Of a DNA stretch of 64,000 nucleotides, positions 1 to 64,000 are shown piece by piece (positions within the stretch are counted from its first letter, which is position 1; each line of letters opens with the position of its first letter). Origin of the DNA: an uncultured Planktomarina sp. (lineage in GTDB: Bacteria > Pseudomonadota > Alphaproteobacteria > Rhodobacterales > Rhodobacteraceae); NCBI GenBank assembly GCA_943788425.1, contig CALSQF010000003.1:55927-119926 (forward strand), read 5' to 3'. The notes under the pieces were generated by a model, which worked only from the letters and a program-made list of their open reading frames with translations, did no database searches and was not told the DNA's origin. Made by a program: the position numbers and the translations under genes.

Positions 1-1338
1 GATTGCGCCTGGAATGAAGGCTCCGCGGAACAAGTCTAATGTTGAAACATCCAGGACAGGGCCCATCACTATAAGCATGATTGATGGGGGGATTAATATT
101 CCTAAAGTGCCCCCCGCGGTAATTGTTCCAGCTGCCAATTGGACATTGTAACCGGACCGGCTCATTGTTGCACCGGCCATAATGCCTAGTAGGGTAACTG
201 AAGCTCCCACAATGCCCGTAGCGGCCGCGAAAATTGTGGAAACGATCAGAACAGCTATGTAAAGTGAGCCCCGAATGCGTGACATAATCATTTGGATTGA
301 AGCAAACAGGCGCTCCATTAATCCTGCCGCTTCCATTACAATACCCATCAAAATAAATAGTGGCACTGCCATTAATTGATCGTTTAGCATGGTGGAATTA
401 GTGTTTAGTGTCATCAAAAGGGTGGTCAATTTAAAATTTGATCCCCAGATTCCAAATACAAATGCTAAAAAAATTAATGTGAACGAAATTGGAAAACCAA
501 TAAATATCACAAAGAGCATCGCGCCCAGCATAATTAGTCCGATGGTCGGTTTTGATAGTCCGGGGCCTTCTGCAATTAGTCCAGAAAACCAATCCGTGAG
601 TGGTAGAGAATTTGGGTAGAAAACTGATATCACGATTGCGCCAACGATAATGAAGTATGGTACTAATAATTTAACAAAGATTGCCTCACGCTCTTTGCCC
701 ATTTTGTGAAAAGCGCGAAATAATTCTGGAAATCCTTGCAGCAACAGCAAAAGTCCCCCAACTGGCATAGCTAAGCGAGCGGGCCAAAGGACTGGCCCCC
801 AGGTGCTGTCAAACGCAGTTTCGCCAGAATTGTAGGCTACAAGCCAGTATTGTGATGTAATTATAGTAAAGAAAATCATCGATGGAATGAAGAATGCCAT
901 GTACGCTAAAGCATCAACCGTCGCTTGCGTTTTATCAGACCAGTTTCGATAAATAAAATCAGCCCGAATATGTACACCACGCATTAAACCATATCCCGCT
1001 GCACCCATAAACAGTACGCCGGCAATCATACGGCTGATATCGTATGCAAAAACCGTTGGGCCTAACCCTATATTTCGAGCTAGCTCATCCCATCCATAGC
1101 CGGACATGATTGCAAAAGAGTTACGAGCAATCACCTCAAAAACGACTACTCCGATTAACGGAACCATAAGTAAGCACAAAAGCTTGCCTGCCCAATCGTT
1201 GGTAATATCGATTGCTGCAGTAATTGGCTTCTGCCAAGGCGTCATGCCATCTGGTGTTTCCCCAGGTCGTTCCGCCCGACGCTCAGCAATTAGCTCATCG
1301 GCTATTTCCAGCTTTTTTGGATCAACTTCTTCAGCCAT
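1..1338 (-). CDS. dctQM: Fused TRAP transporter permease, DctQ-DctM (partial)
   Basis: Membrane permease of a tripartite ATP-independent periplasmic (TRAP) transporter, which drives uptake of an organic acid with an ion gradient. The frame is open from an ATG at 1338 (preceded by GGAGGG) to the window edge, 446 codons, so the C-terminus is missing. Residues about 30-250 form a DctQ-like small permease with four hydrophobic helices. From about residue 260 the DctM-like part begins (GLIMLGAMLFVIFIGFPISF), and it includes the conserved AAATGIVGASVTLLGIMA and TAGGTLGILIPPSIML stretches. Both subunits are thus fused in one chain, as in SiaQM-type systems. It lies 119 bases downstream of the binding-protein gene in the same direction. 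Its base composition is clearly A+T-richer than the rest of the window. Substrate unknown. Confidence 0.9.
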   Translation of the reverse strand, partial: MAEEVDPKKLEIADELIAERRAERPGETPDGMTPWQKPITAAIDITNDWAGKLLCLLMVPLIGVVVFEVIARNSFAIMSGYGWDELARNIGLGPTVFAYDISRMIAGVLFMGAAGYGLMRGVHIRADFIYRNWSDKTQATVDALAYMAFFIPSMIFFTIITSQYWLVAYNSGETAFDSTWGPVLWPARLAMPVGGLLLLLQGFPELFRAFHKMGKEREAIFVKLLVPYFIIVGAIVISVFYPNSLPLTDWFSGLIAEGPGLSKPTIGLIMLGAMLFVIFIGFPISFTLIFLAFVFGIWGSNFKLTTLLMTLNTNSTMLNDQLMAVPLFILMGIVMEAAGLMERLFASIQMIMSRIRGSLYIAVLIVSTIFAAATGIVGASVTLLGIMAGATMSRSGYNVQLAAGTITAGGTLGILIPPSIMLIVMGPVLDVSTLDLFRGAFIPGAI

Positions 1339-1422
1339 CCGGCCCTCCCATGGGTTTTATTCTCAGAAATTTTTCTAATTTCTTCTTGTGAAAACTTTTA
1401 TATAAAATGCTTTCAAAAGAAG

Positions 1423-1450
1423 AAATACGAGGCCGTTTGGCCTCGTATTT
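1423..1450. terminator. Perfect 12-bp hairpin between dctP and dctQM
   Basis: The arms AAATACGAGGCC and GGCCTCGTATTT are perfectly complementary around a GTTT loop. The hairpin begins 7 bases after the dctP stop. It probably acts as an attenuator or as a 3' stabiliser of the dctP transcript, giving more binding protein than permease. Confidence 0.7.
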
Positions 1451-1457
1451 TTATGTT

Positions 1458-2570
1458 TTACTTCAAGCTATCAGCGTGTGCCTTGCCTAGGGCAGCGTTT
1501 GAAGCCTGTGCGCCAGCCCAGAAGGGAACCGCAACGTCTGCAAAGTCTTTCTGAGACTGCCAAACTTCAGCAAAGAATTCGTTTTCTGCAGCACCTTTTT
1601 CAAGGAGCGCCTTCGCAGCACCCATGTATGCTGGGAAATAATCCGCTGGAGTATCATGCAAGATAACGCCGTGGTTGTCTGTGAGATCTTTAAGCGCTTT
1701 TCCGTTTGCAAGGATACGATATGACATTGACTTTGATAGAGAAGCATTAGCAGCTACTTCAAGGGCTTTTTTCTCGGTATCGGTCAGGGCATCATAGAAG
1801 TCTCCGTTTACATACAGGTCAGCATTAACCACGACCTGGTGAAGACCCTGCAGGTAGTAATGCTTCAGAACTTTTTGAAATCCAAAAGCCATATCTGCCA
1901 CTGGGCAGCACCATTCAGCTGCGTCGATTGTGCCTTTTTCCAAAGCGGGGAGGATGTCGCCTCCACCCATCGCTACAGAGGCGACGCCGATGTCTTTATA
2001 AGCTTGACCAACCATGCCTGGAGGGGCGCGGAAACGGTATTTGCGGAAGTCGTCCATGGAGGCAATTGGCTCAGAGAACCAACCTAGTGCTTCTGGACCC
2101 ACCGGTTGAAGCATGAAGCCTTTTACATTGACTCCCATTTCATCCCAAAGTTGGTCATACAATTCCTTGCCACCACCATATTGGAACCATGACAAGAACG
2201 ACAGTGCGTCCAGGCCAACGCCGGCGCCAGCTATGGGAGCACCAAAGAGGTTAGCAGCGACGTGTTTACCGCCCCAATAGTGTGTCCAAGCAAAGCCACC
2301 TTCAACCAGCCCTGCATCCACGGCATCCATAACATCTCTGGATCCCACCACTGCACCAGCAGCAAGAACTTCAAGCTTCAAAGATCCGCCAGTCAAGGCA
2401 TAGACATCTTCACCAAAGTCCCTAACCATTTTAATCTCGTCACCAGTGGTTGGTAAGACTGATTGAATGCGCAGTACTTTTGTATGACCATCGGCAAACG
2501 CCGCTGGCGCAAAAGCCAAGCTGGCTACAGTAATAGCAGCTGTCTTGGCAAGTGTTTTCAGGTTAAACAT
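1458..2570 (-). CDS. dctP: TRAP transporter substrate-binding protein (DctP/TakP-like)
   Basis: Periplasmic solute receptor of the TRAP system, 370 residues, typical for the family. A signal peptide is visible (MFNLKTLAKTAAITVASLAF, then APAAFADG, with cleavage after an AxA). The mature protein starts with a beta strand (VLRIQSVLP). The central RFRAPPGMVGQAYKDIGVAS and LPALEKGTIDAAEWCCPVAD segments correspond to the ligand-contacting arginine region and the DctP signature; their layout is closest to TakP, which binds 2-oxoacids. A GGAGG ribosome site precedes the ATG. It is the first gene of the transporter operon. The ligand cannot be decided from sequence alone. Confidence 0.9.
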   Translation of the reverse strand: MFNLKTLAKTAAITVASLAFAPAAFADGHTKVLRIQSVLPTTGDEIKMVRDFGEDVYALTGGSLKLEVLAAGAVVGSRDVMDAVDAGLVEGGFAWTHYWGGKHVAANLFGAPIAGAGVGLDALSFLSWFQYGGGKELYDQLWDEMGVNVKGFMLQPVGPEALGWFSEPIASMDDFRKYRFRAPPGMVGQAYKDIGVASVAMGGGDILPALEKGTIDAAEWCCPVADMAFGFQKVLKHYYLQGLHQVVVNADLYVNGDFYDALTDTEKKALEVAANASLSKSMSYRILANGKALKDLTDNHGVILHDTPADYFPAYMGAAKALLEKGAAENEFFAEVWQSQKDFADVAVPFWAGAQASNAALGKAHADSLK

Positions 2571-2688
2571 TTAAGTTTTCCTCCCTTATGTTGTACCTTC
2601 ATTGTCTTGTTTTGGACCCGGGCCGAAGGCACACCATCGGGTCGTAGAGTATTGGCTTCATCTTTATGCCGCCAAATCCCAATTCTTT

Positions 2689-3357
2689 TTAGTGGCTTTT
2701 GCTGATCTCCCAGCCTTCCACGAGCCCCAAAAGGGGCCCCACTCCATGGTTAATGTCGAAAAAGCCACGGAACATCATTTCACCGGCAACGTAGAGTAGT
2801 ACAATCAGTCCCAACCAGGATATCCATGGATAATTTGTAAGCAACTTCATAATCAAAGTCGCCGCGAATGCCATGAGTACGATCGCCAATCCCAGACCAA
2901 AAATCAAGATTTGTTTGTCGCCATCGGCAATTGCCGCCACGGCGAGAACATTGTCGAGCGACATGGAGACATCTGCAATCGTGATTGAGATCAGGGCGCC
3001 GGCCATGGTTTTTTGTGGCGCTCCTGTGTAGCCCTGCTCAAGATCACCGGCGGTCAGCATCGCCTCCTGCGCATCTCGCTCGAGACCCTCGCGGATTTCT
3101 TGAAACAGACGCCAGCATACCCAAAAAAGCAGCACGGAGCCAATGAACAATATGCCGGGTATACCGAGAAGGGTTGTTGCGATCACGGCAAATACAATCC
3201 GCAGGACAGCCGCAATCACCATACCGTACAAAATAGCGCGTTTGCGCAATTCTGGAGAGAGGCCAGCCGCAGCCATACCGATGATCAAAGCATTGTCACC
3301 TGACAGGATCAAATCCGCGATTATGATTTGACCATAGGCCATTGCAGTATCAAACAT
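2689..3357 (-). CDS. TerC family integral membrane protein
   Basis: Inner-membrane protein of the TerC/YjbE family (222 residues), whose members export or handle metal ions such as manganese and were first found in tellurite resistance loci. The two family signatures with membrane-embedded acidic residues are present: DLILSGDNALIIG near residue 16 and IADVSMSLDNVLAVAAIAD in the second half. About six or seven hydrophobic helices can be drawn. The gene lies 33 bases downstream of the GMC oxidoreductase gene on the same strand. No manganese riboswitch (yybP-ykoY type) is visible in that short gap. The exact substrate is inference. Confidence 0.88.
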   Translation of the reverse strand: MFDTAMAYGQIIIADLILSGDNALIIGMAAAGLSPELRKRAILYGMVIAAVLRIVFAVIATTLLGIPGILFIGSVLLFWVCWRLFQEIREGLERDAQEAMLTAGDLEQGYTGAPQKTMAGALISITIADVSMSLDNVLAVAAIADGDKQILIFGLGLAIVLMAFAATLIMKLLTNYPWISWLGLIVLLYVAGEMMFRGFFDINHGVGPLLGLVEGWEISKSH

Positions 3358-3390
3358 TCTGGGCTTCCTTAGTTAGATGAATAGAGCGGC

Positions 3391-4992
3391 TCAACGGGCG
3401 TCCTCCAAAATCATATCCGACAGTTTTTCACCAATCATGATCGCCGGAGCATTTGTGTTGCCAGAGGTGATCGTGGGCATGATGGAGCAATCAGCGACGC
3501 GCAGACCTTTTAGGCCCCGCACTTTCAAACGTGCATCGACAACGGCCAAGTCATCCTGACCCATTTTGCAGGTGCCCGTTGGATGATAGATTGTCACGCT
3601 ATTGTCGCGGGCCCAATTCAATGTTGCGTCATAATCGTCCATGTCGATCTTTGACCCGGGGATAAATTCTTCGATGATATGTGATTTCAATGGCTCAAAC
3701 TGCGCAATGCGGCGCGCTATTTGGATGCCCTTCACGATGGTGTCTTGATCGAGTTTTGTGGCCAAGTAATTGGGGTGAATGGCTGGGTGATCCCGCCAAT
3801 CTGCGGATTTTAACTCGAGATGACCCGTGCTTTCCGGGCGCAATTGCAGCACGGAGGCGGTGAAGGCCGAAAACTTATGCGGCCCATCAGCCGGCGCAGA
3901 GGCGCTGAACGGTTGGATATGAAACTGAATATCTGGTGTTGCCAGCATCGGATCTGTTTTCAAAAAACCGGTGCCAAGACTGGCGGCCATAGTCATTGGT
4001 CCGGTTTGGCTTATGGCGTATTGCAAGGCGATCAGGCCCTGTTTGAAAATATTATTGGTCTCGATGTTTATGGTTGAAAGATTTGTTTTGAAAACCGGCC
4101 GTGCTTGCAGATGATCTTGCAGATTTTTTCCAACGCCTGGCAGATCGCAGATCGGCTCGATCCCCTTTGCTTTCAGTTCCTGTGCGTCGCCAATGCCTGA
4201 GAGCATGAGAATTTGCGGTGAACCGATGGCGCCCGCGCTCAAGATCACTTCCCGGCGGGCGCGGATGGTTTGGCTTTGGCCTTTGATATTGGCAACAACG
4301 CCCTTGGCCTCACCCTGTTCAACCAGCAGTCTCTCGACCTGCGCATGGGTGATAATGGTGAGGTTTTTGCGATTGCGCGCGGGTTTTAGATAGGCCACCG
4401 CGCTGGAGCAGCGCCGCCCTTTGTCCAGGGTCAGTTGGAAATACCCCACCCCTTCTTGATCTGAACTGTTGTAATCGGGATTGCGTTTATATCCAGCGCC
4501 GACGGCGGCATCGAGCCATTTGTCTACGATTTCGCGCTTCAAACGGGTCGGGGATACGGACAGCGGACCGTCTGTGCCCCGCTCTGAATTCTCGGTGCCA
4601 TCGCCCTTCCAAGTTTCTGCGCGTTTGAAATAGGGCAGAACGTCTTCCCACGCCCAGCCAGTGTTGCCGAGTTGCCGCCAATGATTAAAATCTTCGGCTT
4701 GCCCGCGCACATAGAGTAGGCCGTTGATCGAGCTGCAGCCCCCTAACACCCGACCCCGCGGCCAGGGAATATCCCGGCCATTCAGTCCTGGATCGCTTTC
4801 CGTACGATAGCGCCAATCTGTTTTGGGGTTGTCCATCGTTTTGAAATAACCAACCGGGATGTGGATCCATGGATTGGTGTCGCGCCCACCCGCTTCGAGC
4901 AGAGCCACAGAGTATTTTGCATCTGCCGACAGCCGGTTTGCCAGCGCACAGCCGGCGGATCCCGCTCCAATTATTACAAAGTCAAACTCCAA
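3391..4992 (-). CDS. GMC family FAD-dependent oxidoreductase (choline/alcohol dehydrogenase-like)
   Basis: Glucose-methanol-choline oxidoreductase, which oxidises an alcohol using bound FAD. The N-terminal dinucleotide-binding motif (FDFVIIGAGSAGCALANRLS) opens the protein. GMC signature 1 appears as PRGRVLGGCSSINGLLYVRG and signature 2 as GAIGSPQILMLSGIG. The C-terminal active-site region is YHPTGTCKMG, then TNAPAIMIGEK. The frame stays open up to 5169, but the added 59 residues are not family-like and would run across the divergent iclR start. The TTG at 4992 with GGAG just upstream gives the family-typical start M-E-F-D-F and 533 residues. Divergent from an IclR regulator, its likely controller. 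Substrate unknown. Confidence 0.88.
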   Translation of the reverse strand: MEFDFVIIGAGSAGCALANRLSADAKYSVALLEAGGRDTNPWIHIPVGYFKTMDNPKTDWRYRTESDPGLNGRDIPWPRGRVLGGCSSINGLLYVRGQAEDFNHWRQLGNTGWAWEDVLPYFKRAETWKGDGTENSERGTDGPLSVSPTRLKREIVDKWLDAAVGAGYKRNPDYNSSDQEGVGYFQLTLDKGRRCSSAVAYLKPARNRKNLTIITHAQVERLLVEQGEAKGVVANIKGQSQTIRARREVILSAGAIGSPQILMLSGIGDAQELKAKGIEPICDLPGVGKNLQDHLQARPVFKTNLSTINIETNNIFKQGLIALQYAISQTGPMTMAASLGTGFLKTDPMLATPDIQFHIQPFSASAPADGPHKFSAFTASVLQLRPESTGHLELKSADWRDHPAIHPNYLATKLDQDTIVKGIQIARRIAQFEPLKSHIIEEFIPGSKIDMDDYDATLNWARDNSVTIYHPTGTCKMGQDDLAVVDARLKVRGLKGLRVADCSIMPTITSGNTNAPAIMIGEKLSDMILEDAR

Positions 4993-5025
4993 GCCAGCTC
5001 CATCATCAAAAAATGAGACTTTTAT

Positions 5026-5041
5026 TCTCGTTTTTTCGAGA
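5026..5041. promoter_or_regulatory. Inverted repeat in the GMC/iclR divergent promoter
   Basis: TCTCG-TTTTTT-CGAGA forms a perfect 5-bp inverted repeat in the 143-base gap between the divergent starts. Its position suits an operator for the IclR-family regulator. IclR sites are usually short imperfect palindromes, so this is a candidate only. Confidence 0.35.
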
Positions 5042-5135
5042 TTTATGTTACTATGCAGGAAAGATGAGATTCGGCAATATAATTTTGCATGGGTGCGATG
5101 CGAAGTTTGGGTCGAGAGGGTGAAGTGAGAAGACA

Positions 5136-5891
5136 ATGGAAGATCGTATTCCAACGAATTTACGCACATTGCTGATCCTGGAGGTTTTGGGGACGTCTGA
5201 TCGTGCGCTGTCGCCCACTGAAATCAACAAATCGATTGGCCTGCCCAAGCAAACCATTCACCGCCTCTGCGCCAAGCTAGAGCGGGAGGGGTTTTTGGCC
5301 CGGGAAGAAGATGGCAAGAAACTGCGCCCAACGCGGCGCTCGCGGCTTATGGCATCGGGTCTTCTGCATGCCTCCCGTCATCATATCGCACGGCACCAGG
5401 TGATGCAAAGTGTGGCGGATGAAGTTGGCGAGACGGTCAACTTCGTGGTGCCCGACAGCAAAGGGATGATCTATGTCGATCGGGTCGAAACGGACTGGCC
5501 CTTTCGGGTGCAATTGCCTGTCGGGACCCATGTGCCGTTTCACTGTACGGCAAGCGGTAAAACCTTTCTGGCCAGCTTGGCACCAAAGGCGCGCCAAGCG
5601 ATGGTGCGCAGCTTGCAGCTCAAGGATTTAACGGCCAATACGCTGTGCACGGAAGACGCGCTTTTGGCCGAGCTCAAGCAAGTTGCGAAAAATGGCTATG
5701 CCTTCGACCGCGAGGAATTTTTCATCGGGATGGTGGCGATGGCCGTGCCAATTCTGGACGAACGCGGGCGCTATGTGGCGTCTTTGGCCTTTCATGGCCC
5801 GATACAGCGGTTGACCTATGAAGACGCCTGGTCAAAGCGGCAGGTTCTCATTGATGGCGCGCGCCTGATGCGCGACGTGTTATTTGAGTAA
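5136..5891 (+). CDS. IclR family transcriptional regulator
   Basis: DNA-binding regulator of 251 residues. The N-terminal winged helix-turn-helix (LSPTEINKSIGLPKQTIHRL, about residues 26-45) is followed by the IclR effector domain, with typical segments such as ETVNFVVPDSKGMIYVDRVE, LPVGTHVPFHCTASGKTFLA and YAFDREEFFIGMVAMAVPI. Members bind small organic acids and regulate adjacent catabolic genes. It is transcribed away from the GMC oxidoreductase gene, so it probably controls that gene and itself. The 3' end faces the convergent LacI regulator 37 bases away. Confidence 0.92.
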   Translation: MEDRIPTNLRTLLILEVLGTSDRALSPTEINKSIGLPKQTIHRLCAKLEREGFLAREEDGKKLRPTRRSRLMASGLLHASRHHIARHQVMQSVADEVGETVNFVVPDSKGMIYVDRVETDWPFRVQLPVGTHVPFHCTASGKTFLASLAPKARQAMVRSLQLKDLTANTLCTEDALLAELKQVAKNGYAFDREEFFIGMVAMAVPILDERGRYVASLAFHGPIQRLTYEDAWSKRQVLIDGARLMRDVLFE

Positions 5892-5928
5892 TGAACAGAC
5901 GCAGCCAGCCCTGTGACAAAGATCGGCT

Positions 5929-6942
5929 CTAGATCCGCGCAAGCGTCCCGCGATCGATGATGCTTGTCACCAGCTCGTGCCTCAGGATTTGCCCCGGCTC
6001 TTGATTGAGTAAAGCCAGCAACACCTCTGCTGCTTTGCGACCCATAGAGTGCTGAGGCACGCGCACGGTAGTCAGGCTGGGCGTGGTGACCCGTGCCAAT
6101 GAAATATCATCAAACCCGGTGATTGAAATATCGTCTGGCACGCGCAATCCTAACTTACGGGCTTGCAGCATGGCACCCACCGCCAGAACATCGCTGCCGC
6201 AAATCACCGCAGAGGGTTTGTCCGAGCTGGACAGCAGCTGCGCAAAGGCCGCCCCGGCCTCTTCAAAACTATATTTACACTCTTCAAGCCCTAAGAGTTG
6301 CGCATCGGTTTGGGCCGCGATTGCTTGTTTTATGCCAATGACGCGGGCGGTAGCGCGGTCGTTGCCCTCTCTGAGGCCGCAAATGACCGCCAGTTTCCGA
6401 TGCCCATGGGCCAAAACATGCGCCGTGATATCATGGCCTGATTTTTGATTGTCAAAGCCGACGCTCGGTGACTGACCTGTTTTTGGACAGCACCAAGCCA
6501 AGATATGCGGGATGGCGTGTTGTCTCAAGAAAGCTTGGGTTTTCTCGGGTCGTGCTGCCCCAATCAGCAATAATCCATCAGCCCCCTGTGACAGCAAAGA
6601 GCGAATGGATTTAAATTCTTGGTCTGGATCATAGTTTGAGCTGCCGACCAGCAGGGTCACACCGGCGGCGCTGAGCGTTTCTTGAAAGGCTTGCAGGCCG
6701 CTGGCGAACATCGCGTTGTCCATCGTCGGAATGATAGCACCAATCGTATTGGTGCGATTGCGTGCTAAAGCACGGCCGCCAAAATGGGGCAAGTAGCCGA
6801 GAGTCTCAATGGCATTTTGAATCCGCTGCCGGGTGGGCTCCGCCACTTTGTGGGGTGAATTGATGCAGCGTGAAATGGAAGCTGTCGACACGCCTGCCAA
6901 TGCGGCCACGTCTTCGAGGCTGGGGCGATTGCTGTCACGCAT
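5929..6942 (-). CDS. LacI family transcriptional regulator
   Basis: LacI/GalR-type regulator, 337 residues from the ATG at 6942. A longer frame from 7050 exists, but its extra 36 residues are not LacI-like and would read through the operator region. The helix-turn-helix is SLEDVAALAGVSTASISRCI at the N-terminus; the hinge and periplasmic-binding-protein-like core follow (NTIGAIIPTMDNAMFASGLQ, then CGSDVLAVGAMLQARKLGLR and TGFDDISLARVTTPSLTTVR). It is divergent from the hpsN-like operon, and two LacI-type palindromes lie between the two starts, so autoregulation and control of the sulfonate operon are likely. The effector is unknown; a pathway intermediate is a reasonable guess. Confidence 0.92.
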   Translation of the reverse strand: MRDSNRPSLEDVAALAGVSTASISRCINSPHKVAEPTRQRIQNAIETLGYLPHFGGRALARNRTNTIGAIIPTMDNAMFASGLQAFQETLSAAGVTLLVGSSNYDPDQEFKSIRSLLSQGADGLLLIGAARPEKTQAFLRQHAIPHILAWCCPKTGQSPSVGFDNQKSGHDITAHVLAHGHRKLAVICGLREGNDRATARVIGIKQAIAAQTDAQLLGLEECKYSFEEAGAAFAQLLSSSDKPSAVICGSDVLAVGAMLQARKLGLRVPDDISITGFDDISLARVTTPSLTTVRVPQHSMGRKAAEVLLALLNQEPGQILRHELVTSIIDRGTLARI

Positions 6943-6972
6943 GATAATTTCCCATTCGTTGTTCTTGATGAA

Positions 6973-7008
6973 TGTAAGCGCTTGCATAGTGTAATGCAAG
7001 CGCTTACA
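6973..7008. promoter_or_regulatory. Twin LacI-family operators
   Basis: The arms TGTAAGCGCTTGCAT (6973-6987) and ATGCAAGCGCTTACA (6994-7008) are perfect inverted copies separated by 6 bases. Each arm is itself a near-palindrome centred on the GC of AAGCGCTT, the classic LacI/GalR-family operator core. The two centres are 22 bases apart, about two helical turns, so two dimers could bind the same face. The hpsN start is about 40 bases away and any promoter in either direction must overlap these sites, which suits repression. Confidence 0.8.
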
Positions 7009-7049
7009 CAATGAGTCGAAAACACAAATAACTTCCAAGGATGTTTGCA

Positions 7050-8357
7050 ATGGCTCGGGTCTATCTCAAAAAATCTACAAAAACCGCCTCGACGGGCAGC
7101 GATGATGTTCGCGCAACAGTCATGGGAATTCTCAATGACATCGAAACGGGGGGTGACGCGGTTGCGCTTGAATATGCGGCAAAATTTGACGGGTATGATG
7201 GAAATTTGATTTTGACCGAGGCGGAAATCCAAGCGGCTTGTGATTTGGTGCCAGAAAAGCTGAAGCAAGATATTCAATTTGCCCATGCCAATGTGAAACG
7301 CTTCGCCGAAGCGCAGCGCGGTACGATTACTGATTTTGAGACAGAAATCGTGCCGGGCTTGATTGCGGGGCAAAAGAGTATTCCTTGCAATGCGGCTGGC
7401 TGCTACATCCCAGGTGGGCGTTATAGCCATATCGCCAGTGCAATCATGACTGTAACTACAGCCAAGGTGGCCGGTTGCCAGCATATCACCGCCTGTTCGC
7501 CCCCTGCCAAAGACGCTGGAGTCGCGCCTGCGATTATCTACGCGGCCCATCACTGCGGCGCAGATAAGATTTTGGCCATGGGCGGGGTGCAGGGCGTGGC
7601 TTCGATGACTTTTGGACTGTTTGGCCTGCCAGAGGCGGATATTATCGTGGGGCCGGGCAATCAGTTCGTGGCCGAGGCTAAACGCATTTTGTTTGGCCGT
7701 GTTGGTATTGATATGATTGCTGGTCCAACCGACAGCTTGGTGATCGCCGACGGCACAGCAGATGCGGAAATTGTTGCCGCCGATTTGGTTGGCCAAGCGG
7801 AACACGGGTATAATTCACCGGTTTGGCTGGTGACAGATGATGAGCCGTTGGCGCAAAAAGTCTTGGAAATTGTTCCTAGCTTGATTGCGGATTTGCCTGA
7901 GCTTAATCGGATCAATGCGGAAGCGGCCTGGCGTGATTACGCAGAAGTTATTCTCTGTGAGGATCGAGAAGAAATGGCTGCCACCTCCGATGAATATGCG
8001 CCAGAGCATTTGACCGTTCAGGCCGATGATTTGGATTGGTGGCTTGATCGTTTGAGCTGTTATGGCTCTTTGTTCCTTGGTGAGGAAACCACTGTTGCCT
8101 ATGGCGACAAAGCCTCGGGTCCGAACCATTGCTTGCCCACCTCGCGTTCGGCCAAATACACTGGTGGATTGTCCGTGCATAAATACATGAAATTGGTCAC
8201 TTGGCAGCGTGCCACCCGCGATGGCGCCAAAGATGTGGCCATTGCCACTGCACGCATTTCCCGGCTTGAGGGCATGGAAGGCCATGCGCGCACCGCGGAT
8301 ATTCGTTTGGCGAAATATTATCCGGGTGAAAACTTTGATCTGTCAGCGCAGGGTTAA
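7050..8357 (+). CDS. hpsN: HpsN-type sulfopropanediol 3-dehydrogenase (histidinol dehydrogenase family)
   Basis: NAD-dependent zinc enzyme of the histidinol dehydrogenase fold, 435 residues. The family residues are in place: GPGNQFVAEAKR, GPTDSLVIAD, QAEHGYNSPVW (zinc ligand region) and YAPEHLTVQ (catalytic Glu-His). Two things argue for HpsN, which oxidises (R)-2,3-dihydroxypropanesulfonate to sulfolactate, rather than for histidine biosynthesis: no other his gene is nearby, and the sulfopyruvate decarboxylase genes follow in the same operon. The C-terminal YTGGLSVHKYMKLVTWQRAT resembles roseobacter HpsN-like proteins as I remember them. An upstream ATG at 7041 exists, but AAGGA at 7037-7041 is spaced correctly for 7050. 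First gene of the operon, divergent from lacI. Confidence 0.82.
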   Translation: MARVYLKKSTKTASTGSDDVRATVMGILNDIETGGDAVALEYAAKFDGYDGNLILTEAEIQAACDLVPEKLKQDIQFAHANVKRFAEAQRGTITDFETEIVPGLIAGQKSIPCNAAGCYIPGGRYSHIASAIMTVTTAKVAGCQHITACSPPAKDAGVAPAIIYAAHHCGADKILAMGGVQGVASMTFGLFGLPEADIIVGPGNQFVAEAKRILFGRVGIDMIAGPTDSLVIADGTADAEIVAADLVGQAEHGYNSPVWLVTDDEPLAQKVLEIVPSLIADLPELNRINAEAAWRDYAEVILCEDREEMAATSDEYAPEHLTVQADDLDWWLDRLSCYGSLFLGEETTVAYGDKASGPNHCLPTSRSAKYTGGLSVHKYMKLVTWQRATRDGAKDVAIATARISRLEGMEGHARTADIRLAKYYPGENFDLSAQG

Positions 8358-8360
8358 TCG

Positions 8361-9119
8361 ATGAGGTCTGCGTCATTGTTCAGCGTTGCGGGTAAGATTG
8401 CCGTTGTGACCGGTGCGTCCAGTGGCTTGGGGCAGGGGGCGGCCAGCCTGCTTGCCACGCATGGGGCGCAGGTCGTTGCGATTGCCCGACGCGCGGATGC
8501 TCTCGCGACTTGGTCTGAACAAACCCCGGGCGAAACCGCCATTTTGGCTGCAGATCTATCGGATCGCTCGTGTTTGGACGATGTGGCCGCGCAAGCGGCC
8601 AAGCCCTTTGGCGCGCCCGATATTTTAATCAATGCGGCGGGTATCAACACGCGCCGGCCAGCCGATGAGATGACGGATGCCGATTGGGATGTGACGCAAA
8701 ACCTCAATGTGGCCGCACCATTCTTTTTAGCCAAATCCATGGTGCCTGGGATGCGGGAAAAGGGATGGGGGCGGATCATCAATTTTGCCTCTTTGCAATC
8801 GCGCCGCGCTTTTGCGAATGGTATCAGCTATGGGGCGTCCAAAGGGGCTGTTGAGCAGATGACCCGTGCAATGGCTGAGACGTGGTCATCGGATGGCATA
8901 ACAGCCAATGCCCTCGCGCCAGGTTTCTTTCATACAGAATTGACGGCGCCCGTTTTTGCAGATCCTGACCTTGCGGCCCGTAATGCCGCGCAGACCTGCA
9001 TCGGGCGCAATGGTCAGGTTCGTGATATGGACGGGCCTATGATGTTTCTTTGTTCTGCCGCTTCAGATTATGTGACGGGACAGATTCTATTTGTAGATGG
9101 AGGATATACGGCGAAATGA
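8361..9119 (+). CDS. SDR family oxidoreductase, candidate DHPS 2-dehydrogenase
   Basis: Short-chain dehydrogenase/reductase, 252 residues. The cofactor motif is GASSGLGQGAASLL near residue 18, the NAG-like motif reads INAAGIN, and the catalytic tyrosine and lysine are in ISYGASKGAVEQM. The C-terminus (DYVTGQILFVDGGYTAK) is classic. It starts 3 bases after hpsN stops and overlaps the next gene by ATGA, so it is in the same operon. Known DHPS clusters carry one or two 2-dehydrogenases (HpsO, HpsP) that interconvert DHPS enantiomers, and this gene is a good candidate for one. That role is inferred from position only. Confidence 0.85.
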   Translation: MRSASLFSVAGKIAVVTGASSGLGQGAASLLATHGAQVVAIARRADALATWSEQTPGETAILAADLSDRSCLDDVAAQAAKPFGAPDILINAAGINTRRPADEMTDADWDVTQNLNVAAPFFLAKSMVPGMREKGWGRIINFASLQSRRAFANGISYGASKGAVEQMTRAMAETWSSDGITANALAPGFFHTELTAPVFADPDLAARNAAQTCIGRNGQVRDMDGPMMFLCSAASDYVTGQILFVDGGYTAK

Positions 9120-10111
9120 AGGCTCTGGTAAACACGGATGTAGAGACACTCACCTATATGGATCAGGCAGACCCCATCGCCAAAGCAGGCGAGGAGCTGG
9201 TTCGCATCCAATATTCAGGCATTTGCGGATCTGATATGCATGCATTTCTGGGCCATGATGCGCGCAGGCCGACACCAATTATTTTGGGCCATGAAGCCTC
9301 GGGGACGATTGTGGGTGGGCCGCGTGACGGCACATTGGTCACCATCAACCCGCTAAATGGCTGTGGTACATGCCATGCCTGCCAGTCAGGAAAACCGAAT
9401 ATTTGTTTGGGGCGCCAAATCATTTCTATGCCGCCGCGTCCAGGTGCCTTTGCTGAACTGGTGGCCATTCCCAGCGAAAATCTACTGGTGGTGCCCCGGG
9501 CGGAGCTTTTGCAATCGGCGGCTTTGACAGAACCTTTGGCTTGTAGCTGGCATGCCGCGCGCCTCGGCCTGCGCTTGCAAGATGATCCGGTGGAGAACCT
9601 CGCCTGCGTGGTCCTTGGCGGCGGGGCCATTGGGCTTGGCGCGGCGCTCTGCTTGCGGGCAATGGGCGTTCAAGACATCACTTTGATTGAGGTAAACCCG
9701 CTGCGTCTGGCCACACTGAAGGGTATGGATGGTTTTAAAGCCAGCGATGGCAAAGACGCCCATGCACCAAAGGACGGCAGCGCCGATTTGGTCATTGACG
9801 GCGTTGGCTATGCGGCCACCCGTGCTGCGGCCTGTGAATTGGCCAAGCCAGGTGGGGTGATCTCGCATATTGGCCTCGGCTCGGGAGAAGGTGGCGTCGA
9901 TGTGCGCCGTATGACGCTGCATGAAATCACTCTGATTGGCTGCTATACCTATACCCCCAAGGACTTCCAAGAGACCGGCGAGGCGATTTTTGCCGGTAAA
10001 ATGGGACCTTTGGACTGGGTCGAAACCCGACATTTGTCAGAGGGGCAAAGTGCCTTTGATGACATCCGCAGCGGCAACACCCCTGCGCCCAAAATTATTC
10101 TAATCCCCTGA
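9116..10111 (+). CDS. Zinc-dependent alcohol dehydrogenase (MDR family)
   Basis: Medium-chain dehydrogenase of 331 residues. The catalytic zinc region reads SGICGSDMHA and LGHEASGT, the structural zinc loop carries four cysteines in GCGTCHACQSGKPNIC, and the nucleotide-binding glycines are VVLGGGAIGLGAAL. The frame is open upstream to 9050, but the ATG at 9116 overlaps the SDR stop (ATGA) and gives the family-typical start MKALVNT. Its place between the SDR and comD suggests a second DHPS or sulfolactate oxidation step, for example the opposite enantiomer. The substrate is not proven. Confidence 0.85.
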   Translation: MKALVNTDVETLTYMDQADPIAKAGEELVRIQYSGICGSDMHAFLGHDARRPTPIILGHEASGTIVGGPRDGTLVTINPLNGCGTCHACQSGKPNICLGRQIISMPPRPGAFAELVAIPSENLLVVPRAELLQSAALTEPLACSWHAARLGLRLQDDPVENLACVVLGGGAIGLGAALCLRAMGVQDITLIEVNPLRLATLKGMDGFKASDGKDAHAPKDGSADLVIDGVGYAATRAAACELAKPGGVISHIGLGSGEGGVDVRRMTLHEITLIGCYTYTPKDFQETGEAIFAGKMGPLDWVETRHLSEGQSAFDDIRSGNTPAPKIILIP

Positions 10112-10121
10112 AAGGAGCATC

Positions 10122-10619
10122 ATGTCCGTTAGTGAGAAAATAGTGGCTGATTTCGTTGCAAATGGCATCGAATTTGTCACAACCGTACCGTGCAAACAGC
10201 TTGGCGGTGTGATCGATGCGGTTGAAAAAGAACCCAGCATTTATCACATTCCCTCAAATAAAGAAGACGAGGGCATGGGCCTTTGCGCCGGCGCTTTCAT
10301 GGGGGGCAAACGTCCCGCCATTATCATGCAAAACACGGCCATTGGCGTCACAGTGAACACATTGGTTACCCTGACCCAGTTTTACCGCATGCCGCTACCA
10401 ATGCTCATTTCGTATCGGGGTGAATTGAAAGAGCCTGTGGCGTGTCAGGTCGAAATGGCTGTGCACACCAAAGCTCTGCTCAACCAATTGAACATTCCAA
10501 CCTATCACTTCCATAAGTCAGGTGATGAGGAGGAGTTGGATGCGATTTTGAAATACACTTTCATGTGCAACAAACCGGTGGCAATTTTGACTGATGCGAC
10601 CTTCTGGGGAGGTTATTAA
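10122..10619 (+). CDS. comD: Sulfopyruvate decarboxylase subunit alpha
   Basis: Pyrimidine-binding half of a thiamine-diphosphate decarboxylase, 165 residues. Typical ComD features are the N-terminal FVTTVPCKQLGGVIDA, the IPSNKEDEGMGLCAGAFMGG segment holding the glutamate that activates thiamine, and MQNTAIGVTVNTLVTL. Together with the beta subunit it converts sulfopyruvate to sulfoacetaldehyde, which Xsc would then split to sulfite and acetyl phosphate. A GGAG site precedes the ATG by 7 bases. Phosphonopyruvate decarboxylases are close relatives but are normally one fused chain; the split form next to hpsN supports the sulfonate role. Confidence 0.85.
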   Translation: MSVSEKIVADFVANGIEFVTTVPCKQLGGVIDAVEKEPSIYHIPSNKEDEGMGLCAGAFMGGKRPAIIMQNTAIGVTVNTLVTLTQFYRMPLPMLISYRGELKEPVACQVEMAVHTKALLNQLNIPTYHFHKSGDEEELDAILKYTFMCNKPVAILTDATFWGGY

Positions 10620-10620
10620 T

Positions 10621-11184
10621 ATGATCCGTTCTGAAATCATCCGCGATATCGCCCCAATTTTGCGTGACCAATTGGTTGTGTGTAACATCGGTCTGCCCAG
10701 CCAAGAGCTGCATATGATCGACGACCAAGCCAGCAACTTCTATATGCTTGGCACCATGGGCCTGTCATCATCCATCGGTCTTGGGCTTGCCTTGGCTCAA
10801 GATAAAACCGTGATCTCCATTGACGGTGACGGTTCAGTTCTGACCAACTTTGGTACATTGCCTACGATTGCGAATAACGTGGCCGACAATTTCATTCTAT
10901 TGATCGTCGACAATGGCAGCTACGGCTCCACTGGGGATCAACCCACCTATGCGGGCCAGAAAACCTCTTTGGCGGCTGTGGCGAAGGCCTGTGGCTGCGA
11001 GACGGTGATTGAATGTCAGGCTGAAGAGACTGGCGCTGTGCTTAAAGCGGCCATTGAGTCGCAGAAAATGTCTGTGATCGTATCCAAATGTGAGAGTGGC
11101 AATATCAAAGTCCCCGTCATAACAAAAGATCCGGTTGTCATCCGAGATCGGTTCATGACTGAGGTAGCACGCCGCAACGCCTGA
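10621..11184 (+). CDS. comE: Sulfopyruvate decarboxylase subunit beta
   Basis: Diphosphate-binding half of the thiamine-dependent enzyme, 187 residues. The thiamine signature is complete: IDGDGSVLTNFGTLPTIANN, i.e. GDG followed by a double asparagine. The start at 10621 is one base after the comD stop and has GGAGG about 9 bases upstream; the longer frame from 10594 would overlap comD. Last gene of the operon, followed by a strong terminator. No xsc, pta or sulfolactate dehydrogenase (slcCD, comC) lies in the window, so the pathway must be completed elsewhere. Confidence 0.87.
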   Translation: MIRSEIIRDIAPILRDQLVVCNIGLPSQELHMIDDQASNFYMLGTMGLSSSIGLGLALAQDKTVISIDGDGSVLTNFGTLPTIANNVADNFILLIVDNGSYGSTGDQPTYAGQKTSLAAVAKACGCETVIECQAEETGAVLKAAIESQKMSVIVSKCESGNIKVPVITKDPVVIRDRFMTEVARRNA

Positions 11185-11207
11185 GTAACAGCTTTCAGCA
11201 GGTTTGA

Positions 11208-11237
11208 GGCCCGCCAAGAGATTGGCGGGCCTTTTTT
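11208..11237 (+). terminator. Rho-independent terminator after comE
   Basis: A 10-bp stem GGCCCGCCAA / TTGGCGGGCC with a GAGA tetraloop is followed by six T. It ends the hpsN-comE operon 24 bases after the comE stop. Confidence 0.92.
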
Positions 11238-11485
11238 GCGGTCCTCGCCCGCTTGCAACACTGCGCTGTGCCCGCCAGCGCCTTGGCAGGCGCAGCCCTC
11301 GTTTAGAGGTATCTTTGAGTTATGCAGCGGTCTTTTACATGCAATTTACCCAGTGAGAGGATGACATGCCAAGGCATGCCCTCGGCATTTTTTGCAACTA
11401 CACGGCTGTTGAGAGTTTTTCGCGCAACATTGCCCGGCGCAACTTCACATCTTTTTATCCTGGGTCACAATGTACAGAAAGCCAA
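11238..11485. other. Intergenic region without a gene
   Basis: This 248-base stretch has no convincing reading frame. The one structure seen is a short hairpin ATGCC-CTC-GGCAT followed by a T run (11376-11393), terminator-like on the plus strand. It could end a read-through transcript or a small RNA, but nothing else supports an RNA gene. Confidence 0.4.
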
Positions 11486-11560
11486 TGGCATCCCGTAGGG
11501 GAATCGAACCCCTCTTTTCAGGTTGAAAACCTGACGTCCTAACCGATAGACGAACGGGAC
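11486..11560 (-). tRNA. tRNA-Glu (anticodon TTC)
   Basis: On the minus strand a full cloverleaf folds in 75 bases. The acceptor arm GTCCCGT pairs with ACGGGAT (first pair G-T). The anticodon loop TTTTCAA sits between TCAGG and CCTGA, giving anticodon TTC for glutamate. The T arm is GGGGT-TCGATTC-CCCTA-like and the discriminator base is G. The 3' CCA is encoded. Confidence 0.96.
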
Positions 11561-11576
11561 ACTGCTGATAACGCGC

Positions 11577-11605
11577 TATTTATGGAAAGCCGCAGCGTGT
11601 GGCAA
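11577..11605 (-). promoter_or_regulatory. Sigma-70 promoter for tRNA-Glu
   Basis: On the minus strand TTGCCA (11605-11600) and TAAATA (11582-11577) are separated by 17 bases. The -10 lies 16 bases before the tRNA 5' end. This is a good housekeeping-type promoter for a tRNA gene. Confidence 0.6.
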
Positions 11606-11658
11606 GTCGATTCTTTACTTTTTATCGATGTTTTTGCGTTCCCACCGGCGGCGCGGTT

Positions 11659-13395
11659 TTAGGCGGGGCTTGCGTCTTCTATGCGCAGCTGCGGCCGTGA
11701 ACGCCCGCCCCAAGTATTGATCTCCAAACGGCCGGCGATGTGCATTTTTCCGCCATGAGCAGCGGTGAGCGCGGGACCGAGCGGCCCATCAAATGCGCCA
11801 AAGCAAATTGCATCTAATTTTGTTCCGAATCCATCGCTCAGGGTAATTTTTAGGTGTGACTCTCCCACCGGCTTTGCAAAGGCGATGGTGCAATCGGGAA
11901 AAGCAAATCGTGGCGCAGAGGCCCCCGCACCAAAGGGGCCGGCCTGCTCAAGCTGCTCAATCAACTCAACCGTCGCGCCGCCTGGCATTAACGTGCCGTC
12001 AATCTTCAGATCTGCCGGTCCCAGCGCTCCAGCGCCTTGAGCCTCTAGCAATTGCCCTAATCTCTCCATGGCAGGGCCGAGCTGCGCGCGGGTCAGTGAC
12101 AGACCTGCCGCCATTTTGTGACCGCCCCCTGCCGTGATCAACCCCTCGCGCGCCAATTTATGGATGGCGGCGCCCAGATCAATCCCGCTGACAGATCGCC
12201 CGCTGCCTTTGCCACTGTCGCCATCAAAGCCAATGACCACAGCGGGGCGGTTGGTTTTTTCTTTGAGCCGGGCTGCAACAATGCCGACCACGCCGGGATG
12301 CCAGCCCTCCTCTGCGGCCCAAGCTAGAGGCAACTCCAAGCCGCGCGCTTCTGCCTGCTCTAGCGCCGCCTGTCTGACCATGGCCTCGACGCTGCGCCGC
12401 TCGGTGTTCAGCTCTTCCAATTTATCCGCCATAACAGCCGCTTCATGAGGGTTGTTGCAGGCCAAAAGCCGAGCCCCCAAATCCGCCTTGCCAATGCGAC
12501 CACCGGCATTGATTCGTGGTCCCAACACATAGCCCAGATGATAGGCGCTTGGAGCAGCGTTCAGGGCCGCTACATCCGACAGGGCGTTTAATCCCACGCG
12601 TTTGCGCTGGCCCATGACTTTCAATCCCTGCCGCACAAAGGCTCGGTTCACCCCAATCAAAGGCGCGACATCGGCCACTGTGGCCAGGGCCACAAGATCA
12701 AGCGTATTGATCAGATTCGGCGGGGTTTGCCCCTGTGTCCGCATCATCCGTGCCACCTGGGTCAGAACCATAAAGACCACTGCTGCCGCGCAGAGGTGAG
12801 CCAAATCGCCTGTTTCATCTTGCCGGTTTGGATTCACCACAGCGCGCGCTTCGGGCAAGGTCTCTGCGCCCAAATGGTGATCTAAAACCACCACATCTGC
12901 GGCCCGTGCCGCTTCAAGTGCCTCATGGGCCAAGGTGCCGCAGTCCACGCAGATTATCAGATCATGACGATCTGCCAAAGCTGCCATGGCTTTGGGGTTA
13001 GGCCCGTAGCCCTCCGTGATTCGGTCGGGCACATAGAGGGTCGGCTCAATGGCAAATTGCCGCAGAAAATCAATCAACAATGCAGCAGAAGTGCCGCCAT
13101 CCACATCATAATCGGCAAAAATAGCAATTTTTTGTTGATTTTGAATGGCTGAGCGCAGGATGTCTGCCGCTTTGGCACAGTCTTTGAGAGATTGCGGATC
13201 GCTCATACTGGCGCGGAGGGTCGGGTTGAGGAAATCTCCAATCTCCAACGGAGCAACCCCCAAACGGGCCATCACATAGCACAGAGGCAATGGTAAATCA
13301 CTCTGTTGATGCAGCGCCAAAGCATCGCGTTCAGTTGCCAGAGGTGGCCCGAGCCACCGGCGGTTGGAAATCGACTGATTGACGCCCAGATACAT
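11659..13395 (-). CDS. recJ: Single-stranded-DNA-specific exonuclease RecJ
   Basis: 5'-3' exonuclease on single-stranded DNA used in recombination and mismatch repair, cytoplasmic, 578 residues (family about 570-590). The DHH phosphoesterase motifs are intact: IFADYDVDGGTSAALLIDFL (motif I), VDCGT, and VVLDHHLGAE (the DHH). The DHHA1 region carries GGGHKMAAGLS, and an OB-like C-terminal domain follows. The start codon lies one base from the glpX stop, so recJ is co-transcribed downstream of glpX. This glpX-recJ order, and hom upstream, is common in Rhodobacterales. Confidence 0.95.
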   Translation of the reverse strand: MYLGVNQSISNRRWLGPPLATERDALALHQQSDLPLPLCYVMARLGVAPLEIGDFLNPTLRASMSDPQSLKDCAKAADILRSAIQNQQKIAIFADYDVDGGTSAALLIDFLRQFAIEPTLYVPDRITEGYGPNPKAMAALADRHDLIICVDCGTLAHEALEAARAADVVVLDHHLGAETLPEARAVVNPNRQDETGDLAHLCAAAVVFMVLTQVARMMRTQGQTPPNLINTLDLVALATVADVAPLIGVNRAFVRQGLKVMGQRKRVGLNALSDVAALNAAPSAYHLGYVLGPRINAGGRIGKADLGARLLACNNPHEAAVMADKLEELNTERRSVEAMVRQAALEQAEARGLELPLAWAAEEGWHPGVVGIVAARLKEKTNRPAVVIGFDGDSGKGSGRSVSGIDLGAAIHKLAREGLITAGGGHKMAAGLSLTRAQLGPAMERLGQLLEAQGAGALGPADLKIDGTLMPGGATVELIEQLEQAGPFGAGASAPRFAFPDCTIAFAKPVGESHLKITLSDGFGTKLDAICFGAFDGPLGPALTAAHGGKMHIAGRLEINTWGGRSRPQLRIEDASPA

Positions 13396-13396
13396 T

Positions 13397-14362
13397 CTAG
13401 TGTGAGGGCGCGCGGTAGGTCATGCGCCGCACAGAGCCGGTTTTTGACCGCATCAAAATGGTTTCGGTGGTCAAAAAACCCAGCTCGCGCTTGATGCCCG
13501 CAAGGATGGAGCCATCCGTGACACCAGTGGCGGCGAAAATAACATCCTGCGTCACCATCTCATCGCGGCTGTAAATCTGGTCCAAATCCGTTATCCCGGC
13601 CTTGGCGGCCCGGCCGCGCTCGTCATCATTGCGGAAGGTCAGACGTCCCCACATTTGCCCGCCCATACATTTCAAGGCGGCGGCGGCCAAAACCCCTTCG
13701 GGAGCGCCACCCAACCCCATATACATATCAATACCGGTTGTTTCTGATTCCGCGCAGTGAATGACGCCGGCAACATCGCCGTCGGTAATGAGGCGGATGG
13801 CGCAGCCCGTAGTGCGCAACTCGGCGATCATGGCCTCGTGGCGTGGGCGTTCAAGGACACAGACAGTGATGTTTCCGGTTGCGCAGTTTTTGGCGGCCGC
13901 CAGCGCCATAACCCGGGCTGCCGGATCCATGGTCAAAGACACGACATTCTCTGGCAAGCCAGGCCCCACTGCGAGCTTTTCCATATAAACGTCCGGTGCA
14001 TGCAGCATAGAGCCGCGCGGCCCCATGGCGATAACGGTTAAAGCGTTGGGCATGTCTTTCGCTGTTAGTGTCGTTCCTTCAAGAGGGTCAAGGGCGATAT
14101 CAACCGCAGGTCCCTGGCCCGAGCCGACTTCCTCGCCAATATAGAGCATCGGCGCCTCATCGCGCTCGCCCTCGCCAATGACAACCACACCGGCAATGTC
14201 TAACAGGTTCAATTGCGTGCGCATGGCGTTGACAGCGGCCTGATCTGCGGCCTTTTCATCGCCGCGACCAATGAGTTTGGCAGAGGCCAGCGCGGCTTGT
14301 TCGGCAACACGGGCCAGTCCCAAGGAAAGGGCGCGATCATGAAATTCTGTGGCATCAGACAT
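13397..14362 (-). CDS. glpX: Class II fructose-1,6-bisphosphatase
   Basis: Removes the 1-phosphate of fructose-1,6-bisphosphate in gluconeogenesis; may also act on sedoheptulose bisphosphate. At 321 residues it fits GlpX. Metal and substrate motifs are visible: VVIGEGERDEAPMLYIGEEV and the inositol-phosphatase-like DIALDPLEGTTLTAKDMPNA, plus the later GGAPEGVLAAAALKCMGGQM. It lies downstream of hom and directly upstream of recJ on the same strand. Confidence 0.94.
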   Translation of the reverse strand: MSDATEFHDRALSLGLARVAEQAALASAKLIGRGDEKAADQAAVNAMRTQLNLLDIAGVVVIGEGERDEAPMLYIGEEVGSGQGPAVDIALDPLEGTTLTAKDMPNALTVIAMGPRGSMLHAPDVYMEKLAVGPGLPENVVSLTMDPAARVMALAAAKNCATGNITVCVLERPRHEAMIAELRTTGCAIRLITDGDVAGVIHCAESETTGIDMYMGLGGAPEGVLAAAALKCMGGQMWGRLTFRNDDERGRAAKAGITDLDQIYSRDEMVTQDVIFAATGVTDGSILAGIKRELGFLTTETILMRSKTGSVRRMTYRAPSH

Positions 14363-14494
14363 ATGAGTTTCCTTTATTCATTTAGCCTGCCCTATCGCAG
14401 CGGTGCCAGCCGTGGCAAGACTGTGCGCGCTAATACCTCTGCAGTAATAACCAATTGCCGCTCAAAGCCCGTGCTGGAGCCCGCGCGGGCTCGG

Positions 14495-15784
14495 TCACAC
14501 CGACTCAATGCGCAGGGCGACCGGCTGGCCCTCAACAACCCGCGTTTTGGCAAAATCTTTTAAAATTTGATCAATTGCCGCGCGGGTGGTCTTATGCGTG
14601 ACTATCAGCACAGGGGCTTGCTTGGCATCATGTCCATATTGGCGCATTCGGTCGATGGAGACCCCCGCATCGCCCATAACCGCGGCCACTTTGGCCAGCG
14701 CGCCGGGCTCATCGAGCAATTGTAGGCGCAAATAAAACGGCGCGGTTGTTGCCGTCTTGGCCGGTTGCGATTTCACCAATCCTGTCGCCGCCTGCCCAAA
14801 GGCCTTGAGCCGTAAACCACGCGCGAGATCCAACACATCTGACATGACGGCGGAGGCCGTTGGCCCTTCGCCAGCGCCTGCACCGCGCAGCACGATTTGC
14901 CCGACATCGCCTCCCTCTAAGATCACCATATTGGTTCCCCCTTGAAGTTGGCCCAAGGGGGAATTGGCCGGGACCAGACAGGGTGTCATGCGCTGCTCAA
15001 GCCCACGGCCTGTCCGTTGCGCGACCCCCAAAAGTTTGATGCGATACCCCATATCGGCGGCTGCATGAATGTCTTCAATGGTGATAGCGCCAATGCCCTC
15101 GATCACGACAGATGCGAAATCGATCTCTGTACCAAAGGCGATGGAGGCGAGAATTGCCAATTTATGCGCCGCATCAATGCCACCCACATCAAGGTTCGGA
15201 TCTGCTTCAAGATAGCCCAGACCATCGGCCTCGGCAAAGACCTCTTCATAGGTCAGGCCGGCATCTTCCATGCGTGTGAGGATATAGTTGCAGCTGCCAT
15301 TAATGACCCCCAAAACGCGTTGAATTTCATTTCCCGCGAGACCTTCGGTCAGGGCTTTGACCACTGGAATTCCGCCGGCAACGGCGGCTTCATAGCGGAT
15401 CACACGGCCGGCAGCTTCCGCTGAGAGGGCCAATGAATGTCCATGTTCAGCCAGCATTGCCTTGTTAGCTGTGATCACATCTTTGCCAGCGGCAATGGCA
15501 GCCTGGGTTGCTTGTTTGGCTGGGCCTGTGCTGCCACCGATTAATTCTACAAAGACATCGACATCGTTTCTTTTGGCCAGAACGACTGGGTCATCTTCCC
15601 AAGCATAGCCTGAAAGATCGACCCCGCGGTCTTTACCGCGCGATTGGGCGCAAACGGCAGTAACTGTGATCTCGCGACCTGTGCGTTTGGCGATCAATGC
15701 TGCATTTTTTTGGATCATTTTCACAACGCCGACGCCAACAGTGCCGAGCCCTGCAATGCCAAGTCTAAGTGGGGCAGCGGTCAT
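14495..15784 (-). CDS. hom: Homoserine dehydrogenase
   Basis: Reduces aspartate semialdehyde to homoserine in the threonine/methionine branch. The NAD(P) motif LGIAGLGTVGVGVV opens the protein, the substrate region reads GVINGSCNYILTRMEDAG and later AEADGLGYLEADPNLDVGGI, and a C-terminal ACT domain (LRLQLLDEPGALAKVAAVMG) suggests threonine feedback. The frame extends to 15847, but the ATG at 15784 with AAGGA upstream is the natural start, giving 429 residues. A 16-base GC-rich palindrome (14477-14492) lies right after the stop and may limit read-through into glpX. Confidence 0.95.
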   Translation of the reverse strand: MTAAPLRLGIAGLGTVGVGVVKMIQKNAALIAKRTGREITVTAVCAQSRGKDRGVDLSGYAWEDDPVVLAKRNDVDVFVELIGGSTGPAKQATQAAIAAGKDVITANKAMLAEHGHSLALSAEAAGRVIRYEAAVAGGIPVVKALTEGLAGNEIQRVLGVINGSCNYILTRMEDAGLTYEEVFAEADGLGYLEADPNLDVGGIDAAHKLAILASIAFGTEIDFASVVIEGIGAITIEDIHAAADMGYRIKLLGVAQRTGRGLEQRMTPCLVPANSPLGQLQGGTNMVILEGGDVGQIVLRGAGAGEGPTASAVMSDVLDLARGLRLKAFGQAATGLVKSQPAKTATTAPFYLRLQLLDEPGALAKVAAVMGDAGVSIDRMRQYGHDAKQAPVLIVTHKTTRAAIDQILKDFAKTRVVEGQPVALRIESV

Positions 15785-15904
15785 AGTTACTTCCTTCCGG
15801 TCATGAATTTGTCGCCCTTGTCTAGTGGTAAATCCCCGAAACCGCAACGGGGGCGGGCGTGGAACTCAGTCCAATTTAATAGATATTTTCGGGTAGGTTT
15901 CGGC

Positions 15905-16165
15905 TTATTCGCCTGTCAAATCTTTACCGCGCAGGGCCGTTGCCTTTTGGTCCCTTTGCGCTTGTCGGGAAAGCTCTATGGCGGGCTGCGACTGCAAATA
16001 TGTGGCGACAGCGGCGCGTAGATCGCTGGCTGAGAGAAAATCCGGATAGGCTGTGGCTTGTTTTGCGGTCGGTTCGGCCTCATCGAGCTGCGCAATGGTG
16101 GCGCAGCCGGCCAAGAGCGCCGCAAGGCACAGAGGATATAAGTGGACATAACCTGTCATAAGCAT
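15905..16165 (-). CDS. Small predicted lipoprotein
   Basis: An 86-residue protein with a short hydrophobic N-terminus and a clear lipobox (LAALLAGC) near residue 21, so it should be lipid-anchored. The remainder is polar and alanine-rich (DLRAAVATYLQSQPAIELSR) without a family I recognise. A second ATG two codons in (16159) could also be the start. It is divergent from the TetR regulator. Real-gene status rests mainly on the lipobox and the absence of any competing frame. Confidence 0.6.
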   Translation of the reverse strand: MLMTGYVHLYPLCLAALLAGCATIAQLDEAEPTAKQATAYPDFLSASDLRAAVATYLQSQPAIELSRQAQRDQKATALRGKDLTGE

Positions 16166-16210
16166 GACCTAACGTGCAAAGTTAACTGCAGCAAGCAATG
16201 ATGATTGATC

Positions 16211-16224
16211 TGAACGCTGGTTCA
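16211..16224. promoter_or_regulatory. Palindrome upstream of tetR, candidate operator
   Basis: TGAAC-GCTG-GTTCA is a perfect 5-bp inverted repeat 15 bases before the tetR start. The size and place suit a TetR-family autoregulatory site. It lies between the divergent lipoprotein and tetR genes. Confidence 0.45.
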
Positions 16225-16238
16225 GTTAATATCTTCGC

Positions 16239-16838
16239 ATGGCGCGCAAAATTGGCTCACATTCAGAAATTACTGGTCCAAAAATCAAGCAAGCCGCGCT
16301 TGAGCTTTTCGCGCGCCATGGCTTTGCGGCGGTGACCATGCGCCAAATTGCGGCGCGGGTGGGGGTGCAGGCGGGCGCAATCTATAATTACACACCTGAC
16401 AAACAAGCGTTATTGTTTGACCTTTTGCGCGGGCACATGGCGGATCTTTTGGCCCGCTGGGCCGCAGAACAAGTGCCGCATAATCCGGTGGCGGCACTGG
16501 ATCACTTTGTAGCCTTCCATTTGGATTTTCACATCCAGCGTCCAGACCTGGTTTTCATCTCCTATATGGAGCTGCGCAATCTCACCGAGGAGAACTTTAA
16601 GGAGATTGAAGAGATGCGCGGCCGCTATGAGAAGATTGTGTATGACATGATCCGAAAGGGCGTGCTCGCAGGAGATTTTCAGGTGACTGACGCTAAAATC
16701 ACCAGTTTCGCTTTGATTGCTATGCTGACCGGGGTGGTGGATTGGTTTCGCGAAGATGGCCGCTTGTCCAGCACAGAGTTGACGCTCCATTATTGCGCTT
16801 TGGCGCGTCAAACCTTTGGGGTTAATTCGCTGGCTTGA
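16239..16838 (+). CDS. TetR family transcriptional regulator
   Basis: A 199-residue regulator. The helix-turn-helix is in residues about 12-55 (LFARHGFAAVTMRQIAARVG followed by VQAGAIYNYTPDKQALLFDL), the standard TetR_N arrangement. The C-terminal ligand domain has family-like helices (HLDFHIQRPDLVFISYMELR) resembling regulators of acyl-CoA catabolism, but this is weak. A palindromic operator candidate precedes the start. The 3' end overlaps the convergent pirin gene by 17 bases. Targets unknown. Confidence 0.9.
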   Translation: MARKIGSHSEITGPKIKQAALELFARHGFAAVTMRQIAARVGVQAGAIYNYTPDKQALLFDLLRGHMADLLARWAAEQVPHNPVAALDHFVAFHLDFHIQRPDLVFISYMELRNLTEENFKEIEEMRGRYEKIVYDMIRKGVLAGDFQVTDAKITSFALIAMLTGVVDWFREDGRLSSTELTLHYCALARQTFGVNSLA

Positions 16839-17733
16839 TAAAGGTTCCGTTGCGCAATTCGCTGAAGGCTTGCATCAGCTCCTCGCGGGTGTTCATGACG
16901 ATGGGACCGTGCCACGCGACAGGCTCATCAATCGGGGCACCGGAGATTAACAAAAACCGCACGCCGTCTGCGCCGGCTTGCAGGCTGACCTCATCCCCAT
17001 TGCCAAAGCGGATCAAAGTGCGATTGCCCGAAAGATCGCGGATGTTGACCTCCTGGCCAGCCACTTCTTTTTCAAGCAGCACGCCCGTGGGTTTCGCCGC
17101 ATCGACAAAGGCCGCGGCCCCCTCGAAAACATAGGCGAAAGCCCGACGATATGTGTCTATCTTGAAAGTTTTTTGCACCCCGGGCGGGACATATATGTCA
17201 AGATATTGCGGATCGGCGGCTATGCCATCGACCGGACCTTTTTTACCCCAATATTCGCCAACGATCACCTTGACGCGCGTGCCGTCGTCGTCAATGACCT
17301 CGGGAATTTCCTTGCCGGCCACATCTTGATACCTTGGTTCGGTCATCTTCAAACTGCCGGGCAAATTCCCCCACAGTTGGAAGCCATGCATCTGTCCGCT
17401 ACGATTGCCCTGGGGCATTTCTTGATGCATAATCCCACGGCCCGCGGTCATCCATTGCACGTCACCTGCACCGAGCGTACCTTTGTTTCCAAGGCTATCG
17501 CCATGTTCAACACTGCCCGACAGCACATAGGTAATGGTTTCAATGCCGCGGTGCGGATGCCACGGAAAGCCTTTTGCAAAATCTTCTGTTAGTTCGTTGC
17601 GAAAATCATCAAACAACAAAAAGGGGTCCATTTCCGAGGGATCTTGAAATCCAAAAGCGCGGTGCAGTTTGACGCCGGCCCCTTCTAAGGTTGGGGTGGC
17701 TTGCCGCGCTTCCAGTGTGGGGCGTAGTGACAT
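16822..17733 (-). CDS. Pirin family protein
   Basis: Bicupin iron-binding protein of 303 residues. The first cupin carries the metal ligands in HPHRGIETITYVLSGSVEH and GRGIMHQEMP, with three histidines and a glutamate as in pirin and in quercetinase-like YhhW. The C-terminal cupin ends with LISGAPIDEPVAWHGPIVMN, the typical pirin_C segment. The biochemical role of bacterial pirins is poorly defined (redox sensing, quercetin dioxygenation). It stands alone, convergent with tetR. Confidence 0.93.
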   Translation of the reverse strand: MSLRPTLEARQATPTLEGAGVKLHRAFGFQDPSEMDPFLLFDDFRNELTEDFAKGFPWHPHRGIETITYVLSGSVEHGDSLGNKGTLGAGDVQWMTAGRGIMHQEMPQGNRSGQMHGFQLWGNLPGSLKMTEPRYQDVAGKEIPEVIDDDGTRVKVIVGEYWGKKGPVDGIAADPQYLDIYVPPGVQKTFKIDTYRRAFAYVFEGAAAFVDAAKPTGVLLEKEVAGQEVNIRDLSGNRTLIRFGNGDEVSLQAGADGVRFLLISGAPIDEPVAWHGPIVMNTREELMQAFSELRNGTFIKPAN

Positions 17734-17789
17734 GGGGTTTTCCTTTGTAGCTTAGCTGGCAGATAAGCCATGGCGCTGTGAAATCAACA

Positions 17790-18935
17790 TCAAGGCCGCG
17801 ACCACCATTGCGCGGGTTTCAGCCGTCCCTGGCGCCAGCGATCAAGCCAGAGCGCCAGGCCTCGGGCTGGTGAAAGAGCCAATTTCAGCCAAAGCCTCTG
17901 CGGCCAGCTTCTAAAGTCGCGGTTGAACGGGCAAACCCGCATGCAAATTGCGCAATCACTGCTCAGTTTGGTCCAAAAGGAGAAGCATTTTTCTGCATCC
18001 GATGTCCATTTTTTGACGCCTTGGATGGCAGATCGGCCGCCGCCAAATTTGGGTGGCCCGAGCGGCAGTGCTTTGACCGGGCAGGCATCCGCACATTTGG
18101 TACATATATCGCAAAATTTTGCAACACCGGGTCGTTTTGGACGGTCTGCGTCTAGTGGCATATCGGTAAAGATTTTTGAAAAACGGAGCCGTGGCCCGAA
18201 TTCTGGCGTGATTACCAATTGGTTCCGCGCGTATTCGCCCAAGCCGGCCTGCACCGCCATGGGGATAACCAAACCGGTGTCGTTCATAGAGGCAACGGCT
18301 TGATAGCCTAAATTGCGGATATAGGCCGCCAGCTGCATAACGATCGCCGCCTCATGGCTGTATTCGCGCCCCGTGGCGGCACCAGCCAGAGCGGAGGGAT
18401 AACTGCGCACCAATTCCCGATTCATTTCGTGGCCGAGCACCACCACATGCGTCAACCCCTCTGGCAGGCCAAGGGGCGCTGTGGACATATCGCGCACATC
18501 GACCCGATCCTCATACAGCCATCGCGGGTCCAGGCTGGTCACACCGCACAGATCTGCCCCGAAGAAGCGGGCCACTTTTTTGATATTGGCAGCGGCGGCG
18601 CCCGGGGTTTCAAACTGCAGCTTTTCCCCGGCGACGGGTGTGTCATTGCTGATAGGGGCTTGAAAGCCCTCGCGCCGGCCGTCTGCGGCGAAACGATCTG
18701 TCATAATGTCTGAAATCAACCAACTGGCATTGCGCAGGGCAAAATCTTTTTGGGTAAACCCATCGCCGCGACGGCGCGTGGCTTCCATGCGATAGCTCCC
18801 GAAAAAAGCCTGTGACGCTGCACTGCGGACGGTATCGTCCCAAAAGGCGCGGGAGAACACATCATTTCGTTGCGAAAATCGTTTGAATTGTGTTGTGGTT
18901 TCAATGCCAGCGGCAAGGTCGTCCGGGTTTTCCAT
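17790..18935 (-). CDS. Reductive dehalogenase-like corrinoid/iron-sulfur protein
   Basis: Resembles the catalytic core of reductive dehalogenases (RdhA): NDTGLVIPMAVQAGLGEYAR, then TDMPLDADRP, then two ferredoxin-like cluster motifs, CDICTKCADACP and a second set in which a lone Cys (EKCFSFW) precedes CAICMRVCPF. Such proteins hold a corrinoid and two 4Fe-4S clusters. It is about 381 residues from the ATG at 18935, lacks a Tat signal and has no RdhB partner, so it is not a respiratory enzyme. It also lacks the C-terminal flavin/ferredoxin reductase of NpRdhA-type catabolic enzymes. The frame is open to 19028, adding a hydrophobic stretch; no start has a good ribosome site. Epoxyqueuosine reductase (QueG) is a relative but fits less well. 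Substrate unknown. Confidence 0.75.
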   Translation of the reverse strand: MENPDDLAAGIETTTQFKRFSQRNDVFSRAFWDDTVRSAASQAFFGSYRMEATRRRGDGFTQKDFALRNASWLISDIMTDRFAADGRREGFQAPISNDTPVAGEKLQFETPGAAAANIKKVARFFGADLCGVTSLDPRWLYEDRVDVRDMSTAPLGLPEGLTHVVVLGHEMNRELVRSYPSALAGAATGREYSHEAAIVMQLAAYIRNLGYQAVASMNDTGLVIPMAVQAGLGEYARNQLVITPEFGPRLRFSKIFTDMPLDADRPKRPGVAKFCDICTKCADACPVKALPLGPPKFGGGRSAIQGVKKWTSDAEKCFSFWTKLSSDCAICMRVCPFNRDFRSWPQRLWLKLALSPARGLALWLDRWRQGRLKPAQWWSRP

Positions 18936-19042
18936 GAAAACACACTGCAAAATCACAAGCGAGATGACAAGCGTCGCAAATGAGGGCGACATGTCGGCAA
19001 TGGTTGCTTTTCTACCATGAAACTTCATTCGGGAGAGAACAG

Positions 19043-19987
19043 ATGAAAGTTGGATTTATTGGGTTGGGCAATGTTGGAGGCAAGTTGGCGGGCAGTTTGC
19101 TGCGCAACGGTATGGATCTGAGCGTTCATGATCTCAACGCCGCCTTTGTAGCAGATTTTATGGCGCGTGGTGCCAAAGATGGGTCAAGCCCGGCGCAATT
19201 GATGCAAGACTGTGATGCGGTAATTACCTGCCTGCCGAGCCCAGGTGCCTGTGATGCCGTCGTGAGTGAGATGTTACCGCATGTTGGGCCCGGCAAGATT
19301 TGGATGGAGATGTCGACAACAGATGCCACTGAGGTGAAGCGGCTGGGGGCTTTGGTTTTGGCCGCCGGCGGTGAAGCGGTTGATTGTCCGGTGTCGGGCG
19401 GTTGCCACCGGGCCGATACGGGCAATATCTCGATCTATGCCGGCTGCACGCGTGAGACCTTTGATAAAGTGTTACCAATTCTGACCTATATGGGGCGCCG
19501 GATTTTGCATGTGGGAGATGTTGGAAATTCCAGTATTTTGAAAGTGATGACCAATTACCTCGCAACAGCCAATTTGATCACGGTTTGCGAAGCATTGACC
19601 GTGATGAAAGCGGCCGGAATGGATCTTGGCATGACCTATGAGGCCATCGCGATGTCATCTGGCACCTCCTTTGTGCATGAAACCGAAAGCCAGTTGATCC
19701 TTTCGGGGTCGCGAGATGTGAACTTCACAATGGATTTGGTGCAAAAGGACATTGGCTTGTTTCAAAAGATTGCCGATGATCACGGCGTGCCTTTGGAAAT
19801 CTCACCGATGATTATTGACATCATGGGCGACGGGCAAAAACGCTATGGTGCGCGCGCGCAATCGGATCGGATCATTGAGCGTCTGGAAGAGGCTACGGGA
19901 TTGAGCATTCAAGCTCCAGGCTTTCCGCAGGAACTGGTTGATGATGAACCCGAAGAGCGCGGCTATAAGGTGGTGGTGCGCCGCTAA
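19043..19987 (+). CDS. 3-hydroxyisobutyrate dehydrogenase-like oxidoreductase
   Basis: Beta-hydroxyacid dehydrogenase family, 314 residues, NAD(P)-dependent. The Rossmann motif VGFIGLGNVGGKLAGSLL is at the N-terminus, the substrate motif reads EAVDCPVSGGCHRADTG, and the catalytic lysine lies in SSILKVMTNYLATANLI. The start is the ATG at 19043 preceded by GGGAGA; the longer frame from 18980 runs into the divergent gene. It is transcribed away from the RdhA-like gene, so the two may share a control region. Substrate not assignable by eye. Confidence 0.9.
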   Translation: MKVGFIGLGNVGGKLAGSLLRNGMDLSVHDLNAAFVADFMARGAKDGSSPAQLMQDCDAVITCLPSPGACDAVVSEMLPHVGPGKIWMEMSTTDATEVKRLGALVLAAGGEAVDCPVSGGCHRADTGNISIYAGCTRETFDKVLPILTYMGRRILHVGDVGNSSILKVMTNYLATANLITVCEALTVMKAAGMDLGMTYEAIAMSSGTSFVHETESQLILSGSRDVNFTMDLVQKDIGLFQKIADDHGVPLEISPMIIDIMGDGQKRYGARAQSDRIIERLEEATGLSIQAPGFPQELVDDEPEERGYKVVVRR

Positions 19988-20076
19988 AGCAAATTTTAAC
20001 CTTCCATCGTGGCGTGTTTCAAGGCAGGTAGATCGCGAGGTGTCCGCCTAACAAGTGAAATTTAAGGAAGGCCGCA

Positions 20077-20574
20077 ATGTCAGATTCTACAATAGCCCGT
20101 CTCAAAGCCTCGCCAGTACGCCGTGGCTTTGGCCTGTTTGTCATGATGCTGCTCGGATTTTTGCTCCTGTATCTGACGGTCACTATAGATGCGGGATTTG
20201 TGCATAAGCTGTTCTTGGTTGGCATTGCGGCGGCTGTTCTTTGGATGGCCCGCGCCATGCAAAGGGGCACTCGGGGCCATATTGAGTTGCGTCCCACTGG
20301 GCTATATTTTGAGGATGGCCGAATTTTGGCTGCGATGGATGATATTTTGCGCGTGGAGCGGGGCGTGTTCGCATTCAAACCCTCCAATGGCTTTGTTGTG
20401 AGCTTGCAAAACAAGACTGAGCGGGCCTGGATACCGGGCCTATACTGGAAATTCGGCACGCGGGTTGGCATTGGCGGGGTCACTGCGCCGTCAGAGGCAA
20501 AATTTATGTCGGATAGTTTGGCGGTTTTGCTCAAAGCGCGCGCAGATTCTCCCCAAATGAACACGAAATTATGA
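20077..20574 (+). CDS. Conserved membrane protein of unknown function
   Basis: A 165-residue protein I do not recognise. Two hydrophobic helices (GLFVMMLLGFLLLYLTVTID and a following VHKLFLVGIAAAVLWMARAM) are joined by a short turn. A soluble domain follows that alternates strands in a pleckstrin-homology-like way (HIELRPTGLYFEDGRILAAM). GGAAGG-type ribosome site before the ATG. It lies between the hydroxyacid dehydrogenase and glutamate dehydrogenase genes. Probably an inner-membrane protein with a cytoplasmic domain. Confidence 0.75.
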   Translation: MSDSTIARLKASPVRRGFGLFVMMLLGFLLLYLTVTIDAGFVHKLFLVGIAAAVLWMARAMQRGTRGHIELRPTGLYFEDGRILAAMDDILRVERGVFAFKPSNGFVVSLQNKTERAWIPGLYWKFGTRVGIGGVTAPSEAKFMSDSLAVLLKARADSPQMNTKL

Positions 20575-20651
20575 GAGAATAGGCATTTTATTTCACATTA
20601 ACTGCGCTAGGCTTCTGTTAGAATATTCAACTGCCATTTAGGATAGGTTTC

Positions 20652-22088
20652 ATGAACGTCTCTAACGCATCTGAGCCAAGTTTTCGCGACAGTGTTAATA
20701 TCATGTTCAATCGCGCCGTGGCGCTTTTGGATTTATCGCCAGGATTGGCGGAAAAAATTAGGGTTTGCAATGCCACCTACACGGTGCGCTTTGGTGTGCG
20801 TTTGCGTGGTCAGATGACGACATTCACCGGCTATCGTGCGGTGCATTCGGAACATATGGAGCCTGTAAAAGGAGGCATTCGTTATGCGCTCGGCGTTAAC
20901 CAAGATGAGGTAGAGGCGCTCGCCGCTTTGATGACCTATAAATGTGCTTTGGTTGATGCGCCCTATGGCGGCTCAAAGGGTGGCCTGCGGATAGATCCTT
21001 TGGCCTATGATGAGCATGAATTAGAGCAAATCACCCGGCGCTTTGCCTATGAGTTGATAAAACGTGACTTGATCCACCCGTCGCAAAATGTGCCAGCACC
21101 GGATATGGGCACGGGCGAGCGGGAAATGGCTTGGATTGCCGATCAATATCAAAGGATGCATACAACCGACATCAATGCCCGAGCCTGCGTGACCGGCAAG
21201 CCGGTGAGCGGCGGTGGGATTGAAGGGCGTACGGAGGCAACGGGCCGCGGGGTGCAATATGCTTTGCAAGAATTTTTTCGTCACCCCGAAGATCTGGCGG
21301 CGGCTGGGCTGTCTGGAGATCTTGAGTCCAAAGCTATCATTGTGCAGGGGTTGGGCAATGTGGGCTATCACGCAGCGAAATTCTTACGGGAGGAGGATGG
21401 CGCGCGGATCACAGGGGTGATTGAGCGGGACGGGGCGGTCCAAAATCTCGATGGTTTGGACATTGAGGCGCTCAAGGCTTGGGTCGCCGAACATGGCGGG
21501 GTGAAGGGATTTGAGGGCGGCAGCTATACCTCGGACGGGGCCAGCGTTTTGGAGGCAGATTGTGATATTTTGATCCCAGCGGCCTTGGAGGGGGTTATCC
21601 ACCGTGACAACGCCAATCGGGTGCAGGCGCGTTTGATCGTCGAGGCGGCCAATGGGCCAGTGACGGCCGGGGCCGATGCTATTTTGCGTGAGCGGGGCGT
21701 GGTGATTATCCCGGATATGTATGCCAATGCGGGCGGCGTGACAGTCTCTTATTTCGAATGGGTAAAAAATCTTAGCCATATTCGCTTTGGCCGTATGGAG
21801 CGGCGGCGCGAGGAGTCGCGCAACCAACTTATTGTCAATGAATTGGAGCGATTGAGCAAATCCAGCAATGTCAATTGGCAGCTGACTCCAAATTTTAAAG
21901 AGAAATATCTTAAAGGCGCCAGTGAATTAGAGCTGGTGCGTTCTGGCCTCGATGACACCATGCGCGGCGCATATAAAGATATGGCAGAGGTGTGGCGGCG
22001 GCGCGCCGACGTGCCAGATCTGCGGACCGCGGCCTATCTGATCAGCATCCAAAAGGTCGCGGCATCTTACAAAAACAAGGGGTTGTAG
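20652..22088 (+). CDS. Glutamate dehydrogenase (Glu/Leu/Phe/Val family)
   Basis: Reversible oxidative deamination of glutamate, linking nitrogen and carbon metabolism; 478 residues. Visible motifs are VKGGIRYALGVNQDEVEALA, the catalytic-lysine segment DAPYGGSKGGLRIDP, NVPAPDMGTGEREMAWIADQ, and the cofactor motif VQGLGNVGYHAAKFL. An acidic residue after the second strand (IERDG) hints at NAD preference. It stands alone. The 248 bases downstream (22089-22336) hold no gene I can support. Confidence 0.93.
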   Translation: MNVSNASEPSFRDSVNIMFNRAVALLDLSPGLAEKIRVCNATYTVRFGVRLRGQMTTFTGYRAVHSEHMEPVKGGIRYALGVNQDEVEALAALMTYKCALVDAPYGGSKGGLRIDPLAYDEHELEQITRRFAYELIKRDLIHPSQNVPAPDMGTGEREMAWIADQYQRMHTTDINARACVTGKPVSGGGIEGRTEATGRGVQYALQEFFRHPEDLAAAGLSGDLESKAIIVQGLGNVGYHAAKFLREEDGARITGVIERDGAVQNLDGLDIEALKAWVAEHGGVKGFEGGSYTSDGASVLEADCDILIPAALEGVIHRDNANRVQARLIVEAANGPVTAGADAILRERGVVIIPDMYANAGGVTVSYFEWVKNLSHIRFGRMERRREESRNQLIVNELERLSKSSNVNWQLTPNFKEKYLKGASELELVRSGLDDTMRGAYKDMAEVWRRRADVPDLRTAAYLISIQKVAASYKNKGL

Positions 22089-22336
22089 CGCTGTTGGCAC
22101 GCGGTGCGAACCAGTCTCATGGAGCGACAACCGCCTATCGACCCGCCGTGTAACAGGCGTCAATGCCACGGTATCTCGCCGGTTTGGGCGCTGGGCTGCG
22201 CCTGTGCGCGTCATGTTGAAAAAGAAAATGATTTCTGCTAGGACAGCATCGCTGGGACTGGACTGTTGGTGGCAGCATTGTTTTCGATAAATCTGTCTGG
22301 CTTTCACGTTTGAATAGCGCGATTCTTTGGGGTCAC

Positions 22337-23083
22337 ATGAAATCTTCATCTCCCTCTCCACGAGAGCCACTATCCATGATGTTGCCAAATATCGTCACGA
22401 TTTTTGGTATATGCGTCGGGTTAACAGCGGTGCGTTCGGCACTGCAAGGTAACGTCGGCGTAGCCGTATATCTGCTGGTTTTGGCGATGATTTTGGATGC
22501 CGCGGATGGCGGGCTGGCGCGGGTTATGAAAAGTGAAAGTAAAATTGGTGCCGAATTGGACACGCTGGCCGATTTTTTCAATTTCGGGATCGCGACACCT
22601 TTGGTGATCTATTTCACAATTTTTGCAGCCTCGGAGGCTGCGAGATTTGGGTGGATCGCTGTCATGATCTTTTCAATCTGCTGCGCCCTTCGCTTGGCGC
22701 GCTTTAATGTTAGCCAGTCGGATGGGGTGAAATCGGTTGATTTTGTCGGAGTGCCGGCGCCCGCATTGGCCTGTTTGGGACTGTCGCCGCTTTTTTTGGT
22801 TATGGCCGGGGTGGATGTGGCCGGTCATTATGTTGAGGCGGCCATTGCATTCGTCGTGGTCTGTGCGGGTCTTGCGGTGGGTACATTTCCAACCATGTCG
22901 CTAAAGGGCACAACCTTCCCCGCCTCCATGCGACTGCCGGTGATTTTATTGGCGGTGGCCTTTGTTATCAGCCTGTTTGTATTCCCTTGGTATACGCTGT
23001 TGTTTGCCAATGTGATTTATTTGATGATGATTCCTATTTTCAGTCTCTCAAAACGTGCAAAAAAAGCGGCCAAAAGGTCTTAA
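22337..23083 (+). CDS. pssA: CDP-diacylglycerol-serine O-phosphatidyltransferase (phosphatidylserine synthase)
   Basis: Inner-membrane enzyme making phosphatidylserine from CDP-diacylglycerol. The CDP-alcohol phosphotransferase signature is complete: DGGLAR, eight residues, then GAELDTLAD with the final aspartates. Around eight hydrophobic helices follow. The frame extends up to a TTG at 22310, but the ATG at 22337 is the better start (248 residues). It begins the phospholipid block pssA-dgkA-psd, which leads to phosphatidylethanolamine. Confidence 0.92.
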   Translation: MKSSSPSPREPLSMMLPNIVTIFGICVGLTAVRSALQGNVGVAVYLLVLAMILDAADGGLARVMKSESKIGAELDTLADFFNFGIATPLVIYFTIFAASEAARFGWIAVMIFSICCALRLARFNVSQSDGVKSVDFVGVPAPALACLGLSPLFLVMAGVDVAGHYVEAAIAFVVVCAGLAVGTFPTMSLKGTTFPASMRLPVILLAVAFVISLFVFPWYTLLFANVIYLMMIPIFSLSKRAKKAAKRS

Positions 23084-23183
23084 GTTGTGGGATGGTTCAG
23101 ACCGTTGGCTCCATTGTATCTGTCGCGCCTAAGCCCGAGCCCAATCGTGAGCGCGAAATCTTTGCCGGCTCTGGGAGCAACGG

Positions 23184-23573
23184 ATGAGCAATAACCCACG
23201 AAAACCTGACAAAATCGAGGGACTCCCCCATCTGTTCGCCGCTGCATGTTACTCTATCGCCGGAGCGCGGCGACTCTGGCGGGAAACAGCGTTTCGTCAT
23301 CAGCTTTTGATGGGTCTTTTTATTGTTGCGATCTTGATCTGGATTGGGGCCGAAACCACTCATATCGGCATATCCATGCTATTGCTTGGGCTGACGATTG
23401 TAACAGAAGCGCTCAACACCGCGATTGAAGAAATTGTCGATCTTGTATCACCGGAGTGGTCACTTGCGGCAAAACATGCCAAAGACCTCGGATCATTCGC
23501 GGTTTTTTCTATGCTTTGTCTGAATGGGATTTTTGCGCTTTTCGTGATCTTAACAACTTTGAATTGGATCTAA
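23184..23573 (+). CDS. dgkA: Diacylglycerol kinase
   Basis: Small trimeric membrane kinase that recycles diacylglycerol to phosphatidic acid; 129 residues with three hydrophobic helices. The DgkA signature [20 protein letters not shown] and the earlier [18 protein letters not shown] segment are present. It sits 100 bases after pssA and 4 bases before psd. Diacylglycerol kinase inside the pssA-psd pair is unusual, but makes sense as lipid turnover. Confidence 0.93.
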
Positions 23574-23577
23574 TCTG

Positions 23578-24270
23578 ATGAATATGATGAAAGTCATCAC
23601 CGTTCCTATGCACCCTGAAGGACGCAAATTTGTGGCGATATTTGCGGCTGTGACCGCCGTGCTTTGGCTGGTGTGGGAGCCGTTATTTTGGCTTGGTCTG
23701 GGTCTAACGATCTGGTGTTATTACTTTTTTCGTGACCCAGTGCGCTCTGTGGCGCAAAGGCCGGGGCTTATCCTTTCTCCCGCCGATGGGGTGGTGTCTT
23801 TGATCACTAAGACCGTGCCGCCATCAGATATGCAACTGGGCGATAAACCTCTGACGCGCGTGTCTGTGTTCATGAATGTCTTCAACTGTCATGTGAACCG
23901 AGCCCCCATGGCCGGCACGGTGGTGGCGATAAGTTATCATCATGGCAAGTTTCTTAACGCCTCCTTAGACAAGGCGAGCGAGCACAATGAGCGGAACTCG
24001 ATCACCATTGAAACTGCCGATAAAACCAGAATCGGGGTGACACAGATCGCTGGCCTCGTGGCGCGCCGCATTGTGTGTTTCACAAAAGTGGGCGCGCATT
24101 TGGGCGTGGGCGAGCGGTTTGGCTTGATCCGCTTTGGCAGCCGTTTGGACATTTTCCTGCCCGAAGGCGTGGAACCTGCTGTCGGCTTGGGGCAAACAGC
24201 GGTCGCCGGTGAAACTATTTTGGCCCGCTTGGACGCGCCTGCGGAAGACTGGCCCATTCAACCGGTTTGA
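23578..24270 (+). CDS. psd: Phosphatidylserine decarboxylase proenzyme
   Basis: Converts phosphatidylserine to phosphatidylethanolamine. At 230 residues it is the short form. Self-cleavage would occur at the Gly-Ser of [13 protein letters not shown], making the pyruvoyl group on the small alpha chain. Other family segments are [31 protein letters not shown] and [11 protein letters not shown] hydrophobic N-terminal region anchors it in the membrane. Translationally close to dgkA (4-base gap), so the operon order is pssA-dgkA-psd. Confidence 0.94.
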
Positions 24271-24380
24271 TGTTCAGGCGCAAGTTGTGGCGATCAGAGC
24301 CACGGAATTTTGTATTCCCTCTTGCCAAACTCGGCATATTTTCATTCACTGACGCGTGTTTCAATTTGCAGGTTTAAGAC

Positions 24381-25634
24381 ATGCGGTTTTCAGCTCTGAA
24401 AGTCCTGACTCAAGGCTTGACCGGTAACGGGGGTTGGCGGGCGCATTGGCGCGATCCAGAGCCAGCGGAGGCTTATGACATTGTGATCATTGGAGGCGGT
24501 GGACATGGGCTGTCGACTGCTTACTACCTGGCAAAAGAACATGGGCTTAAGCGCATTGCCGTGCTGGAGAAAGGCTACATTGGCGGCGGCAATATAGGCC
24601 GCAACACGACCATTGTTCGGGCCAATTACTTTTTGCCGGGGAACTCGGAATTCTATTCGCATTCTTTGAAGCTCTGGGAAGGGCTGGAGGCGGATCTCAA
24701 CTACAATGTGATGCATTCCCAGCGCGGGCAAATTGGCCTGTTTCACAGTGATGGACAAAGAGATGCGGCCATTCGTCGGGCCAATTCCATCTTAAACCAA
24801 GGTGATGATGCTGAGCTATTGTCCGTCGCGCAATTGCGCAAGATGGTGCCTTACCTCGACTATGATCAGGGGCGTTTCCCGATTTATGGCGGCCTGTTGC
24901 AGCGGCGGGCGGGTACGGCGCGGCATGATGCTGTTGCTTGGGGCTATGCGCGGGGGGCGGATCGGCTTGGTGTGGATTTGATTCAAAATTGTGAGGTGAC
25001 CGGCATTGACATCACGCAAGGTGCGGTGCGCGGCGTGCAAACCAGCCGCGGTGCCATCCGCGCAAAGAAAGTGGCGATGGTTGTCGCGGGGCGCTCCAGC
25101 CAAGTGGCGGCCATGGCAGGCATGCGCCTTCCCATCGAAAGCCATGTGCTACAGGCCTTTGTCACCGAGGGGCTGAAGCCCTGTATTGATCACGTCATAA
25201 GCTTTGGCATGGGGCATTTTTATATCAGCCAATCGGACAAGGGGGGGTTGGTCTTTGGGGGCGATCTCGATATGTATGCCAGCTACGCCGCCCGTGGCAA
25301 TCTGCCTATGGTCGAGCATGTGGCAGAGGCTGGGATGACGCTTATGCCGATGATCGGCAAGGCGCGGATGCTGCGCAGCTGGGGTGGCATAATGGATATG
25401 ACGCCCGATGGCTCACCCATTATAGATAAAACCCATATTGAGGGTTTATATTTGAACGCGGGCTGGTGTTATGGTGGGTTTAAGGCTGTGCCGGCGTCTG
25501 GCCATTGTTTTGCACATCTTTTGGCCACAGATCGCCCGCATGCCGCCGCTGCGCGCTTCCGCCTCGATCGTTTCCGCAGTGGGCGCGGGTTGATGGATGA
25601 AGAGGGCACAGGTGCCCAACATAATTTGCATTAG
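24381..25634 (+). CDS. soxB: Sarcosine oxidase subunit beta
   Basis: Catalytic FAD/FMN subunit of heterotetrameric sarcosine oxidase, which demethylates sarcosine to glycine, passing the one-carbon unit to tetrahydrofolate. 417 residues, as in known SoxB. The dinucleotide motif DIVIIGGGGHGLSTAYYLA lies near residue 34, GNIGRNTTIVRANYFLPGNS follows, and the C-terminal LYLNAGWCYGGFKAVPASG is typical. First gene of soxBDAG. The flanking glyA, folD and purU often found with sox operons are absent here. It probably serves glycine betaine or choline turnover. Confidence 0.95.
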   Translation: MRFSALKVLTQGLTGNGGWRAHWRDPEPAEAYDIVIIGGGGHGLSTAYYLAKEHGLKRIAVLEKGYIGGGNIGRNTTIVRANYFLPGNSEFYSHSLKLWEGLEADLNYNVMHSQRGQIGLFHSDGQRDAAIRRANSILNQGDDAELLSVAQLRKMVPYLDYDQGRFPIYGGLLQRRAGTARHDAVAWGYARGADRLGVDLIQNCEVTGIDITQGAVRGVQTSRGAIRAKKVAMVVAGRSSQVAAMAGMRLPIESHVLQAFVTEGLKPCIDHVISFGMGHFYISQSDKGGLVFGGDLDMYASYAARGNLPMVEHVAEAGMTLMPMIGKARMLRSWGGIMDMTPDGSPIIDKTHIEGLYLNAGWCYGGFKAVPASGHCFAHLLATDRPHAAAARFRLDRFRSGRGLMDEEGTGAQHNLH

Positions 25635-25667
25635 GATCGGTCGGATGATTTTTTTTGATTATGGACT

Positions 25668-25709
25668 GTCTATGCGCTGCGACACAGGAGGCCGCCCATG
25701 CGCATAGAC
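25668..25709 (+). promoter_or_regulatory. Hairpin enclosing the soxD ribosome site and start
   Basis: GTCTATGCGC (25668-25677) and GCGCATAGAC (25700-25709) are perfect 10-bp inverted arms. The 22-base loop contains the CAGGAGG ribosome site, and the last base of the ATG is in the stem. In the mRNA this would modulate soxD translation after soxB. Confidence 0.5.
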
Positions 25710-25961
25710 TGTCCTCTTTGCGGCACGCGAGATCGGCGTGAGTTTTACTATTCTGGCCATGCCACAGCTCTTGCGCGGCCCGCGCCCGATGCGGGGGCGG
25801 AGGCCTGGGATGACTATCTGCACAACCGCGAGAACCCGGCCGGGATAACTGAGGACCTTTGGCATCATGAATTTGGCTGCGGCGCCTGGCTTGCGTTGCG
25901 CCGTGATACGGTTTCACATGCGGTTATCTCTGCGCGTTTGGTCAAAGGAAATCAGCCGTGA
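25698..25961 (+). CDS. soxD: Sarcosine oxidase subunit delta
   Basis: Small zinc-binding subunit, 87 residues. The N-terminal cysteines are in CPLCGTRDRREF and the remaining ligands in WHHEFGCGAW, matching the Cys-Cys-His-Cys zinc site of SoxD. The aromatic-rich middle (DYLHNRENPAGITEDLWHHE) is family-typical. CAGGAGG precedes the ATG. The stop overlaps the soxA GTG start (GTGA), so translation is coupled. Confidence 0.93.
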   Translation: MRIDCPLCGTRDRREFYYSGHATALARPAPDAGAEAWDDYLHNRENPAGITEDLWHHEFGCGAWLALRRDTVSHAVISARLVKGNQP

Positions 25962-28894
25962 GAGTGGTCGGTAAAGGATTGGTTGACCGAAATCGCGTCC
26001 TAGGGTTCACGTTTGGCGGCCAGAGCTTCGAGGGCTTCGCCGGCGACACTTTGGCCAGCGCCCTTTTGGCCAATGGTCAAAGGCTTGTTGGCCGATCATT
26101 CAAGTACCACCGCCCAAGAGGGATTGTCACTTGCGGATCGGAGGAGCCAAATGCGCTGGTGACTGTGGCGCGCGGTTTGGCGCGCGAGCCCAACAGCCGC
26201 GCCACGATGCTGCCGCTCTACGATGGGCTGGTGGCCATGCCGCAGAATGCTTGGCCGTCCTTGAAATGTGATGCTTTGGCGATAAATGACGTTTTGGCAC
26301 CCTTTCTATCGGCTGGATTTTATTACAAAACCTTTATGTGGCCACGGAAATTTTGGGAATGGGTCTATGAGCCTGCCATTCGCCGGGCGGCGGGTCTTGG
26401 AGCTTTGTCGACCCGTTATGACGATGAGATTTACGAAAAAGCCTATGCGCATTGCGATGTATTGATCATCGGTGCCGGTCCATCGGGGCTTATGGCAGCC
26501 TTGACGGCAGGACGGGCTGGATTGGACGTCATTTTGGCCGATGAACATGACCAGCTGGGTGGCCGCCTCTTATCGGAAATGGAGTATATTGACGGGATGC
26601 CAGCTGTGGCTTGGGTCCAGGCGGTATTGGCTGAATTGTCCGGGCTGGCCTCGGTGCGGATCATGGCAAATACCACTGTGACCGGCGCTTATGACCAAGG
26701 GGTGTTCGGTGCCCTGGAGCGCGTCGGGCCGGGGTTGCAGGCGATCCCGGACGGATTGCCGCGCGAAACTTTTTGGCGCATTTATACCAAGGGAGCGATC
26801 CTATGCGCGGGCGCTCTGGAGCGGCAAATCGCCTTTGAAAACAATGATCGTCCCGGCATTATGACCGCGGGTGCCATGCGCAGCTACCTCAACCGGTTTG
26901 GGGTGAGCCCCGGCCAAAGAGTGGCGATCTTCGGCAATAACGCCGATGCGCATCGCACGGCGCGAGATTTTATGGAGGCAGGTGTTGAGGTTGCGGCTAT
27001 GATCGACAGCCGCGCCGAGGTGCGCCCCTTGGGCGATTACCCGCTTTATACAGGCGCAGTGGTCACCGGCAGCCGCGGGCGATTGGGTTTGAAAAGCATT
27101 GATATTCGGCAAAGCGACGGGTCGGTGAAAACGATTGACTGCGATGCGCTGGGCGTTTCGGGCGGATGGAATCCTTCAGTGCATTTAACCTGTCACATGA
27201 ACGGCCGCCCGATTTGGGATCCGGCTTTGGCAAGTTTCACACCCCAGCCGGGCGCCGTTGCTGGCTTGGTGGCGGCGGGCGCTGCCGCAGGGGAAATGAG
27301 CACGCAAGGCGCTTTGGCGCAGGGGCAGGAAGAGGCCCTGACTTTGGCCAAGGCGCTGGGGAAACGGGTCAAGCCAAGCGCGCTGCCTGTTGCGGAGGAC
27401 ACCCCCTATGAGATCACCCCGTTTTGGGATGTCGGCGGCACCGGGCGGGCGTGGCTTGATTTTCAAAATGATGTGACGGTCAAAGATATCAAACAGGCCG
27501 TTCAGGAAAATTTTCGCTCGGTCGAGCATATGAAACGCTACACCACCCAAGGCATGGCCACTGATCAGGGCAAAAACTCCAATACTGCCGCGCTTGCGGT
27601 TTTGGCCGATGCCACCGGTCGAGGCATACCGGAAACGGGCGCGACCACCTTCCGTCCGCCCTATGTGCCCGTCGCCCTGGCCGCCCTTGGCGCAGGTGGA
27701 CATGGCAAAGGCTTTGCGCCAGAGCGGCTTTTGACCTCTCACCAGATCAGCAAAGACCGCCGCGCGCCGATGGTTGAGGCGGGGCTGTGGTATCGGCCGA
27801 GCTATTTCCCGCTCGAAGGTGAGACCCATTGGCGGCAATCCTGTGATCGCGAGGTGCAGATGGTGCGCACGGCAGTTGGCATTTGCGATGTCTCGACCTT
27901 GGGAAAAATTGATATCCAAGGTCCGGATGCGGCTGCTTTTCTGGATCTGCTTTACACCAACTCTTTTGCCAGTCTGAAACAGAACCGGGTGCGCTATGGG
28001 TTGATGTTGCGTGAAGACGGTCACGTTATGGATGACGGCACCTGTGCCAGAATTGGCGCGCAGCACTATCTGATGACCACGACCACCGCAGCGGCCGGGC
28101 AGGTGATGCGGCATTTGGATTTCGTTCATCAAGGGCTGCGACCAGATTTCGATGTGAGCTTTACATCTGTCACAGAGCATTGGGCGCAATTTGCCGTGGC
28201 GGGGCCAGAAGCCCGCGCTTTGCTTAACGGTATATTAGATCGCAAGATAAGCGATGAAACCTTGCCGTATATGGGGTATAAAGCTGTGCAATTGGGCGGC
28301 ATTGCCGCGCGGTTGTTTCGGATCTCTTTCTCTGGGGAACATGCTTACGAATTGGCGGTGCCCGCGCGCTACGGTGAAAGCCTTTTTCAACTGCTGCTCG
28401 AGCGGGCCGAGGCGCTGGGTGGCGGGGCTTATGGTCTCGAAGCGCTCAATGTCTTGCGTATTGAAAAGGGCTTTATCACCCATGCGGAAATTCATGGGCG
28501 CACCACTGCGTTTGACATTGGTCTTGAGCGGATGGTGTCGGCAGGCAAAGACTGTATCGGCAAAACCATGGCGGCACGGCCAGGGCTTGTCGGGCCCGAG
28601 CGCGATCAGCTCGTGGGGTTGCGGCCCATCGGTGAGGTGAAGCAGATTATTCCCGGCGCGCATCTTTTTGCGCCAGAGGCGCAAGCTGTTTCTGAGAATG
28701 ACGAGGGCTATGTGACCTCCATGTGTTATTCTCCGACCTTAGGGTCTGTAATTGCCCAGGCATTTCTGCGCGATGGGCGCAATCGCCATGGGCAGAAGAT
28801 CAAGATGGTGGAGCATTTGAGCGGTGTCACCACGCTTTGCGAGGTCTGTGCGCCTGTATTTTTTGATCCAGAGGGGAGGCAGCTTCGTGGTTGA
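25958..28894 (+). CDS. soxA: Sarcosine oxidase subunit alpha
   Basis: Large NAD- and folate-binding subunit, 978 residues. The N-terminal segment (FTFGGQSFEGFAGDTLASAL) is the 2Fe-2S-like plug domain. The NAD motif DVLIIGAGPSGLMAALTAGR is near residue 167. The C-terminal third is a GcvT-like folate domain (YGLMLREDGHVMDDGTCARI, later FRISFSGEHAYELAVPARYG). It forms the channel that delivers formaldehyde-level carbon to tetrahydrofolate. GTG start, overlapping soxD; its end overlaps soxG by 8 bases. Confidence 0.95.
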   Translation: MRVVGKGLVDRNRVLGFTFGGQSFEGFAGDTLASALLANGQRLVGRSFKYHRPRGIVTCGSEEPNALVTVARGLAREPNSRATMLPLYDGLVAMPQNAWPSLKCDALAINDVLAPFLSAGFYYKTFMWPRKFWEWVYEPAIRRAAGLGALSTRYDDEIYEKAYAHCDVLIIGAGPSGLMAALTAGRAGLDVILADEHDQLGGRLLSEMEYIDGMPAVAWVQAVLAELSGLASVRIMANTTVTGAYDQGVFGALERVGPGLQAIPDGLPRETFWRIYTKGAILCAGALERQIAFENNDRPGIMTAGAMRSYLNRFGVSPGQRVAIFGNNADAHRTARDFMEAGVEVAAMIDSRAEVRPLGDYPLYTGAVVTGSRGRLGLKSIDIRQSDGSVKTIDCDALGVSGGWNPSVHLTCHMNGRPIWDPALASFTPQPGAVAGLVAAGAAAGEMSTQGALAQGQEEALTLAKALGKRVKPSALPVAEDTPYEITPFWDVGGTGRAWLDFQNDVTVKDIKQAVQENFRSVEHMKRYTTQGMATDQGKNSNTAALAVLADATGRGIPETGATTFRPPYVPVALAALGAGGHGKGFAPERLLTSHQISKDRRAPMVEAGLWYRPSYFPLEGETHWRQSCDREVQMVRTAVGICDVSTLGKIDIQGPDAAAFLDLLYTNSFASLKQNRVRYGLMLREDGHVMDDGTCARIGAQHYLMTTTTAAAGQVMRHLDFVHQGLRPDFDVSFTSVTEHWAQFAVAGPEARALLNGILDRKISDETLPYMGYKAVQLGGIAARLFRISFSGEHAYELAVPARYGESLFQLLLERAEALGGGAYGLEALNVLRIEKGFITHAEIHGRTTAFDIGLERMVSAGKDCIGKTMAARPGLVGPERDQLVGLRPIGEVKQIIPGAHLFAPEAQAVSENDEGYVTSMCYSPTLGSVIAQAFLRDGRNRHGQKIKMVEHLSGVTTLCEVCAPVFFDPEGRQLRG

Positions 28895-29438
28895 GCTTTA
28901 TGAAACATCGGCTGCGGGCGCGAGGCTGCCCTTGGAGATCGGCACGGTTTCGGTTCGTGAAGTGCAAGCACCGCTGTATCTGCTGGCACCCTATAAGGGG
29001 CAGGCGGCTCAAGCGGCCTCTGCGTTCAACACGCAACTGGGACTGGAATGGCCCGGTCCCAATGAGCTGAAACGCAAAGGCGGGGTCCATGCGCTCTGGT
29101 TTGATCACGCACATATTGCTGTGGCGGGCGCAACGCCGTCTGGCCGCTTGACCCGTCATGCGGCGGTGACTGATGTTGGTGATGGCTGGACTGTGTTGGA
29201 GCTAAATGGTGCGGATGTGCGCGCTGTTTTAGCCCATCTCACGCCTTTGGATCTGCGGGTCAAATATTTCAAAACGGGCATGAGCCAGCGCAGCGCATTG
29301 ATGCATATGCAGGCGGTGATCTCTTGCCTTGGCAAGTCGCGGTTTCGGGTGATGGTGTTTCGCTCCATGACGCAAACCCTGCTGCATGATTTGACCTGCG
29401 CGATGGAATCAGTGGCCGCGCGCGCGCATTTGGTTTAG
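28887..29438 (+). CDS. soxG: Sarcosine oxidase subunit gamma
   Basis: Fourth subunit of the enzyme, 183 residues from the GTG at 28887, which has GGAGG 7 bases upstream. An open frame from 28824 would lie inside soxA and is not SoxG-like. The protein has SoxG features: LELNGADVRAVLAHLTPLDL and the C-terminal FRVMVFRSMTQTLLHDL. It is a GcvT-fold structural subunit next to the flavins. Last gene of the sox operon; dnaG starts 8 bases later. Confidence 0.9.
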   Translation: MVELYETSAAGARLPLEIGTVSVREVQAPLYLLAPYKGQAAQAASAFNTQLGLEWPGPNELKRKGGVHALWFDHAHIAVAGATPSGRLTRHAAVTDVGDGWTVLELNGADVRAVLAHLTPLDLRVKYFKTGMSQRSALMHMQAVISCLGKSRFRVMVFRSMTQTLLHDLTCAMESVAARAHLV

Positions 29439-29446
29439 AAAACCCC

Positions 29447-31393
29447 ATGTCATTGCCACCAGGATTTTTGGATGAATTGCGCAGTCGAGCTTCGATCTCT
29501 CAGGTCGTTGGGCGCAAGGTGATGTGGGACACACGCAAATCCAATCAAGGCAAGGGCGATATGTGGGCACCCTGTCCGTTTCATCAAGAGAAAACTGCAA
29601 GCTTTCATGTGGATGATCAAAAGGGATATTATTATTGTTTTGGTTGCCAAGCCAAAGGCGATGCTTTGGGCTTTATAAAAGATACAGAAAATGTCTCTTT
29701 TATGGAGGCTGTGGAGATATTGGCCGGTGAGGTTGGCATGCCGATGCCCGAGCGCGACCCGCAGGCGCGGCAAAAAGCCGATCGCAGGACGCAATTGGCC
29801 GAGGTTATGGAACAGGCGCTGCAATTTTTTCGATTGCAGCTGAACACCTCAGCCGGGGCAGATGCGCGGTCCTATTTGAGGGGTCGTGCTTTGTCACAGC
29901 GGGCACTGGAGCGTTTTGAGATCGGCTATGCGCCGGACGGCTGGCAAGGGCTTTGGGATCATCTCACCGGCAAGGGTGTGAGCGAAGAGCTGATCCTCGC
30001 GGCAGGGCTGGCCAAACCCTCCAATAAGGGCAAACGCCCCTATGACACATTTCGCAATCGCATTATTTTTCCAATCCGTGATCCGCAAAAGCGCTGTATT
30101 GGCTTTGGTGGCCGGGCGATGGATCCCAATGAGTCGGCCAAATACCTCAATTCACCAGAGACCGAGCTGTTTGATAAGGGGCGTTCGCTCTATAATCACG
30201 CGCCAGCGCGGGAGGCCTCGGGCAAAGGGCAAAGCTTGATCGTTGCAGAGGGATATATGGATGTTATAGCCCTGGCGGAGGCGGGGTTCAACGCCTCTGT
30301 TGCGCCATTGGGTACAGCGATAACACAGACCCAGCTACAACTGATGTGGCGCATCTGTGATGAGCCGATCATCGCTCTGGATGGCGACACGGCCGGCATA
30401 CGCGCCGCGCAGCGCGTTATGGATTTGGCGCTTCCTTTGTTGGAGGCGGGAAAATCTTTGCGCTTTGCGGTGATGCCCGAAGGTCAGGATCCCGATGATT
30501 TGCTGCGCGCCGGTGGACCGAGCGCCATGCAAGCGCTTTTGGATGCGGCGCGCCCGATGGTGGATTTGTTGTGGGAGCGTGAAACCTACGGCAAGAATTT
30601 TGACAGCCCGGAACGCAAAGCCGCATTGGATAAAGCCCTTCGCGAAAAGCTTAAGCTGATCCAAGACCCCTCTATTCGCGGTCATTACGGCCAGGCGATA
30701 AAGGACAAGCGTTGGCAATTGTTCCGACCAAAGGCCGCGCCGAAATCGGTGCGCGGCTTTACCGCCAAGACAGGCTATAGGCCTGTAATACCACAAGCGA
30801 GCACGCGTGTTTCGGCCCTGGCCAATGGCTCTGAACCTAGCCATATCCTGCGTCATTCGGTTATTTTGGCCAGTTTGCTCAACTGCCCGCAAGCCCTGCC
30901 CACGGTCGAAGCGGCGTTGGAGGATTTGCAGTTTGAAAAGCCACTGCACCGCGATCTCCAGCAATTTTTGTTGCAATTTTCCGGATCGCCTGAGCTGCTT
31001 TGGTCAGAGGCGGAACAAGTGTTTGGGCCGCCGCAACTTGAAAACTTGATGCAAATGCCCCACGTGCGGATTGCGCCCTCTGTACGCAACGGCTCGGATG
31101 TATCTTTTGTGATCGCCTGCCTGCAGCAAGAATTTGCTCAGATTTTTGCTATAGATTCTCATGGGCGGGAGGTTGCAGAGGCGGTTTTGGATGTGTCGGA
31201 TGTTGACGATGAGGGGCTGACCTGGCGGATCAGTGAATCTGCCAAGCATTTGCAAGCCACGACCCAGGGCGCCCAGGAAGATGATACAGAATATAAGACC
31301 GCGAAAAACGGTCTTAAAATAAAATTAGCGGAACAAAATACACTAGATGATCTGCTGCAGCAGATTAATTATTCGAAACCGAACCGACCTTAA
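29447..31393 (+). CDS. dnaG: DNA primase
   Basis: Makes RNA primers at the replication fork, 648 residues. The CHC2 zinc finger is [13 protein letters not shown] followed by YYYCFGC. The catalytic core begins with the DnaG segment [10 protein letters not shown] and TOPRIM motif [16 protein letters not shown], with the metal-binding [12 protein letters not shown]. The C-terminal helicase-binding region is divergent. It is followed by rpoD, as in most bacteria, and is only 8 bases behind soxG, so it may also be read from the sox promoter. Confidence 0.95.
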
Positions 31394-31441
31394 GCTCGGT
31401 GGGGGTGGGAACTGGGGGACGAATCAGGCTAAATGGCGAAG

Positions 31442-31470
31442 CGAATCAGTTTCAAAACCGATTCGTTTTT
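31442..31470 (+). terminator. Terminator-like hairpin between dnaG and rpoD
   Basis: CGAATC (31442-31447) pairs with GATTCG (31460-31465), with GTT/AAC able to extend the stem after one mismatch, and TTTTT follows. It may separate dnaG and rpoD expression. The stem is short, so an RNase processing site is also possible. Confidence 0.5.
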
Positions 31471-31509
31471 ACGTTTAGTGAGAGTCCCAAGGATAAGGAG
31501 CCACAGCGC

Positions 31510-33480
31510 ATGGCCGCCAAGGATAACGACGACCGCAAGCAAGATGCCGACGCCAATGAACCGATGATCGATATGAGTCAAACGGCTGTCAAAAAGATGA
31601 TCGGTGATGCGCGGGCGCGCGGTTATATCACCTATGACCAACTAAACACAGTTTTGCCACCCGATCAGGTATCGTCCGATCAGATCGAAGACGTCATGTC
31701 GATGCTCTCCGAAATGGGCATTCAGGTGACCGAAGAGCATGAATCTGAAGAAGATGAAGACAAAGGCCCAACGGATTTGGTGGCCACCAATCAAAACCGC
31801 GATGTAGCGCTTGCGGGTGCAAATAATGAAAAACTCGACCGGACGGATGATCCGGTGCGTATGTATCTGCGCGAAATGGGCTCGGTGGAGCTCTTGAGCC
31901 GCGAGGGTGAGATTGCCATAGCCAAGCGGATCGAAGCAGGCCGCAATACAATGATTTTGGGGCTTTGCGAAAGCCCACTGACATTTCAAGCGATCACCAT
32001 TTGGCGTGACGAATTGCTGAGTGAAGATATTTTGCTGCGCGATGTGATTGATCTGGAAACCACTTTTGGTCACCATATGGGTGAAGAGGAGGAGGCTCCG
32101 GTTGTGGCGACACCTGTTGCCACGGAAAGCCCTGCCAGCGCCAGCCCTGAGCTGGATGCGGATGGCAACCCTATCATCGCCGATGAAGACGACGATGATG
32201 AAGGGGCCAATCTGTCGCTGGCAGCTATGGAGGCGGCTCTAAAGCCCAAGGTGCTGGAGACGCTGGACCTGATTGCCTCTGATTATATCCTTTTATCTGA
32301 GATGCAGGATGTGCGTATCTCTGCGACTTTGAACGAGGATGAAAATTTCTCGGATGGGGCCGAGGCGAAGTATCAAAAGCTGCGCTCTGAAATTGTTGAA
32401 TTGGTGAATGAATTGCACCTGCACAACAATAGGATTGAGGCGTTGATTGACCAGCTGTACGGCATTAACCGCAGGGTGATGTCGATTGACAGCGCTATGG
32501 TGAAACTTGCGGACCAAGCGCGGATCAACCGCCGTGAGTTCATCGATGCCTATCGCGGCCGCGAGCTGGATCCAAACTGGTTGACCGATATGGGCGAGAA
32601 AACTGGCCGCGGCTGGACCATGTTTATGGAGCGTAGTGTCGATAAAGTGGAAGAGCTCCGTGCAGAGATGGCGCAGGTTGGCCAATATGTTGGACTGGAC
32701 ATCTCTGAATTCCGCCGCATTGTGCAACAGGTACAAAAAGGCGAGAAAGAAGCACGCCAAGCCAAGAAAGAAATGGTTGAGGCGAATCTGCGTTTGGTAA
32801 TCTCGATCGCCAAAAAATACACCAATCGCGGCTTGCAATTCTTGGATCTGATCCAGGAGGGCAATATCGGCCTCATGAAAGCGGTAGATAAATTTGAATA
32901 TCGCCGGGGCTATAAGTTTTCAACCTACGCCACATGGTGGATTCGCCAAGCTATTACCCGCTCTATAGCGGACCAAGCGCGCACCATCCGTATTCCGGTG
33001 CATATGATCGAAACTATCAACAAGCTCGTGCGCACGGGGCGCCAAATGCTGCATGAAATCGGTCGCGAGCCCACGCCTGAGGAATTGGCAGCCAAGCTGC
33101 AAATGCCTTTGGAAAAAGTGCGTAAGGTCATGAAAATTGCCAAAGAGCCAATTTCTTTGGAGACGCCAATTGGCGATGAAGAAGACTCGCAGCTTGGTGA
33201 TTTCATCGAGGATAAGAATGCCGTCTTGCCGCTCGACAGTGCGATACAAGAGAACCTGAAAGAAACCACAACGCGGGTCTTGGCCAGTCTGACCCCGCGC
33301 GAAGAGCGGGTGTTGCGGATGCGCTTCGGAATCGGCATGAATACAGACCATACTTTGGAAGAGGTGGGCCAACAGTTCAGCGTGACCCGCGAACGTATTC
33401 GCCAGATCGAAGCCAAAGCCCTGCGCAAGCTTAAGCACCCAAGCCGCAGCCGTAAATTGCGGAGCTTTCTCGACCAATAG
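31510..33480 (+). CDS. rpoD: RNA polymerase sigma factor RpoD (sigma-70)
   Basis: Primary sigma factor, 656 residues. Region 1.1 is near the N-terminus, then the acidic insertion (about residues 190-240), region 1.2/2.1 ([20 protein letters not shown]), region 2.4 ([20 protein letters not shown]), region 3 ([20 protein letters not shown]), region 4.2 ([20 protein letters not shown]). The start is the ATG at 31510 with AAGGAG 9 bases upstream; the longer frame from 31399 covers the intergenic hairpin. A terminator follows 33 bases after the stop. Confidence 0.97.
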
Positions 33481-33512
33481 GTCCGGCACAGCAGTGAAGA
33501 TTTGATGAAAAC

Positions 33513-33536
33513 GGCCTCGCTCTGCGGGGCCTTTCT
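33513..33536 (+). terminator. Rho-independent terminator after rpoD
   Basis: GGCCTCGC and GCGGGGCC form an 8-bp stem (one T-G pair) with a TCT loop, followed by TTTCTCATTT. Confidence 0.75.
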
Positions 33537-33678
33537 CATTTCGGCAGTGGTGATATCGGGCAGCCACCCCAAAATGCAGTGGGCTAAAATCTCCTCTACC
33601 CAAACCGTGGTGAAATGTTATAAGGATTGTGGAAGTTTAAGCGCTCTGCGCTATCGGAATACGAAGAGGGGATGGCAC

Positions 33679-34146
33679 ATGCGTTGCCCGTTTTGTGGAA
33701 ATGTTGACACTCAGGTAAAAGATTCGCGCCCAGCCGAGGATCATGTAGCCATTCGGCGGCGGCGATTTTGCCCAGCTTGTGGCGGGCGGTTTACGACCTA
33801 TGAGCGCGTGCAATTGCGTGATTTGGTGGTCATCAAATCAAATGGTCGCAGAGAAGATTTTGACCGGAGCAAACTTGAACGTTCTATTCGCATTGCCCTG
33901 CAAAAACGTCCAGTTGAGCCCGAGCGGATGGATCAAATGATTTCTGGTATCGTGCGCCGGTTGGAAAGCATGGGGGATACAGATATCCCGTCTACATCCA
34001 TCGGTGAGATTGTAATGGAATCTTTAGCGCGGATCGATACGGTCGCCTTTGTGCGCTTTGCCAGTGTCTATAAAAATTTCCAAGCTGCCGATGATTTTGA
34101 TAAATTCGTCTCTGAGCTGCGGCCAAACCTGCCGCCTGAGGAGTGA
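33679..34146 (+). CDS. nrdR: Transcriptional repressor NrdR
   Basis: Nucleotide-sensing repressor of ribonucleotide reductase genes, 155 residues. The zinc ribbon is [20 protein letters not shown] plus [16 protein letters not shown], and the ATP-cone follows ([20 protein letters not shown]). The start at 33679 has GAGGGG upstream; the frame running from 33502 would include the rpoD terminator region. Its stop overlaps the GTG start of ribD, so it heads the riboflavin operon as in many proteobacteria. Confidence 0.96.
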
Positions 34147-35237
34147 GTGCTTTAAGTGACGCGCGCTTTATGGCGCTGGCCCTCAGTCTGGGTCAGCGCG
34201 GTCAAGGATCCGTTTGGCCCAATCCGGCGGTGGGATGCGTCATTGTTCGAGGCGGGCGTATTGTTGGTCGCGGCTGGACGCAGCCCGACGGCAGGCCTCA
34301 TGCAGAAACCATGGCTTTAGAACAGGCAGGGGCCGGAGCGCACCAGGCTACAGCCTTTGTCACCCTAGAACCCTGTGCCCATCACGGAGCAACGCCGCCC
34401 TGCGCTGACGGGTTAATTGCGGCGGGCATTGCTCGCTGTGTTGTGGCGATTGCGGATCCAGACACGCGGGTCAGCGGTCGGGGAATTGCCAAGCTCCAAG
34501 CAGCAGGAATTGAGGTCAGTGTTGGCTGCCAAACCCAAGAGGCTTTGGTGGCGCATCGCGGATTTTTTAGCCGCCTGCAGCATGGGCGCCCGCGGGTGAC
34601 GTTAAAATTGGCTACATCTTTAGATGGCCGCATTGCTACGGCCCGCGGTGAAAGTCAGTGGATCACAGGGTCTGAGGCGCGGCGCGATGTCCATGGTCTA
34701 CGCGCCTGTCATGACGCGGTATTGGTCGGCGGCGGCACGGCCCGGGCAGATAATCCCAGCCTAACTGTGCGCGGTTTGGGCCTCAACAGGCAGCCCGTCC
34801 GCATTGTGGCCTCACGTCATTTAGATTTTGACGCGCCTGCCTTGCAGACCAGCCGGGATATTGCGCCGCTTTGGCTTTGTCATGGACCGCAGGCTTGTAT
34901 GAGCGGCGCTTGGCAAAGTCAGTGCGACGCGCTCCTACAGGTTCCTCTCGCGCCTGATGGGCAGCTCGATTTGGCAGAGCTTATGCAGGCCTTGGGGGCA
35001 AAAGGGTTGACATCGGTCTTGTGTGAGGGTGGCGGGCAATTGGCGGCCTCATTGCTGCGGGCCGGATTGGTTGACGATGTGATCCTCTATACGGCTGGTT
35101 TGGCGCTTGGCGCGGACGGGCTGGCTGGCTTGGGGGATCTGGCCTTGTCGCATTTGCATATGGCACCGCGCTTTGAGCTAATCTTAGCACGCAAAATTGG
35201 TCAAGATACCCGCCAAGATTGGCGCCGCTTGTCGTAG
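34143..35237 (+). CDS. ribD: Bifunctional riboflavin biosynthesis deaminase/reductase
   Basis: Carries out steps two and three of riboflavin synthesis. The N-terminal deaminase has the zinc ligands in [10 protein letters not shown] and [20 protein letters not shown]. The C-terminal reductase carries [20 protein letters not shown] and [20 protein letters not shown], and [17 protein letters not shown] near the end. 364 residues, GTG start overlapping nrdR. Its 3' end overlaps the antisense capsule pseudogene. The route continues with ribE, ribBX and ribH. Confidence 0.94.
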
Positions 35238-35751
35238 AACGTGCTCGCCAAAGCGCTATCCGTTTTGACGCGACATATTTTATCGCCCCAATGGGCCGAG
35301 GCTTCGGTGAGGTCGATTCTGGCTTTGCGAAGAACTTTTTGCATTTGCGCCACGGTCATCCCCATCAGACGGGAATTCCCATTGGCGCCGCCGCGCTCGT
35401 AATTTACCCAACAGGGGCGTAAGTAGCCTTCTTCAAAAACATGAACCCGCGAGCCCAAGCCCTTGGCCAGCTTTATAGCTTCGGCATGCACTGGACGTGT
35501 GTCACCATATAACACAATATCGGTGATGGATTTTTCTGCGATGATCTTGCCGAGTGCCGTGGGCCAAGCCTCTAAGCTGTCGGTATGGGCGATGAAGCGC
35601 GCTTTATTGCTCAAAAAAATGGGTTACCGCCATTAAAGACGATCTGCCAAGCTTTTGCGCCTGTTTGTTCCAATAGCTGCCCGAGCTGGTTGAAAAATGG
35701 ACCATGCGGGCCCTTTAACAGCAGGAAATTGCGCCCGAATCCGTCTGACAT
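35201..35751 (-). pseudogene. Decayed capsule polysaccharide export gene (KpsS/LipB-like)
   Basis: Two adjacent minus-strand frames belong to one protein of the capsule synthesis/export family. The first (ATG 35751) reads NFLLLKGPHGPFFNQLGQLL and KAWQIVFNGGNPFF, then meets TGA. The second continues as LSNKARFIAHTDSLEAWPTA, then VLYGDTRPVHAEAIKLAKGL and HVFEEGYLRPCWVNYERGG. One more base in the 7-base homopolymer at 35613-35619 would join them. After the HWGD motif the family resemblance stops and the protein ends, at roughly half the usual length. So it is both frameshifted and C-terminally truncated. A sequencing error could explain the frameshift but not the truncation. It sits antisense within the rib operon. 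Confidence 0.75.
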
Positions 35752-35910
35752 TTTCAAATACCCCGCTGCTTACCGTTTGAAATCGGGCGGCTTTTTTTGA
35801 AAAAACTTCTTCGGGTTGTTCTAAATTGCGAATTGTCGCAGTTTCAATTCCAACTGTGACCCTTGCCCCAAGCGGGGTCTGAGGATAGGGACAGCGCAAA
35901 GGGGAACATC

Positions 35911-36498
35911 ATGTTTACAGGTATCATAACTGACGTTGGCACCATCCGATCTGTTGTGCAGCGCGGGGATTTGCGGATTGAGATCGCCACAGGCTATGAT
36001 GTGACCAGGGTCGATATGGGGGCTTCTATTGCTTGTGACGGCGTATGCCTGACGGTGGTGGAAAAAACTTCTGACAGCTTCTGTGTTGATGTGTCTGCCG
36101 AGAGCTCGAGATTGACCAATATCGGAGGATGGAAAACCGGCCGGCCGATCAACTTGGAGCGGGCCTTGAAGGTAGGTGATGAGCTAGGCGGGCATATTGT
36201 TTCAGGCCATGTGGATGGCGTGGCTGAGATCATCGCCCTGCGCGATGAAGGCGACAGCACGCGGGTGACGCTACGCGCGCCGGAGGCTTTGGCGAAATTT
36301 ATTGCTCCGAAAGGTTCGGTCGCATTGAACGGCACCTCGTTGACTGTGAACGAGGTGAACGGCACAGACTTTGGGATCAACTTTATTCCACACACGAAGG
36401 CTGTCACCACTTGGGGTTCTGCGGCGGTGGGCCACCGCGTGAACTTGGAAATTGATACTTTGGCACGCTACGTTGCGCGCTTGCAAGATTGGAGTTAG
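35911..36498 (+). CDS. ribE: Riboflavin synthase, alpha chain
   Basis: Dismutates two 6,7-dimethyl-8-ribityllumazines to riboflavin. At 195 residues it has the typical internal duplication: MFTGIITDVGTIRSV opens the first barrel and HIVSGHVDGVAEI the second, each followed by an SIACDGVCLTVVE- or GSVALNGTSLTVNE-type motif. The start is the ATG at 35911 preceded by AAGGGG; the frame from 35863 is longer but not family-like. No FMN riboswitch is visible upstream. Confidence 0.95.
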   Translation: MFTGIITDVGTIRSVVQRGDLRIEIATGYDVTRVDMGASIACDGVCLTVVEKTSDSFCVDVSAESSRLTNIGGWKTGRPINLERALKVGDELGGHIVSGHVDGVAEIIALRDEGDSTRVTLRAPEALAKFIAPKGSVALNGTSLTVNEVNGTDFGINFIPHTKAVTTWGSAAVGHRVNLEIDTLARYVARLQDWS

Positions 36499-36501
36499 GG
36501 C

Positions 36502-37638
36502 ATGAGCAATCTGTTACCATTCGAAACGCCGGGCGCCGTAGAGCGCGATTTGGCTGACGTGATCTCGCCTATCGAGCAGATCATTGACGACGCGCGCAAC
36601 GGACGGATGTTTGTTCTGGTTGATCATGAAGATCGTGAAAACGAAGGTGATTTGGTCATTCCTGCGCAGATGGCGACGCCAGAGGCGATTAATTTCATGG
36701 CCCGCTATGGGCGCGGTTTGATTTGCTTGGCCATGACCAGCGAACGGACTGATGCTTTGGGTCTGCAATTAATGTCGAGTTATAACTCCTCGCGCCATGA
36801 AACCGCTTTTACGATCTCAATCGAAGCGCGCGAAGGTGTGACGACCGGTATTTCCGCCCATGATCGCGCCCATACGGTTGCGATTGCGATTGATGCCGGC
36901 AAAACTGCTGCTGATATCGCAACGCCTGGTCACGTCTTCCCTCTGCGGGCCCGCGATGGCGGCGTATTGGTCCGGGCTGGCCATACGGAGGCTGCTGTCG
37001 ATATCTCACGTTTGGCTGGATTGAACCCGTCCGGGGTGATTTGCGAGATCATGAATGAAGATGGCAGCATGGCGCGTTTGCCTGATCTCATTGGCTTTGC
37101 GCAGCTGCACGGTCTTAAAATTGGCACCATCTCCGACTTGATATCCTATCGGCGCCGGCATGATAACCTTGTGCGGGTGAAAGGCGAGGAGCTTATCCAA
37201 TCCGAGTTCGGTGGTGAGTGGCAGATGCGGATTTTCAACGATGAAACCCAAGGGGCTGAGCATATTGCACTGATTAAAGGGGATATCAGCGCAGAGACCC
37301 CGGTTTTGGTGCGGATGCACTCTTTGGATCCGATGTTGGATATGATTGGAACCGGTCCCGAGGGGCGGGCCTTTGAATTTTCGCAGTCAATGAAAATTAT
37401 CGCCGAGGAGGGACGCGGGGTCTTGGTCTTATTGCGCGATCTGCACATGAAAATTAGCGCGTCGGATGATGGCAGCCCGCAAACTCTGCGCCAATATGGG
37501 GTCGGGGCACAAATTCTGTCGTCACTGGGCCTGTCACAGCTTATCTTGTTGACCAACTCACCGGAGCCCAAGATTGTTGGACTTGAGGCTTACGGGTTGG
37601 AAATTCTTGGCACACAAAAAATTTCGGGATCGAACTAA
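36502..37638 (+). CDS. ribBX: 3,4-dihydroxy-2-butanone-4-phosphate synthase fused to a degenerate GTP cyclohydrolase II domain (RibBX)
   Basis: The N-terminal half (to about residue 215) is an intact RibB: the [20 protein letters not shown] metal/substrate motif and [20 protein letters not shown] are present. The C-terminal half is RibA-like in fold ([40 protein letters not shown]) but lacks the zinc cysteines of the SECLTGD...RCDCG motif and the EGRGIGL loop. It can therefore make the four-carbon precursor but very probably not open GTP. This matches the RibBX type described in some proteobacteria. A separate RibA must exist elsewhere. Operon member between ribE and ribH. Confidence 0.9.
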
Positions 37639-38159
37639 TGGCCGCAGCAGAGCAACATCACACGCTTGTTCGCCCATCTTTTGACGCACCAGTCAAAATG
37701 CTCATTGTGGTGGCACCCTATTACAAAGACATCGCCGATCAACTGGTCGCCGGTGCTCAGGCAGAGATTGAGGCTGCAGATGGCCAGTGGGAGCTGGTGG
37801 AAGTGCCGGGCGCGCTTGAGGTGCCTACCGCCATTGCTATTGCGCATCGGCGGGCCGAGTTTGACGGCTATGTAGCCCTGGGCTGCGTCATCCGAGGTGA
37901 GACAACCCACTACGAGACAGTGTGCAACGACAGCAGCCGCGCGCTGCAGCTTTTGGGCCTGCAGGGCGCCTGTATCGGCAATGGAATTTTAACTGTTGAA
38001 AACCGCAAACAAGCCGAAATGCGCGCAGAGACCGCCGGTCAAAACAAAGGGGGCGGGGCTGCCGCAGCGGCCCTTCATTTGATTGCGTTGACACGCAAAT
38101 GGGAGCAGCCCCAAGGAAAAATTGGATTTTTATCCACTGAGGAGACGGCAAAAGCATGA
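37638..38159 (+). CDS. ribH: 6,7-dimethyl-8-ribityllumazine synthase
   Basis: Condenses the RibB product with the pyrimidine from RibD; 173 residues, capsid-forming family. Motifs: VVEVPGALEVPTAIAIAHRR-like segment (as LVEVPGALEVPTAIAIAHR), GYVALGCVIRGETTHYETV and GNGILTVENRKQAEMRA. The ATG overlaps the ribBX stop by one base. It ends inside the nusB start (ATGA overlap). Confidence 0.95.
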   Translation: MAAAEQHHTLVRPSFDAPVKMLIVVAPYYKDIADQLVAGAQAEIEAADGQWELVEVPGALEVPTAIAIAHRRAEFDGYVALGCVIRGETTHYETVCNDSSRALQLLGLQGACIGNGILTVENRKQAEMRAETAGQNKGGGAAAAALHLIALTRKWEQPQGKIGFLSTEETAKA

Positions 38160-38635
38160 GCGGTTCTAATTTATCAGGCAATCAAAAGCGCCGCATGAAA
38201 TCTGCCAGTCGCCTGTACGCCGTGCAGGCCTTGTTCCAGATGGAAGCCTCGCAATTGTCGATTGACGTGGTGTCACAAGAGTTTGAAGAGCACCGGATGG
38301 GTGTGGAGCTCGATGGGGTACAGCTCGCCGATGGGGATATCGCGCATTTCAATCGGGTGATTGCTGGAGCTGTCAACAATCAGGCGCGGATCGATCAGAT
38401 GACAGATCGGGCCTTGGTTGCTAAATGGCCCATTGCCCGCATAGACCCAACGTTACGGGCCTTATTCCGCGCGGCGGGTGCGGAGTTTGTCGAAGGCGAC
38501 ACGCCGCCAAAAGTGGCGATTGTGGAATATGTTGACGTGGCCTTGGCATTTTTTCCCGATGGCAAGGAACGCGGTTTTGTCAACGCGGTTCTTGACCATA
38601 TGGCCCACGAGGCACGGCCGGAGGATTTTGCATGA
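38156..38635 (+). CDS. nusB: Transcription antitermination protein NusB
   Basis: RNA-binding protein that with NusE/S10 prevents premature termination of rRNA operons; 159 residues. Typical helices are seen: SASRLYAVQALFQMEAS at the N-terminus and ALFRAAGAEF, then PPKVAIVEYVDVALAFF, then ERGFVNAVLDHMA at the C-terminus. Coupling of nusB to ribH is widespread in proteobacteria. It overlaps both neighbours by four bases. Confidence 0.94.
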   Translation: MSGSNLSGNQKRRMKSASRLYAVQALFQMEASQLSIDVVSQEFEEHRMGVELDGVQLADGDIAHFNRVIAGAVNNQARIDQMTDRALVAKWPIARIDPTLRALFRAAGAEFVEGDTPPKVAIVEYVDVALAFFPDGKERGFVNAVLDHMAHEARPEDFA

Positions 38636-39459
38636 GCGCAATGCCAACCCTCGATTGGGTGACCGATCCTGTGCCTAAGCTGCGCGCGGGTTACGCCGCA
38701 CAGCGGGCCAGCATTTCGCATTTCTCCGCCCAGACAGTCGACATTGCTGAAGTCTCATTTGCCAGTGGCACGGGGCTTTGTTTCACACCGCAAGAGCAGC
38801 ATGAAGGCGCTGATATCCTCTATTTTCACGGGGGTGGCTGGATCGTTGGCAGCCCTTGGACGCATCAAACCCTGTGTTCGTGGATGGCAAAGCTGACTGG
38901 CCGGCGGGTCTTCGCGGCCCCCTATGGCTTAGCACCCGAACATAAGTTTCCCGCGCAAGCAGATCAAGCCGCCGAGATCGCCGAGCACTTCGCGGCCGAG
39001 CGCGATGAGATCGTTTTGGCCGGTGATAGCGCTGGCGGAGCTATGGTGCTTTGGGCCGCGGGCGGCATGGCGTCGCGGGCAAAAATACAGGGGATGGTCA
39101 GCCTTTACGGGGCATTTGGCGGGCTTGAAGGACCGTCCCATGACGCCTTTGGCGCCAATTCCGAAGGCCTGAATGATACAGCGCTCAGGGTGATGTATGG
39201 GCATTTGGGTTGTGAAGATGTGTCAGACTTTCGGGCTCGCCTATCAAAAGCCGGCGCTCCCTTGCTCTTGGTGAAAGCTGGATGCGATCCGATTGCCGAT
39301 GACAACGATTGGTTGGCCGATCATACCGATCACCCGATCACGCATTTATTGGCCAAAGATCAACCACACGCCTTTTTGCAAGCCTGCGGTACAGACAGGT
39401 CTGCGGAGGCCGTTATGGGGCAAATCGCAGTTTGGATCCGAGGTTTGGCGAAGGCCTAA
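38632..39459 (+). CDS. Alpha/beta hydrolase of the hormone-sensitive lipase-like family
   Basis: Esterase-like protein of 275 residues. The oxyanion-hole motif is YFHGGGWIVGSP, the nucleophile is in LAGDSAGGAM, and the acid and base can be placed in KAGCDPIADDN and KDQPHAFLQ. Overlaps nusB by ATGA, so it is the last gene of the operon by position though unrelated in function. Physiological substrate unknown. Its end faces gshB, convergent, 18 bases away. Confidence 0.9.
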   Translation: MSAMPTLDWVTDPVPKLRAGYAAQRASISHFSAQTVDIAEVSFASGTGLCFTPQEQHEGADILYFHGGGWIVGSPWTHQTLCSWMAKLTGRRVFAAPYGLAPEHKFPAQADQAAEIAEHFAAERDEIVLAGDSAGGAMVLWAAGGMASRAKIQGMVSLYGAFGGLEGPSHDAFGANSEGLNDTALRVMYGHLGCEDVSDFRARLSKAGAPLLLVKAGCDPIADDNDWLADHTDHPITHLLAKDQPHAFLQACGTDRSAEAVMGQIAVWIRGLAKA

Positions 39460-39477
39460 GCGTTTTAAGAGCGGAGA

Positions 39478-40416
39478 TTAGAGACGCGCTTCAATCGCGT
39501 CCCAAATCAGCCCGGCCACATTGGTTCCATCGAAGCGTTGCAATTCTTGCAGGCCCGTGGGGGAAGTGACGTTGATTTCGGTGAGATAATCCCCAATCAC
39601 GTCAATACCGACGAAAATTTGGCCCTTCTCGCGCAGTAAGGGCCCAATAGCGGTACAAATTTCTTTGTCCCGCGCGGTTAGACCGATTTTTTCGGGCCGA
39701 CCGCCAACATGCATGTTGGAGCGAGTCTCGCCTGCCGCAGGCACGCGGTTGATCGCACCCACCGCCTCACCATCCACTAAAATGACTCTCTTGTCGCCTT
39801 GACTGACGGCCGGTAGAAACTTTTGGATGATCAGCGGTTCAGAGTTTATTCCCGTAAAAAGCTCATGCAATGAGGCGATGTTGCGATCTTCTGGGGTGAG
39901 ACGAAACACGCCCGCGCCGCCGTTGCCATAGAGCGGTTTGACAATCACATCACCATGTTGCGCGCGGAATGCTTTGAGCGTGTCCAAGTCGCGCGCAATT
40001 GTGGTCGGAGGGATCAGGTCCGGAAATTGTAACATTAACAGCTTTTCAGGGTAATTGCGCACCCAAAACGGATCATTGACGACCAAAGTATCTGGTTTCA
40101 AAAGGTCCAGCAAATGCGTGGTTGTGATGTAACCCATGTCAAATGGCGGGTCTTGGCGCAACCAAACCACGTCAAACTGGTGCAAATCCAAATCCTCCAG
40201 CGGGACAAGATCCACATGATTGCCGCGCTCGCGCCGCAGCAGCATTTTTTGTCCCTTGGCCGTGACTTTGCCATTTTCAAAGGCCAGCCTGCCGGGTGTG
40301 TGATAATAGATTTCGTGGCCACGCGCCTGGGCTTCCATCGCTAAATGAAAACTGCTGTCTGCGTCAATATTGACCGATTCCATTGGGTCCATTTGAAAGG
40401 CAATTTTTTTTGACAT
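39478..40416 (-). CDS. gshB: Glutathione synthetase
   Basis: ATP-grasp ligase adding glycine to gamma-glutamylcysteine; 312 residues from the ATG at 40416 (CGAGGT upstream). The start MSKKIAFQMDPMESVNID is characteristic, followed by VVNDPFWVRNYPEKLLML, the phosphate-binding loop KPLYGNGGAGVFRL, and the C-terminal metal site GIDVIGDYLTEINVTSPTGL. The longer frame from 40497 has no support. It is the third gene of rsmI-yraN-gshB. Confidence 0.95.
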   Translation of the reverse strand: MSKKIAFQMDPMESVNIDADSSFHLAMEAQARGHEIYYHTPGRLAFENGKVTAKGQKMLLRRERGNHVDLVPLEDLDLHQFDVVWLRQDPPFDMGYITTTHLLDLLKPDTLVVNDPFWVRNYPEKLLMLQFPDLIPPTTIARDLDTLKAFRAQHGDVIVKPLYGNGGAGVFRLTPEDRNIASLHELFTGINSEPLIIQKFLPAVSQGDKRVILVDGEAVGAINRVPAAGETRSNMHVGGRPEKIGLTARDKEICTAIGPLLREKGQIFVGIDVIGDYLTEINVTSPTGLQELQRFDGTNVAGLIWDAIEARL

Positions 40417-40493
40417 GCGCGTACCTCGGACAAATTTCCAAAACGGGTTAGGACTCATTAAGGGCCCACTGGTGTTTTGGCAATTTGTTTCTG

Positions 40494-40882
40494 TCACGGC
40501 CCTTGGGCAACGCCCGATTGCATCATGGCATTTTCCATCACTTGAATGTGGCCCTGCCCATCAACCAAGGCCAGATCAAAGTGCATATCTGTTGCCAAAG
40601 AGCGACCGGAATCTGCGAGATATTCTGCGGCGGCATGGCAAACGCGGTTTTGCTGCCTGTGGCTTAGGTTGCGCCGCGCCGCATCATGGCTGCGGCTCTT
40701 TTTCACTTCTGTGAAGATCAACCCATCTCCATCGGCAAAAATCAGATCAATTTCGCTCGGTGCACCGCGCCACCGATGGGCCAGCATGTGGTGCGCCCGG
40801 CCTGCATATTTGGCGATCACTGAATGTTCAGCGGCCAGTCCAGCCAGATGATTGCTTGTACCTCGTGCAGTTTTATAAACAT
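40494..40882 (-). CDS. YraN/UPF0102 family endonuclease-like protein with an apparent N-terminal frameshift
   Basis: Restriction-endonuclease-fold protein of unknown role: RWRGAPSEIDLIFADGDGLI and FTEVKKSRSHD give the E-x(n)-D and E-x-K residues. The main frame can start only at GTG 40820 (108 residues), yet family-like residues (NHLAGLAAEHS) continue upstream in the same frame with no start codon before a stop. The natural ATG is at 40882, 4 bases after the rsmI stop, but one base out of frame; a lost base in the AAAA run just after it would explain this. Translation from 40820 may still give protein. Sequencing error, decay or a non-standard start are all possible. Confidence 0.7.
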
Positions 40883-40886
40883 TACA

Positions 40887-41741
40887 TTACTTTTTGGTTT
40901 GCGCAGCCTGTAATTTGAGGGCCAATTGATAAATATCGCGCCGCGGCAGGACGTAAGCGCCAGCGACAGCGTCTGCTGCATCTTTCACGCGTAGACTTAA
41001 CATTGCATGAACAAGTGCCGCCTCAAGATCATCTTTATCGATTTTGGCCTCTTCTCCGGCGCCAATCAGCACCACAATTTCGCCGCGGGCGGGTGTCTTG
41101 GCGTAAAATGCGCGGAGGCTCTCAACTGGCCCGCTTTGGACGTCTTCAAACTTCTTGGTTAATTCGCGGCAGACCGCAACAGTACGTGCTGGGCCGCCCG
41201 TCGTTTCGATATCGCTCAGAAGCGCGTTCAAGCGTTTGGGGGATTCATATAGAACAACTGTTGCGCGCAGGGCCATAAGCTCTGCCAGCTGTTTTTGGCG
41301 GGCCACTTTGTGAGGTGCTAAGAAGCCGGCGAAATGAAATTGATCTGTCGGCAGACCGGCCACAGTCAGAGCGGCGACACAGGCCGCAGGTCCCGGCGCG
41401 GACCATACCGATAACCCGTCACGCCGGGCATCGGCCACCAGCTGATAGCCGGGATCTGCGATCAATGGCGTGCCTGCTTCTGACACATAGGCGACGGATC
41501 GACCCTCCGCGATATGATAGAGCAATTTTTGGCGGTCCTTGGCATAGCTGTGATCGTGGTAGGCAATGATTCGCCGCCCAGCCAAGGGTACGCCATGTAT
41601 GCCCAACAATTTGCGTGCAGTGCGAGTATCTTCGGCGGCCAACACATCCGCGGAGGCCAAAATATCAAGCGCGCGCAGGGTAATATCGCGCGCGGAGCCT
41701 AAAGGTGTTGCCACAAGGTATAAGGCGGGCTCCAACTTCAT
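40887..41741 (-). CDS. rsmI: 16S rRNA (cytidine-1402-2'-O)-methyltransferase
   Basis: Methylates C1402 in the ribosomal P site. 284 residues from ATG 41741; the frame is open up to 41798 but the added residues are not family-like. The tetrapyrrole-methylase fold shows as LYLVATPLGSARDITLRALD, then AEDTRTARKLL, then VAYVSEAGTPLIADPGYQLV and LPTDQFHFAGFLAPHK. It heads the minus-strand group rsmI-yraN-gshB and is divergent from the LpoA-like gene. Confidence 0.94.
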   Translation of the reverse strand: MKLEPALYLVATPLGSARDITLRALDILASADVLAAEDTRTARKLLGIHGVPLAGRRIIAYHDHSYAKDRQKLLYHIAEGRSVAYVSEAGTPLIADPGYQLVADARRDGLSVWSAPGPAACVAALTVAGLPTDQFHFAGFLAPHKVARQKQLAELMALRATVVLYESPKRLNALLSDIETTGGPARTVAVCRELTKKFEDVQSGPVESLRAFYAKTPARGEIVVLIGAGEEAKIDKDDLEAALVHAMLSLRVKDAADAVAGAYVLPRRDIYQLALKLQAAQTKK

Positions 41742-41830
41742 CAAATTATGATTCACCTCTGGACCCCTTTGCGGATTGCAATAAACTGTACTTAACACAG
41801 GTCTATCAATCTCTGAAGGGCGCTTTGACT

Positions 41831-43021
41831 ATGAATTTTCTAGTTTCATCAATGTTGCAGCTGCGCGGCGCGCCGGTCTTGGCGCTTTGTGCTTTGGTTC
41901 TGCTGTCGGCTTGTGTTACGCCTTCTGGCGGGTCAATTGCAGGCGGTGGCCTCCGGCTTGATGGCAGCAAAACAGTGCAGGTGGCGGTGCTCTTGCCACT
42001 CACAGCTGTAGATGAACGGGTGCAGGAATTGGCGCTTTCCGCAGAGCAAGCGGCGCGTATGGCGATGGCTGATCTAAAAGGCCGGGTCGAGATGCAGATG
42101 CAAATCTACGACACGGCCGGGCTTGAGACCCAGGCGGCTGAAATGGCTCGGCTTGCTGTCCAAGATGGTGCACAAGTGATTGTTGGTCCGCTTTATGCCG
42201 GCGCGGCCAATGCGGTGGGTCTGGCGGTGGTCGGCAGCGGTGTGAGCGTTTTGTCGCTGTCGAATAATGTCGAGATTGCTGGGGGCAATGTCTATGTCTT
42301 GGGCCATACGTTTCAGAACACAGCCGAACATTTGGTGGCTTATGGATGGGAGCAGGGAAAATCGCGCGCGCTATTGGTGCATGCCAACACGGTGCCCGGG
42401 CAGGCTGGACGAGATGCCCTCGAGCGGGCCTTGGAAGCGCAGGGCAGTTTTTTGGCCGGTGTGGAGGGATATGAATTCACTCAGCAGAATTTGGTCGAGG
42501 CGATGAGCCGTATTGCTGAACGCAATGAGGTCGTTGACGCTGACATCGTGTTTCTGACCGCTGATTACGACGGCGGGTTGCCCTTGATCGCGCAATTGCT
42601 ACCCGAGGCGGGGTTGGATCCGCAGCTGGTGCAATATGCAGGTTTGGCACAGTGGGACGCTTTGCCCTCCGCCTTTCATTTGCCTGCGATTCAAGGTGGG
42701 TGGTTCGCCATGCCAAGCCCGCTGCGCAGCGAACAATTCAGCGCACGCTTTCAAACCGTCTATGGCCGCGCGCCTCACCCATTGGCGGCCATCGCTTATG
42801 ATGGCGTGGCGGCGGTCGGCGCGTCAGTGGCTACGGGCAGTCGAGATGCGGTGAACCGCCGGGGTTTGACACAGAGCAGTGGCTTTCAGGGCGCGGCTGG
42901 TATTTTCCGCTTGCGCGATGATGGCACTGTTGAACGCGGTTTGGCAGTTGCCACCATTGAAGGCAATAAAGTCGTGGTGCTGTCGCCCGCTCCGCGTAGC
43001 TTTTCCAATATCGGATTTTAG
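41831..43021 (+). CDS. Penicillin-binding protein activator-like lipoprotein (LpoA C-domain family)
   Basis: A 396-residue lipoprotein with signal peptide and lipobox (LVLLSACVTPSGG) from the ATG at 41831. The body is a periplasmic-binding-protein type I fold (VAVLLPLTAVDERVQELALS, then GAQVIVGPLYAGAANAVGLA and PLAAIAYDGVAAVGASVA), as in LpoA, which activates penicillin-binding protein 1A. In alphaproteobacteria this gene regularly faces rsmI. It is followed, after two bases, by glnD. Confidence 0.85.
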   Translation: MNFLVSSMLQLRGAPVLALCALVLLSACVTPSGGSIAGGGLRLDGSKTVQVAVLLPLTAVDERVQELALSAEQAARMAMADLKGRVEMQMQIYDTAGLETQAAEMARLAVQDGAQVIVGPLYAGAANAVGLAVVGSGVSVLSLSNNVEIAGGNVYVLGHTFQNTAEHLVAYGWEQGKSRALLVHANTVPGQAGRDALERALEAQGSFLAGVEGYEFTQQNLVEAMSRIAERNEVVDADIVFLTADYDGGLPLIAQLLPEAGLDPQLVQYAGLAQWDALPSAFHLPAIQGGWFAMPSPLRSEQFSARFQTVYGRAPHPLAAIAYDGVAAVGASVATGSRDAVNRRGLTQSSGFQGAAGIFRLRDDGTVERGLAVATIEGNKVVVLSPAPRSFSNIGF

Positions 43022-43023
43022 GC

Positions 43024-45792
43024 TTGGAACTGTCCAAACTTCGCGCGCCCTCGGATCTCATTCTGGAGGCGAATGACATTTTTGATCGTGAGGATGTTGC
43101 GGCACAGATTGACCGCGCGGTGGCTGATCTTAGCGATGCGTCGGCCATTCGTGGCGCTGTCGTGGGTATCCTGCGCCAGAGCCGCGCGGCGGGGCTGGAG
43201 CGGATTTCAATCGCCTTCAAAGCGTCTCCTTTCGCATCGGAGGCCGCGACGATTAGCTATTGCTATCTGACCGATTGTGCCGTTGCGGCAGCCTATGATG
43301 CTGCGCTGCGTTATATTCATCCCCGGCAAGTTACGACCACCTCGGGGCAATTGGCGATTGTGGCTGTGGGGGGGTATGGTCGCGGCGGCATGGCGCCATT
43401 CTCAGATGCCGATTTGCTCTTTGTTGTTCCCTATAAGATGACCGCTTGGGCCGAAAGCGTGATTGAAACCTTGCTTTATGTGCTGTGGGACCTCCGTCTC
43501 AAAGTGGGCCATGCCAGCCGCTCGATCCGTGATTGTCTGCGCCTTGCGCGAGAAGATTATACCATTTGCACATCTTTGGTTGAGATGCGGTCCTTGCTTG
43601 GCGATCAAGAGGTGTTTCAGCAGCTTCAAACCCAGCTCCGCGAAAAGCTATTTAAAGATACCGCAGGCGAATTTACCGAAGCCAAGCTTGCGGAACGTGA
43701 CGCGCGCCACCTCAAGCAGGGCGGCCAGCGCTACATGGTGGAGCCAAATGTCAAAGAAGGCAAAGGTGGGCTGCGCGATCTGCAATCACTGTATTGGATT
43801 GAGAAATATATCAACGGCGTATTTCATGCCGAGCAATTGGTTGACGCAGGTGTGTTCAGCGCCGAGGAATTCGCAACTTTTGAGGCCGCGCAGAATTTTC
43901 TCTGGGCGGTGCGCTGTCATCTCCATTTGATTGCCAATCGCGCAATGGACCAGTTGACTTTTGAATTGCAGGTCGAGGTCGCCTTGGCCATGGGGTATCG
44001 AGACCGCGGTGGACGGCGGGCGGTGGAGCATTTCATGCAGGCCTATTTTCGTCATGCGACAAAAGTTGGGGAATTGACCCGAATCTTCTTGACGGCTCTG
44101 GAGGCTGCGCAGGTTAAGAAAGAGCCTGTTTTGCTGCGTGTTTTACGCCGAAAGCCGAAGCTGAAGCCTGGCTTTTGTGTACTGCAAAATCGGTTGGCAA
44201 TTGCCGATCCAGAGGCTTTTTTGAAAGATAAAATGAACTTGCTCCGCGTTTTCGAGGAAGCCATGCGCACGGGCCTGTTGATCCATCCGGATGCCATGCG
44301 TCTTTTGTCGGCAAACCTGCATTTGATTGATGGGGCAATGCGTAAGTCGGATGAGGCCATTCGTATCTTTAACGATATTCTGCTGAAACACGGCAATCCG
44401 GAGCGGGGATTGCGGCGGATGAATGAGCTGGGCGTTTTGGCGGCATTTATTCCTGAATTTGAACCGATTGTCGCCATGATGCAGTTCAATATGTATCACT
44501 CCTATACGGTTGATGAGCACACCATTCAAACGATTAGCCACCTCGCCGCGATTGAGCGCGGTGAATTGATAGAAGAGCTTCCAGTTGCCAGCGGAATATT
44601 GGCGGAGGGGCTGAACCGAAAAGTGCTGTATATTGCGCTGCTTTTGCATGATATTGGCAAGGGTCGGCCTGAAGACCATTCGGTGCTCGGTGCGAAAATC
44701 GCCCGTGAAGTTGCGCCGCGTTTGGGGCTCAAGGCTCGCGAGGTGGAGACGGTCGAGTGGCTCGTCCGGCACCATCTCTTGATGTCGGATATGGCGCAAA
44801 AACGTGATATTGCAGATCCGCGTACCGTGCGTGATTTCGCCAAAGCTGTGCAATCGGTCAAGCGGCTGGATCTCTTAACGGTGTTAACTGTCTGTGATAT
44901 TTCAGGCGTGGGCCCAGGGGTATGGAACAATTGGAAAGCAGTGCTGATTCGCGCGTTGTACCGGCAAACGAAAAAGGCGCTGGAGACCGGGCTGGAAGAT
45001 CTCAATCGGGAGAACCGCGGCACGGAAGCCAAGAAAAACCTGCGCAAGGCTCTGCCCAATTGGCCGAAAGCGGCGCTGCGCCATGAAACGAACCGACATT
45101 ACCCGCCTTATTGGCAAGGTCTGCATGTAACCGCCCATCAGATTTTCGCCCGGCTGCTTTTGGATATTCCAGAAGATCAGATCCGCATGGATTTGCAGCC
45201 TGATGGAGATCGCGACGCAACGCGGATTTGCTTTGCGATGGCGGATCATCCGGGGGTGTTCAGCCGGATTTGTGGCGCTTTGGCCTTGAGCGGGGCGAAT
45301 GTGGTCGATGCGCGCACTTTTACCAGTAAAGATGGCTACGTCACGGCGGTCTTTTGGGTGCAGGATGCGGAAGGTCACCCTTTCCAGGACCTGCGACTTG
45401 GGCGTTTGGAAAAGATGATCACTGAGACTTTGCAAGGCACGCTTGTGGCCCGTGAGGCCATCCAATCACGCGATAAAATCAAAAAACGTGAGCGGGCGTT
45501 CCAGGTGCCCACCTCGATCAGTTTCGACAATGAAGGTTCTGAAATATATACAATTATTGAGGTTGATACACGCGACCGTCTCGGGCTGCTTTATGATCTG
45601 GCCCGCACGCTGGCTGCGGCCAATGTGAATATTTCCAGCGCAGTGATTGCCACCTATGGAGAACAGGTGGTCGATACATTCTACGTCAAAGACATGTTTG
45701 GGCTGAAGCTGCATTCCAAGGCCAAGCGGGACAGTTTGGAGCAGAAACTGCGGGAGGCTTTGCAGCAAGGTGCGACGAGGGCGCTATCATGA
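43024..45792 (+). CDS. glnD: PII uridylyltransferase/uridylyl-removing enzyme
   Basis: Sensor of glutamine that uridylylates and de-uridylylates the PII protein; 922 residues. The nucleotidyltransferase motif GGYGRGGMAPFSDADLLFVV lies near residue 114, the HD hydrolase motif is ALLLHDIGKGRPEDHSVLG, and two C-terminal ACT domains start near ICFAMADHPGVFSRICGALA and YTIIEVDTRDRLGLLYDLAR. A TTG start at 43024 follows the LpoA-like stop by two bases; no strong ribosome site is seen, so translation is probably coupled. Confidence 0.95.
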   Translation: MELSKLRAPSDLILEANDIFDREDVAAQIDRAVADLSDASAIRGAVVGILRQSRAAGLERISIAFKASPFASEAATISYCYLTDCAVAAAYDAALRYIHPRQVTTTSGQLAIVAVGGYGRGGMAPFSDADLLFVVPYKMTAWAESVIETLLYVLWDLRLKVGHASRSIRDCLRLAREDYTICTSLVEMRSLLGDQEVFQQLQTQLREKLFKDTAGEFTEAKLAERDARHLKQGGQRYMVEPNVKEGKGGLRDLQSLYWIEKYINGVFHAEQLVDAGVFSAEEFATFEAAQNFLWAVRCHLHLIANRAMDQLTFELQVEVALAMGYRDRGGRRAVEHFMQAYFRHATKVGELTRIFLTALEAAQVKKEPVLLRVLRRKPKLKPGFCVLQNRLAIADPEAFLKDKMNLLRVFEEAMRTGLLIHPDAMRLLSANLHLIDGAMRKSDEAIRIFNDILLKHGNPERGLRRMNELGVLAAFIPEFEPIVAMMQFNMYHSYTVDEHTIQTISHLAAIERGELIEELPVASGILAEGLNRKVLYIALLLHDIGKGRPEDHSVLGAKIAREVAPRLGLKAREVETVEWLVRHHLLMSDMAQKRDIADPRTVRDFAKAVQSVKRLDLLTVLTVCDISGVGPGVWNNWKAVLIRALYRQTKKALETGLEDLNRENRGTEAKKNLRKALPNWPKAALRHETNRHYPPYWQGLHVTAHQIFARLLLDIPEDQIRMDLQPDGDRDATRICFAMADHPGVFSRICGALALSGANVVDARTFTSKDGYVTAVFWVQDAEGHPFQDLRLGRLEKMITETLQGTLVAREAIQSRDKIKKRERAFQVPTSISFDNEGSEIYTIIEVDTRDRLGLLYDLARTLAAANVNISSAVIATYGEQVVDTFYVKDMFGLKLHSKAKRDSLEQKLREALQQGATRALS

Positions 45793-47324
45793 CGATGATG
45801 AGGGGGGTCTTCATGGTCGGGTTTTGGACCTTGGTGTCGCGCGTCATGGGATTTTTGCGCGATGTTTTGATCGCGGGCGCCTTGGGGGCCTCTCCGGTGG
45901 CAGAGGCTTTTTTTCTGGCCTTTTCTTTGCCCAATCTGTTCCGGAGATTTTTTGCAGAAGGGGCGTTTAATATCGCCTTCGTGCCAATGTTTTCCAAAAA
46001 GCTTGCCACGGGTGATGAGCCGCTTGCGTTCGTGCGGGATGCGTTGTCGATGTTGGCGCTGGTGCTTATCGTGCTGAATGCGCTAGCTATGTTCGCGATG
46101 CCCTATTTGGTTTGGGCCATGGCAAGCGGCTTTGCTGGCGACGCTCGCTTTGATCTTACCGTGCTGTTTGGACGGATTGCCTTTCCCTACATTCTTTTCA
46201 TCTCGCTTGCGGCCTTGATTTCGGGTGTGCTCAATTCAGCCGGGCGGTTTGTGGCCGCGGCGGCTGCGCCTGTTTTGCTGAATATTTGCTTTATTCTGGC
46301 GCTGTTTGCGGCGCAATGGTTGGGCTGGGACATAGGTTTGACACTGGCCTGGAGCGTGCCTTTGGCAGGGATCGCGCAATTGGTTATGTTGTGGGTCGCG
46401 GCGCTTCGAGCGGGATTTAGGCTGCTGCCGCGCTGGCCGGTAATGACACCCGAGCTCAAGCGCTTGGCGATAATTGCCGCCCCTGCCGCGCTGGCTGGCG
46501 GCGTTGTGCAGGTCAATTTACTGGTGGGCCGGCAGATTGCCAGTTATTTTGAAGGGGCGAATGCCTGGCTGTATTATGCTGATCGGCTGTATCAATTGCC
46601 GCTCGGCGTGGTGGGGGTTGCTATTGGCATTGTGCTCCTACCGGATCTGTCGCGGCGGCTGCGCATTGGGGATGATTCCGGTGGTGAGAGAGCCTTCAAC
46701 CGCGCAGCAGAGCTGTCTTTGCTTTTGACCATTCCTTGCACGGTGGCCTTGGTTGTGATCCCTTCGGCATTGGTCTCGGTCTTGTTTGAACGTGGCGCAT
46801 TTGTGGCCAGTGATACGCAGGCCACAGCCTTAGCTACAGCGATTTACGGCCTGGGTTTGCCGGCCTTTGTGTTGCAAAAGCTCTATCAGCCCGTGTTTTT
46901 CGCTCGCGAAGACACGCGTTCCCCGTTTAACTATGCCCTTGTTGCGTTGGCGGTTAATGCTGCGGTGGCGATTGGTTTGAGCCGATATATCGGGTTTACG
47001 GCTGCCGCCTATGGGGCAACCTGCGCCGGTTGGGCCATGCTGGCCTGCCTGTGGTGGGGCGCGCGGCGGTTTGGCACGGCGGCAAGCTGGGATGCGCAGT
47101 TGCGCAGAAGATCGTTCTGCATTCTTCTGGCCGGCTTGGGGATGGGGGTGGTCGTCTGGATCACCGCCCGTGCGTTGGAACCGGTCTTACAGATGGACGG
47201 TCTGCGCCTGCTCGGTTTGATTGCGATTTTATTGGTGGCGGTGGGCAGCTACGCTTTGGCCGGTCGTCTGCTTGGGGCCTTTAGCTTTGCCGAATTGCGC
47301 CAGATGATACGCCGGAGCGATTGA
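45789..47324 (+). CDS. murJ: Lipid II flippase MurJ
   Basis: Inner-membrane transporter of the peptidoglycan precursor, 511 residues with about 14 hydrophobic helices. The MviN signature residues occur in SRVMGFLRDVLIAGALGASP and ANLFRRFFAEGAFN-like text (PNLFRRFFAEGAFNIAFVPM). FVLQKLYQPVFFAREDTRSP is typical of the seventh-eighth helix region. It overlaps glnD by four bases. In Rhodobacterales glnD-murJ-trpS are often neighbours. Confidence 0.95.
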   Translation: MTMMRGVFMVGFWTLVSRVMGFLRDVLIAGALGASPVAEAFFLAFSLPNLFRRFFAEGAFNIAFVPMFSKKLATGDEPLAFVRDALSMLALVLIVLNALAMFAMPYLVWAMASGFAGDARFDLTVLFGRIAFPYILFISLAALISGVLNSAGRFVAAAAAPVLLNICFILALFAAQWLGWDIGLTLAWSVPLAGIAQLVMLWVAALRAGFRLLPRWPVMTPELKRLAIIAAPAALAGGVVQVNLLVGRQIASYFEGANAWLYYADRLYQLPLGVVGVAIGIVLLPDLSRRLRIGDDSGGERAFNRAAELSLLLTIPCTVALVVIPSALVSVLFERGAFVASDTQATALATAIYGLGLPAFVLQKLYQPVFFAREDTRSPFNYALVALAVNAAVAIGLSRYIGFTAAAYGATCAGWAMLACLWWGARRFGTAASWDAQLRRRSFCILLAGLGMGVVVWITARALEPVLQMDGLRLLGLIAILLVAVGSYALAGRLLGAFSFAELRQMIRRSD

Positions 47325-47999
47325 TCAATGACGCCGAAACTTCGCGGCAAGATTGGCAAGCCCGCCCGGCTGGATCAAAGCGGCTGAGATAAACCCGGCC
47401 ACGGCGGCACAAAGCTCTGCCACCCACAGCGGGGGTCCGCCGCTGAATAAAGAGAAGCTGATATTGATTGCCATTAACAGTCCGAGCATGCGAAACGCGC
47501 GCAATTGGTGGCTCAACAGGCCTTCCGCACGGCTAAGTAGCACGAAACTAAACCCACCGATTAACCCATAGGCAGGCGGGTAACCACCAAAGAGCGGATA
47601 TGTGCTTGAGGTGAACTGTGTGTACCCAAGGGCGGCAAATACCGAAGAGATGCCGAAAATGGCGAACACGGCTGTATTGCCTAAGATTTCGCCCACGAAT
47701 TTTCCCAAAGCCAAGATTAACACCGAGGCCAAGATGGACTGCATAACCGTGGCATGAACAAAGGGGTAAGTGAGCATGCGCCAAAATAATTCTGGTTGCC
47801 AGATACCGGCCGCTAGGGCCCGTTCAAAACCCTCTGGGAAAAAAGAAAATTGCCGAATGAGGCCGACGCGGGCGTCAAATTGGCCCCAAAGTTGCGCCTC
47901 TGCCCCGGCGATATAGGCCTCGCCGATAACCACCGCCAAAAAGAGGATAATCACCGCGGGCGGCAGCGGATTAACGGCGGGGGGAGGGGTGTGGGACAT
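47325..47999 (-). CDS. Rhomboid-fold membrane protein, apparently inactive
   Basis: Six-helix membrane protein of the rhomboid family (224 residues). The fold is visible: [15 protein letters not shown] (loop and second helix), [17 protein letters not shown], and a last helix [16 protein letters not shown]. The catalytic serine of the GxSG motif is replaced (GYPPAYG) and the usual AHxGG histidine region reads VAELCA. It should be a pseudoprotease, maybe a chaperone-like rhomboid. Its end abuts the murJ stop; its start is divergent from trpS. Confidence 0.8.
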
Positions 48000-48072
48000 G
48001 GTGTGCTTCCTTGACGGCTTCGGCCTTGCTCATTATGCGATGTGCAAACTGAATTCTAGAGCCGAGGCCGTA

Positions 48073-49089
48073 ATGACCGAAAAGTTTGTTCCACGCGTAT
48101 TTTCAGGCATCCAACCCTCTGGTGGGCTGACTTTGGGCAATTACCTGGGCGCGATGAAGAGATTTGTGGATATGCAAATGGATGGTGGATTTGAAACCGT
48201 CTATTGCATGGTTGATCTACATGCGATTACGGTCTGGCAGGAGCCGGCAGATTTGCGCCGCAACACCCGCGAACTCTGCGCCGGGTTTATTGCGGCAGGT
48301 ATTGATCCTGAAAAATCAATCTTGTTCAATCAAAGTCAAGTTCCCGGACATGCGCAGCTGGGCTGGATTTTCAATTGTGTCGCGCGCATGGGCTGGATGA
48401 AGCGCATGACGCAGTGGAAAGATAAAGCGGGCAAGAACAGTGAGAATGCCTCGTTGGGTCTTTTTGGCTATCCGGCTTTGATGGCGGCGGATATCTTGAT
48501 CTATCATGCCACCCACGTACCCGTGGGCGAAGATCAAAAGCAGCATCTCGAACTGACGCGCGATATTGCGACGAAGTTTAACAATGATTTTGGCGTAGAT
48601 TTCTTCCCCATCCCGGAACCGGTGATTGAGGGGGCGGCGACGCGGGTTATGAGCCTGCGTGATGGGACAAAAAAAATGTCAAAGTCAGACCCCAGTGACA
48701 TGAGCCGATTGAATATGACCGATGATGCGGATGCTTTGGCCAAGAAAATCAAAAAGGCGAAAACTGATGCAGACCCTTTGCCTGAAACGCTTGAGGGTTT
48801 GGACGGCCGGCCGGAGGCGCGCAATTTGGTCAATATCTATGCGGCTCTCAATGAGATGACCCCGCAGGCGGTGGTCGATGAATTTGCCGGACAGCAATTT
48901 GGATCCTTCAAGCCAAAGCTTGCAGACTTGGCTGTCTCAAAGCTGGCTCCGATTTCCAGCGAGATGTCGCGCCTCATGCAAGAGCCTGATGAGATTGACC
49001 GGATCTTGGCCCGTGGTGCTGAGCGTGGCCGGGCATTGGCCGATCCTATCTTGCAAAAAACCTACGACATCGTTGGCATGTTGCGCTAG
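48073..49089 (+). CDS. trpS: Tryptophanyl-tRNA synthetase
   Basis: Class I synthetase, 338 residues from the ATG at 48073 (GAGG upstream). The HIGH-like motif is [19 protein letters not shown] and the KMSKS motif is [31 protein letters not shown] is characteristic. The frame from 47989 adds residues overlapping the divergent rhomboid promoter and is not favoured. Confidence 0.96.
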
Positions 49090-49246
49090 CACTTTAATTT
49101 GACGCTGTGGGGCTAGCCTATGGGATTGGGCCTTGGGACCGCGAACCAGTTACGGCCTAGAGGCCATATTATTTGATCGGCGCCTTAATTTGACGTTGCG
49201 GGCGGGTGCTGCTCCAGGCATTATGCGGATCGAATGGAGGCCCGAG

Positions 49247-49702
49247 ATGCGTAAATTTATGGTTGTGCTGGACAATTCTACGGAATGTTTGAACGCGATG
49301 CGCTTTGCGGCGATGCGGGCGCAAAACACCGGGGCGCGGGTCGAAATTCTCGCGGTTATTCCGCCCGAGGAATTCAATCATTGGATCGGTGTTGGCGAAA
49401 TAATGCGCGAAGAGGCCCGCGAGCGGATTGAGGCGCATTACGAGGTCTTTGCAAAGTGGATGCGCGCGAAACATGGTGTTGATCCGGAGCTGGTGATTCG
49501 CGAAGGCGAGATGGTTCCGGAGATTTTGTTGCAAATTCGCGAGGATGCCGAAGTGGATATTTTGGTTTTGGGCGCGGCGACAGATCGCAAAGGGCCGGGG
49601 CCCTTGGTCACTCAATTGTCAAAATCTTCTGGCAGTTTGGATGTGCCGATTGTGATTGTGCCAGGCTCCTTAAGCAAAGAACAATTGGAAGCTTTGAGTT
49701 AG
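49247..49702 (+). CDS. Universal stress protein
   Basis: UspA-domain protein of 151 residues, start ATG 49247 with GGAGG 6 bases upstream. The N-terminal strand KFMVVLDNSTECLNAMRFAA and C-terminal IVIVPGSL match the family. The ATP-binding G-2x-G-9x-G(S/T) loop is only partly kept (LGAATDRKGPGPLVTQLS). Two near-identical 17-base direct repeats lie upstream. Next to nfuA, perhaps functionally linked to stress. Confidence 0.88.
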   Translation: MRKFMVVLDNSTECLNAMRFAAMRAQNTGARVEILAVIPPEEFNHWIGVGEIMREEARERIEAHYEVFAKWMRAKHGVDPELVIREGEMVPEILLQIREDAEVDILVLGAATDRKGPGPLVTQLSKSSGSLDVPIVIVPGSLSKEQLEALS

Positions 49703-49713
49703 TGCAGCTCGAA

Positions 49714-49730
49714 ATTAGAATAATTCTAAA
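49714..49730. promoter_or_regulatory. Irr-type iron control element upstream of nfuA
   Basis: ATTAGAATAATTCTAAA contains TTAGAA and TTCTAA around three bases, very close to the ICE motif TTTAGAA-N3-TTCTAAA bound by Irr in alphaproteobacteria. It ends 3 bases before the -35 of the nfuA promoter. Confidence 0.7.
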
Positions 49731-49733
49731 AAC

Positions 49734-49762
49734 TTGACATGGAACGGGCCGTAGAACATATT
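49734..49762 (+). promoter_or_regulatory. Sigma-70 promoter of nfuA
   Basis: TTGACA (49734-49739), a 17-base spacer and CATATT (49757-49762). The ATG of nfuA is 29 bases downstream of the -10. Confidence 0.75.
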
Positions 49763-49790
49763 TGCGGTGCGACAACCGGAAGGCAGCTTT

Positions 49791-50354
49791 ATGTTCATTC
49801 AAACTGAGAGTACTCCAAACCCTGCAACGCTGAAATTTTTGCCTGGTCAATCTGTTATGGACATGGGCACCGCGGATTTCCCATCGGCCGAGAGCGCCTC
49901 TGCCAGCCCCTTGGCTCAGCGATTGTTCGCCGTCGCGGGCACGACAGGTGTGTTTTTGGGGTCGGATTTTGTCACGGTGACCAAAACCGATGAAACAGAG
50001 TGGGACCATATCAAACCGGCGTTGTTGGGCGCGATAATGGAGCATTTCCAATCTGGCGCACCGGTCCTGTCGGACGGTCAATCTGGCGCGGTTGCGCAGG
50101 GCGATTATGATGCGGCAGATGAATCCATTGTGGTTCAGATCAAAGAGCTTCTGGACACGCGCGTACGCCCGGCTGTGGCGCAAGATGGTGGCGATATTAC
50201 CTTTCACGGCTTTGATCGGGGCATTGTTTACCTGCATATGAAAGGCGCTTGTGCTGGTTGCCCCTCGTCGACTTTGACATTGAAAATGGGCATCGAGAAC
50301 TTGCTGCGCCATTATATTCCCGAAGTGGTCGAAGTGCGCCCTGTTGCCGCCTAA
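49791..50354 (+). CDS. nfuA: NifU/NfuA family iron-sulfur cluster carrier
   Basis: Delivers 4Fe-4S clusters to target proteins. 187 residues from the ATG at 49791 (GGAAGG upstream). The N-terminal Nfu_N domain begins FIQTESTPNPATLKFLPGQS and the C-terminal NifU domain has the cluster cysteines in GACAGCPSSTLTLKMGIENL. The Irr-type box and good promoter upstream indicate iron control. It overlaps rimI by 11 bases. Confidence 0.94.
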   Translation: MFIQTESTPNPATLKFLPGQSVMDMGTADFPSAESASASPLAQRLFAVAGTTGVFLGSDFVTVTKTDETEWDHIKPALLGAIMEHFQSGAPVLSDGQSGAVAQGDYDAADESIVVQIKELLDTRVRPAVAQDGGDITFHGFDRGIVYLHMKGACAGCPSSTLTLKMGIENLLRHYIPEVVEVRPVAA

Positions 50355-50775
50355 AACGCCCGTTTCGGCAGAGGATTTCGCGCGGATTCATCGCTCTGCC
50401 TTTGCTACCTTACGCCCGTGGTCCACGGATGAGTTTCAACGTCTTTTGGAGCAACCTGGCGTTCACATGAGCGCGGTGCCTGACTGTTTTGCTCTGGGGC
50501 GTTTGGTTCTTGATGAGGTGGAAATACTCACCGTTGCATGCGCCGCTGGGGCGCAAAGGCAAGGATTGGCGCGGCGCGCGATGTTGGCACTTTTTGAGAC
50601 GTCAGCGGTTTTGGGCGCGCTTTCAATTTTTTTAGAAGTGGCTGCGGACAATGCGCCGGCCCTTGGGCTTTATAAGAGCTTAGACTTTGAGCAGGTCGGC
50701 CGGCGCGCGCAATATTATCAGCGGCGCGATGGCACGAAATGCGACGCATTGATTTTTCGTAAATTATTGATTTAA
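50344..50775 (+). CDS. rimI: GNAT acetyltransferase, RimI-like
   Basis: N-acetyltransferase of 143 residues, probably acting on the alanine of ribosomal protein S18. The acetyl-CoA loop is GAQRQGLARRAM and the C-terminal part has the RimI pattern FLEVAADNAPALGLYKSLDF. The start is a TTG at 50344 overlapping nfuA. In relatives tsaB often sits just before rimI; it is absent here. Confidence 0.85.
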   Translation: MPPKTPVSAEDFARIHRSAFATLRPWSTDEFQRLLEQPGVHMSAVPDCFALGRLVLDEVEILTVACAAGAQRQGLARRAMLALFETSAVLGALSIFLEVAADNAPALGLYKSLDFEQVGRRAQYYQRRDGTKCDALIFRKLLI

Positions 50776-50851
50776 ATTGCTTATCTTTCAATCGCGGTGA
50801 GAGTGATGAGACGCTCTTCGATGATTTTCTTAATAAAAAGATAAATTTATA

Positions 50852-50882
50852 TTGACGCTCCCTTGGCAGACCGGGCTAATTT
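50852..50882 (+). promoter_or_regulatory. Possible promoter of the BMP/ABC operon
   Basis: TTGACG followed after 18-19 bases by CTAATT/TAATTT, with an A+T-rich stretch just upstream. The 185-base gap before the binding-protein gene holds no gene. Confidence 0.4.
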
Positions 50883-50960
50883 AGTCATGATCGATGGATC
50901 TGCTTGCTTTAGACCCGAAGGATTCTGTCCCTTGGGTGTCGCTATTTATGGGAGACTTTT

Positions 50961-51959
50961 ATGAGCTTTATGAAAACTATTCTTGGCAGCGCTGCTGCTG
51001 CGGCTTTGAGCGCCACCGCTGCATTGGCCGACCCCGCTATTATCTTTGATCTTGGTGGAAAATTTGACAAATCCTTCAACGAGGCTGCTTTCCAGGGCGC
51101 GCAGCGCTGGGCGGATGAAACTGGCGGATCTTTCCGCGAGATTGAGCTGCAAAATGAAGCCCAGCGCGAACAAGCTTTGCGGCGCTTTGCTGAAGCTGGC
51201 TCCAACCCGATCGTCATGGCTGGTTTTGCCTTTTCCGATGCCCTGAGCAAAGTGGCGCCAGATTACCCTGATACAAAATTTGCTGTTATCGATGTGAACT
51301 GGTTGAGCATGCCCAACGTACGCGGTATCGGTTTCAACGAGCATGAAGGCTCCTATCTTGTTGGTATGCTGGCCGCTCAAGCCTCTGCAACGGGCACGGT
51401 CGGCTTTGTTGGCGGCATGGATATCCCATTGATCCGCCGCTTCGGATGTGGCTTTGCGCAGGGCGTAAAAGCGGTCAACGCGGGTGCTACAATCATTGCC
51501 AATATGACTGGTACAACCCCGGCCGCATGGAATGATCCGGTTAAAGGCTCTGAGCTGACCAAAGCGCAGATCAGCCAAGGTGCGGATGTGGTCTTTGCCG
51601 CGGCTGGTGGTACAGGCGTTGGAGTTCTGCAAACAGCGGCTGATGAGGGTATTTTGTCCATCGGTGTAGACAGCAACCAAAACTACATGCACCCGGGTAA
51701 GGTTTTGACCTCCATGCTCAAGCGCGTGGACAATGCGGTGTACGAAGCCTTCAGCCAAGGCGATGCGCTTGAAACAGGCAATTTCCAAATGGGTATAGCT
51801 AACGGTGGCGTCGGCTATGCCTTGGATGAGTTCAACGCGTCTTTGGTATCTGCAGATATGCAAAGCGCTGTCGATGCGGCGGCGTCAGCCATTACGGCCG
51901 GTACATTGTCCGTGCATGATTATACGTCTGACGAAACCTGCCCCGCATTGTCCTTCTAA
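50961..51959 (+). CDS. BMP family ABC transporter substrate-binding protein
   Basis: Periplasmic receptor of the PnrA/BmpA family (332 residues), typically binding purine or other nucleosides. Signal peptide: MSFMKTILGSAAAAALSATA, with cleavage after ALA. Core segments: DLGGKFDKSFNEAAFQGAQR, GIGFNEHEGSYLVGMLAAQ, GFVGGMDIPLIRRFGCGFAQ and GVDSNQNYMHPGKVLTSMLK. It is the first gene of an ABC operon followed by ATPase and two permeases. A strong hairpin after its stop should raise its level relative to the others. Confidence 0.93.
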   Translation: MSFMKTILGSAAAAALSATAALADPAIIFDLGGKFDKSFNEAAFQGAQRWADETGGSFREIELQNEAQREQALRRFAEAGSNPIVMAGFAFSDALSKVAPDYPDTKFAVIDVNWLSMPNVRGIGFNEHEGSYLVGMLAAQASATGTVGFVGGMDIPLIRRFGCGFAQGVKAVNAGATIIANMTGTTPAAWNDPVKGSELTKAQISQGADVVFAAAGGTGVGVLQTAADEGILSIGVDSNQNYMHPGKVLTSMLKRVDNAVYEAFSQGDALETGNFQMGIANGGVGYALDEFNASLVSADMQSAVDAAASAITAGTLSVHDYTSDETCPALSF

Positions 51960-51987
51960 AGGACCTGCGAACAGGCCAAAATGACGA

Positions 51988-52017
51988 GGCCGCGCCATTG
52001 AGTTGGCGCGGCCTTTG
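51988..52017 (+). terminator. Hairpin between binding-protein and ATPase genes
   Basis: GGCCGCGCCA pairs with TGGCGCGGCC (10 bp, six-base loop), then TTTG. The weak T run suggests partial termination or transcript stabilisation. Confidence 0.65.
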
Positions 52018-52034
52018 TTGACAAAGGGATTTTG

Positions 52035-53570
52035 ATGAGCCAGCCAGCAATTGAATTAAAGGGTATTTCCAAGGCCTTTGGGCCCGTGCAGGCCAATAAA
52101 GACATCTCAATCCGTGTCATGCCTGGAACCATTCACGGCATCATCGGCGAGAATGGAGCAGGCAAATCAACACTGATGTCAATCCTTTATGGGTTTTACA
52201 AAGCCGACGCCGGGGAAATCTTTATTTCGGGTCAAAAAACTGCGATCCCAGACAGCCAGGCTGCGATTTCAGCGGGCATCGGCATGGTGTTCCAGCACTT
52301 TAAACTGGTTGAAAATTTTACCGTGCTTGAGAATGTTGTCCTGGGTGCGGAAAGCGGGGTGTTTTTGGCGCCCTCTCTTCGCAAGGCGCGGGCGGAATTA
52401 GCCGAATTGGCGGCGGAATACGAGCTGAATGTGGATCCTGATGCGGTGATCGAGGAGATCGGCGTGGGCATGCAGCAGCGGGTTGAGATCCTCAAAGCGT
52501 TGTATCGCCGGGCTAATATATTGATCTTAGATGAACCCACCGGGGTTTTAACCCCGACGGAAGCCGATCAGCTGTTTCGTATTTTGGGGCGCCTGCGCGA
52601 AGAAGGCAAAACCATCATTCTCATCACCCATAAACTGCGGGAGATTATGGATATCACCGACACGGTCAGCGTGATGCGGCGCGGTGAGATGACGGCGACA
52701 GTGAAGACCTCGCAAACCAGCCCTGAAAACTTGGCGGAATTGATGGTCGGGCGGAAGGTCTTGCTGCGGGTCGATAAAACGCCTGCTCAGCCAAAACAAC
52801 AAGTGCTGGAGATCACTGGCCTGAGTGTGGTGGATGATGCCGGGGTCGCGCGGTTGACGGATGTGAGCCTTTCGCTGCGTGCTGGTGAAATTCTTGGCAT
52901 TGCTGGGGTGGCCGGCAATGGGCAGTCCGAATTGCTGGAAGTTTTGGGGGGCTATCAAAGCGCCACGGGCTCGGTGAAAGTGAACGGCGCTGCCTTGGAT
53001 TTGACGGGCGCGGATAGCGATGGACAATCCAGGCGGGCCAATGGCATTGCCCATGTGCCCGAGGATCGCCAACGCGAAGGTCTGATCATGGACTTTACGG
53101 CCTGGGAAAACGCCGTGTTCGGCTATCACCGCGATTCGGCGCATCAGGCCAATCGCTTTTTTATGGACAACGCGGCGATTAAGGCGGAGACCGCTGCGAA
53201 AATGCAACGCTTCGATGTGCGCCCGCCCAATCCTAATTTGACGGCTCAAAATTTCTCTGGCGGCAATCAACAAAAGATTGTTCTTGCGCGTGAGATTGAG
53301 CGCAATCCCGACTTGCTTTTGATTGGACAACCTACACGCGGGGTCGATATCGGCGCCATTGAATTTATCCATCAACAAATTGTTGCGCTGCGCGATCAGG
53401 GCAAGGCGATCTTGCTGGTTTCTGTGGAGCTTGACGAAATTCTCTCGCTCTCTGACCGCGTCGCGGTGATGTTTGACGGCCAGATCATGGGCGAACGTGA
53501 TCCGACGAAAACCAATGAAAAAGAGCTTGGCCTTTTAATGGCCGGTGTGACAGGGGAGGCCCCCTCGTGA
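52035..53570 (+). CDS. ABC transporter ATP-binding protein (two ABC domains)
   Basis: Energy-coupling subunit with two nucleotide-binding domains in one chain, 511 residues from the ATG at 52035. Domain 1 has Walker A GENGAGKST and Walker B LILDEPTGVLTPTEA. Domain 2 has the usual degenerate loop GVAGNGQSE, the signature NFSGGNQQKIVLAREI and DLLLIGQPTRGVDIGA. This layout is that of sugar/nucleoside importers (NupA, RbsA). Second gene of the operon. Confidence 0.94.
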   Translation: MSQPAIELKGISKAFGPVQANKDISIRVMPGTIHGIIGENGAGKSTLMSILYGFYKADAGEIFISGQKTAIPDSQAAISAGIGMVFQHFKLVENFTVLENVVLGAESGVFLAPSLRKARAELAELAAEYELNVDPDAVIEEIGVGMQQRVEILKALYRRANILILDEPTGVLTPTEADQLFRILGRLREEGKTIILITHKLREIMDITDTVSVMRRGEMTATVKTSQTSPENLAELMVGRKVLLRVDKTPAQPKQQVLEITGLSVVDDAGVARLTDVSLSLRAGEILGIAGVAGNGQSELLEVLGGYQSATGSVKVNGAALDLTGADSDGQSRRANGIAHVPEDRQREGLIMDFTAWENAVFGYHRDSAHQANRFFMDNAAIKAETAAKMQRFDVRPPNPNLTAQNFSGGNQQKIVLAREIERNPDLLLIGQPTRGVDIGAIEFIHQQIVALRDQGKAILLVSVELDEILSLSDRVAVMFDGQIMGERDPTKTNEKELGLLMAGVTGEAPS

Positions 53571-53610
53571 GTCTAAGCCAAACTGCCGTGCAAAACTGTG
53601 GAGCGCAATT

Positions 53611-54705
53611 ATGGGTGTAATGCCAAAATGGGCTGATGTGGTTCTTGTCCCTCTGATTTCGCTGATCATCGCTGCGCTTTTGTCGGCTTTATTGATATTG
53701 GCCATCGGCGAAAGCCCTGTTGCCGCGCTCAAGCTTATGATCGAGGGCACGCTGCTGCGATCTTCGGGATGGGGCTATATGCTCTACTATACCACCAACT
53801 TTATCTTCACTGGGCTTGCGGTCTCTGTGGCGTTTCACGCCGCCTTATTCAACATTGGTGGTGAAGGGCAGGCAATGATGGGCGGTCTTGGTGTGGCGCT
53901 TGTCTGCCTGTTCATCCCATGGCCGCATTGGAGCTTTGCAATCATTGGCGCCTCACTCGGTGCAGCCGTCTTTGGTATGATCTGGGCTGGACTGCCGGCC
54001 TATTTGCAGGCCAAACGCGGCAGTCACATCGTCATCACAACCATCATGTTCAATTTCATTGCGGCAGGGGTTTTAAATTTTTTCTTGGTAGGTGCGCTAA
54101 AACCCAAGGGCAGCATGGATCCGGCCACAGCAAACTTCCCAGCCAGCACCCATTTGCCAACCTTTGAGGATATGGCCAGTCTCATGGGATTTGAAAAAAT
54201 GTTTCGCGCTGCCCCGGCGAATGTTAGCTTTTTCCTCGCATTGGTGGCCTGTGTTTTGGTTTGGTTTTTAATTTGGCGCTCGCCTCTGGGCTATGAAATT
54301 CGCGCTATGGGAAAATCTGAACCCGCAGCGCGCTATGCAGGGATTGGCTCGGTGAAAATCATTATGGTGGCCATGATGATTTCGGGTGCTTTGTCAGGCA
54401 TGATGGCCATCAACACAACGCAGGGTGAAAGTGAGCGGTTGATTTTGAACTTCACCGAAGGGGCCGGCTTTATCGGTATCGCTGTGGCTTTGATGGGTCG
54501 CAGTCACCCGCTTGGGGTGTTGCTTGCCGCATTGCTGTTTGGCTTTTTGTACCAAGGCGGCGCCGAGTTGGCGCTCTGGACGAAAATTCCGCGGGAGTTG
54601 ATTGTGGTGATCCAGGCCTTGGTGATTTTGTTCACTGGCGCTCTGACCTTAATGGTTCGAGGCCCGCTTGAGCGCTTGTTTTTAAGCCTGCGGCGGAGAG
54701 GGTAG
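53611..54705 (+). CDS. ABC transporter permease (nucleoside/BMP type), first
   Basis: Membrane subunit of 364 residues with about eight to nine hydrophobic helices, BPD_transp_2 family: FNIGGEGQAMMGGLGVALVC, then RGSHIVITTIMFNFIAAGVL, and EIRAMGKSEPAARYAGIGSV. ATG start with GGAG upstream; it is followed 5 bases later by the second permease. The two permeases form a heterodimer. Confidence 0.93.
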   Translation: MGVMPKWADVVLVPLISLIIAALLSALLILAIGESPVAALKLMIEGTLLRSSGWGYMLYYTTNFIFTGLAVSVAFHAALFNIGGEGQAMMGGLGVALVCLFIPWPHWSFAIIGASLGAAVFGMIWAGLPAYLQAKRGSHIVITTIMFNFIAAGVLNFFLVGALKPKGSMDPATANFPASTHLPTFEDMASLMGFEKMFRAAPANVSFFLALVACVLVWFLIWRSPLGYEIRAMGKSEPAARYAGIGSVKIIMVAMMISGALSGMMAINTTQGESERLILNFTEGAGFIGIAVALMGRSHPLGVLLAALLFGFLYQGGAELALWTKIPRELIVVIQALVILFTGALTLMVRGPLERLFLSLRRRG

Positions 54706-54710
54706 AGGCT

Positions 54711-55850
54711 ATGGATTTTCTCACGCTCTTACAAGTTTTAGACAGCTCACTGCGTTTGGCCACGCCGCTGCTACTGGCCTGCCTTGCCGGATTGTTTTCG
54801 GAGCGGGCTGGTATTTTTGACATTGGCCTTGAAGGAAAAATGCTGGCAGCAGCTTTTTTATCGGCGGCGATTGCCGCGGCAACTGGATCGGTCTGGTTGG
54901 GGCTTTTGGCTGGTATTGGCGCCTCGCTGTTGCTGTCTGCCATTCATGGGCTGGCCTCGATTACCCTGCGCGGCGATCAAATCATTTCTGGCGTTGCGAT
55001 CAACTTTTTGGCCGCCGGATTAACGGTGGTGATTTCGCAAGATTGGTTTGGCCAAGGTGGGCGCACGCCGCCGCTCCTCTCTGGCGGACGTTTTGAACCC
55101 CTCAACCTGCCTGGTGCCGTGCCGGCGAAAGAAATTTCGCAGGCTGGGCCTTTCATGCAGCTCTATTCTGAGCTGCTTTCAGGGCATTCTTTGCTGGTCT
55201 ATGTGGCGCTTTTGATGGTGCCGTTGACTTGGTTCGTTTTATATAAAACCCGCTTTGGCTTGCGCTTGCGCGCTGTAGGAGAAAACCCGGCTGCGGTGGA
55301 TACGGCGGGGATTTCTGTCGTGGGGCTGCGTTACGCCGCGGTTGGCATCTGCGGAGTTTTATGTGGAATTGCTGGAGCCTACATGGCCACGGCTTTGCAA
55401 GCCGGTTTTGTCAAAGATATGTCTGCTGGCCGCGGGTTCATCGCTCTGGCTGCTTTGATCTTCGCCAAGTGGCGGCCATGGTATGCGCTGGGTGCGTGTT
55501 TATTGTTTGGGTTTTTCTTTGCGGTCGACAACCGCTTCCAAAACATTCTCCTGCCGGCTTGGGTGATGAGCGGGGTGCTTCTGGCGCTTGGATGTGGCCT
55601 TTTCGCCTATGTGCGAAACAAAACCGTGCTTGATCGCATCGTTTTGGGAGGTCTGGGCTTGGGGCTTGCCATTGTGGCGACCTTGATAACCCTGAGCAAT
55701 TTGAGCGCAGGTCTGGGCAGTACGATCAAGATCCCGGTGGTTTTCATCCAATCGCTGCCCTATGTGCTGACCGTTGTGGTCCTCGCAGGCTTCGTCGGTA
55801 AGGCGATTCCGCCCCGTTCTGGTGGGGTGGCTTACGTCAAAGAGAAATAA
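54711..55850 (+). CDS. ABC transporter permease (nucleoside/BMP type), second
   Basis: Second membrane subunit, 379 residues. Characteristic segments: ATPLLLACLAGLFSERAGIF, DIGLEGKMLAAAFLSAAIAA, TLRGDQIISGVAINFLAAGL and LRAVGENPAAVDTAGISVVG. About nine helices. Last of the four BMP-operon genes. A TauE-like exporter starts about 110 bases further on. Confidence 0.93.
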   Translation: MDFLTLLQVLDSSLRLATPLLLACLAGLFSERAGIFDIGLEGKMLAAAFLSAAIAAATGSVWLGLLAGIGASLLLSAIHGLASITLRGDQIISGVAINFLAAGLTVVISQDWFGQGGRTPPLLSGGRFEPLNLPGAVPAKEISQAGPFMQLYSELLSGHSLLVYVALLMVPLTWFVLYKTRFGLRLRAVGENPAAVDTAGISVVGLRYAAVGICGVLCGIAGAYMATALQAGFVKDMSAGRGFIALAALIFAKWRPWYALGACLLFGFFFAVDNRFQNILLPAWVMSGVLLALGCGLFAYVRNKTVLDRIVLGGLGLGLAIVATLITLSNLSAGLGSTIKIPVVFIQSLPYVLTVVVLAGFVGKAIPPRSGGVAYVKEK

Positions 55851-55958
55851 GGCCAAATTTTAGGTGATGATAAGGCCAAATGCGCGTTTTGAGCGCAGAT
55901 TTCGCACCGCGCCCTTGCAAGCCCTTGCCGGACACCAGCGTTAGGGCTATGCGGCGGC

Positions 55959-56876
55959 ATGTATATCTATCTGCCCATTGCTGAAGTCTCTGTGAACGCT
56001 TTTCTCCTGCTGGGTCTCGGTGGGATGGTCGGGATCCTGTCTGGCATGTTTGGCGTTGGCGGTGGCTTCTTGATGACACCGCTTTTGTTTTTTATCGGCA
56101 TCCCCCCTGCGGTGGCCGTTGCGACCGAAGCCAATCAAATTGTGGCCTCTTCGTTCTCGGGCGTGTTGGCGCATGTGAAACGCAAGACGGTGGATTTCAA
56201 AATGGGCGGTGTGCTGCTCATCGGCGGGTTGGTCGGTGCTGCGCTTGGGGTGGTTGTGTTCAATTACCTCAAAAGTTTGGGCCAAGTCGATCTCCTGGTT
56301 AAATTGTGTTATGTGCTGTTTTTAGGGGTCATTGGCAGCTTAATGTTCGCCGAAAGCCTGCGCGCGCTGCGGAAATCGAAACAGGTGGCCGTGGTCAAGC
56401 CGCGCAAAAAACGCGGTTTGGTGCATGCTTTGCCGTTTAAAATGCGGTTCCGGGTGTCGGGTCTGTACATCTCCATAATCCCACCCATCGTTGTCGGCGT
56501 TGCCGTTGGAGTCTTGGCGGCGATCATGGGCGTGGGCGGTGGTTTCGTGATGGTTCCGGCGATGATTTACCTGCTGGGTATGCCAACAAAAGTTGTGGTG
56601 GGCACATCGCTGTTTCAGATCATTTTCGTGACGGCGTTTACCACTATGCTGCACGCCACCACCAACTACACGGTGGATATGGTGCTGGCGGTATTGCTCT
56701 TGATCGGAGGGGTGATCGGCGCACAATTCGGAACGATGATTGGCGCCAAGCTCAAAGCAGAGCAGCTGCGCATCCTTCTTGCGCTTATGGTGCTACTTGT
56801 TTGCGCCAAGCTGGCGTTTGACCTGATTGTGGAACCCTCCGAGCTGTTCAGCCTCGGCGTTGTAGGAGGCCATTGA
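55959..56876 (+). CDS. TauE/SafE family sulfite/organosulfur exporter
   Basis: Inner-membrane exporter of 305 residues, two repeats of four helices. The family repeats are LGLGGMVGILSGMFGVGGGF (near residue 18) and AAIMGVGGGFVMVPAMIYLL in the second half. Members release sulfite or sulfoacetate during sulfonate degradation. It overlaps the next gene by one base (TGATG), and that partner protein is usual. It could remove sulfite formed from the DHPS route, though the two loci are 45 kb apart. Confidence 0.9.
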   Translation: MYIYLPIAEVSVNAFLLLGLGGMVGILSGMFGVGGGFLMTPLLFFIGIPPAVAVATEANQIVASSFSGVLAHVKRKTVDFKMGGVLLIGGLVGAALGVVVFNYLKSLGQVDLLVKLCYVLFLGVIGSLMFAESLRALRKSKQVAVVKPRKKRGLVHALPFKMRFRVSGLYISIIPPIVVGVAVGVLAAIMGVGGGFVMVPAMIYLLGMPTKVVVGTSLFQIIFVTAFTTMLHATTNYTVDMVLAVLLLIGGVIGAQFGTMIGAKLKAEQLRILLALMVLLVCAKLAFDLIVEPSELFSLGVVGGH

Positions 56877-57643
56877 TGCAAGGTTTTTTCGCAAGAGTTC
56901 TTCTCGTCCTGCTAGCCCTGGCTGGCCCGGTTTCGGCACAGGATATTGTTCTGGGCATGTCGAAAAACGAAATTGGCATTACTGCGTTTTTTAATGGTTC
57001 GGAGATCTTAATCTTCGGTGCCCTGAAACATGAAACTGTGGCCAGTTCGGCCGGTGATCTCGATGTTGTAGTCACCATCGCCAGTCCACGCGACCCGGTC
57101 ACGGTGCGCCGTAAGGACAAACGCTTGGGGATCTGGGTCAATGTTGAGGCTTTTGATGTTGATTTGGCGCCCAGTTTTTACGCTGTGGCCACGACCGGGC
57201 CCTTTGACCAAGTTGTCAGTCAGGCATCTGATCTGTGGCATCAAATCTCGGTGCGCCAGTTGATCCGTGCAGTGACAATCCCCCCCAGCACCAACAATAA
57301 AGATCAATTTACCGAAGCTTTGGTGCGCGTGCGCGAAGAGCAGGGTCTTTATCAAATGCTGCCTGGTTCGGTGCAGCTGCAAGAGCAAACTTTGTTTTCG
57401 ACCTCTGTTTCCCTGCCGTCAAATTTGGTTGAGGGAGCCTATTTGGCGCGTATTTTCCTCATGCGCGACGGCGAGGTTGTGTCGCAGTATCAGACGTCAA
57501 TTGATGTGCAGAAGGTTGGCATCGAGCGTTGGCTGTATAATTTGGCCCACGAGCGCCCCGTTGTTTATGGGCTACTTTCATTGGCCATTGCCATTTTTTC
57601 TGGCTGGGCTGCGGCTGCGGCTTTTCGGCTTTTGCGCGGCTGA
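56876..57643 (+). CDS. TIGR02186 family membrane-anchored protein
   Basis: A 255-residue protein with a signal peptide (FFARVLLVLLALAGPVSAQD), an extracytoplasmic beta-rich domain and one C-terminal membrane helix (YGLLSLAIAIFSGWAAAAAF). It resembles the conserved proteins of family TIGR02186, which often follow TauE-type exporters in alphaproteobacteria. Function unknown. Its end overlaps the antisense yifB remnant. Confidence 0.75.
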   Translation: MQGFFARVLLVLLALAGPVSAQDIVLGMSKNEIGITAFFNGSEILIFGALKHETVASSAGDLDVVVTIASPRDPVTVRRKDKRLGIWVNVEAFDVDLAPSFYAVATTGPFDQVVSQASDLWHQISVRQLIRAVTIPPSTNNKDQFTEALVRVREEQGLYQMLPGSVQLQEQTLFSTSVSLPSNLVEGAYLARIFLMRDGEVVSQYQTSIDVQKVGIERWLYNLAHERPVVYGLLSLAIAIFSGWAAAAAFRLLRG

Positions 57644-58256
57644 GACGGGCCGCGCCCCGCAGCCAGCCGGAAGCTGGCGGCCTCGGCAATATGGGCCCGT
57701 TCAACCACCTCACTGCCAGCCAGGCCCGCAATGGTGCGCGCCACCCGCATGACCCTGTGATAGCCCCGGGCTGTTAGGCCAAACCGTTCGGCAATTTCGA
57801 TCAAAAGCGCTTGGCCATCTGCGTTGGGTTTTGCGAATGTCTGCAACACGGCTCCCTCCGCATCTGCATTGACCATTCAGTGCGGAATTTTGGAATATCT
57901 CTCGGATTGTCGTGTGCGCGCCGCGGTGATGCGCAGCGCCACTTCGGCACTTGGCGCGCTGTCGCAGGGCAGTTCGAGATCGCTGTAGGCGACAGGCGGT
58001 ACATCGACATGCAAATCAAACTGATCCAGCAGTGGACCAGATATGCGGGCGACAGGTTCACCGTGATCCGTTTGGAGGGAAGGGCAATCGACAGGGCATC
58101 CAGCATAGCCCGTACCCGCTCGCGCGCCTCACTGACAGCTTTGTTGGCCAGCCCGACTATTTGAAAACTCGGCAGGCTCGGCGCCAATGCGCATTGCACC
58201 TCGACTGGCCGGGCCTCCACCCAGTGAAATGCAACAGTATAGGTAACGGCCACCAT
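57565..58256 (-). pseudogene. YifB/ComM AAA-ATPase pseudogene
   Basis: Start and end of a Mg-chelatase-like helicase (normally about 500 residues) survive. N-terminus: FHWVEARPVEVQCALAPSLP, then VGLANKAVSEARERVRAMLD and LPSKRITVNLSP. At about 58046 it jumps, out of frame, to RISGPLLDQFDLHVDVPPVA from near the C-terminus. That frame meets TGA (57877-57879) and continues as NADAEGAVLQTFAKPNADGQ and FGLTARGYHRVMRVARTIAG. So the AAA core is deleted, the join is frameshifted and a nonsense codon follows. ComM helps integrate transforming DNA, so efficient natural transformation may be lost. Confidence 0.88.
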
Positions 58257-58343
58257 CGGCTATGCCCTGTATGGTTACGAGTCCTGGGAGCATAGGAGAA
58301 GATGGTTTACGAAAGATGAATCTGTCGATGCGGCGCTATGAAG

Positions 58344-58916
58344 TCATGGCAAGTGGTTGATGCAGACAACCTGCCATTCACCCGCGTCTTCGCGCAGATG
58401 GGTGATGCTGAAATTGTCGATTTTATGGGCAAGGCAAGCGTAGGCGCTGGTATTAAGGGCGCGCTGGACCTGGGTTAGGATGATACCGAAATGCGCCACG
58501 GCGATGATGCTTTTGTGGGCCGCATTCAACCGGTCGACCACCGGGTGGGCGCGGGCGGCGGCCATGTTCCAGCTTTCTCCATTTGGCGCCATGATAGTGC
58601 CGGGTTTTTCCCAATAATCGCGGCTCAATTTTGGATCAGTCTGCGCAACATCTGACCAGTGCCGCCCATCCCAATCGCCGAAATCAAACTCTCTGAGGCC
58701 CGGTTCGTGTGGCAGGCGGTGCCGCGCGCCTGCAAAGGCATCGGCGGTGGTGACAGAGCGGATCAGATCAGAGGAGACCACCACAGCCTCAGATGGCAAA
58801 TACGCATTTAGGCGGCCGATTAAGGCGCGGTCAGACAGATCGGCGGGCACGTCGCGCCATCCGGTGAAATTTTTTTCATGGGTCGGGCCGTGCCTAATCC
58901 AAAACCAATCGCTCAT
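58344..58916 (-). CDS. Histidine phosphatase family protein, possible alpha-ribazole phosphatase
   Basis: Phosphoglycerate-mutase-fold phosphatase of 190 residues. Catalytic histidine in IRHGPTHEKNFTGW, second motif FDFGDWDGRHW and the late VAHFGIILTQ. Its start overlaps the cobU stop by four bases, so a role in cobalamin nucleotide loop assembly (CobC-like) is plausible. Sequence alone cannot separate this from other phosphatases. Confidence 0.82.
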   Translation of the reverse strand: MSDWFWIRHGPTHEKNFTGWRDVPADLSDRALIGRLNAYLPSEAVVVSSDLIRSVTTADAFAGARHRLPHEPGLREFDFGDWDGRHWSDVAQTDPKLSRDYWEKPGTIMAPNGESWNMAAARAHPVVDRLNAAHKSIIAVAHFGIILTQVQRALNTSAYACLAHKIDNFSITHLREDAGEWQVVCINHLP

Positions 58917-59446
58917 GGCGCAGCCTTGAGAATTTGCGCGATGCCGGCGGTGACGAAGATCACCTCCTGCGCCAGCTGGGCGAGATCTTGATTGAGGTGG
59001 CCTTGGTGTTTGACAAAGGCCCGCGCCATCGCATTGTCTGGTGTAATGCCCTGACCAACTTCATTGCTGACCACAATAACCGGGCAGGGGGCTTGGGCGA
59101 GACCCTCGCAAAGCGCGGCACATGCGCTTTGAATATCTCGCTCGGCCATCATGAGGTTGCTCAGCCACAGCGTGACGCAATCGAGCAGGATAATTTCGTC
59201 TGGCTGAGCCGCCGCCAGAGCCTCGGCAAGATCCAGCGACGCCTCTACGGTGGTCCAATCTGGTCCGCGTTGCAGGCGGTGCTGCGCAATTTTGACGCGC
59301 ATTTCATCATCCCAGGCCTGCGCAGTTGCGATATAGCGCCGAGGCCGGCCGGTGGCGACAACCAACTGTTCGGCAATCCGTGATTTGCCGGAATTTGCGC
59401 CACCAAGCACCAGGCGTAGGGCTGGAGATTTGTTTTCTGCAGGCAT
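58913..59446 (-). CDS. cobU: Adenosylcobinamide kinase/guanylyltransferase
   Basis: Bifunctional enzyme of cobalamin assembly and salvage, 177 residues. The P-loop is LVLGGANSGKSRIAEQL, followed by YIATAQAWDDEMRVKIAQHR with the guanylylated histidine, and DEIILLDCVTLWLSNLM and VSNEVGQGITPDNAMARAF. It is co-directional and overlapping with the phosphatase gene and divergent from rpoH2. No cobalamin riboswitch is visible in the 89-base gap. Confidence 0.95.
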   Translation of the reverse strand: MPAENKSPALRLVLGGANSGKSRIAEQLVVATGRPRRYIATAQAWDDEMRVKIAQHRLQRGPDWTTVEASLDLAEALAAAQPDEIILLDCVTLWLSNLMMAERDIQSACAALCEGLAQAPCPVIVVSNEVGQGITPDNAMARAFVKHQGHLNQDLAQLAQEVIFVTAGIAQILKAAP

Positions 59447-59460
59447 TGTGTCCCCAAGAG

Positions 59461-59490
59461 TGATCCATTCTGCATGTACCTGCGTAAGAA
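59461..59490 (+). promoter_or_regulatory. RpoE-type (ECF sigma) promoter of rpoH2
   Basis: TGATCC (59461-59466), an 18-base spacer and TAAGAA (59485-59490). It matches the -35 TGATC and -10 TAAG-like consensus of the RpoE/ChrR singlet-oxygen system of Rhodobacter. The rpoH2 ATG is 46 bases downstream. Confidence 0.75.
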
Positions 59491-59535
59491 GAGAGTAACA
59501 AGTTTTTCATCTTTTTCTGATTGGGAGGCGAACCG

Positions 59536-60414
59536 ATGCCTTTAGACGGCCGCACCGAGAATTTTCTTCCGCGCACTGCTATGAAAGCGGAGATGCTTGA
59601 CGCTGAAACGGAATTGAAATTGGCCTATGCTTGGCGTGATGAACGCTGCGAGCAAAGCCTTCACCGATTGATTAATGCCTATATGCGATTGGCGATTTCG
59701 CAAGCGGCAAAATTTAAACGCTATGGCGCGCCTATGGGAGATTTGATCCAAGAGGCCGGGCTTGGTCTGATGAAAGCGGCCGAGAAATTTGACCCTGACC
59801 GTGGTGTGCGGTTCTCAACCTATGCGGTGTGGTGGATCAAGGCCTCTGTCCAAGAATATGTCATGCGCAATTGGTCGATGGTGCGTACGGGCTCCACGAG
59901 CCCGCAAAAATCCCTGTTCTTCAATATGCGCCGCATCCAGGCGCGGATTGAGCGCGATGCGAATAACGCCGGTCAAACCCTGGACCGGCACCAATTGCAG
60001 CAATTGATTGCGCAGGATTTGGGTGTGCCATTGCATGATGTGGAGATGATGGACGGACGCTTGTCTGGCTCTGATTTTTCGCTCAACGCGACGCAATCGA
60101 CCGAAGACGAAGGCCGCGAATGGATTGATGCGCTGCCAGATGACAGCGCGCAGGCCGCAGAAATCGTTGAGCTTGACCATGACCAAGAGGCACTCCGCAA
60201 GTGGCTCTTGCAGGCGATGAGCGTGCTCAATGATCGCGAAAGATATATCGTGCGGGAGCGTAAGTTGATTGAGGTGCCGCGCACTTTGGAAAGCCTAGGC
60301 GAAGAATTAGGTCTGTCGAAAGAGCGGATCAGACAGGTGGAAGCGGCTGCGTTTAAGAAAATGCGCCTGGCGCTGGAAACTCAGGCCCCGGAGGCAAGCG
60401 CATTTTTTCAATGA
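59536..60414 (+). CDS. rpoH2: Heat-shock/oxidative-stress sigma factor RpoHII
   Basis: Alternative sigma factor of the RpoH family, 292 residues; closest by memory to Rhodobacter RpoHII, which responds to singlet oxygen. The start is the ATG at 59536 with GGGAGG upstream (an earlier in-frame TTG is less likely). Region 2: DLIQEAGLGLMKAAEKFDPD and RFSTYAVWWIKASVQEYVMR. The RpoH box is QKSLFFNMRR. Region 4: ESLGEELGLSKERIRQVEA. It is driven by an RpoE-type promoter. Confidence 0.93.
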   Translation: MPLDGRTENFLPRTAMKAEMLDAETELKLAYAWRDERCEQSLHRLINAYMRLAISQAAKFKRYGAPMGDLIQEAGLGLMKAAEKFDPDRGVRFSTYAVWWIKASVQEYVMRNWSMVRTGSTSPQKSLFFNMRRIQARIERDANNAGQTLDRHQLQQLIAQDLGVPLHDVEMMDGRLSGSDFSLNATQSTEDEGREWIDALPDDSAQAAEIVELDHDQEALRKWLLQAMSVLNDRERYIVRERKLIEVPRTLESLGEELGLSKERIRQVEAAAFKKMRLALETQAPEASAFFQ

Positions 60415-60470
60415 TCTTTTTGCCTGTACCAGACCTTGCAGAGCGAGGTCTGGCTGCGTAACTGTAGACC

Positions 60471-61661
60471 ATGAACGAAAAACACATTCTTTTAATCATC
60501 TCTGGTGGCATCGCTGCGGTGAAGCTTCCGGAGTTGATTCGCAGTTTGACTGCGCAAGGCGCGCGTGTCACGCCCGTCTTGACGCAATCTGGCGCGCAAT
60601 TCGTAACCCCCCTCTCAATAGCGGCCCTTGCGCGCTCTAAGGTCTTCACGGAGCTGTTTGACCTGACCGAAGAGGCCCAGATGGGCCATATAGAACTGTC
60701 GCGCGCCGCAGACCTTGTTTTGGTGGCACCCGCCACGGCACAAATTATGGCCAAAATGGCGCAGGGCATGGCGGATGATCTGGCCACGACCCTGCTTTTG
60801 GCCACGGATACACCTGTGATGATTGCCCCCTCGATGAATGTGCGCATGTGGCAGCACCCCGCCACGCAGCGCAATTTGAAGCGGTTGCAAGAGGATGGGG
60901 TGCAGATCATTGGCCCCAATGACGGCGAGATGGCCTGCGGCGAATATGGCCCGGGTCGCATGGCGGAAGTTGATGAGATTTTGGCGCGGGTTGTGGGCTT
61001 TTTCCGCAACGGTCCGCTTTCGGGGCGTCATGTGCTGGTCACCTCGGGGCCCACCCATGAGCCCATTGACCCCGTGCGCTATATCGCCAATCGCTCTTCT
61101 GGTGCGCAGGGCACAGCTCTGGCAGCGGCCTTACGTAATCTCGGTGCACGGGTCAGCTTTGTCACCGGCCCCGCGCGTGTGCCGCCGCCCACGGGCGTTG
61201 ATGTGCATCCGGTCCAAACTGCGCAAGAGATGTTGACTGCGGTTGAGGGGCTCTTGCCCGCGGATGCGGCGGTTTTTACGGCGGCGGTGGCCGATTGGCG
61301 TATGGCGGATGCCCATGGCCAAAAGATCAAGAAGCAGTCTTCTGGCGCTCTTCCAGTTTTGCAATTTGCCGAAAACCCAGACATTCTTGCGCGTGTTTCA
61401 GCGCATGAGCTGAGGCCGCAATTGGTTGTGGGCTTTGCGGCAGAGACGGAGCATGTGATCGACAATGCAACATCAAAGCGCCTGCGCAAGGGCTGCGATT
61501 GGATCGTCGCCAATGATGTGACCCCCCAGACCGGCATCATGGGCGGGGCACATAACAAAATTACCCTCATCGATAAGGCGGGCGCCGAGACCTGGGATGA
61601 GATGCCTAAGATCGATGTCGCGCGCCGGTTGGCGCAGCGCATCGCGGATGCTTTGACGTGA
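60471..61661 (+). CDS. coaBC: Phosphopantothenoylcysteine decarboxylase/phosphopantothenate-cysteine ligase
   Basis: Two steps of coenzyme A synthesis in one protein of 396 residues. The flavoprotein decarboxylase domain covers residues 1 to about 185 ([20 protein letters not shown], the PSMNVRMW motif and the Cys of [11 protein letters not shown]). The ligase domain has [20 protein letters not shown] and [20 protein letters not shown]. It overlaps dut by four bases (the dut GTG start). Confidence 0.95.
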
Positions 61662-62119
61662 ACCCTGTCATTGAGATGAACTGGGAGGAGGGGGCCGATG
61701 CCAGCTTTGGCCTGCCGGCCTATGCCACCCCGGGTGCCGCTGGCGCAGATCTGCGCGCCAATTTTCTCGATCGAGGGGATGCAATTGTTCAGCCGGGCGC
61801 ACGATTGTTGATTGGCACCGGGCTGCGCCTGGCTATACCAGCGGGCTATGAGGTGCAAATTCGCCCCAGATCTGGGCTTGCTTTGAAACACGGGATCACA
61901 TTGGCCAATGCACCCGGTACGATCGACAGTGACTATCGAGGCGCGTTGGGTGTGATTTTGCTCAATACGGGCACTGAAGCCTTTCAGATACGTCATGGAG
62001 ACCGAATTGCGCAAATGGTCGTGGCCCCGGTGGTTCAGGCGGCATTTGCTCTTGTGTCAGAGCTGGACACAACGGCGCGTGGTGCAGGTGGGTTTGGCTC
62101 CACAGGACGTGGCTCATGA
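61658..62119 (+). CDS. dut: Deoxyuridine 5'-triphosphate nucleotidohydrolase
   Basis: dUTPase of 153 residues, GTG start. All five family motifs are visible: [51 protein letters not shown] and [12 protein letters not shown]. It hydrolyses dUTP to dUMP, supplying thymidylate synthesis and keeping uracil out of DNA. It overlaps coaBC and moeB by four bases each, an order common in alphaproteobacteria. Confidence 0.96.
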
Positions 62120-63165
62120 TCCTTGTCGGCACAATTTGTGCGGTTCTTTGGGTCATTGGCTGGGCCATGAGCGCGCCAAAACGGCAACGCTGGGGCATGA
62201 TTGCGGTGGTATTTGTGGGGGTGATTTTAGCTCATCTGATTTTGCCTGATGGTCATCCGTTGCGCAGTAACACAGGCGGTTCGTGGGAGCTCTGGGCAAT
62301 CATTGCTGCTTTTGCGTCAATTATTTGGATCTATCGGCAAGGTCTGCGCAAATTAAAGACACGTGCGGCACCGGCCGTATCTGGTGCTGATGCAGCAATG
62401 TCGGCCGCTGAGCTGGACCGCTATGCCCGACACATCGTTATGCCAGAGATTGGCGGGGCCGGGCAGATGCGGCTGCGCGGCGCTAAGGTCTTGGTGATTG
62501 GGGCAGGCGGGCTTGGCGCACCCGCACTGCAATATCTGGCGGCCGCCGGCATTGGCACCATTGGTGTTGTTGATGATGACACCGTGGCACCCAGTAATCT
62601 ACACCGGCAAGTTATTCACCGCGACATGGATATTGGGCGAGCTAAAGTTACCTCTGCGGCCCGGGCCATTGGTGATTTGAATCCCTATGTGGCGGTGAAC
62701 AGCTACAATCATCGTCTCACCGACACGCGTGCCGAAGAGCTGGTTGGCCAATATGACATCGTTCTGGATGGCACGGATAATTTCGAGACGCGCTATGTGG
62801 TGAACGCAGCCTGCGTGGCGCGTGCAAAACCCTTGGTCAGCGGAGCTTTGAGCCAATGGGAAGGCCAGGTCGCGCTGTTTGATCCGGCGCGCTCTGGTCC
62901 GTGCTATCAATGCGTGTTTCCCAACGCGCCCAAGCCGGAGTTGGCCCCCAGCTGTGCCCAGGCCGGGGTCTTTGCAGCCCTGCCGGGGATTATCGGCAGC
63001 CTGATGGCGGCGGAGGCGTTGAAATATATTTTGAATGCCGGCACATCGCTGCGCGGCCAGATGGCGATCTACAATGTGCTCGACGCGCAAAACCGTATGA
63101 TAAAAACCAAACCGCGGGTAGATTGCCCGATTTGTGGCTCAAATTCTTCAGATGGACTGTCTTGA
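62116..63165 (+). CDS. moeB: ThiF/MoeB family adenylyltransferase with an N-terminal membrane domain
   Basis: E1-like enzyme that adenylates a small ubiquitin-like sulfur carrier such as MoaD or ThiS; 349 residues. The first 75 residues contain two or three hydrophobic helices ([56 protein letters not shown]). The catalytic part has [40 protein letters not shown], and zinc cysteines in CYQCVF and DCPICG. The membrane part is unusual for MoeB. Whether the partner is MoaD or ThiS is open. Confidence 0.88.
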
Positions 63166-63166
63166 T

Positions 63167-64000
63167 ATGAACCTGCTTGAACCTTGGAACACCCCCTTTG
63201 GCCTCGCGCCTTTTGATGCCATCTCAGATGCTGATTTTGCTCCCGCTATGGATGTGGCATTGGCTCAAGCGCGCTCTGGCATGCAAGCGATTGCGCAGAG
63301 TTCACAGGTGCCCAGCTTTGAAAACACCATTGAAGCGCAGGAGGTGGCCGAAGCGCCGCTCAATCAGCTGGCCGCTGCGTTTTACACTTTGGCCAGCACC
63401 GATAGCACGCCCATCCGCGAAGAGCTGCAACGGGATTTGGCGCCGAAACTGTCGGCCTATAGTTCTGCGGTGACGTCCGATGTCGCGCTGTTTGCCCGGA
63501 TTGAAAATCTGTGGTCGCGGCGTGCGTCGATGGGATTGTCAGCTGAGCAAGAGCGGGTCTTGATGCTAACGCGCCGGGACTTCATTCGGGCCGGGGCCAA
63601 GCTCACCGGGGCAGAGGCGGCGCGCATGGCTGAGATCAAATCGCGGCTTGCCAGCTTGGGCACGAAATTCATGCAAAACCTACTGGCTGACGAACGGGAT
63701 TGGGCCTTGCCCTTGAAGGCTGATGATCTTGCGGGCTTGCCTGATTTTGTGGTGCAGGCGGCTCAAGCTGCAGGACAGGAGAAAGGCTTTGATGGCCCTG
63801 TGGTGACCCTATCGCGGTCCCTCATCGTGCCATTTTTGGAATTTGCCGATCGTCGGGACCTCCGCGAGATGGCATATAAAGCCTGGACCGCTCGGGGCGC
63901 CAACGGTGGTGAGACGGACAATCGGGAGATTGTCAGCGAAACCCTGCGATTGCGCCAAGAGCAGGCGGCTTTGCTTGGTTATGAGAGTTTCTCAGACTTC
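63167..64000 (+). CDS. M3 family peptidase (oligopeptidase/peptidyl-dipeptidase), partial
   Basis: The first 278 residues of a large zinc peptidase; the gene runs past the window edge. The N-terminal part is typical of Dcp/oligopeptidase A: NTPFGLAPFDAISDADFAPA, later VPSFENTIEAQE and FADRRDLREMAYKAWTARGA, NGGETDNREIVSETLRLRQE. The HExxH site lies beyond the window, so activity cannot be judged. It starts one base after moeB ends. Confidence 0.88.
   Translation, partial: MNLLEPWNTPFGLAPFDAISDADFAPAMDVALAQARSGMQAIAQSSQVPSFENTIEAQEVAEAPLNQLAAAFYTLASTDSTPIREELQRDLAPKLSAYSSAVTSDVALFARIENLWSRRASMGLSAEQERVLMLTRRDFIRAGAKLTGAEAARMAEIKSRLASLGTKFMQNLLADERDWALPLKADDLAGLPDFVVQAAQAAGQEKGFDGPVVTLSRSLIVPFLEFADRRDLREMAYKAWTARGANGGETDNREIVSETLRLRQEQAALLGYESFSDF

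What the first reader, a model, noticed from the sequence alone, without database searches (positions are those of the whole stretch)
5929..11237. LacI-controlled DHPS-type sulfonate operon: hpsN-SDR-ADH-comD-comE
An HpsN-like enzyme, two further dehydrogenases and the two-subunit sulfopyruvate decarboxylase form one tight operon, with ATGA overlap, a one-base gap and a terminator. Known DHPS routes use HpsN, then a sulfolactate dehydrogenase (SlcCD or ComC), then ComDE and Xsc. Here no classical sulfolactate dehydrogenase is present, so the SDR or the zinc dehydrogenase may do that step, or may handle the other enantiomer. The local LacI regulator and the lack of a local transporter also differ from textbook clusters as I know them.
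Basis: partly seen in the sequence, partly recalled or inferred. Interest (0 to 1): 0.75.

Follow-up and report, generated by a model that had tools for sequence, protein, structure and literature searches.

The report
Planktomarina sulfonate operon with remote partner
This is a recognisable bacterial gene set for eating DHPS, a sulfur compound made by marine algae, and the enzyme missing from it may be an old gene elsewhere in the genome that carries the same regulator-binding site.

Summary
The operon is real and its parts can be named. The window is from a Planktomarina-like (RCA Roseobacter) genome. 5929-11237 holds hpsR (LacI), hpsN, hpsO, hpsP, comD, comE and a terminator. The two 'further dehydrogenases' match the solved DHPS enzymes HpsO and HpsP, so they should act on DHPS, not sulfolactate. 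A LacI regulator is standard. Xsc is encoded elsewhere.

Two departures remain. (1) No SlcD orthologue was found in the 93%-complete genome. An FMN 2-hydroxyacid oxidase between uvrD and pyc carries an exact HpsR operator one base before its ATG. The site is exact in 10 of 15 same-genus genomes holding that gene, one mismatch off in an eleventh, decayed in three with hpsN and absent in one without. I infer an old gene captured into the HpsR regulon as sulfolactate dehydrogenase. (2) HpsK has no orthologue in 20 genus genomes. An unrelated TRAP transporter with an IseJ-like dehydrogenase lies beside the operon. In six of nine loci inspected elsewhere that unit runs straight into hpsN, and it shares no surveyed locus with hpsKLM.

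A new variant of a known kind. Binding, activity and transport are untested.

The parts
5929..6942 (-). hpsR: LacI-family repressor, 337 aa; 49% identical to the LacI of a classical hps cluster (Alisedimentitalea) and 40% to that of Cupriavidus pinatubonensis
6973..6986 (.). HpsR operator 1 (predicted), TGTAAGCGCTTGCA
   Evidence: 2 sites in the window, 0.01 expected from shuffles
6995..7008 (.). HpsR operator 2 (predicted), TGCAAGCGCTTACA, 22 bases from the first; paired sites 21-23 bases apart recur in many other hps loci
7050..8357 (+). hpsN: (R)-DHPS 3-dehydrogenase, to (R)-sulfolactate
   Evidence: best solved match 8wwe (R)-DHPS dehydrogenase 699.6 bits, HisD entries at most 256.7; diagnostic His127 (C. 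pinatubonensis 126) kept, and tree placement
8361..9119 (+). hpsO: SDR, (R)-DHPS dehydrogenase
   Evidence: best solved match 8wwf HpsO, 376.7 bits; substrate Gln146 (R. pomeroyi Gln147) kept
9116..10111 (+). hpsP: zinc alcohol dehydrogenase, (S)-DHPS dehydrogenase
   Evidence: best solved match 8wwd, 382.8 bits, next 94.4; His59 kept
10122..10619 (+). comD: sulfopyruvate decarboxylase alpha
   Evidence: TIGR03845 above cut-off
10621..11184 (+). comE: sulfopyruvate decarboxylase beta
   Evidence: TIGR03846 above cut-off
11208..11237 (+). intrinsic terminator
5136..5891 (+). IclR-family regulator of the neighbouring unit, 50% identical to the IclR of a Ruegeria TRAP-GMC cluster
3391..5169 (-). 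GMC flavoprotein dehydrogenase, IseJ-like (longest ORF; the conserved part begins near 4990); 60-65% identical to GMC enzymes beside xsc or IclR-TRAP on Paracoccus, Ruegeria and Leisingera plasmids
2689..3357 (-). TerC-family membrane protein, found with this unit in many other genomes
1458..2570 (-). TRAP solute-binding protein (DctP family); proposed DHPS importer. Solved relatives carry mixed names (generic, sorbitol/mannitol-, ketoacid-, lactate-binding)
1..1338 (-). fused TRAP DctQ-DctM permease, 824 aa, running out of the window

Best explanation
An HpsR-repressed operon for DHPS by the Xsc route. HpsN takes (R)-DHPS to (R)-sulfolactate; HpsO and HpsP oxidise (R)- and (S)-DHPS. Sulfolactate is oxidised to sulfopyruvate by an FMN-dependent 2-hydroxyacid oxidase encoded far away (G000:C4, about 343998-345146), an old gene between uvrD and pyc that gained an HpsR operator. 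It would therefore come on with the operon although it is not an orthologue of SlcD. ComDE decarboxylate sulfopyruvate, and Xsc with Pta and a SoeABC-like complex (C10) finish. DHPS enters through the neighbouring fused TRAP transporter instead of HpsKLM. Shown: gene identities by homology, operator-like sites and their conservation, gene neighbourhoods, no SlcD, SuyB or HpsK orthologue found. Inferred: binding of HpsR, substrate of the remote enzyme (about 0.6 likely), substrate of the TRAP (about 0.55 likely).
For: HpsNOP identity. ComDE. Xsc and its neighbours. No SlcD at E 1e-130 in G000; SuyB best 34%. Remote gene: exact operator one base before the ATG in 10 of the 15 same-genus genomes with the gene, one mismatch in G010. 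All 151 distinct exact operator sites in 3.53 Mb of held DNA (312 sequences, overlaps included) lie within 700 bases of hpsR/N/K (142) or the remote gene (9). The gene sits between uvrD and pyc in 15 of 15 genus genomes that hold it; orthologues in genomes without hpsN (G015, G022, G024) lack the exact site. The His and Arg of this enzyme family are present (roles recalled). Stereochemistry fits: (2R)-sulfolactate is the L form (recalled; compare the names), and this family is L-specific (recalled). TRAP: hpsKLM and TRAP_w share 0 of 80 named loci (41 hold KLM, 15 TRAP_w, 24 neither); among 46 hpsN+ genomes 20 have HpsK only, 13 TRAP_w only, 2 both, 11 neither; in six of the nine loci inspected hpsN starts -1 to 83 bases after the TRAP, or after a DUF475-like gene that follows the TRAP.
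Against: The remote enzyme is in a clade apart from hps-linked SlcD, and no alignment column invariant in both was found that the other oxidase classes lack. The operator has decayed in three hpsN+ genomes (G009, G014, G016). Four of 18 hpsN+ genus genomes lack the gene (G007, G008, G013, G019); three of these are 67-86% complete, but G019 is 98% complete and has hpsNOP-comDE. The seat beside pyc suggests an older role in lactate or pyruvate metabolism. LacI-family operators resemble one another, so another LacI protein might bind there, and the whole genome could not be scanned for the site. Three named loci carry TRAP_w, comDE and slcD together (L021, L044, L079). The TRAP unit also occurs in three of the 149 family genomes without hpsN. 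Only HpsK was searched for in the genomes, not HpsL and HpsM. GabD-2 and CuyA were not searched for.
Confidence: 0.68

Rival explanations
1. The remote oxidase is an L-lactate or other 2-hydroxyacid dehydrogenase feeding pyruvate carboxylase, and HpsR controls it (and perhaps pyc) to adjust central metabolism during growth on DHPS. Sulfolactate is oxidised by another enzyme.
For: It lies before pyc on the same strand (154 bases in G000) in all 15 genus genomes with the gene and in G022 and G024, which lack hpsN. Its nearest named families are lactate dehydrogenase and lactate or mandelate oxidases.
Against: SlcD of classical hps clusters is the same kind of enzyme with the same nearest solved relatives, and the pathway has a gap exactly there. 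DHPS degradation by Xsc gives acetyl phosphate (PMC11382572, passages), not pyruvate.
Confidence: 0.25
2. The core Ldh_2 protein (G000:C6:442612-443538) is ComC and oxidises (R)-sulfolactate with NAD.
For: Its best NCBIfam model is L-sulfolactate dehydrogenase; a relative was found in all 16 genus genomes searched (G000-G015).
Against: 130 bits against a cut-off of 500; its best solved match is delta1-piperideine-2-carboxylate reductase (141.8 bits; the L-sulfolactate dehydrogenase entry 2x06 108.0). No sulfonate gene among the ORFs listed beside it, and no exact operator in the 18 kb around it. Hps-linked comC goes with suyB (14 of 33 such loci) and with none of 27 comDE loci.
Confidence: 0.15
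3. One reading: HpsO or HpsP is the sulfolactate dehydrogenase.
For: They are in the operon, and no other candidate is.
Against: Closest relatives are solved DHPS dehydrogenases, with substrate residues kept. The same genes sit in clusters that also carry slcD or suyAB.
Confidence: 0.07
4. The IclR-GMC-TerC-TRAP unit is only an isethionate cluster; its closeness to hpsN reflects shared need for Xsc, and DHPS enters by another transporter.
For: GMC relatives sit directly before xsc on two Paracoccus plasmids. The unit exists without hpsN in G049, G090 and G093.
Against: The solute-binding protein has no BLAST hit (E 1e-3) to those of the iclR-TRAP-GMC clusters, and the permease only short weak ones. 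The unit also precedes hpsN where suyAB follow and Xsc is not needed (L036, L038), and it shares no surveyed locus with hpsKLM.
Confidence: 0.3

Closest known systems
Ruegeria pomeroyi hpsR-hpsKLM-hpsNOP-hpsQ-slcD (PMC4334477, passages)
   Same: LacI regulator, hpsN, hpsO and hpsP in the same order
   Different: Here no hpsKLM, no UspA (hpsQ), no slcD in the operon; comDE added
Xsc-type clusters hpsNOP-comDE-slcD, such as Ruegeria sp. ANG-S4 (PMC11382572, passages; locus L051)
   Same: HpsNOP, ComDE and Xsc route
   Different: No slcD found in the genome at the cut-off used; a paralogue elsewhere carries the operator; different TRAP
Cupriavidus pinatubonensis hpsRNOUPsuyAB (PMC11382572, passages; L122)
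   Same: LacI; HpsN 55%, HpsO 46%, HpsP 41% identical
   Different: SuyAB route and MFS importer there
Isethionate clusters iseR-iseJ-iseKLM (R. pomeroyi, PMC4334477 and PMC10130141, passages)
   Same: An alcohol-type dehydrogenase, a regulator and a TRAP in one unit; on plasmids of relatives: IclR, GMC, TRAP, in some with xsc
   Different: Fused TRAP without BLAST kinship of the binding protein, plus TerC; GMC in a sister clade of the xsc- or TRAP-linked ones. R. pomeroyi IseJ itself was not compared

Membership tests
HpsN (DHPS 3-dehydrogenase) | His126 of the GRYAH/GRYSH motif, absent from HisD (PMC11382572, passages) | tested here: met
   His127 in the window protein; present in 20 of 20 HpsN rows, absent from 11 of 11 HisD and HisD-like rows
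HpsN (DHPS 3-dehydrogenase) | Groups with characterised HpsN, not HisD | tested here: met
   20-row clade with C. pinatubonensis HpsN, 99/99; a long-branch warning applies to that row
HpsN (DHPS 3-dehydrogenase) | Oxidises (R)-DHPS to sulfolactate | not testable with these tools
   needs an assay
HpsO | SDR with Gln147 (R. pomeroyi numbering), nearest to solved HpsO | tested here: met
HpsP | Zinc dehydrogenase with His59, nearest to solved HpsP | tested here: met
   that 8wwd is HpsP is my inference from its entry number and His59
ComDE | Both subunits over the curated sulfopyruvate decarboxylase cut-offs | tested here: met
Xsc-type DHPS pathway | xsc in the genome | tested here: met
   931 bits against 676.4
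Xsc-type DHPS pathway | SlcD orthologue | tested here: not met
   none at E 1e-130 in G000; best 39%
Classical hps cluster | hpsKLM transporter | tested here: not met
   not in the operon; HpsK in 20 genus genomes: no match above 76 bits, against 777 in G020; HpsL and HpsM not searched genome-wide
SlcD (for the remote oxidase) | Clusters with hps-linked SlcD | tested here: not met
   separate clade; SlcD clade 100/99
SlcD (for the remote oxidase) | FMN 2-hydroxyacid oxidase family | tested here: met
HpsR regulon (for the remote oxidase) | Exact operator at the start of the gene, conserved between species | tested here: met
   10 of 15 exact, 1 with one mismatch, 4 without
HpsR regulon (for the remote oxidase) | HpsR binds there | not testable with these tools
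   needs a binding assay
IseJ (for the GMC protein) | Inside the clade of xsc- or TRAP-linked GMC enzymes | tested here: inconclusive
   60-65% identity, sister group rather than inside (88/90, not starred)

The most novel reading that the evidence does not exclude
Planktomarina lineages rebuilt a sulfonate pathway by swaps. An ancestral 2-hydroxyacid oxidase at its old seat beside pyc was taken into the HpsR regulon by gain of one operator and replaces SlcD. A fused TRAP of another family, in one unit with an IseJ-like dehydrogenase, replaces HpsKLM and serves as a shared importer for isethionate and DHPS.
Probability: 0.45. Interest if true: 0.62.

Novelty: new variant of a known kind. Interest (0 to 1): 0.52.

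Why it matters
DHPS is described as an important currency from phytoplankton to bacteria (PMC11131964, abstract), and the RCA cluster as a major Roseobacter lineage of temperate to polar oceans (PMC10675870, start of abstract). If right, surveys that look for hpsKLM and slcD will call these bacteria incomplete DHPS users although they are not. It also gives two concrete genes to test, and a clean case of a missing pathway step traced by following a regulator's operator, and of an old gene drawn into a regulon where it stands.

Tried and rejected
HisD for the HisD-like protein: rejected by motif and tree. Phosphonopyruvate decarboxylase for ComDE: rejected by cut-offs. SuyAB route: only a 34% hit to SuyB in G000, probably altronate dehydratase (that name is my guess). 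IseKLM for the window's TRAP: no BLAST hit between the solute-binding proteins. The oxidase class 46-53% identical to SlcD found in some genus members: not among the G000 hits, no exact operator in 9 of 9 such loci, L127-L135, and beside a thiamine-diphosphate enzyme in the two neighbourhoods looked at, L190 and L196. Operators in the fetched xsc, GMC and TRAP neighbourhoods of G000: none. An apparent rule that TRAP_w and slcD exclude one another among comDE genomes (TRAP_w in 6 of 6 slcD-less and 0 of 9 slcD-bearing genomes; tallied by hand, G000 included) is broken by named loci L021, L044 and L079, so I do not build on it. Fisher values assume independent genomes, which they are not. The closest thing to a negative control, 16 other oxidase loci without the exact site, includes two orthologues of the remote gene from genomes without hpsN (L136, L148). 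No structure prediction was run.
Full report
WHAT IS THERE. The window is G000:C3:55927-119926 of a 2.54 Mb, 93% complete genome. Its nearest named relatives include Rhodobacteraceae IMCC1909 and an uncultured Planktomarina bin (HpsN 98-99% identical).

THE TWO UNKNOWN DEHYDROGENASES. HpsN matches the solved (R)-DHPS dehydrogenase 8wwe at 699.6 bits, against at most 256.7 for any histidinol dehydrogenase. It carries the His that distinguishes HpsN from HisD, the catalytic Glu-His and Asp, and groups with C. pinatubonensis HpsN. The SDR's best solved match is HpsO (8wwf, 376.7 bits) with its substrate Gln kept. The zinc enzyme's is 8wwd (382.8 bits, next best 94.4), with His59 kept. I take 8wwd to be D. 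shibae HpsP because its entry number adjoins the other two and His59 fits; the entry is titled only zinc-containing alcohol dehydrogenase. According to PMC11131964 (passages), HpsO and HpsP oxidise (R)- and (S)-DHPS to sulfolactaldehyde, GabD-2 takes that to sulfolactate, and HpsN takes (R)-DHPS to sulfolactate. Older work proposed interconversion of the enantiomers (PMC11382572, passages). Either way they act before sulfolactate. GabD-2 was not searched for here.

THE REST OF THE ROUTE. Xsc is at G000:C10:17543 (931 bits, cut-off 676.4), followed by pta and by a molybdopterin, an iron-sulfur and a DmsC-type subunit, which I read as SoeABC. PMC10675870 (passages) already reports hpsN, comDE and soeABC in many RCA species and xsc in almost all; its main text does not contain the word starts sulfolactate, isethionate or TRAP. 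SuyB has no orthologue in G000 (34%).

THE MISSING STEP. In classical clusters SlcD is an FMN 2-hydroxyacid oxidase after comE or the UspA gene. Its position in L029 and L051 fits the published order and names. Of 80 named hps loci, 27 hold comD or comE and 10 of those also slcD; some of the other 17, such as L042 and L045, are cut by a contig end. No SlcD orthologue was found in G000 (E 1e-130). The best relative, 39% identical, is at C4:344019. Scanning DNA held at that point for the operator that lies twice before hpsN, I found one more copy of it in G000: one base before the ATG of that C4 gene. Chance is a poor explanation: 0.01 sites expected in the 64 kb window, none in 200 shuffles of the C4 stretch.

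CONSERVATION OF THE SITE. Of 20 genus genomes, 15 hold the gene. The site is exact at the same place in 10 (G000-G006, G011, G012, G017) and has one mismatch in G010. It is decayed in G009, G014 and G016, which have hpsN, and absent in G015, which does not. Two orthologues from other genera without hpsN (G022, G024) also lack it. G009 and G014 are sisters in the tree (G016 was not in it), so loss may have happened once. Over the 312 sequences held (3.53 Mb, overlaps included), 151 distinct exact sites were found, and all lie by hpsR/hpsN/hpsK (142) or the remote gene (9). These loci were chosen around hps genes, so the figure shows few false sites, not the whole regulon.

WHAT THE REMOTE GENE IS. 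It sits between uvrD and pyc in 15 of 15 genus genomes that hold it and in the outgroup G022, and beside pyc in G024, so it seems not to have moved. Its tree place is apart from SlcD. It is therefore not SlcD by descent. My reading is that an ancestral L-2-hydroxyacid oxidase was taken into the HpsR regulon. HpsN makes (R)-sulfolactate, which is the L form (recalled), the form such enzymes take (recalled). The ATG directly follows the operator with no clear ribosome site between, so how translation starts is open. Against: G013 and G019 have hpsNOP-comDE but neither SlcD nor this gene, and G007 and G008, less complete, lack it too, so another solution may exist there.

THE TRANSPORTER. HpsK has no orthologue in any of the 20 genus genomes: no match above 76 bits (about 25% identity; short stretches higher), against 777 bits in G020. 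Beside the operon, IclR, GMC, TerC, DctP and a fused DctQM form a unit. In the genus it lies beside this type of hps operon in 11 of 13 loci surveyed, the other two being cut by contig ends; it is not beside the second operon type in G010, G012, G013 and G019. Of 80 named hps loci, 41 have hpsKLM genes, 15 this TRAP, none both, 24 neither. Among 149 genomes of the family, about one per genus, 15 of the 18 with this TRAP have hpsN against 31 of 131 without. Among the 46 hpsN+ genomes, 20 have HpsK only, 13 this TRAP only, 2 both, 11 neither. One genome with both, G116, has two hpsN copies, one beside each transporter. In L036, L038, L044, L057, L079 and L234 the unit runs into hpsN, which starts -1 to 83 bases after the gene before it; in four of them a DUF475-like gene lies between TRAP and hpsN (Pfam checked for L038 and L234). 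None of these six shows an hpsR in the stretch held. GMC relatives at 60-62% lie directly before xsc on two Paracoccus plasmids, which suggests isethionate dehydrogenase. The window's GMC belongs to a sister clade. I infer a shared sulfonate importer; the nearest solved solute-binding proteins do not settle the ligand.

KNOWN OR NEW. The enzymes are known. Xsc-type hps clusters are known (PMC11382572, passages). In the listings of ten searches no title or abstract start described an HpsR regulon, the remote oxidase or the TRAP swap. Most listed papers were not opened, one search showed 20 of 383, the library holds only open-licence papers, and two older key papers are not in it. In a survey of LacI regulons (PMC4052901, passages) the word start 'sulfo' does not occur in the main text.

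Noticed in passing
G000:C15:17607-18893 (L010 7584-8894): A HisD-like protein with motif GKFPM in place of GRYSH, in a supported clade (98/97) apart from both HpsN and HisD, near an SDR and a LacI gene; substrate unknown.
   Followed up: partly
G000:C7:14297-15521 (L011 6283-7600): The probable biosynthetic HisD is split over two overlapping frames in this assembly; G001, G003 and G011 show it in one open frame.
   Followed up: no
L038 5043-6089, L079 6590-7636, L234 11839-12885; window 2689-3357: DUF475 or TerC-family membrane proteins often lie between the TRAP genes and hpsN or between TRAP and GMC; a possible exporter of sulfite or a linked ion, unexplained.
   Followed up: partly
L190 4127-13411 (G003), L196 8892-11853 (G014): Another FMN 2-hydroxyacid oxidase (51-52% to SlcD) next to a thiamine-diphosphate enzyme in both, with a separate TRAP and an Ldh_2 gene nearby in G003: perhaps a further 2-hydroxyacid pathway.
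   Followed up: no
L019, L020, L022, L053, L071, L089: Short hpsN-comD-comE modules, five of six with hpsR in view, in Granulosicoccaceae and Alphaproteobacteria, without hpsO/hpsP directly after hpsN (L053 has an hpsO-like gene after comE). The window's HpsN falls in a fork with L019, L022 and L025 (94/92, not starred), hinting at transfer.
   Followed up: partly
L009 7951-9615 (just left of the window): A trimethylamine-methyltransferase-like (MttB) gene beside the TRAP unit, also there in L012-L014.
   Followed up: no
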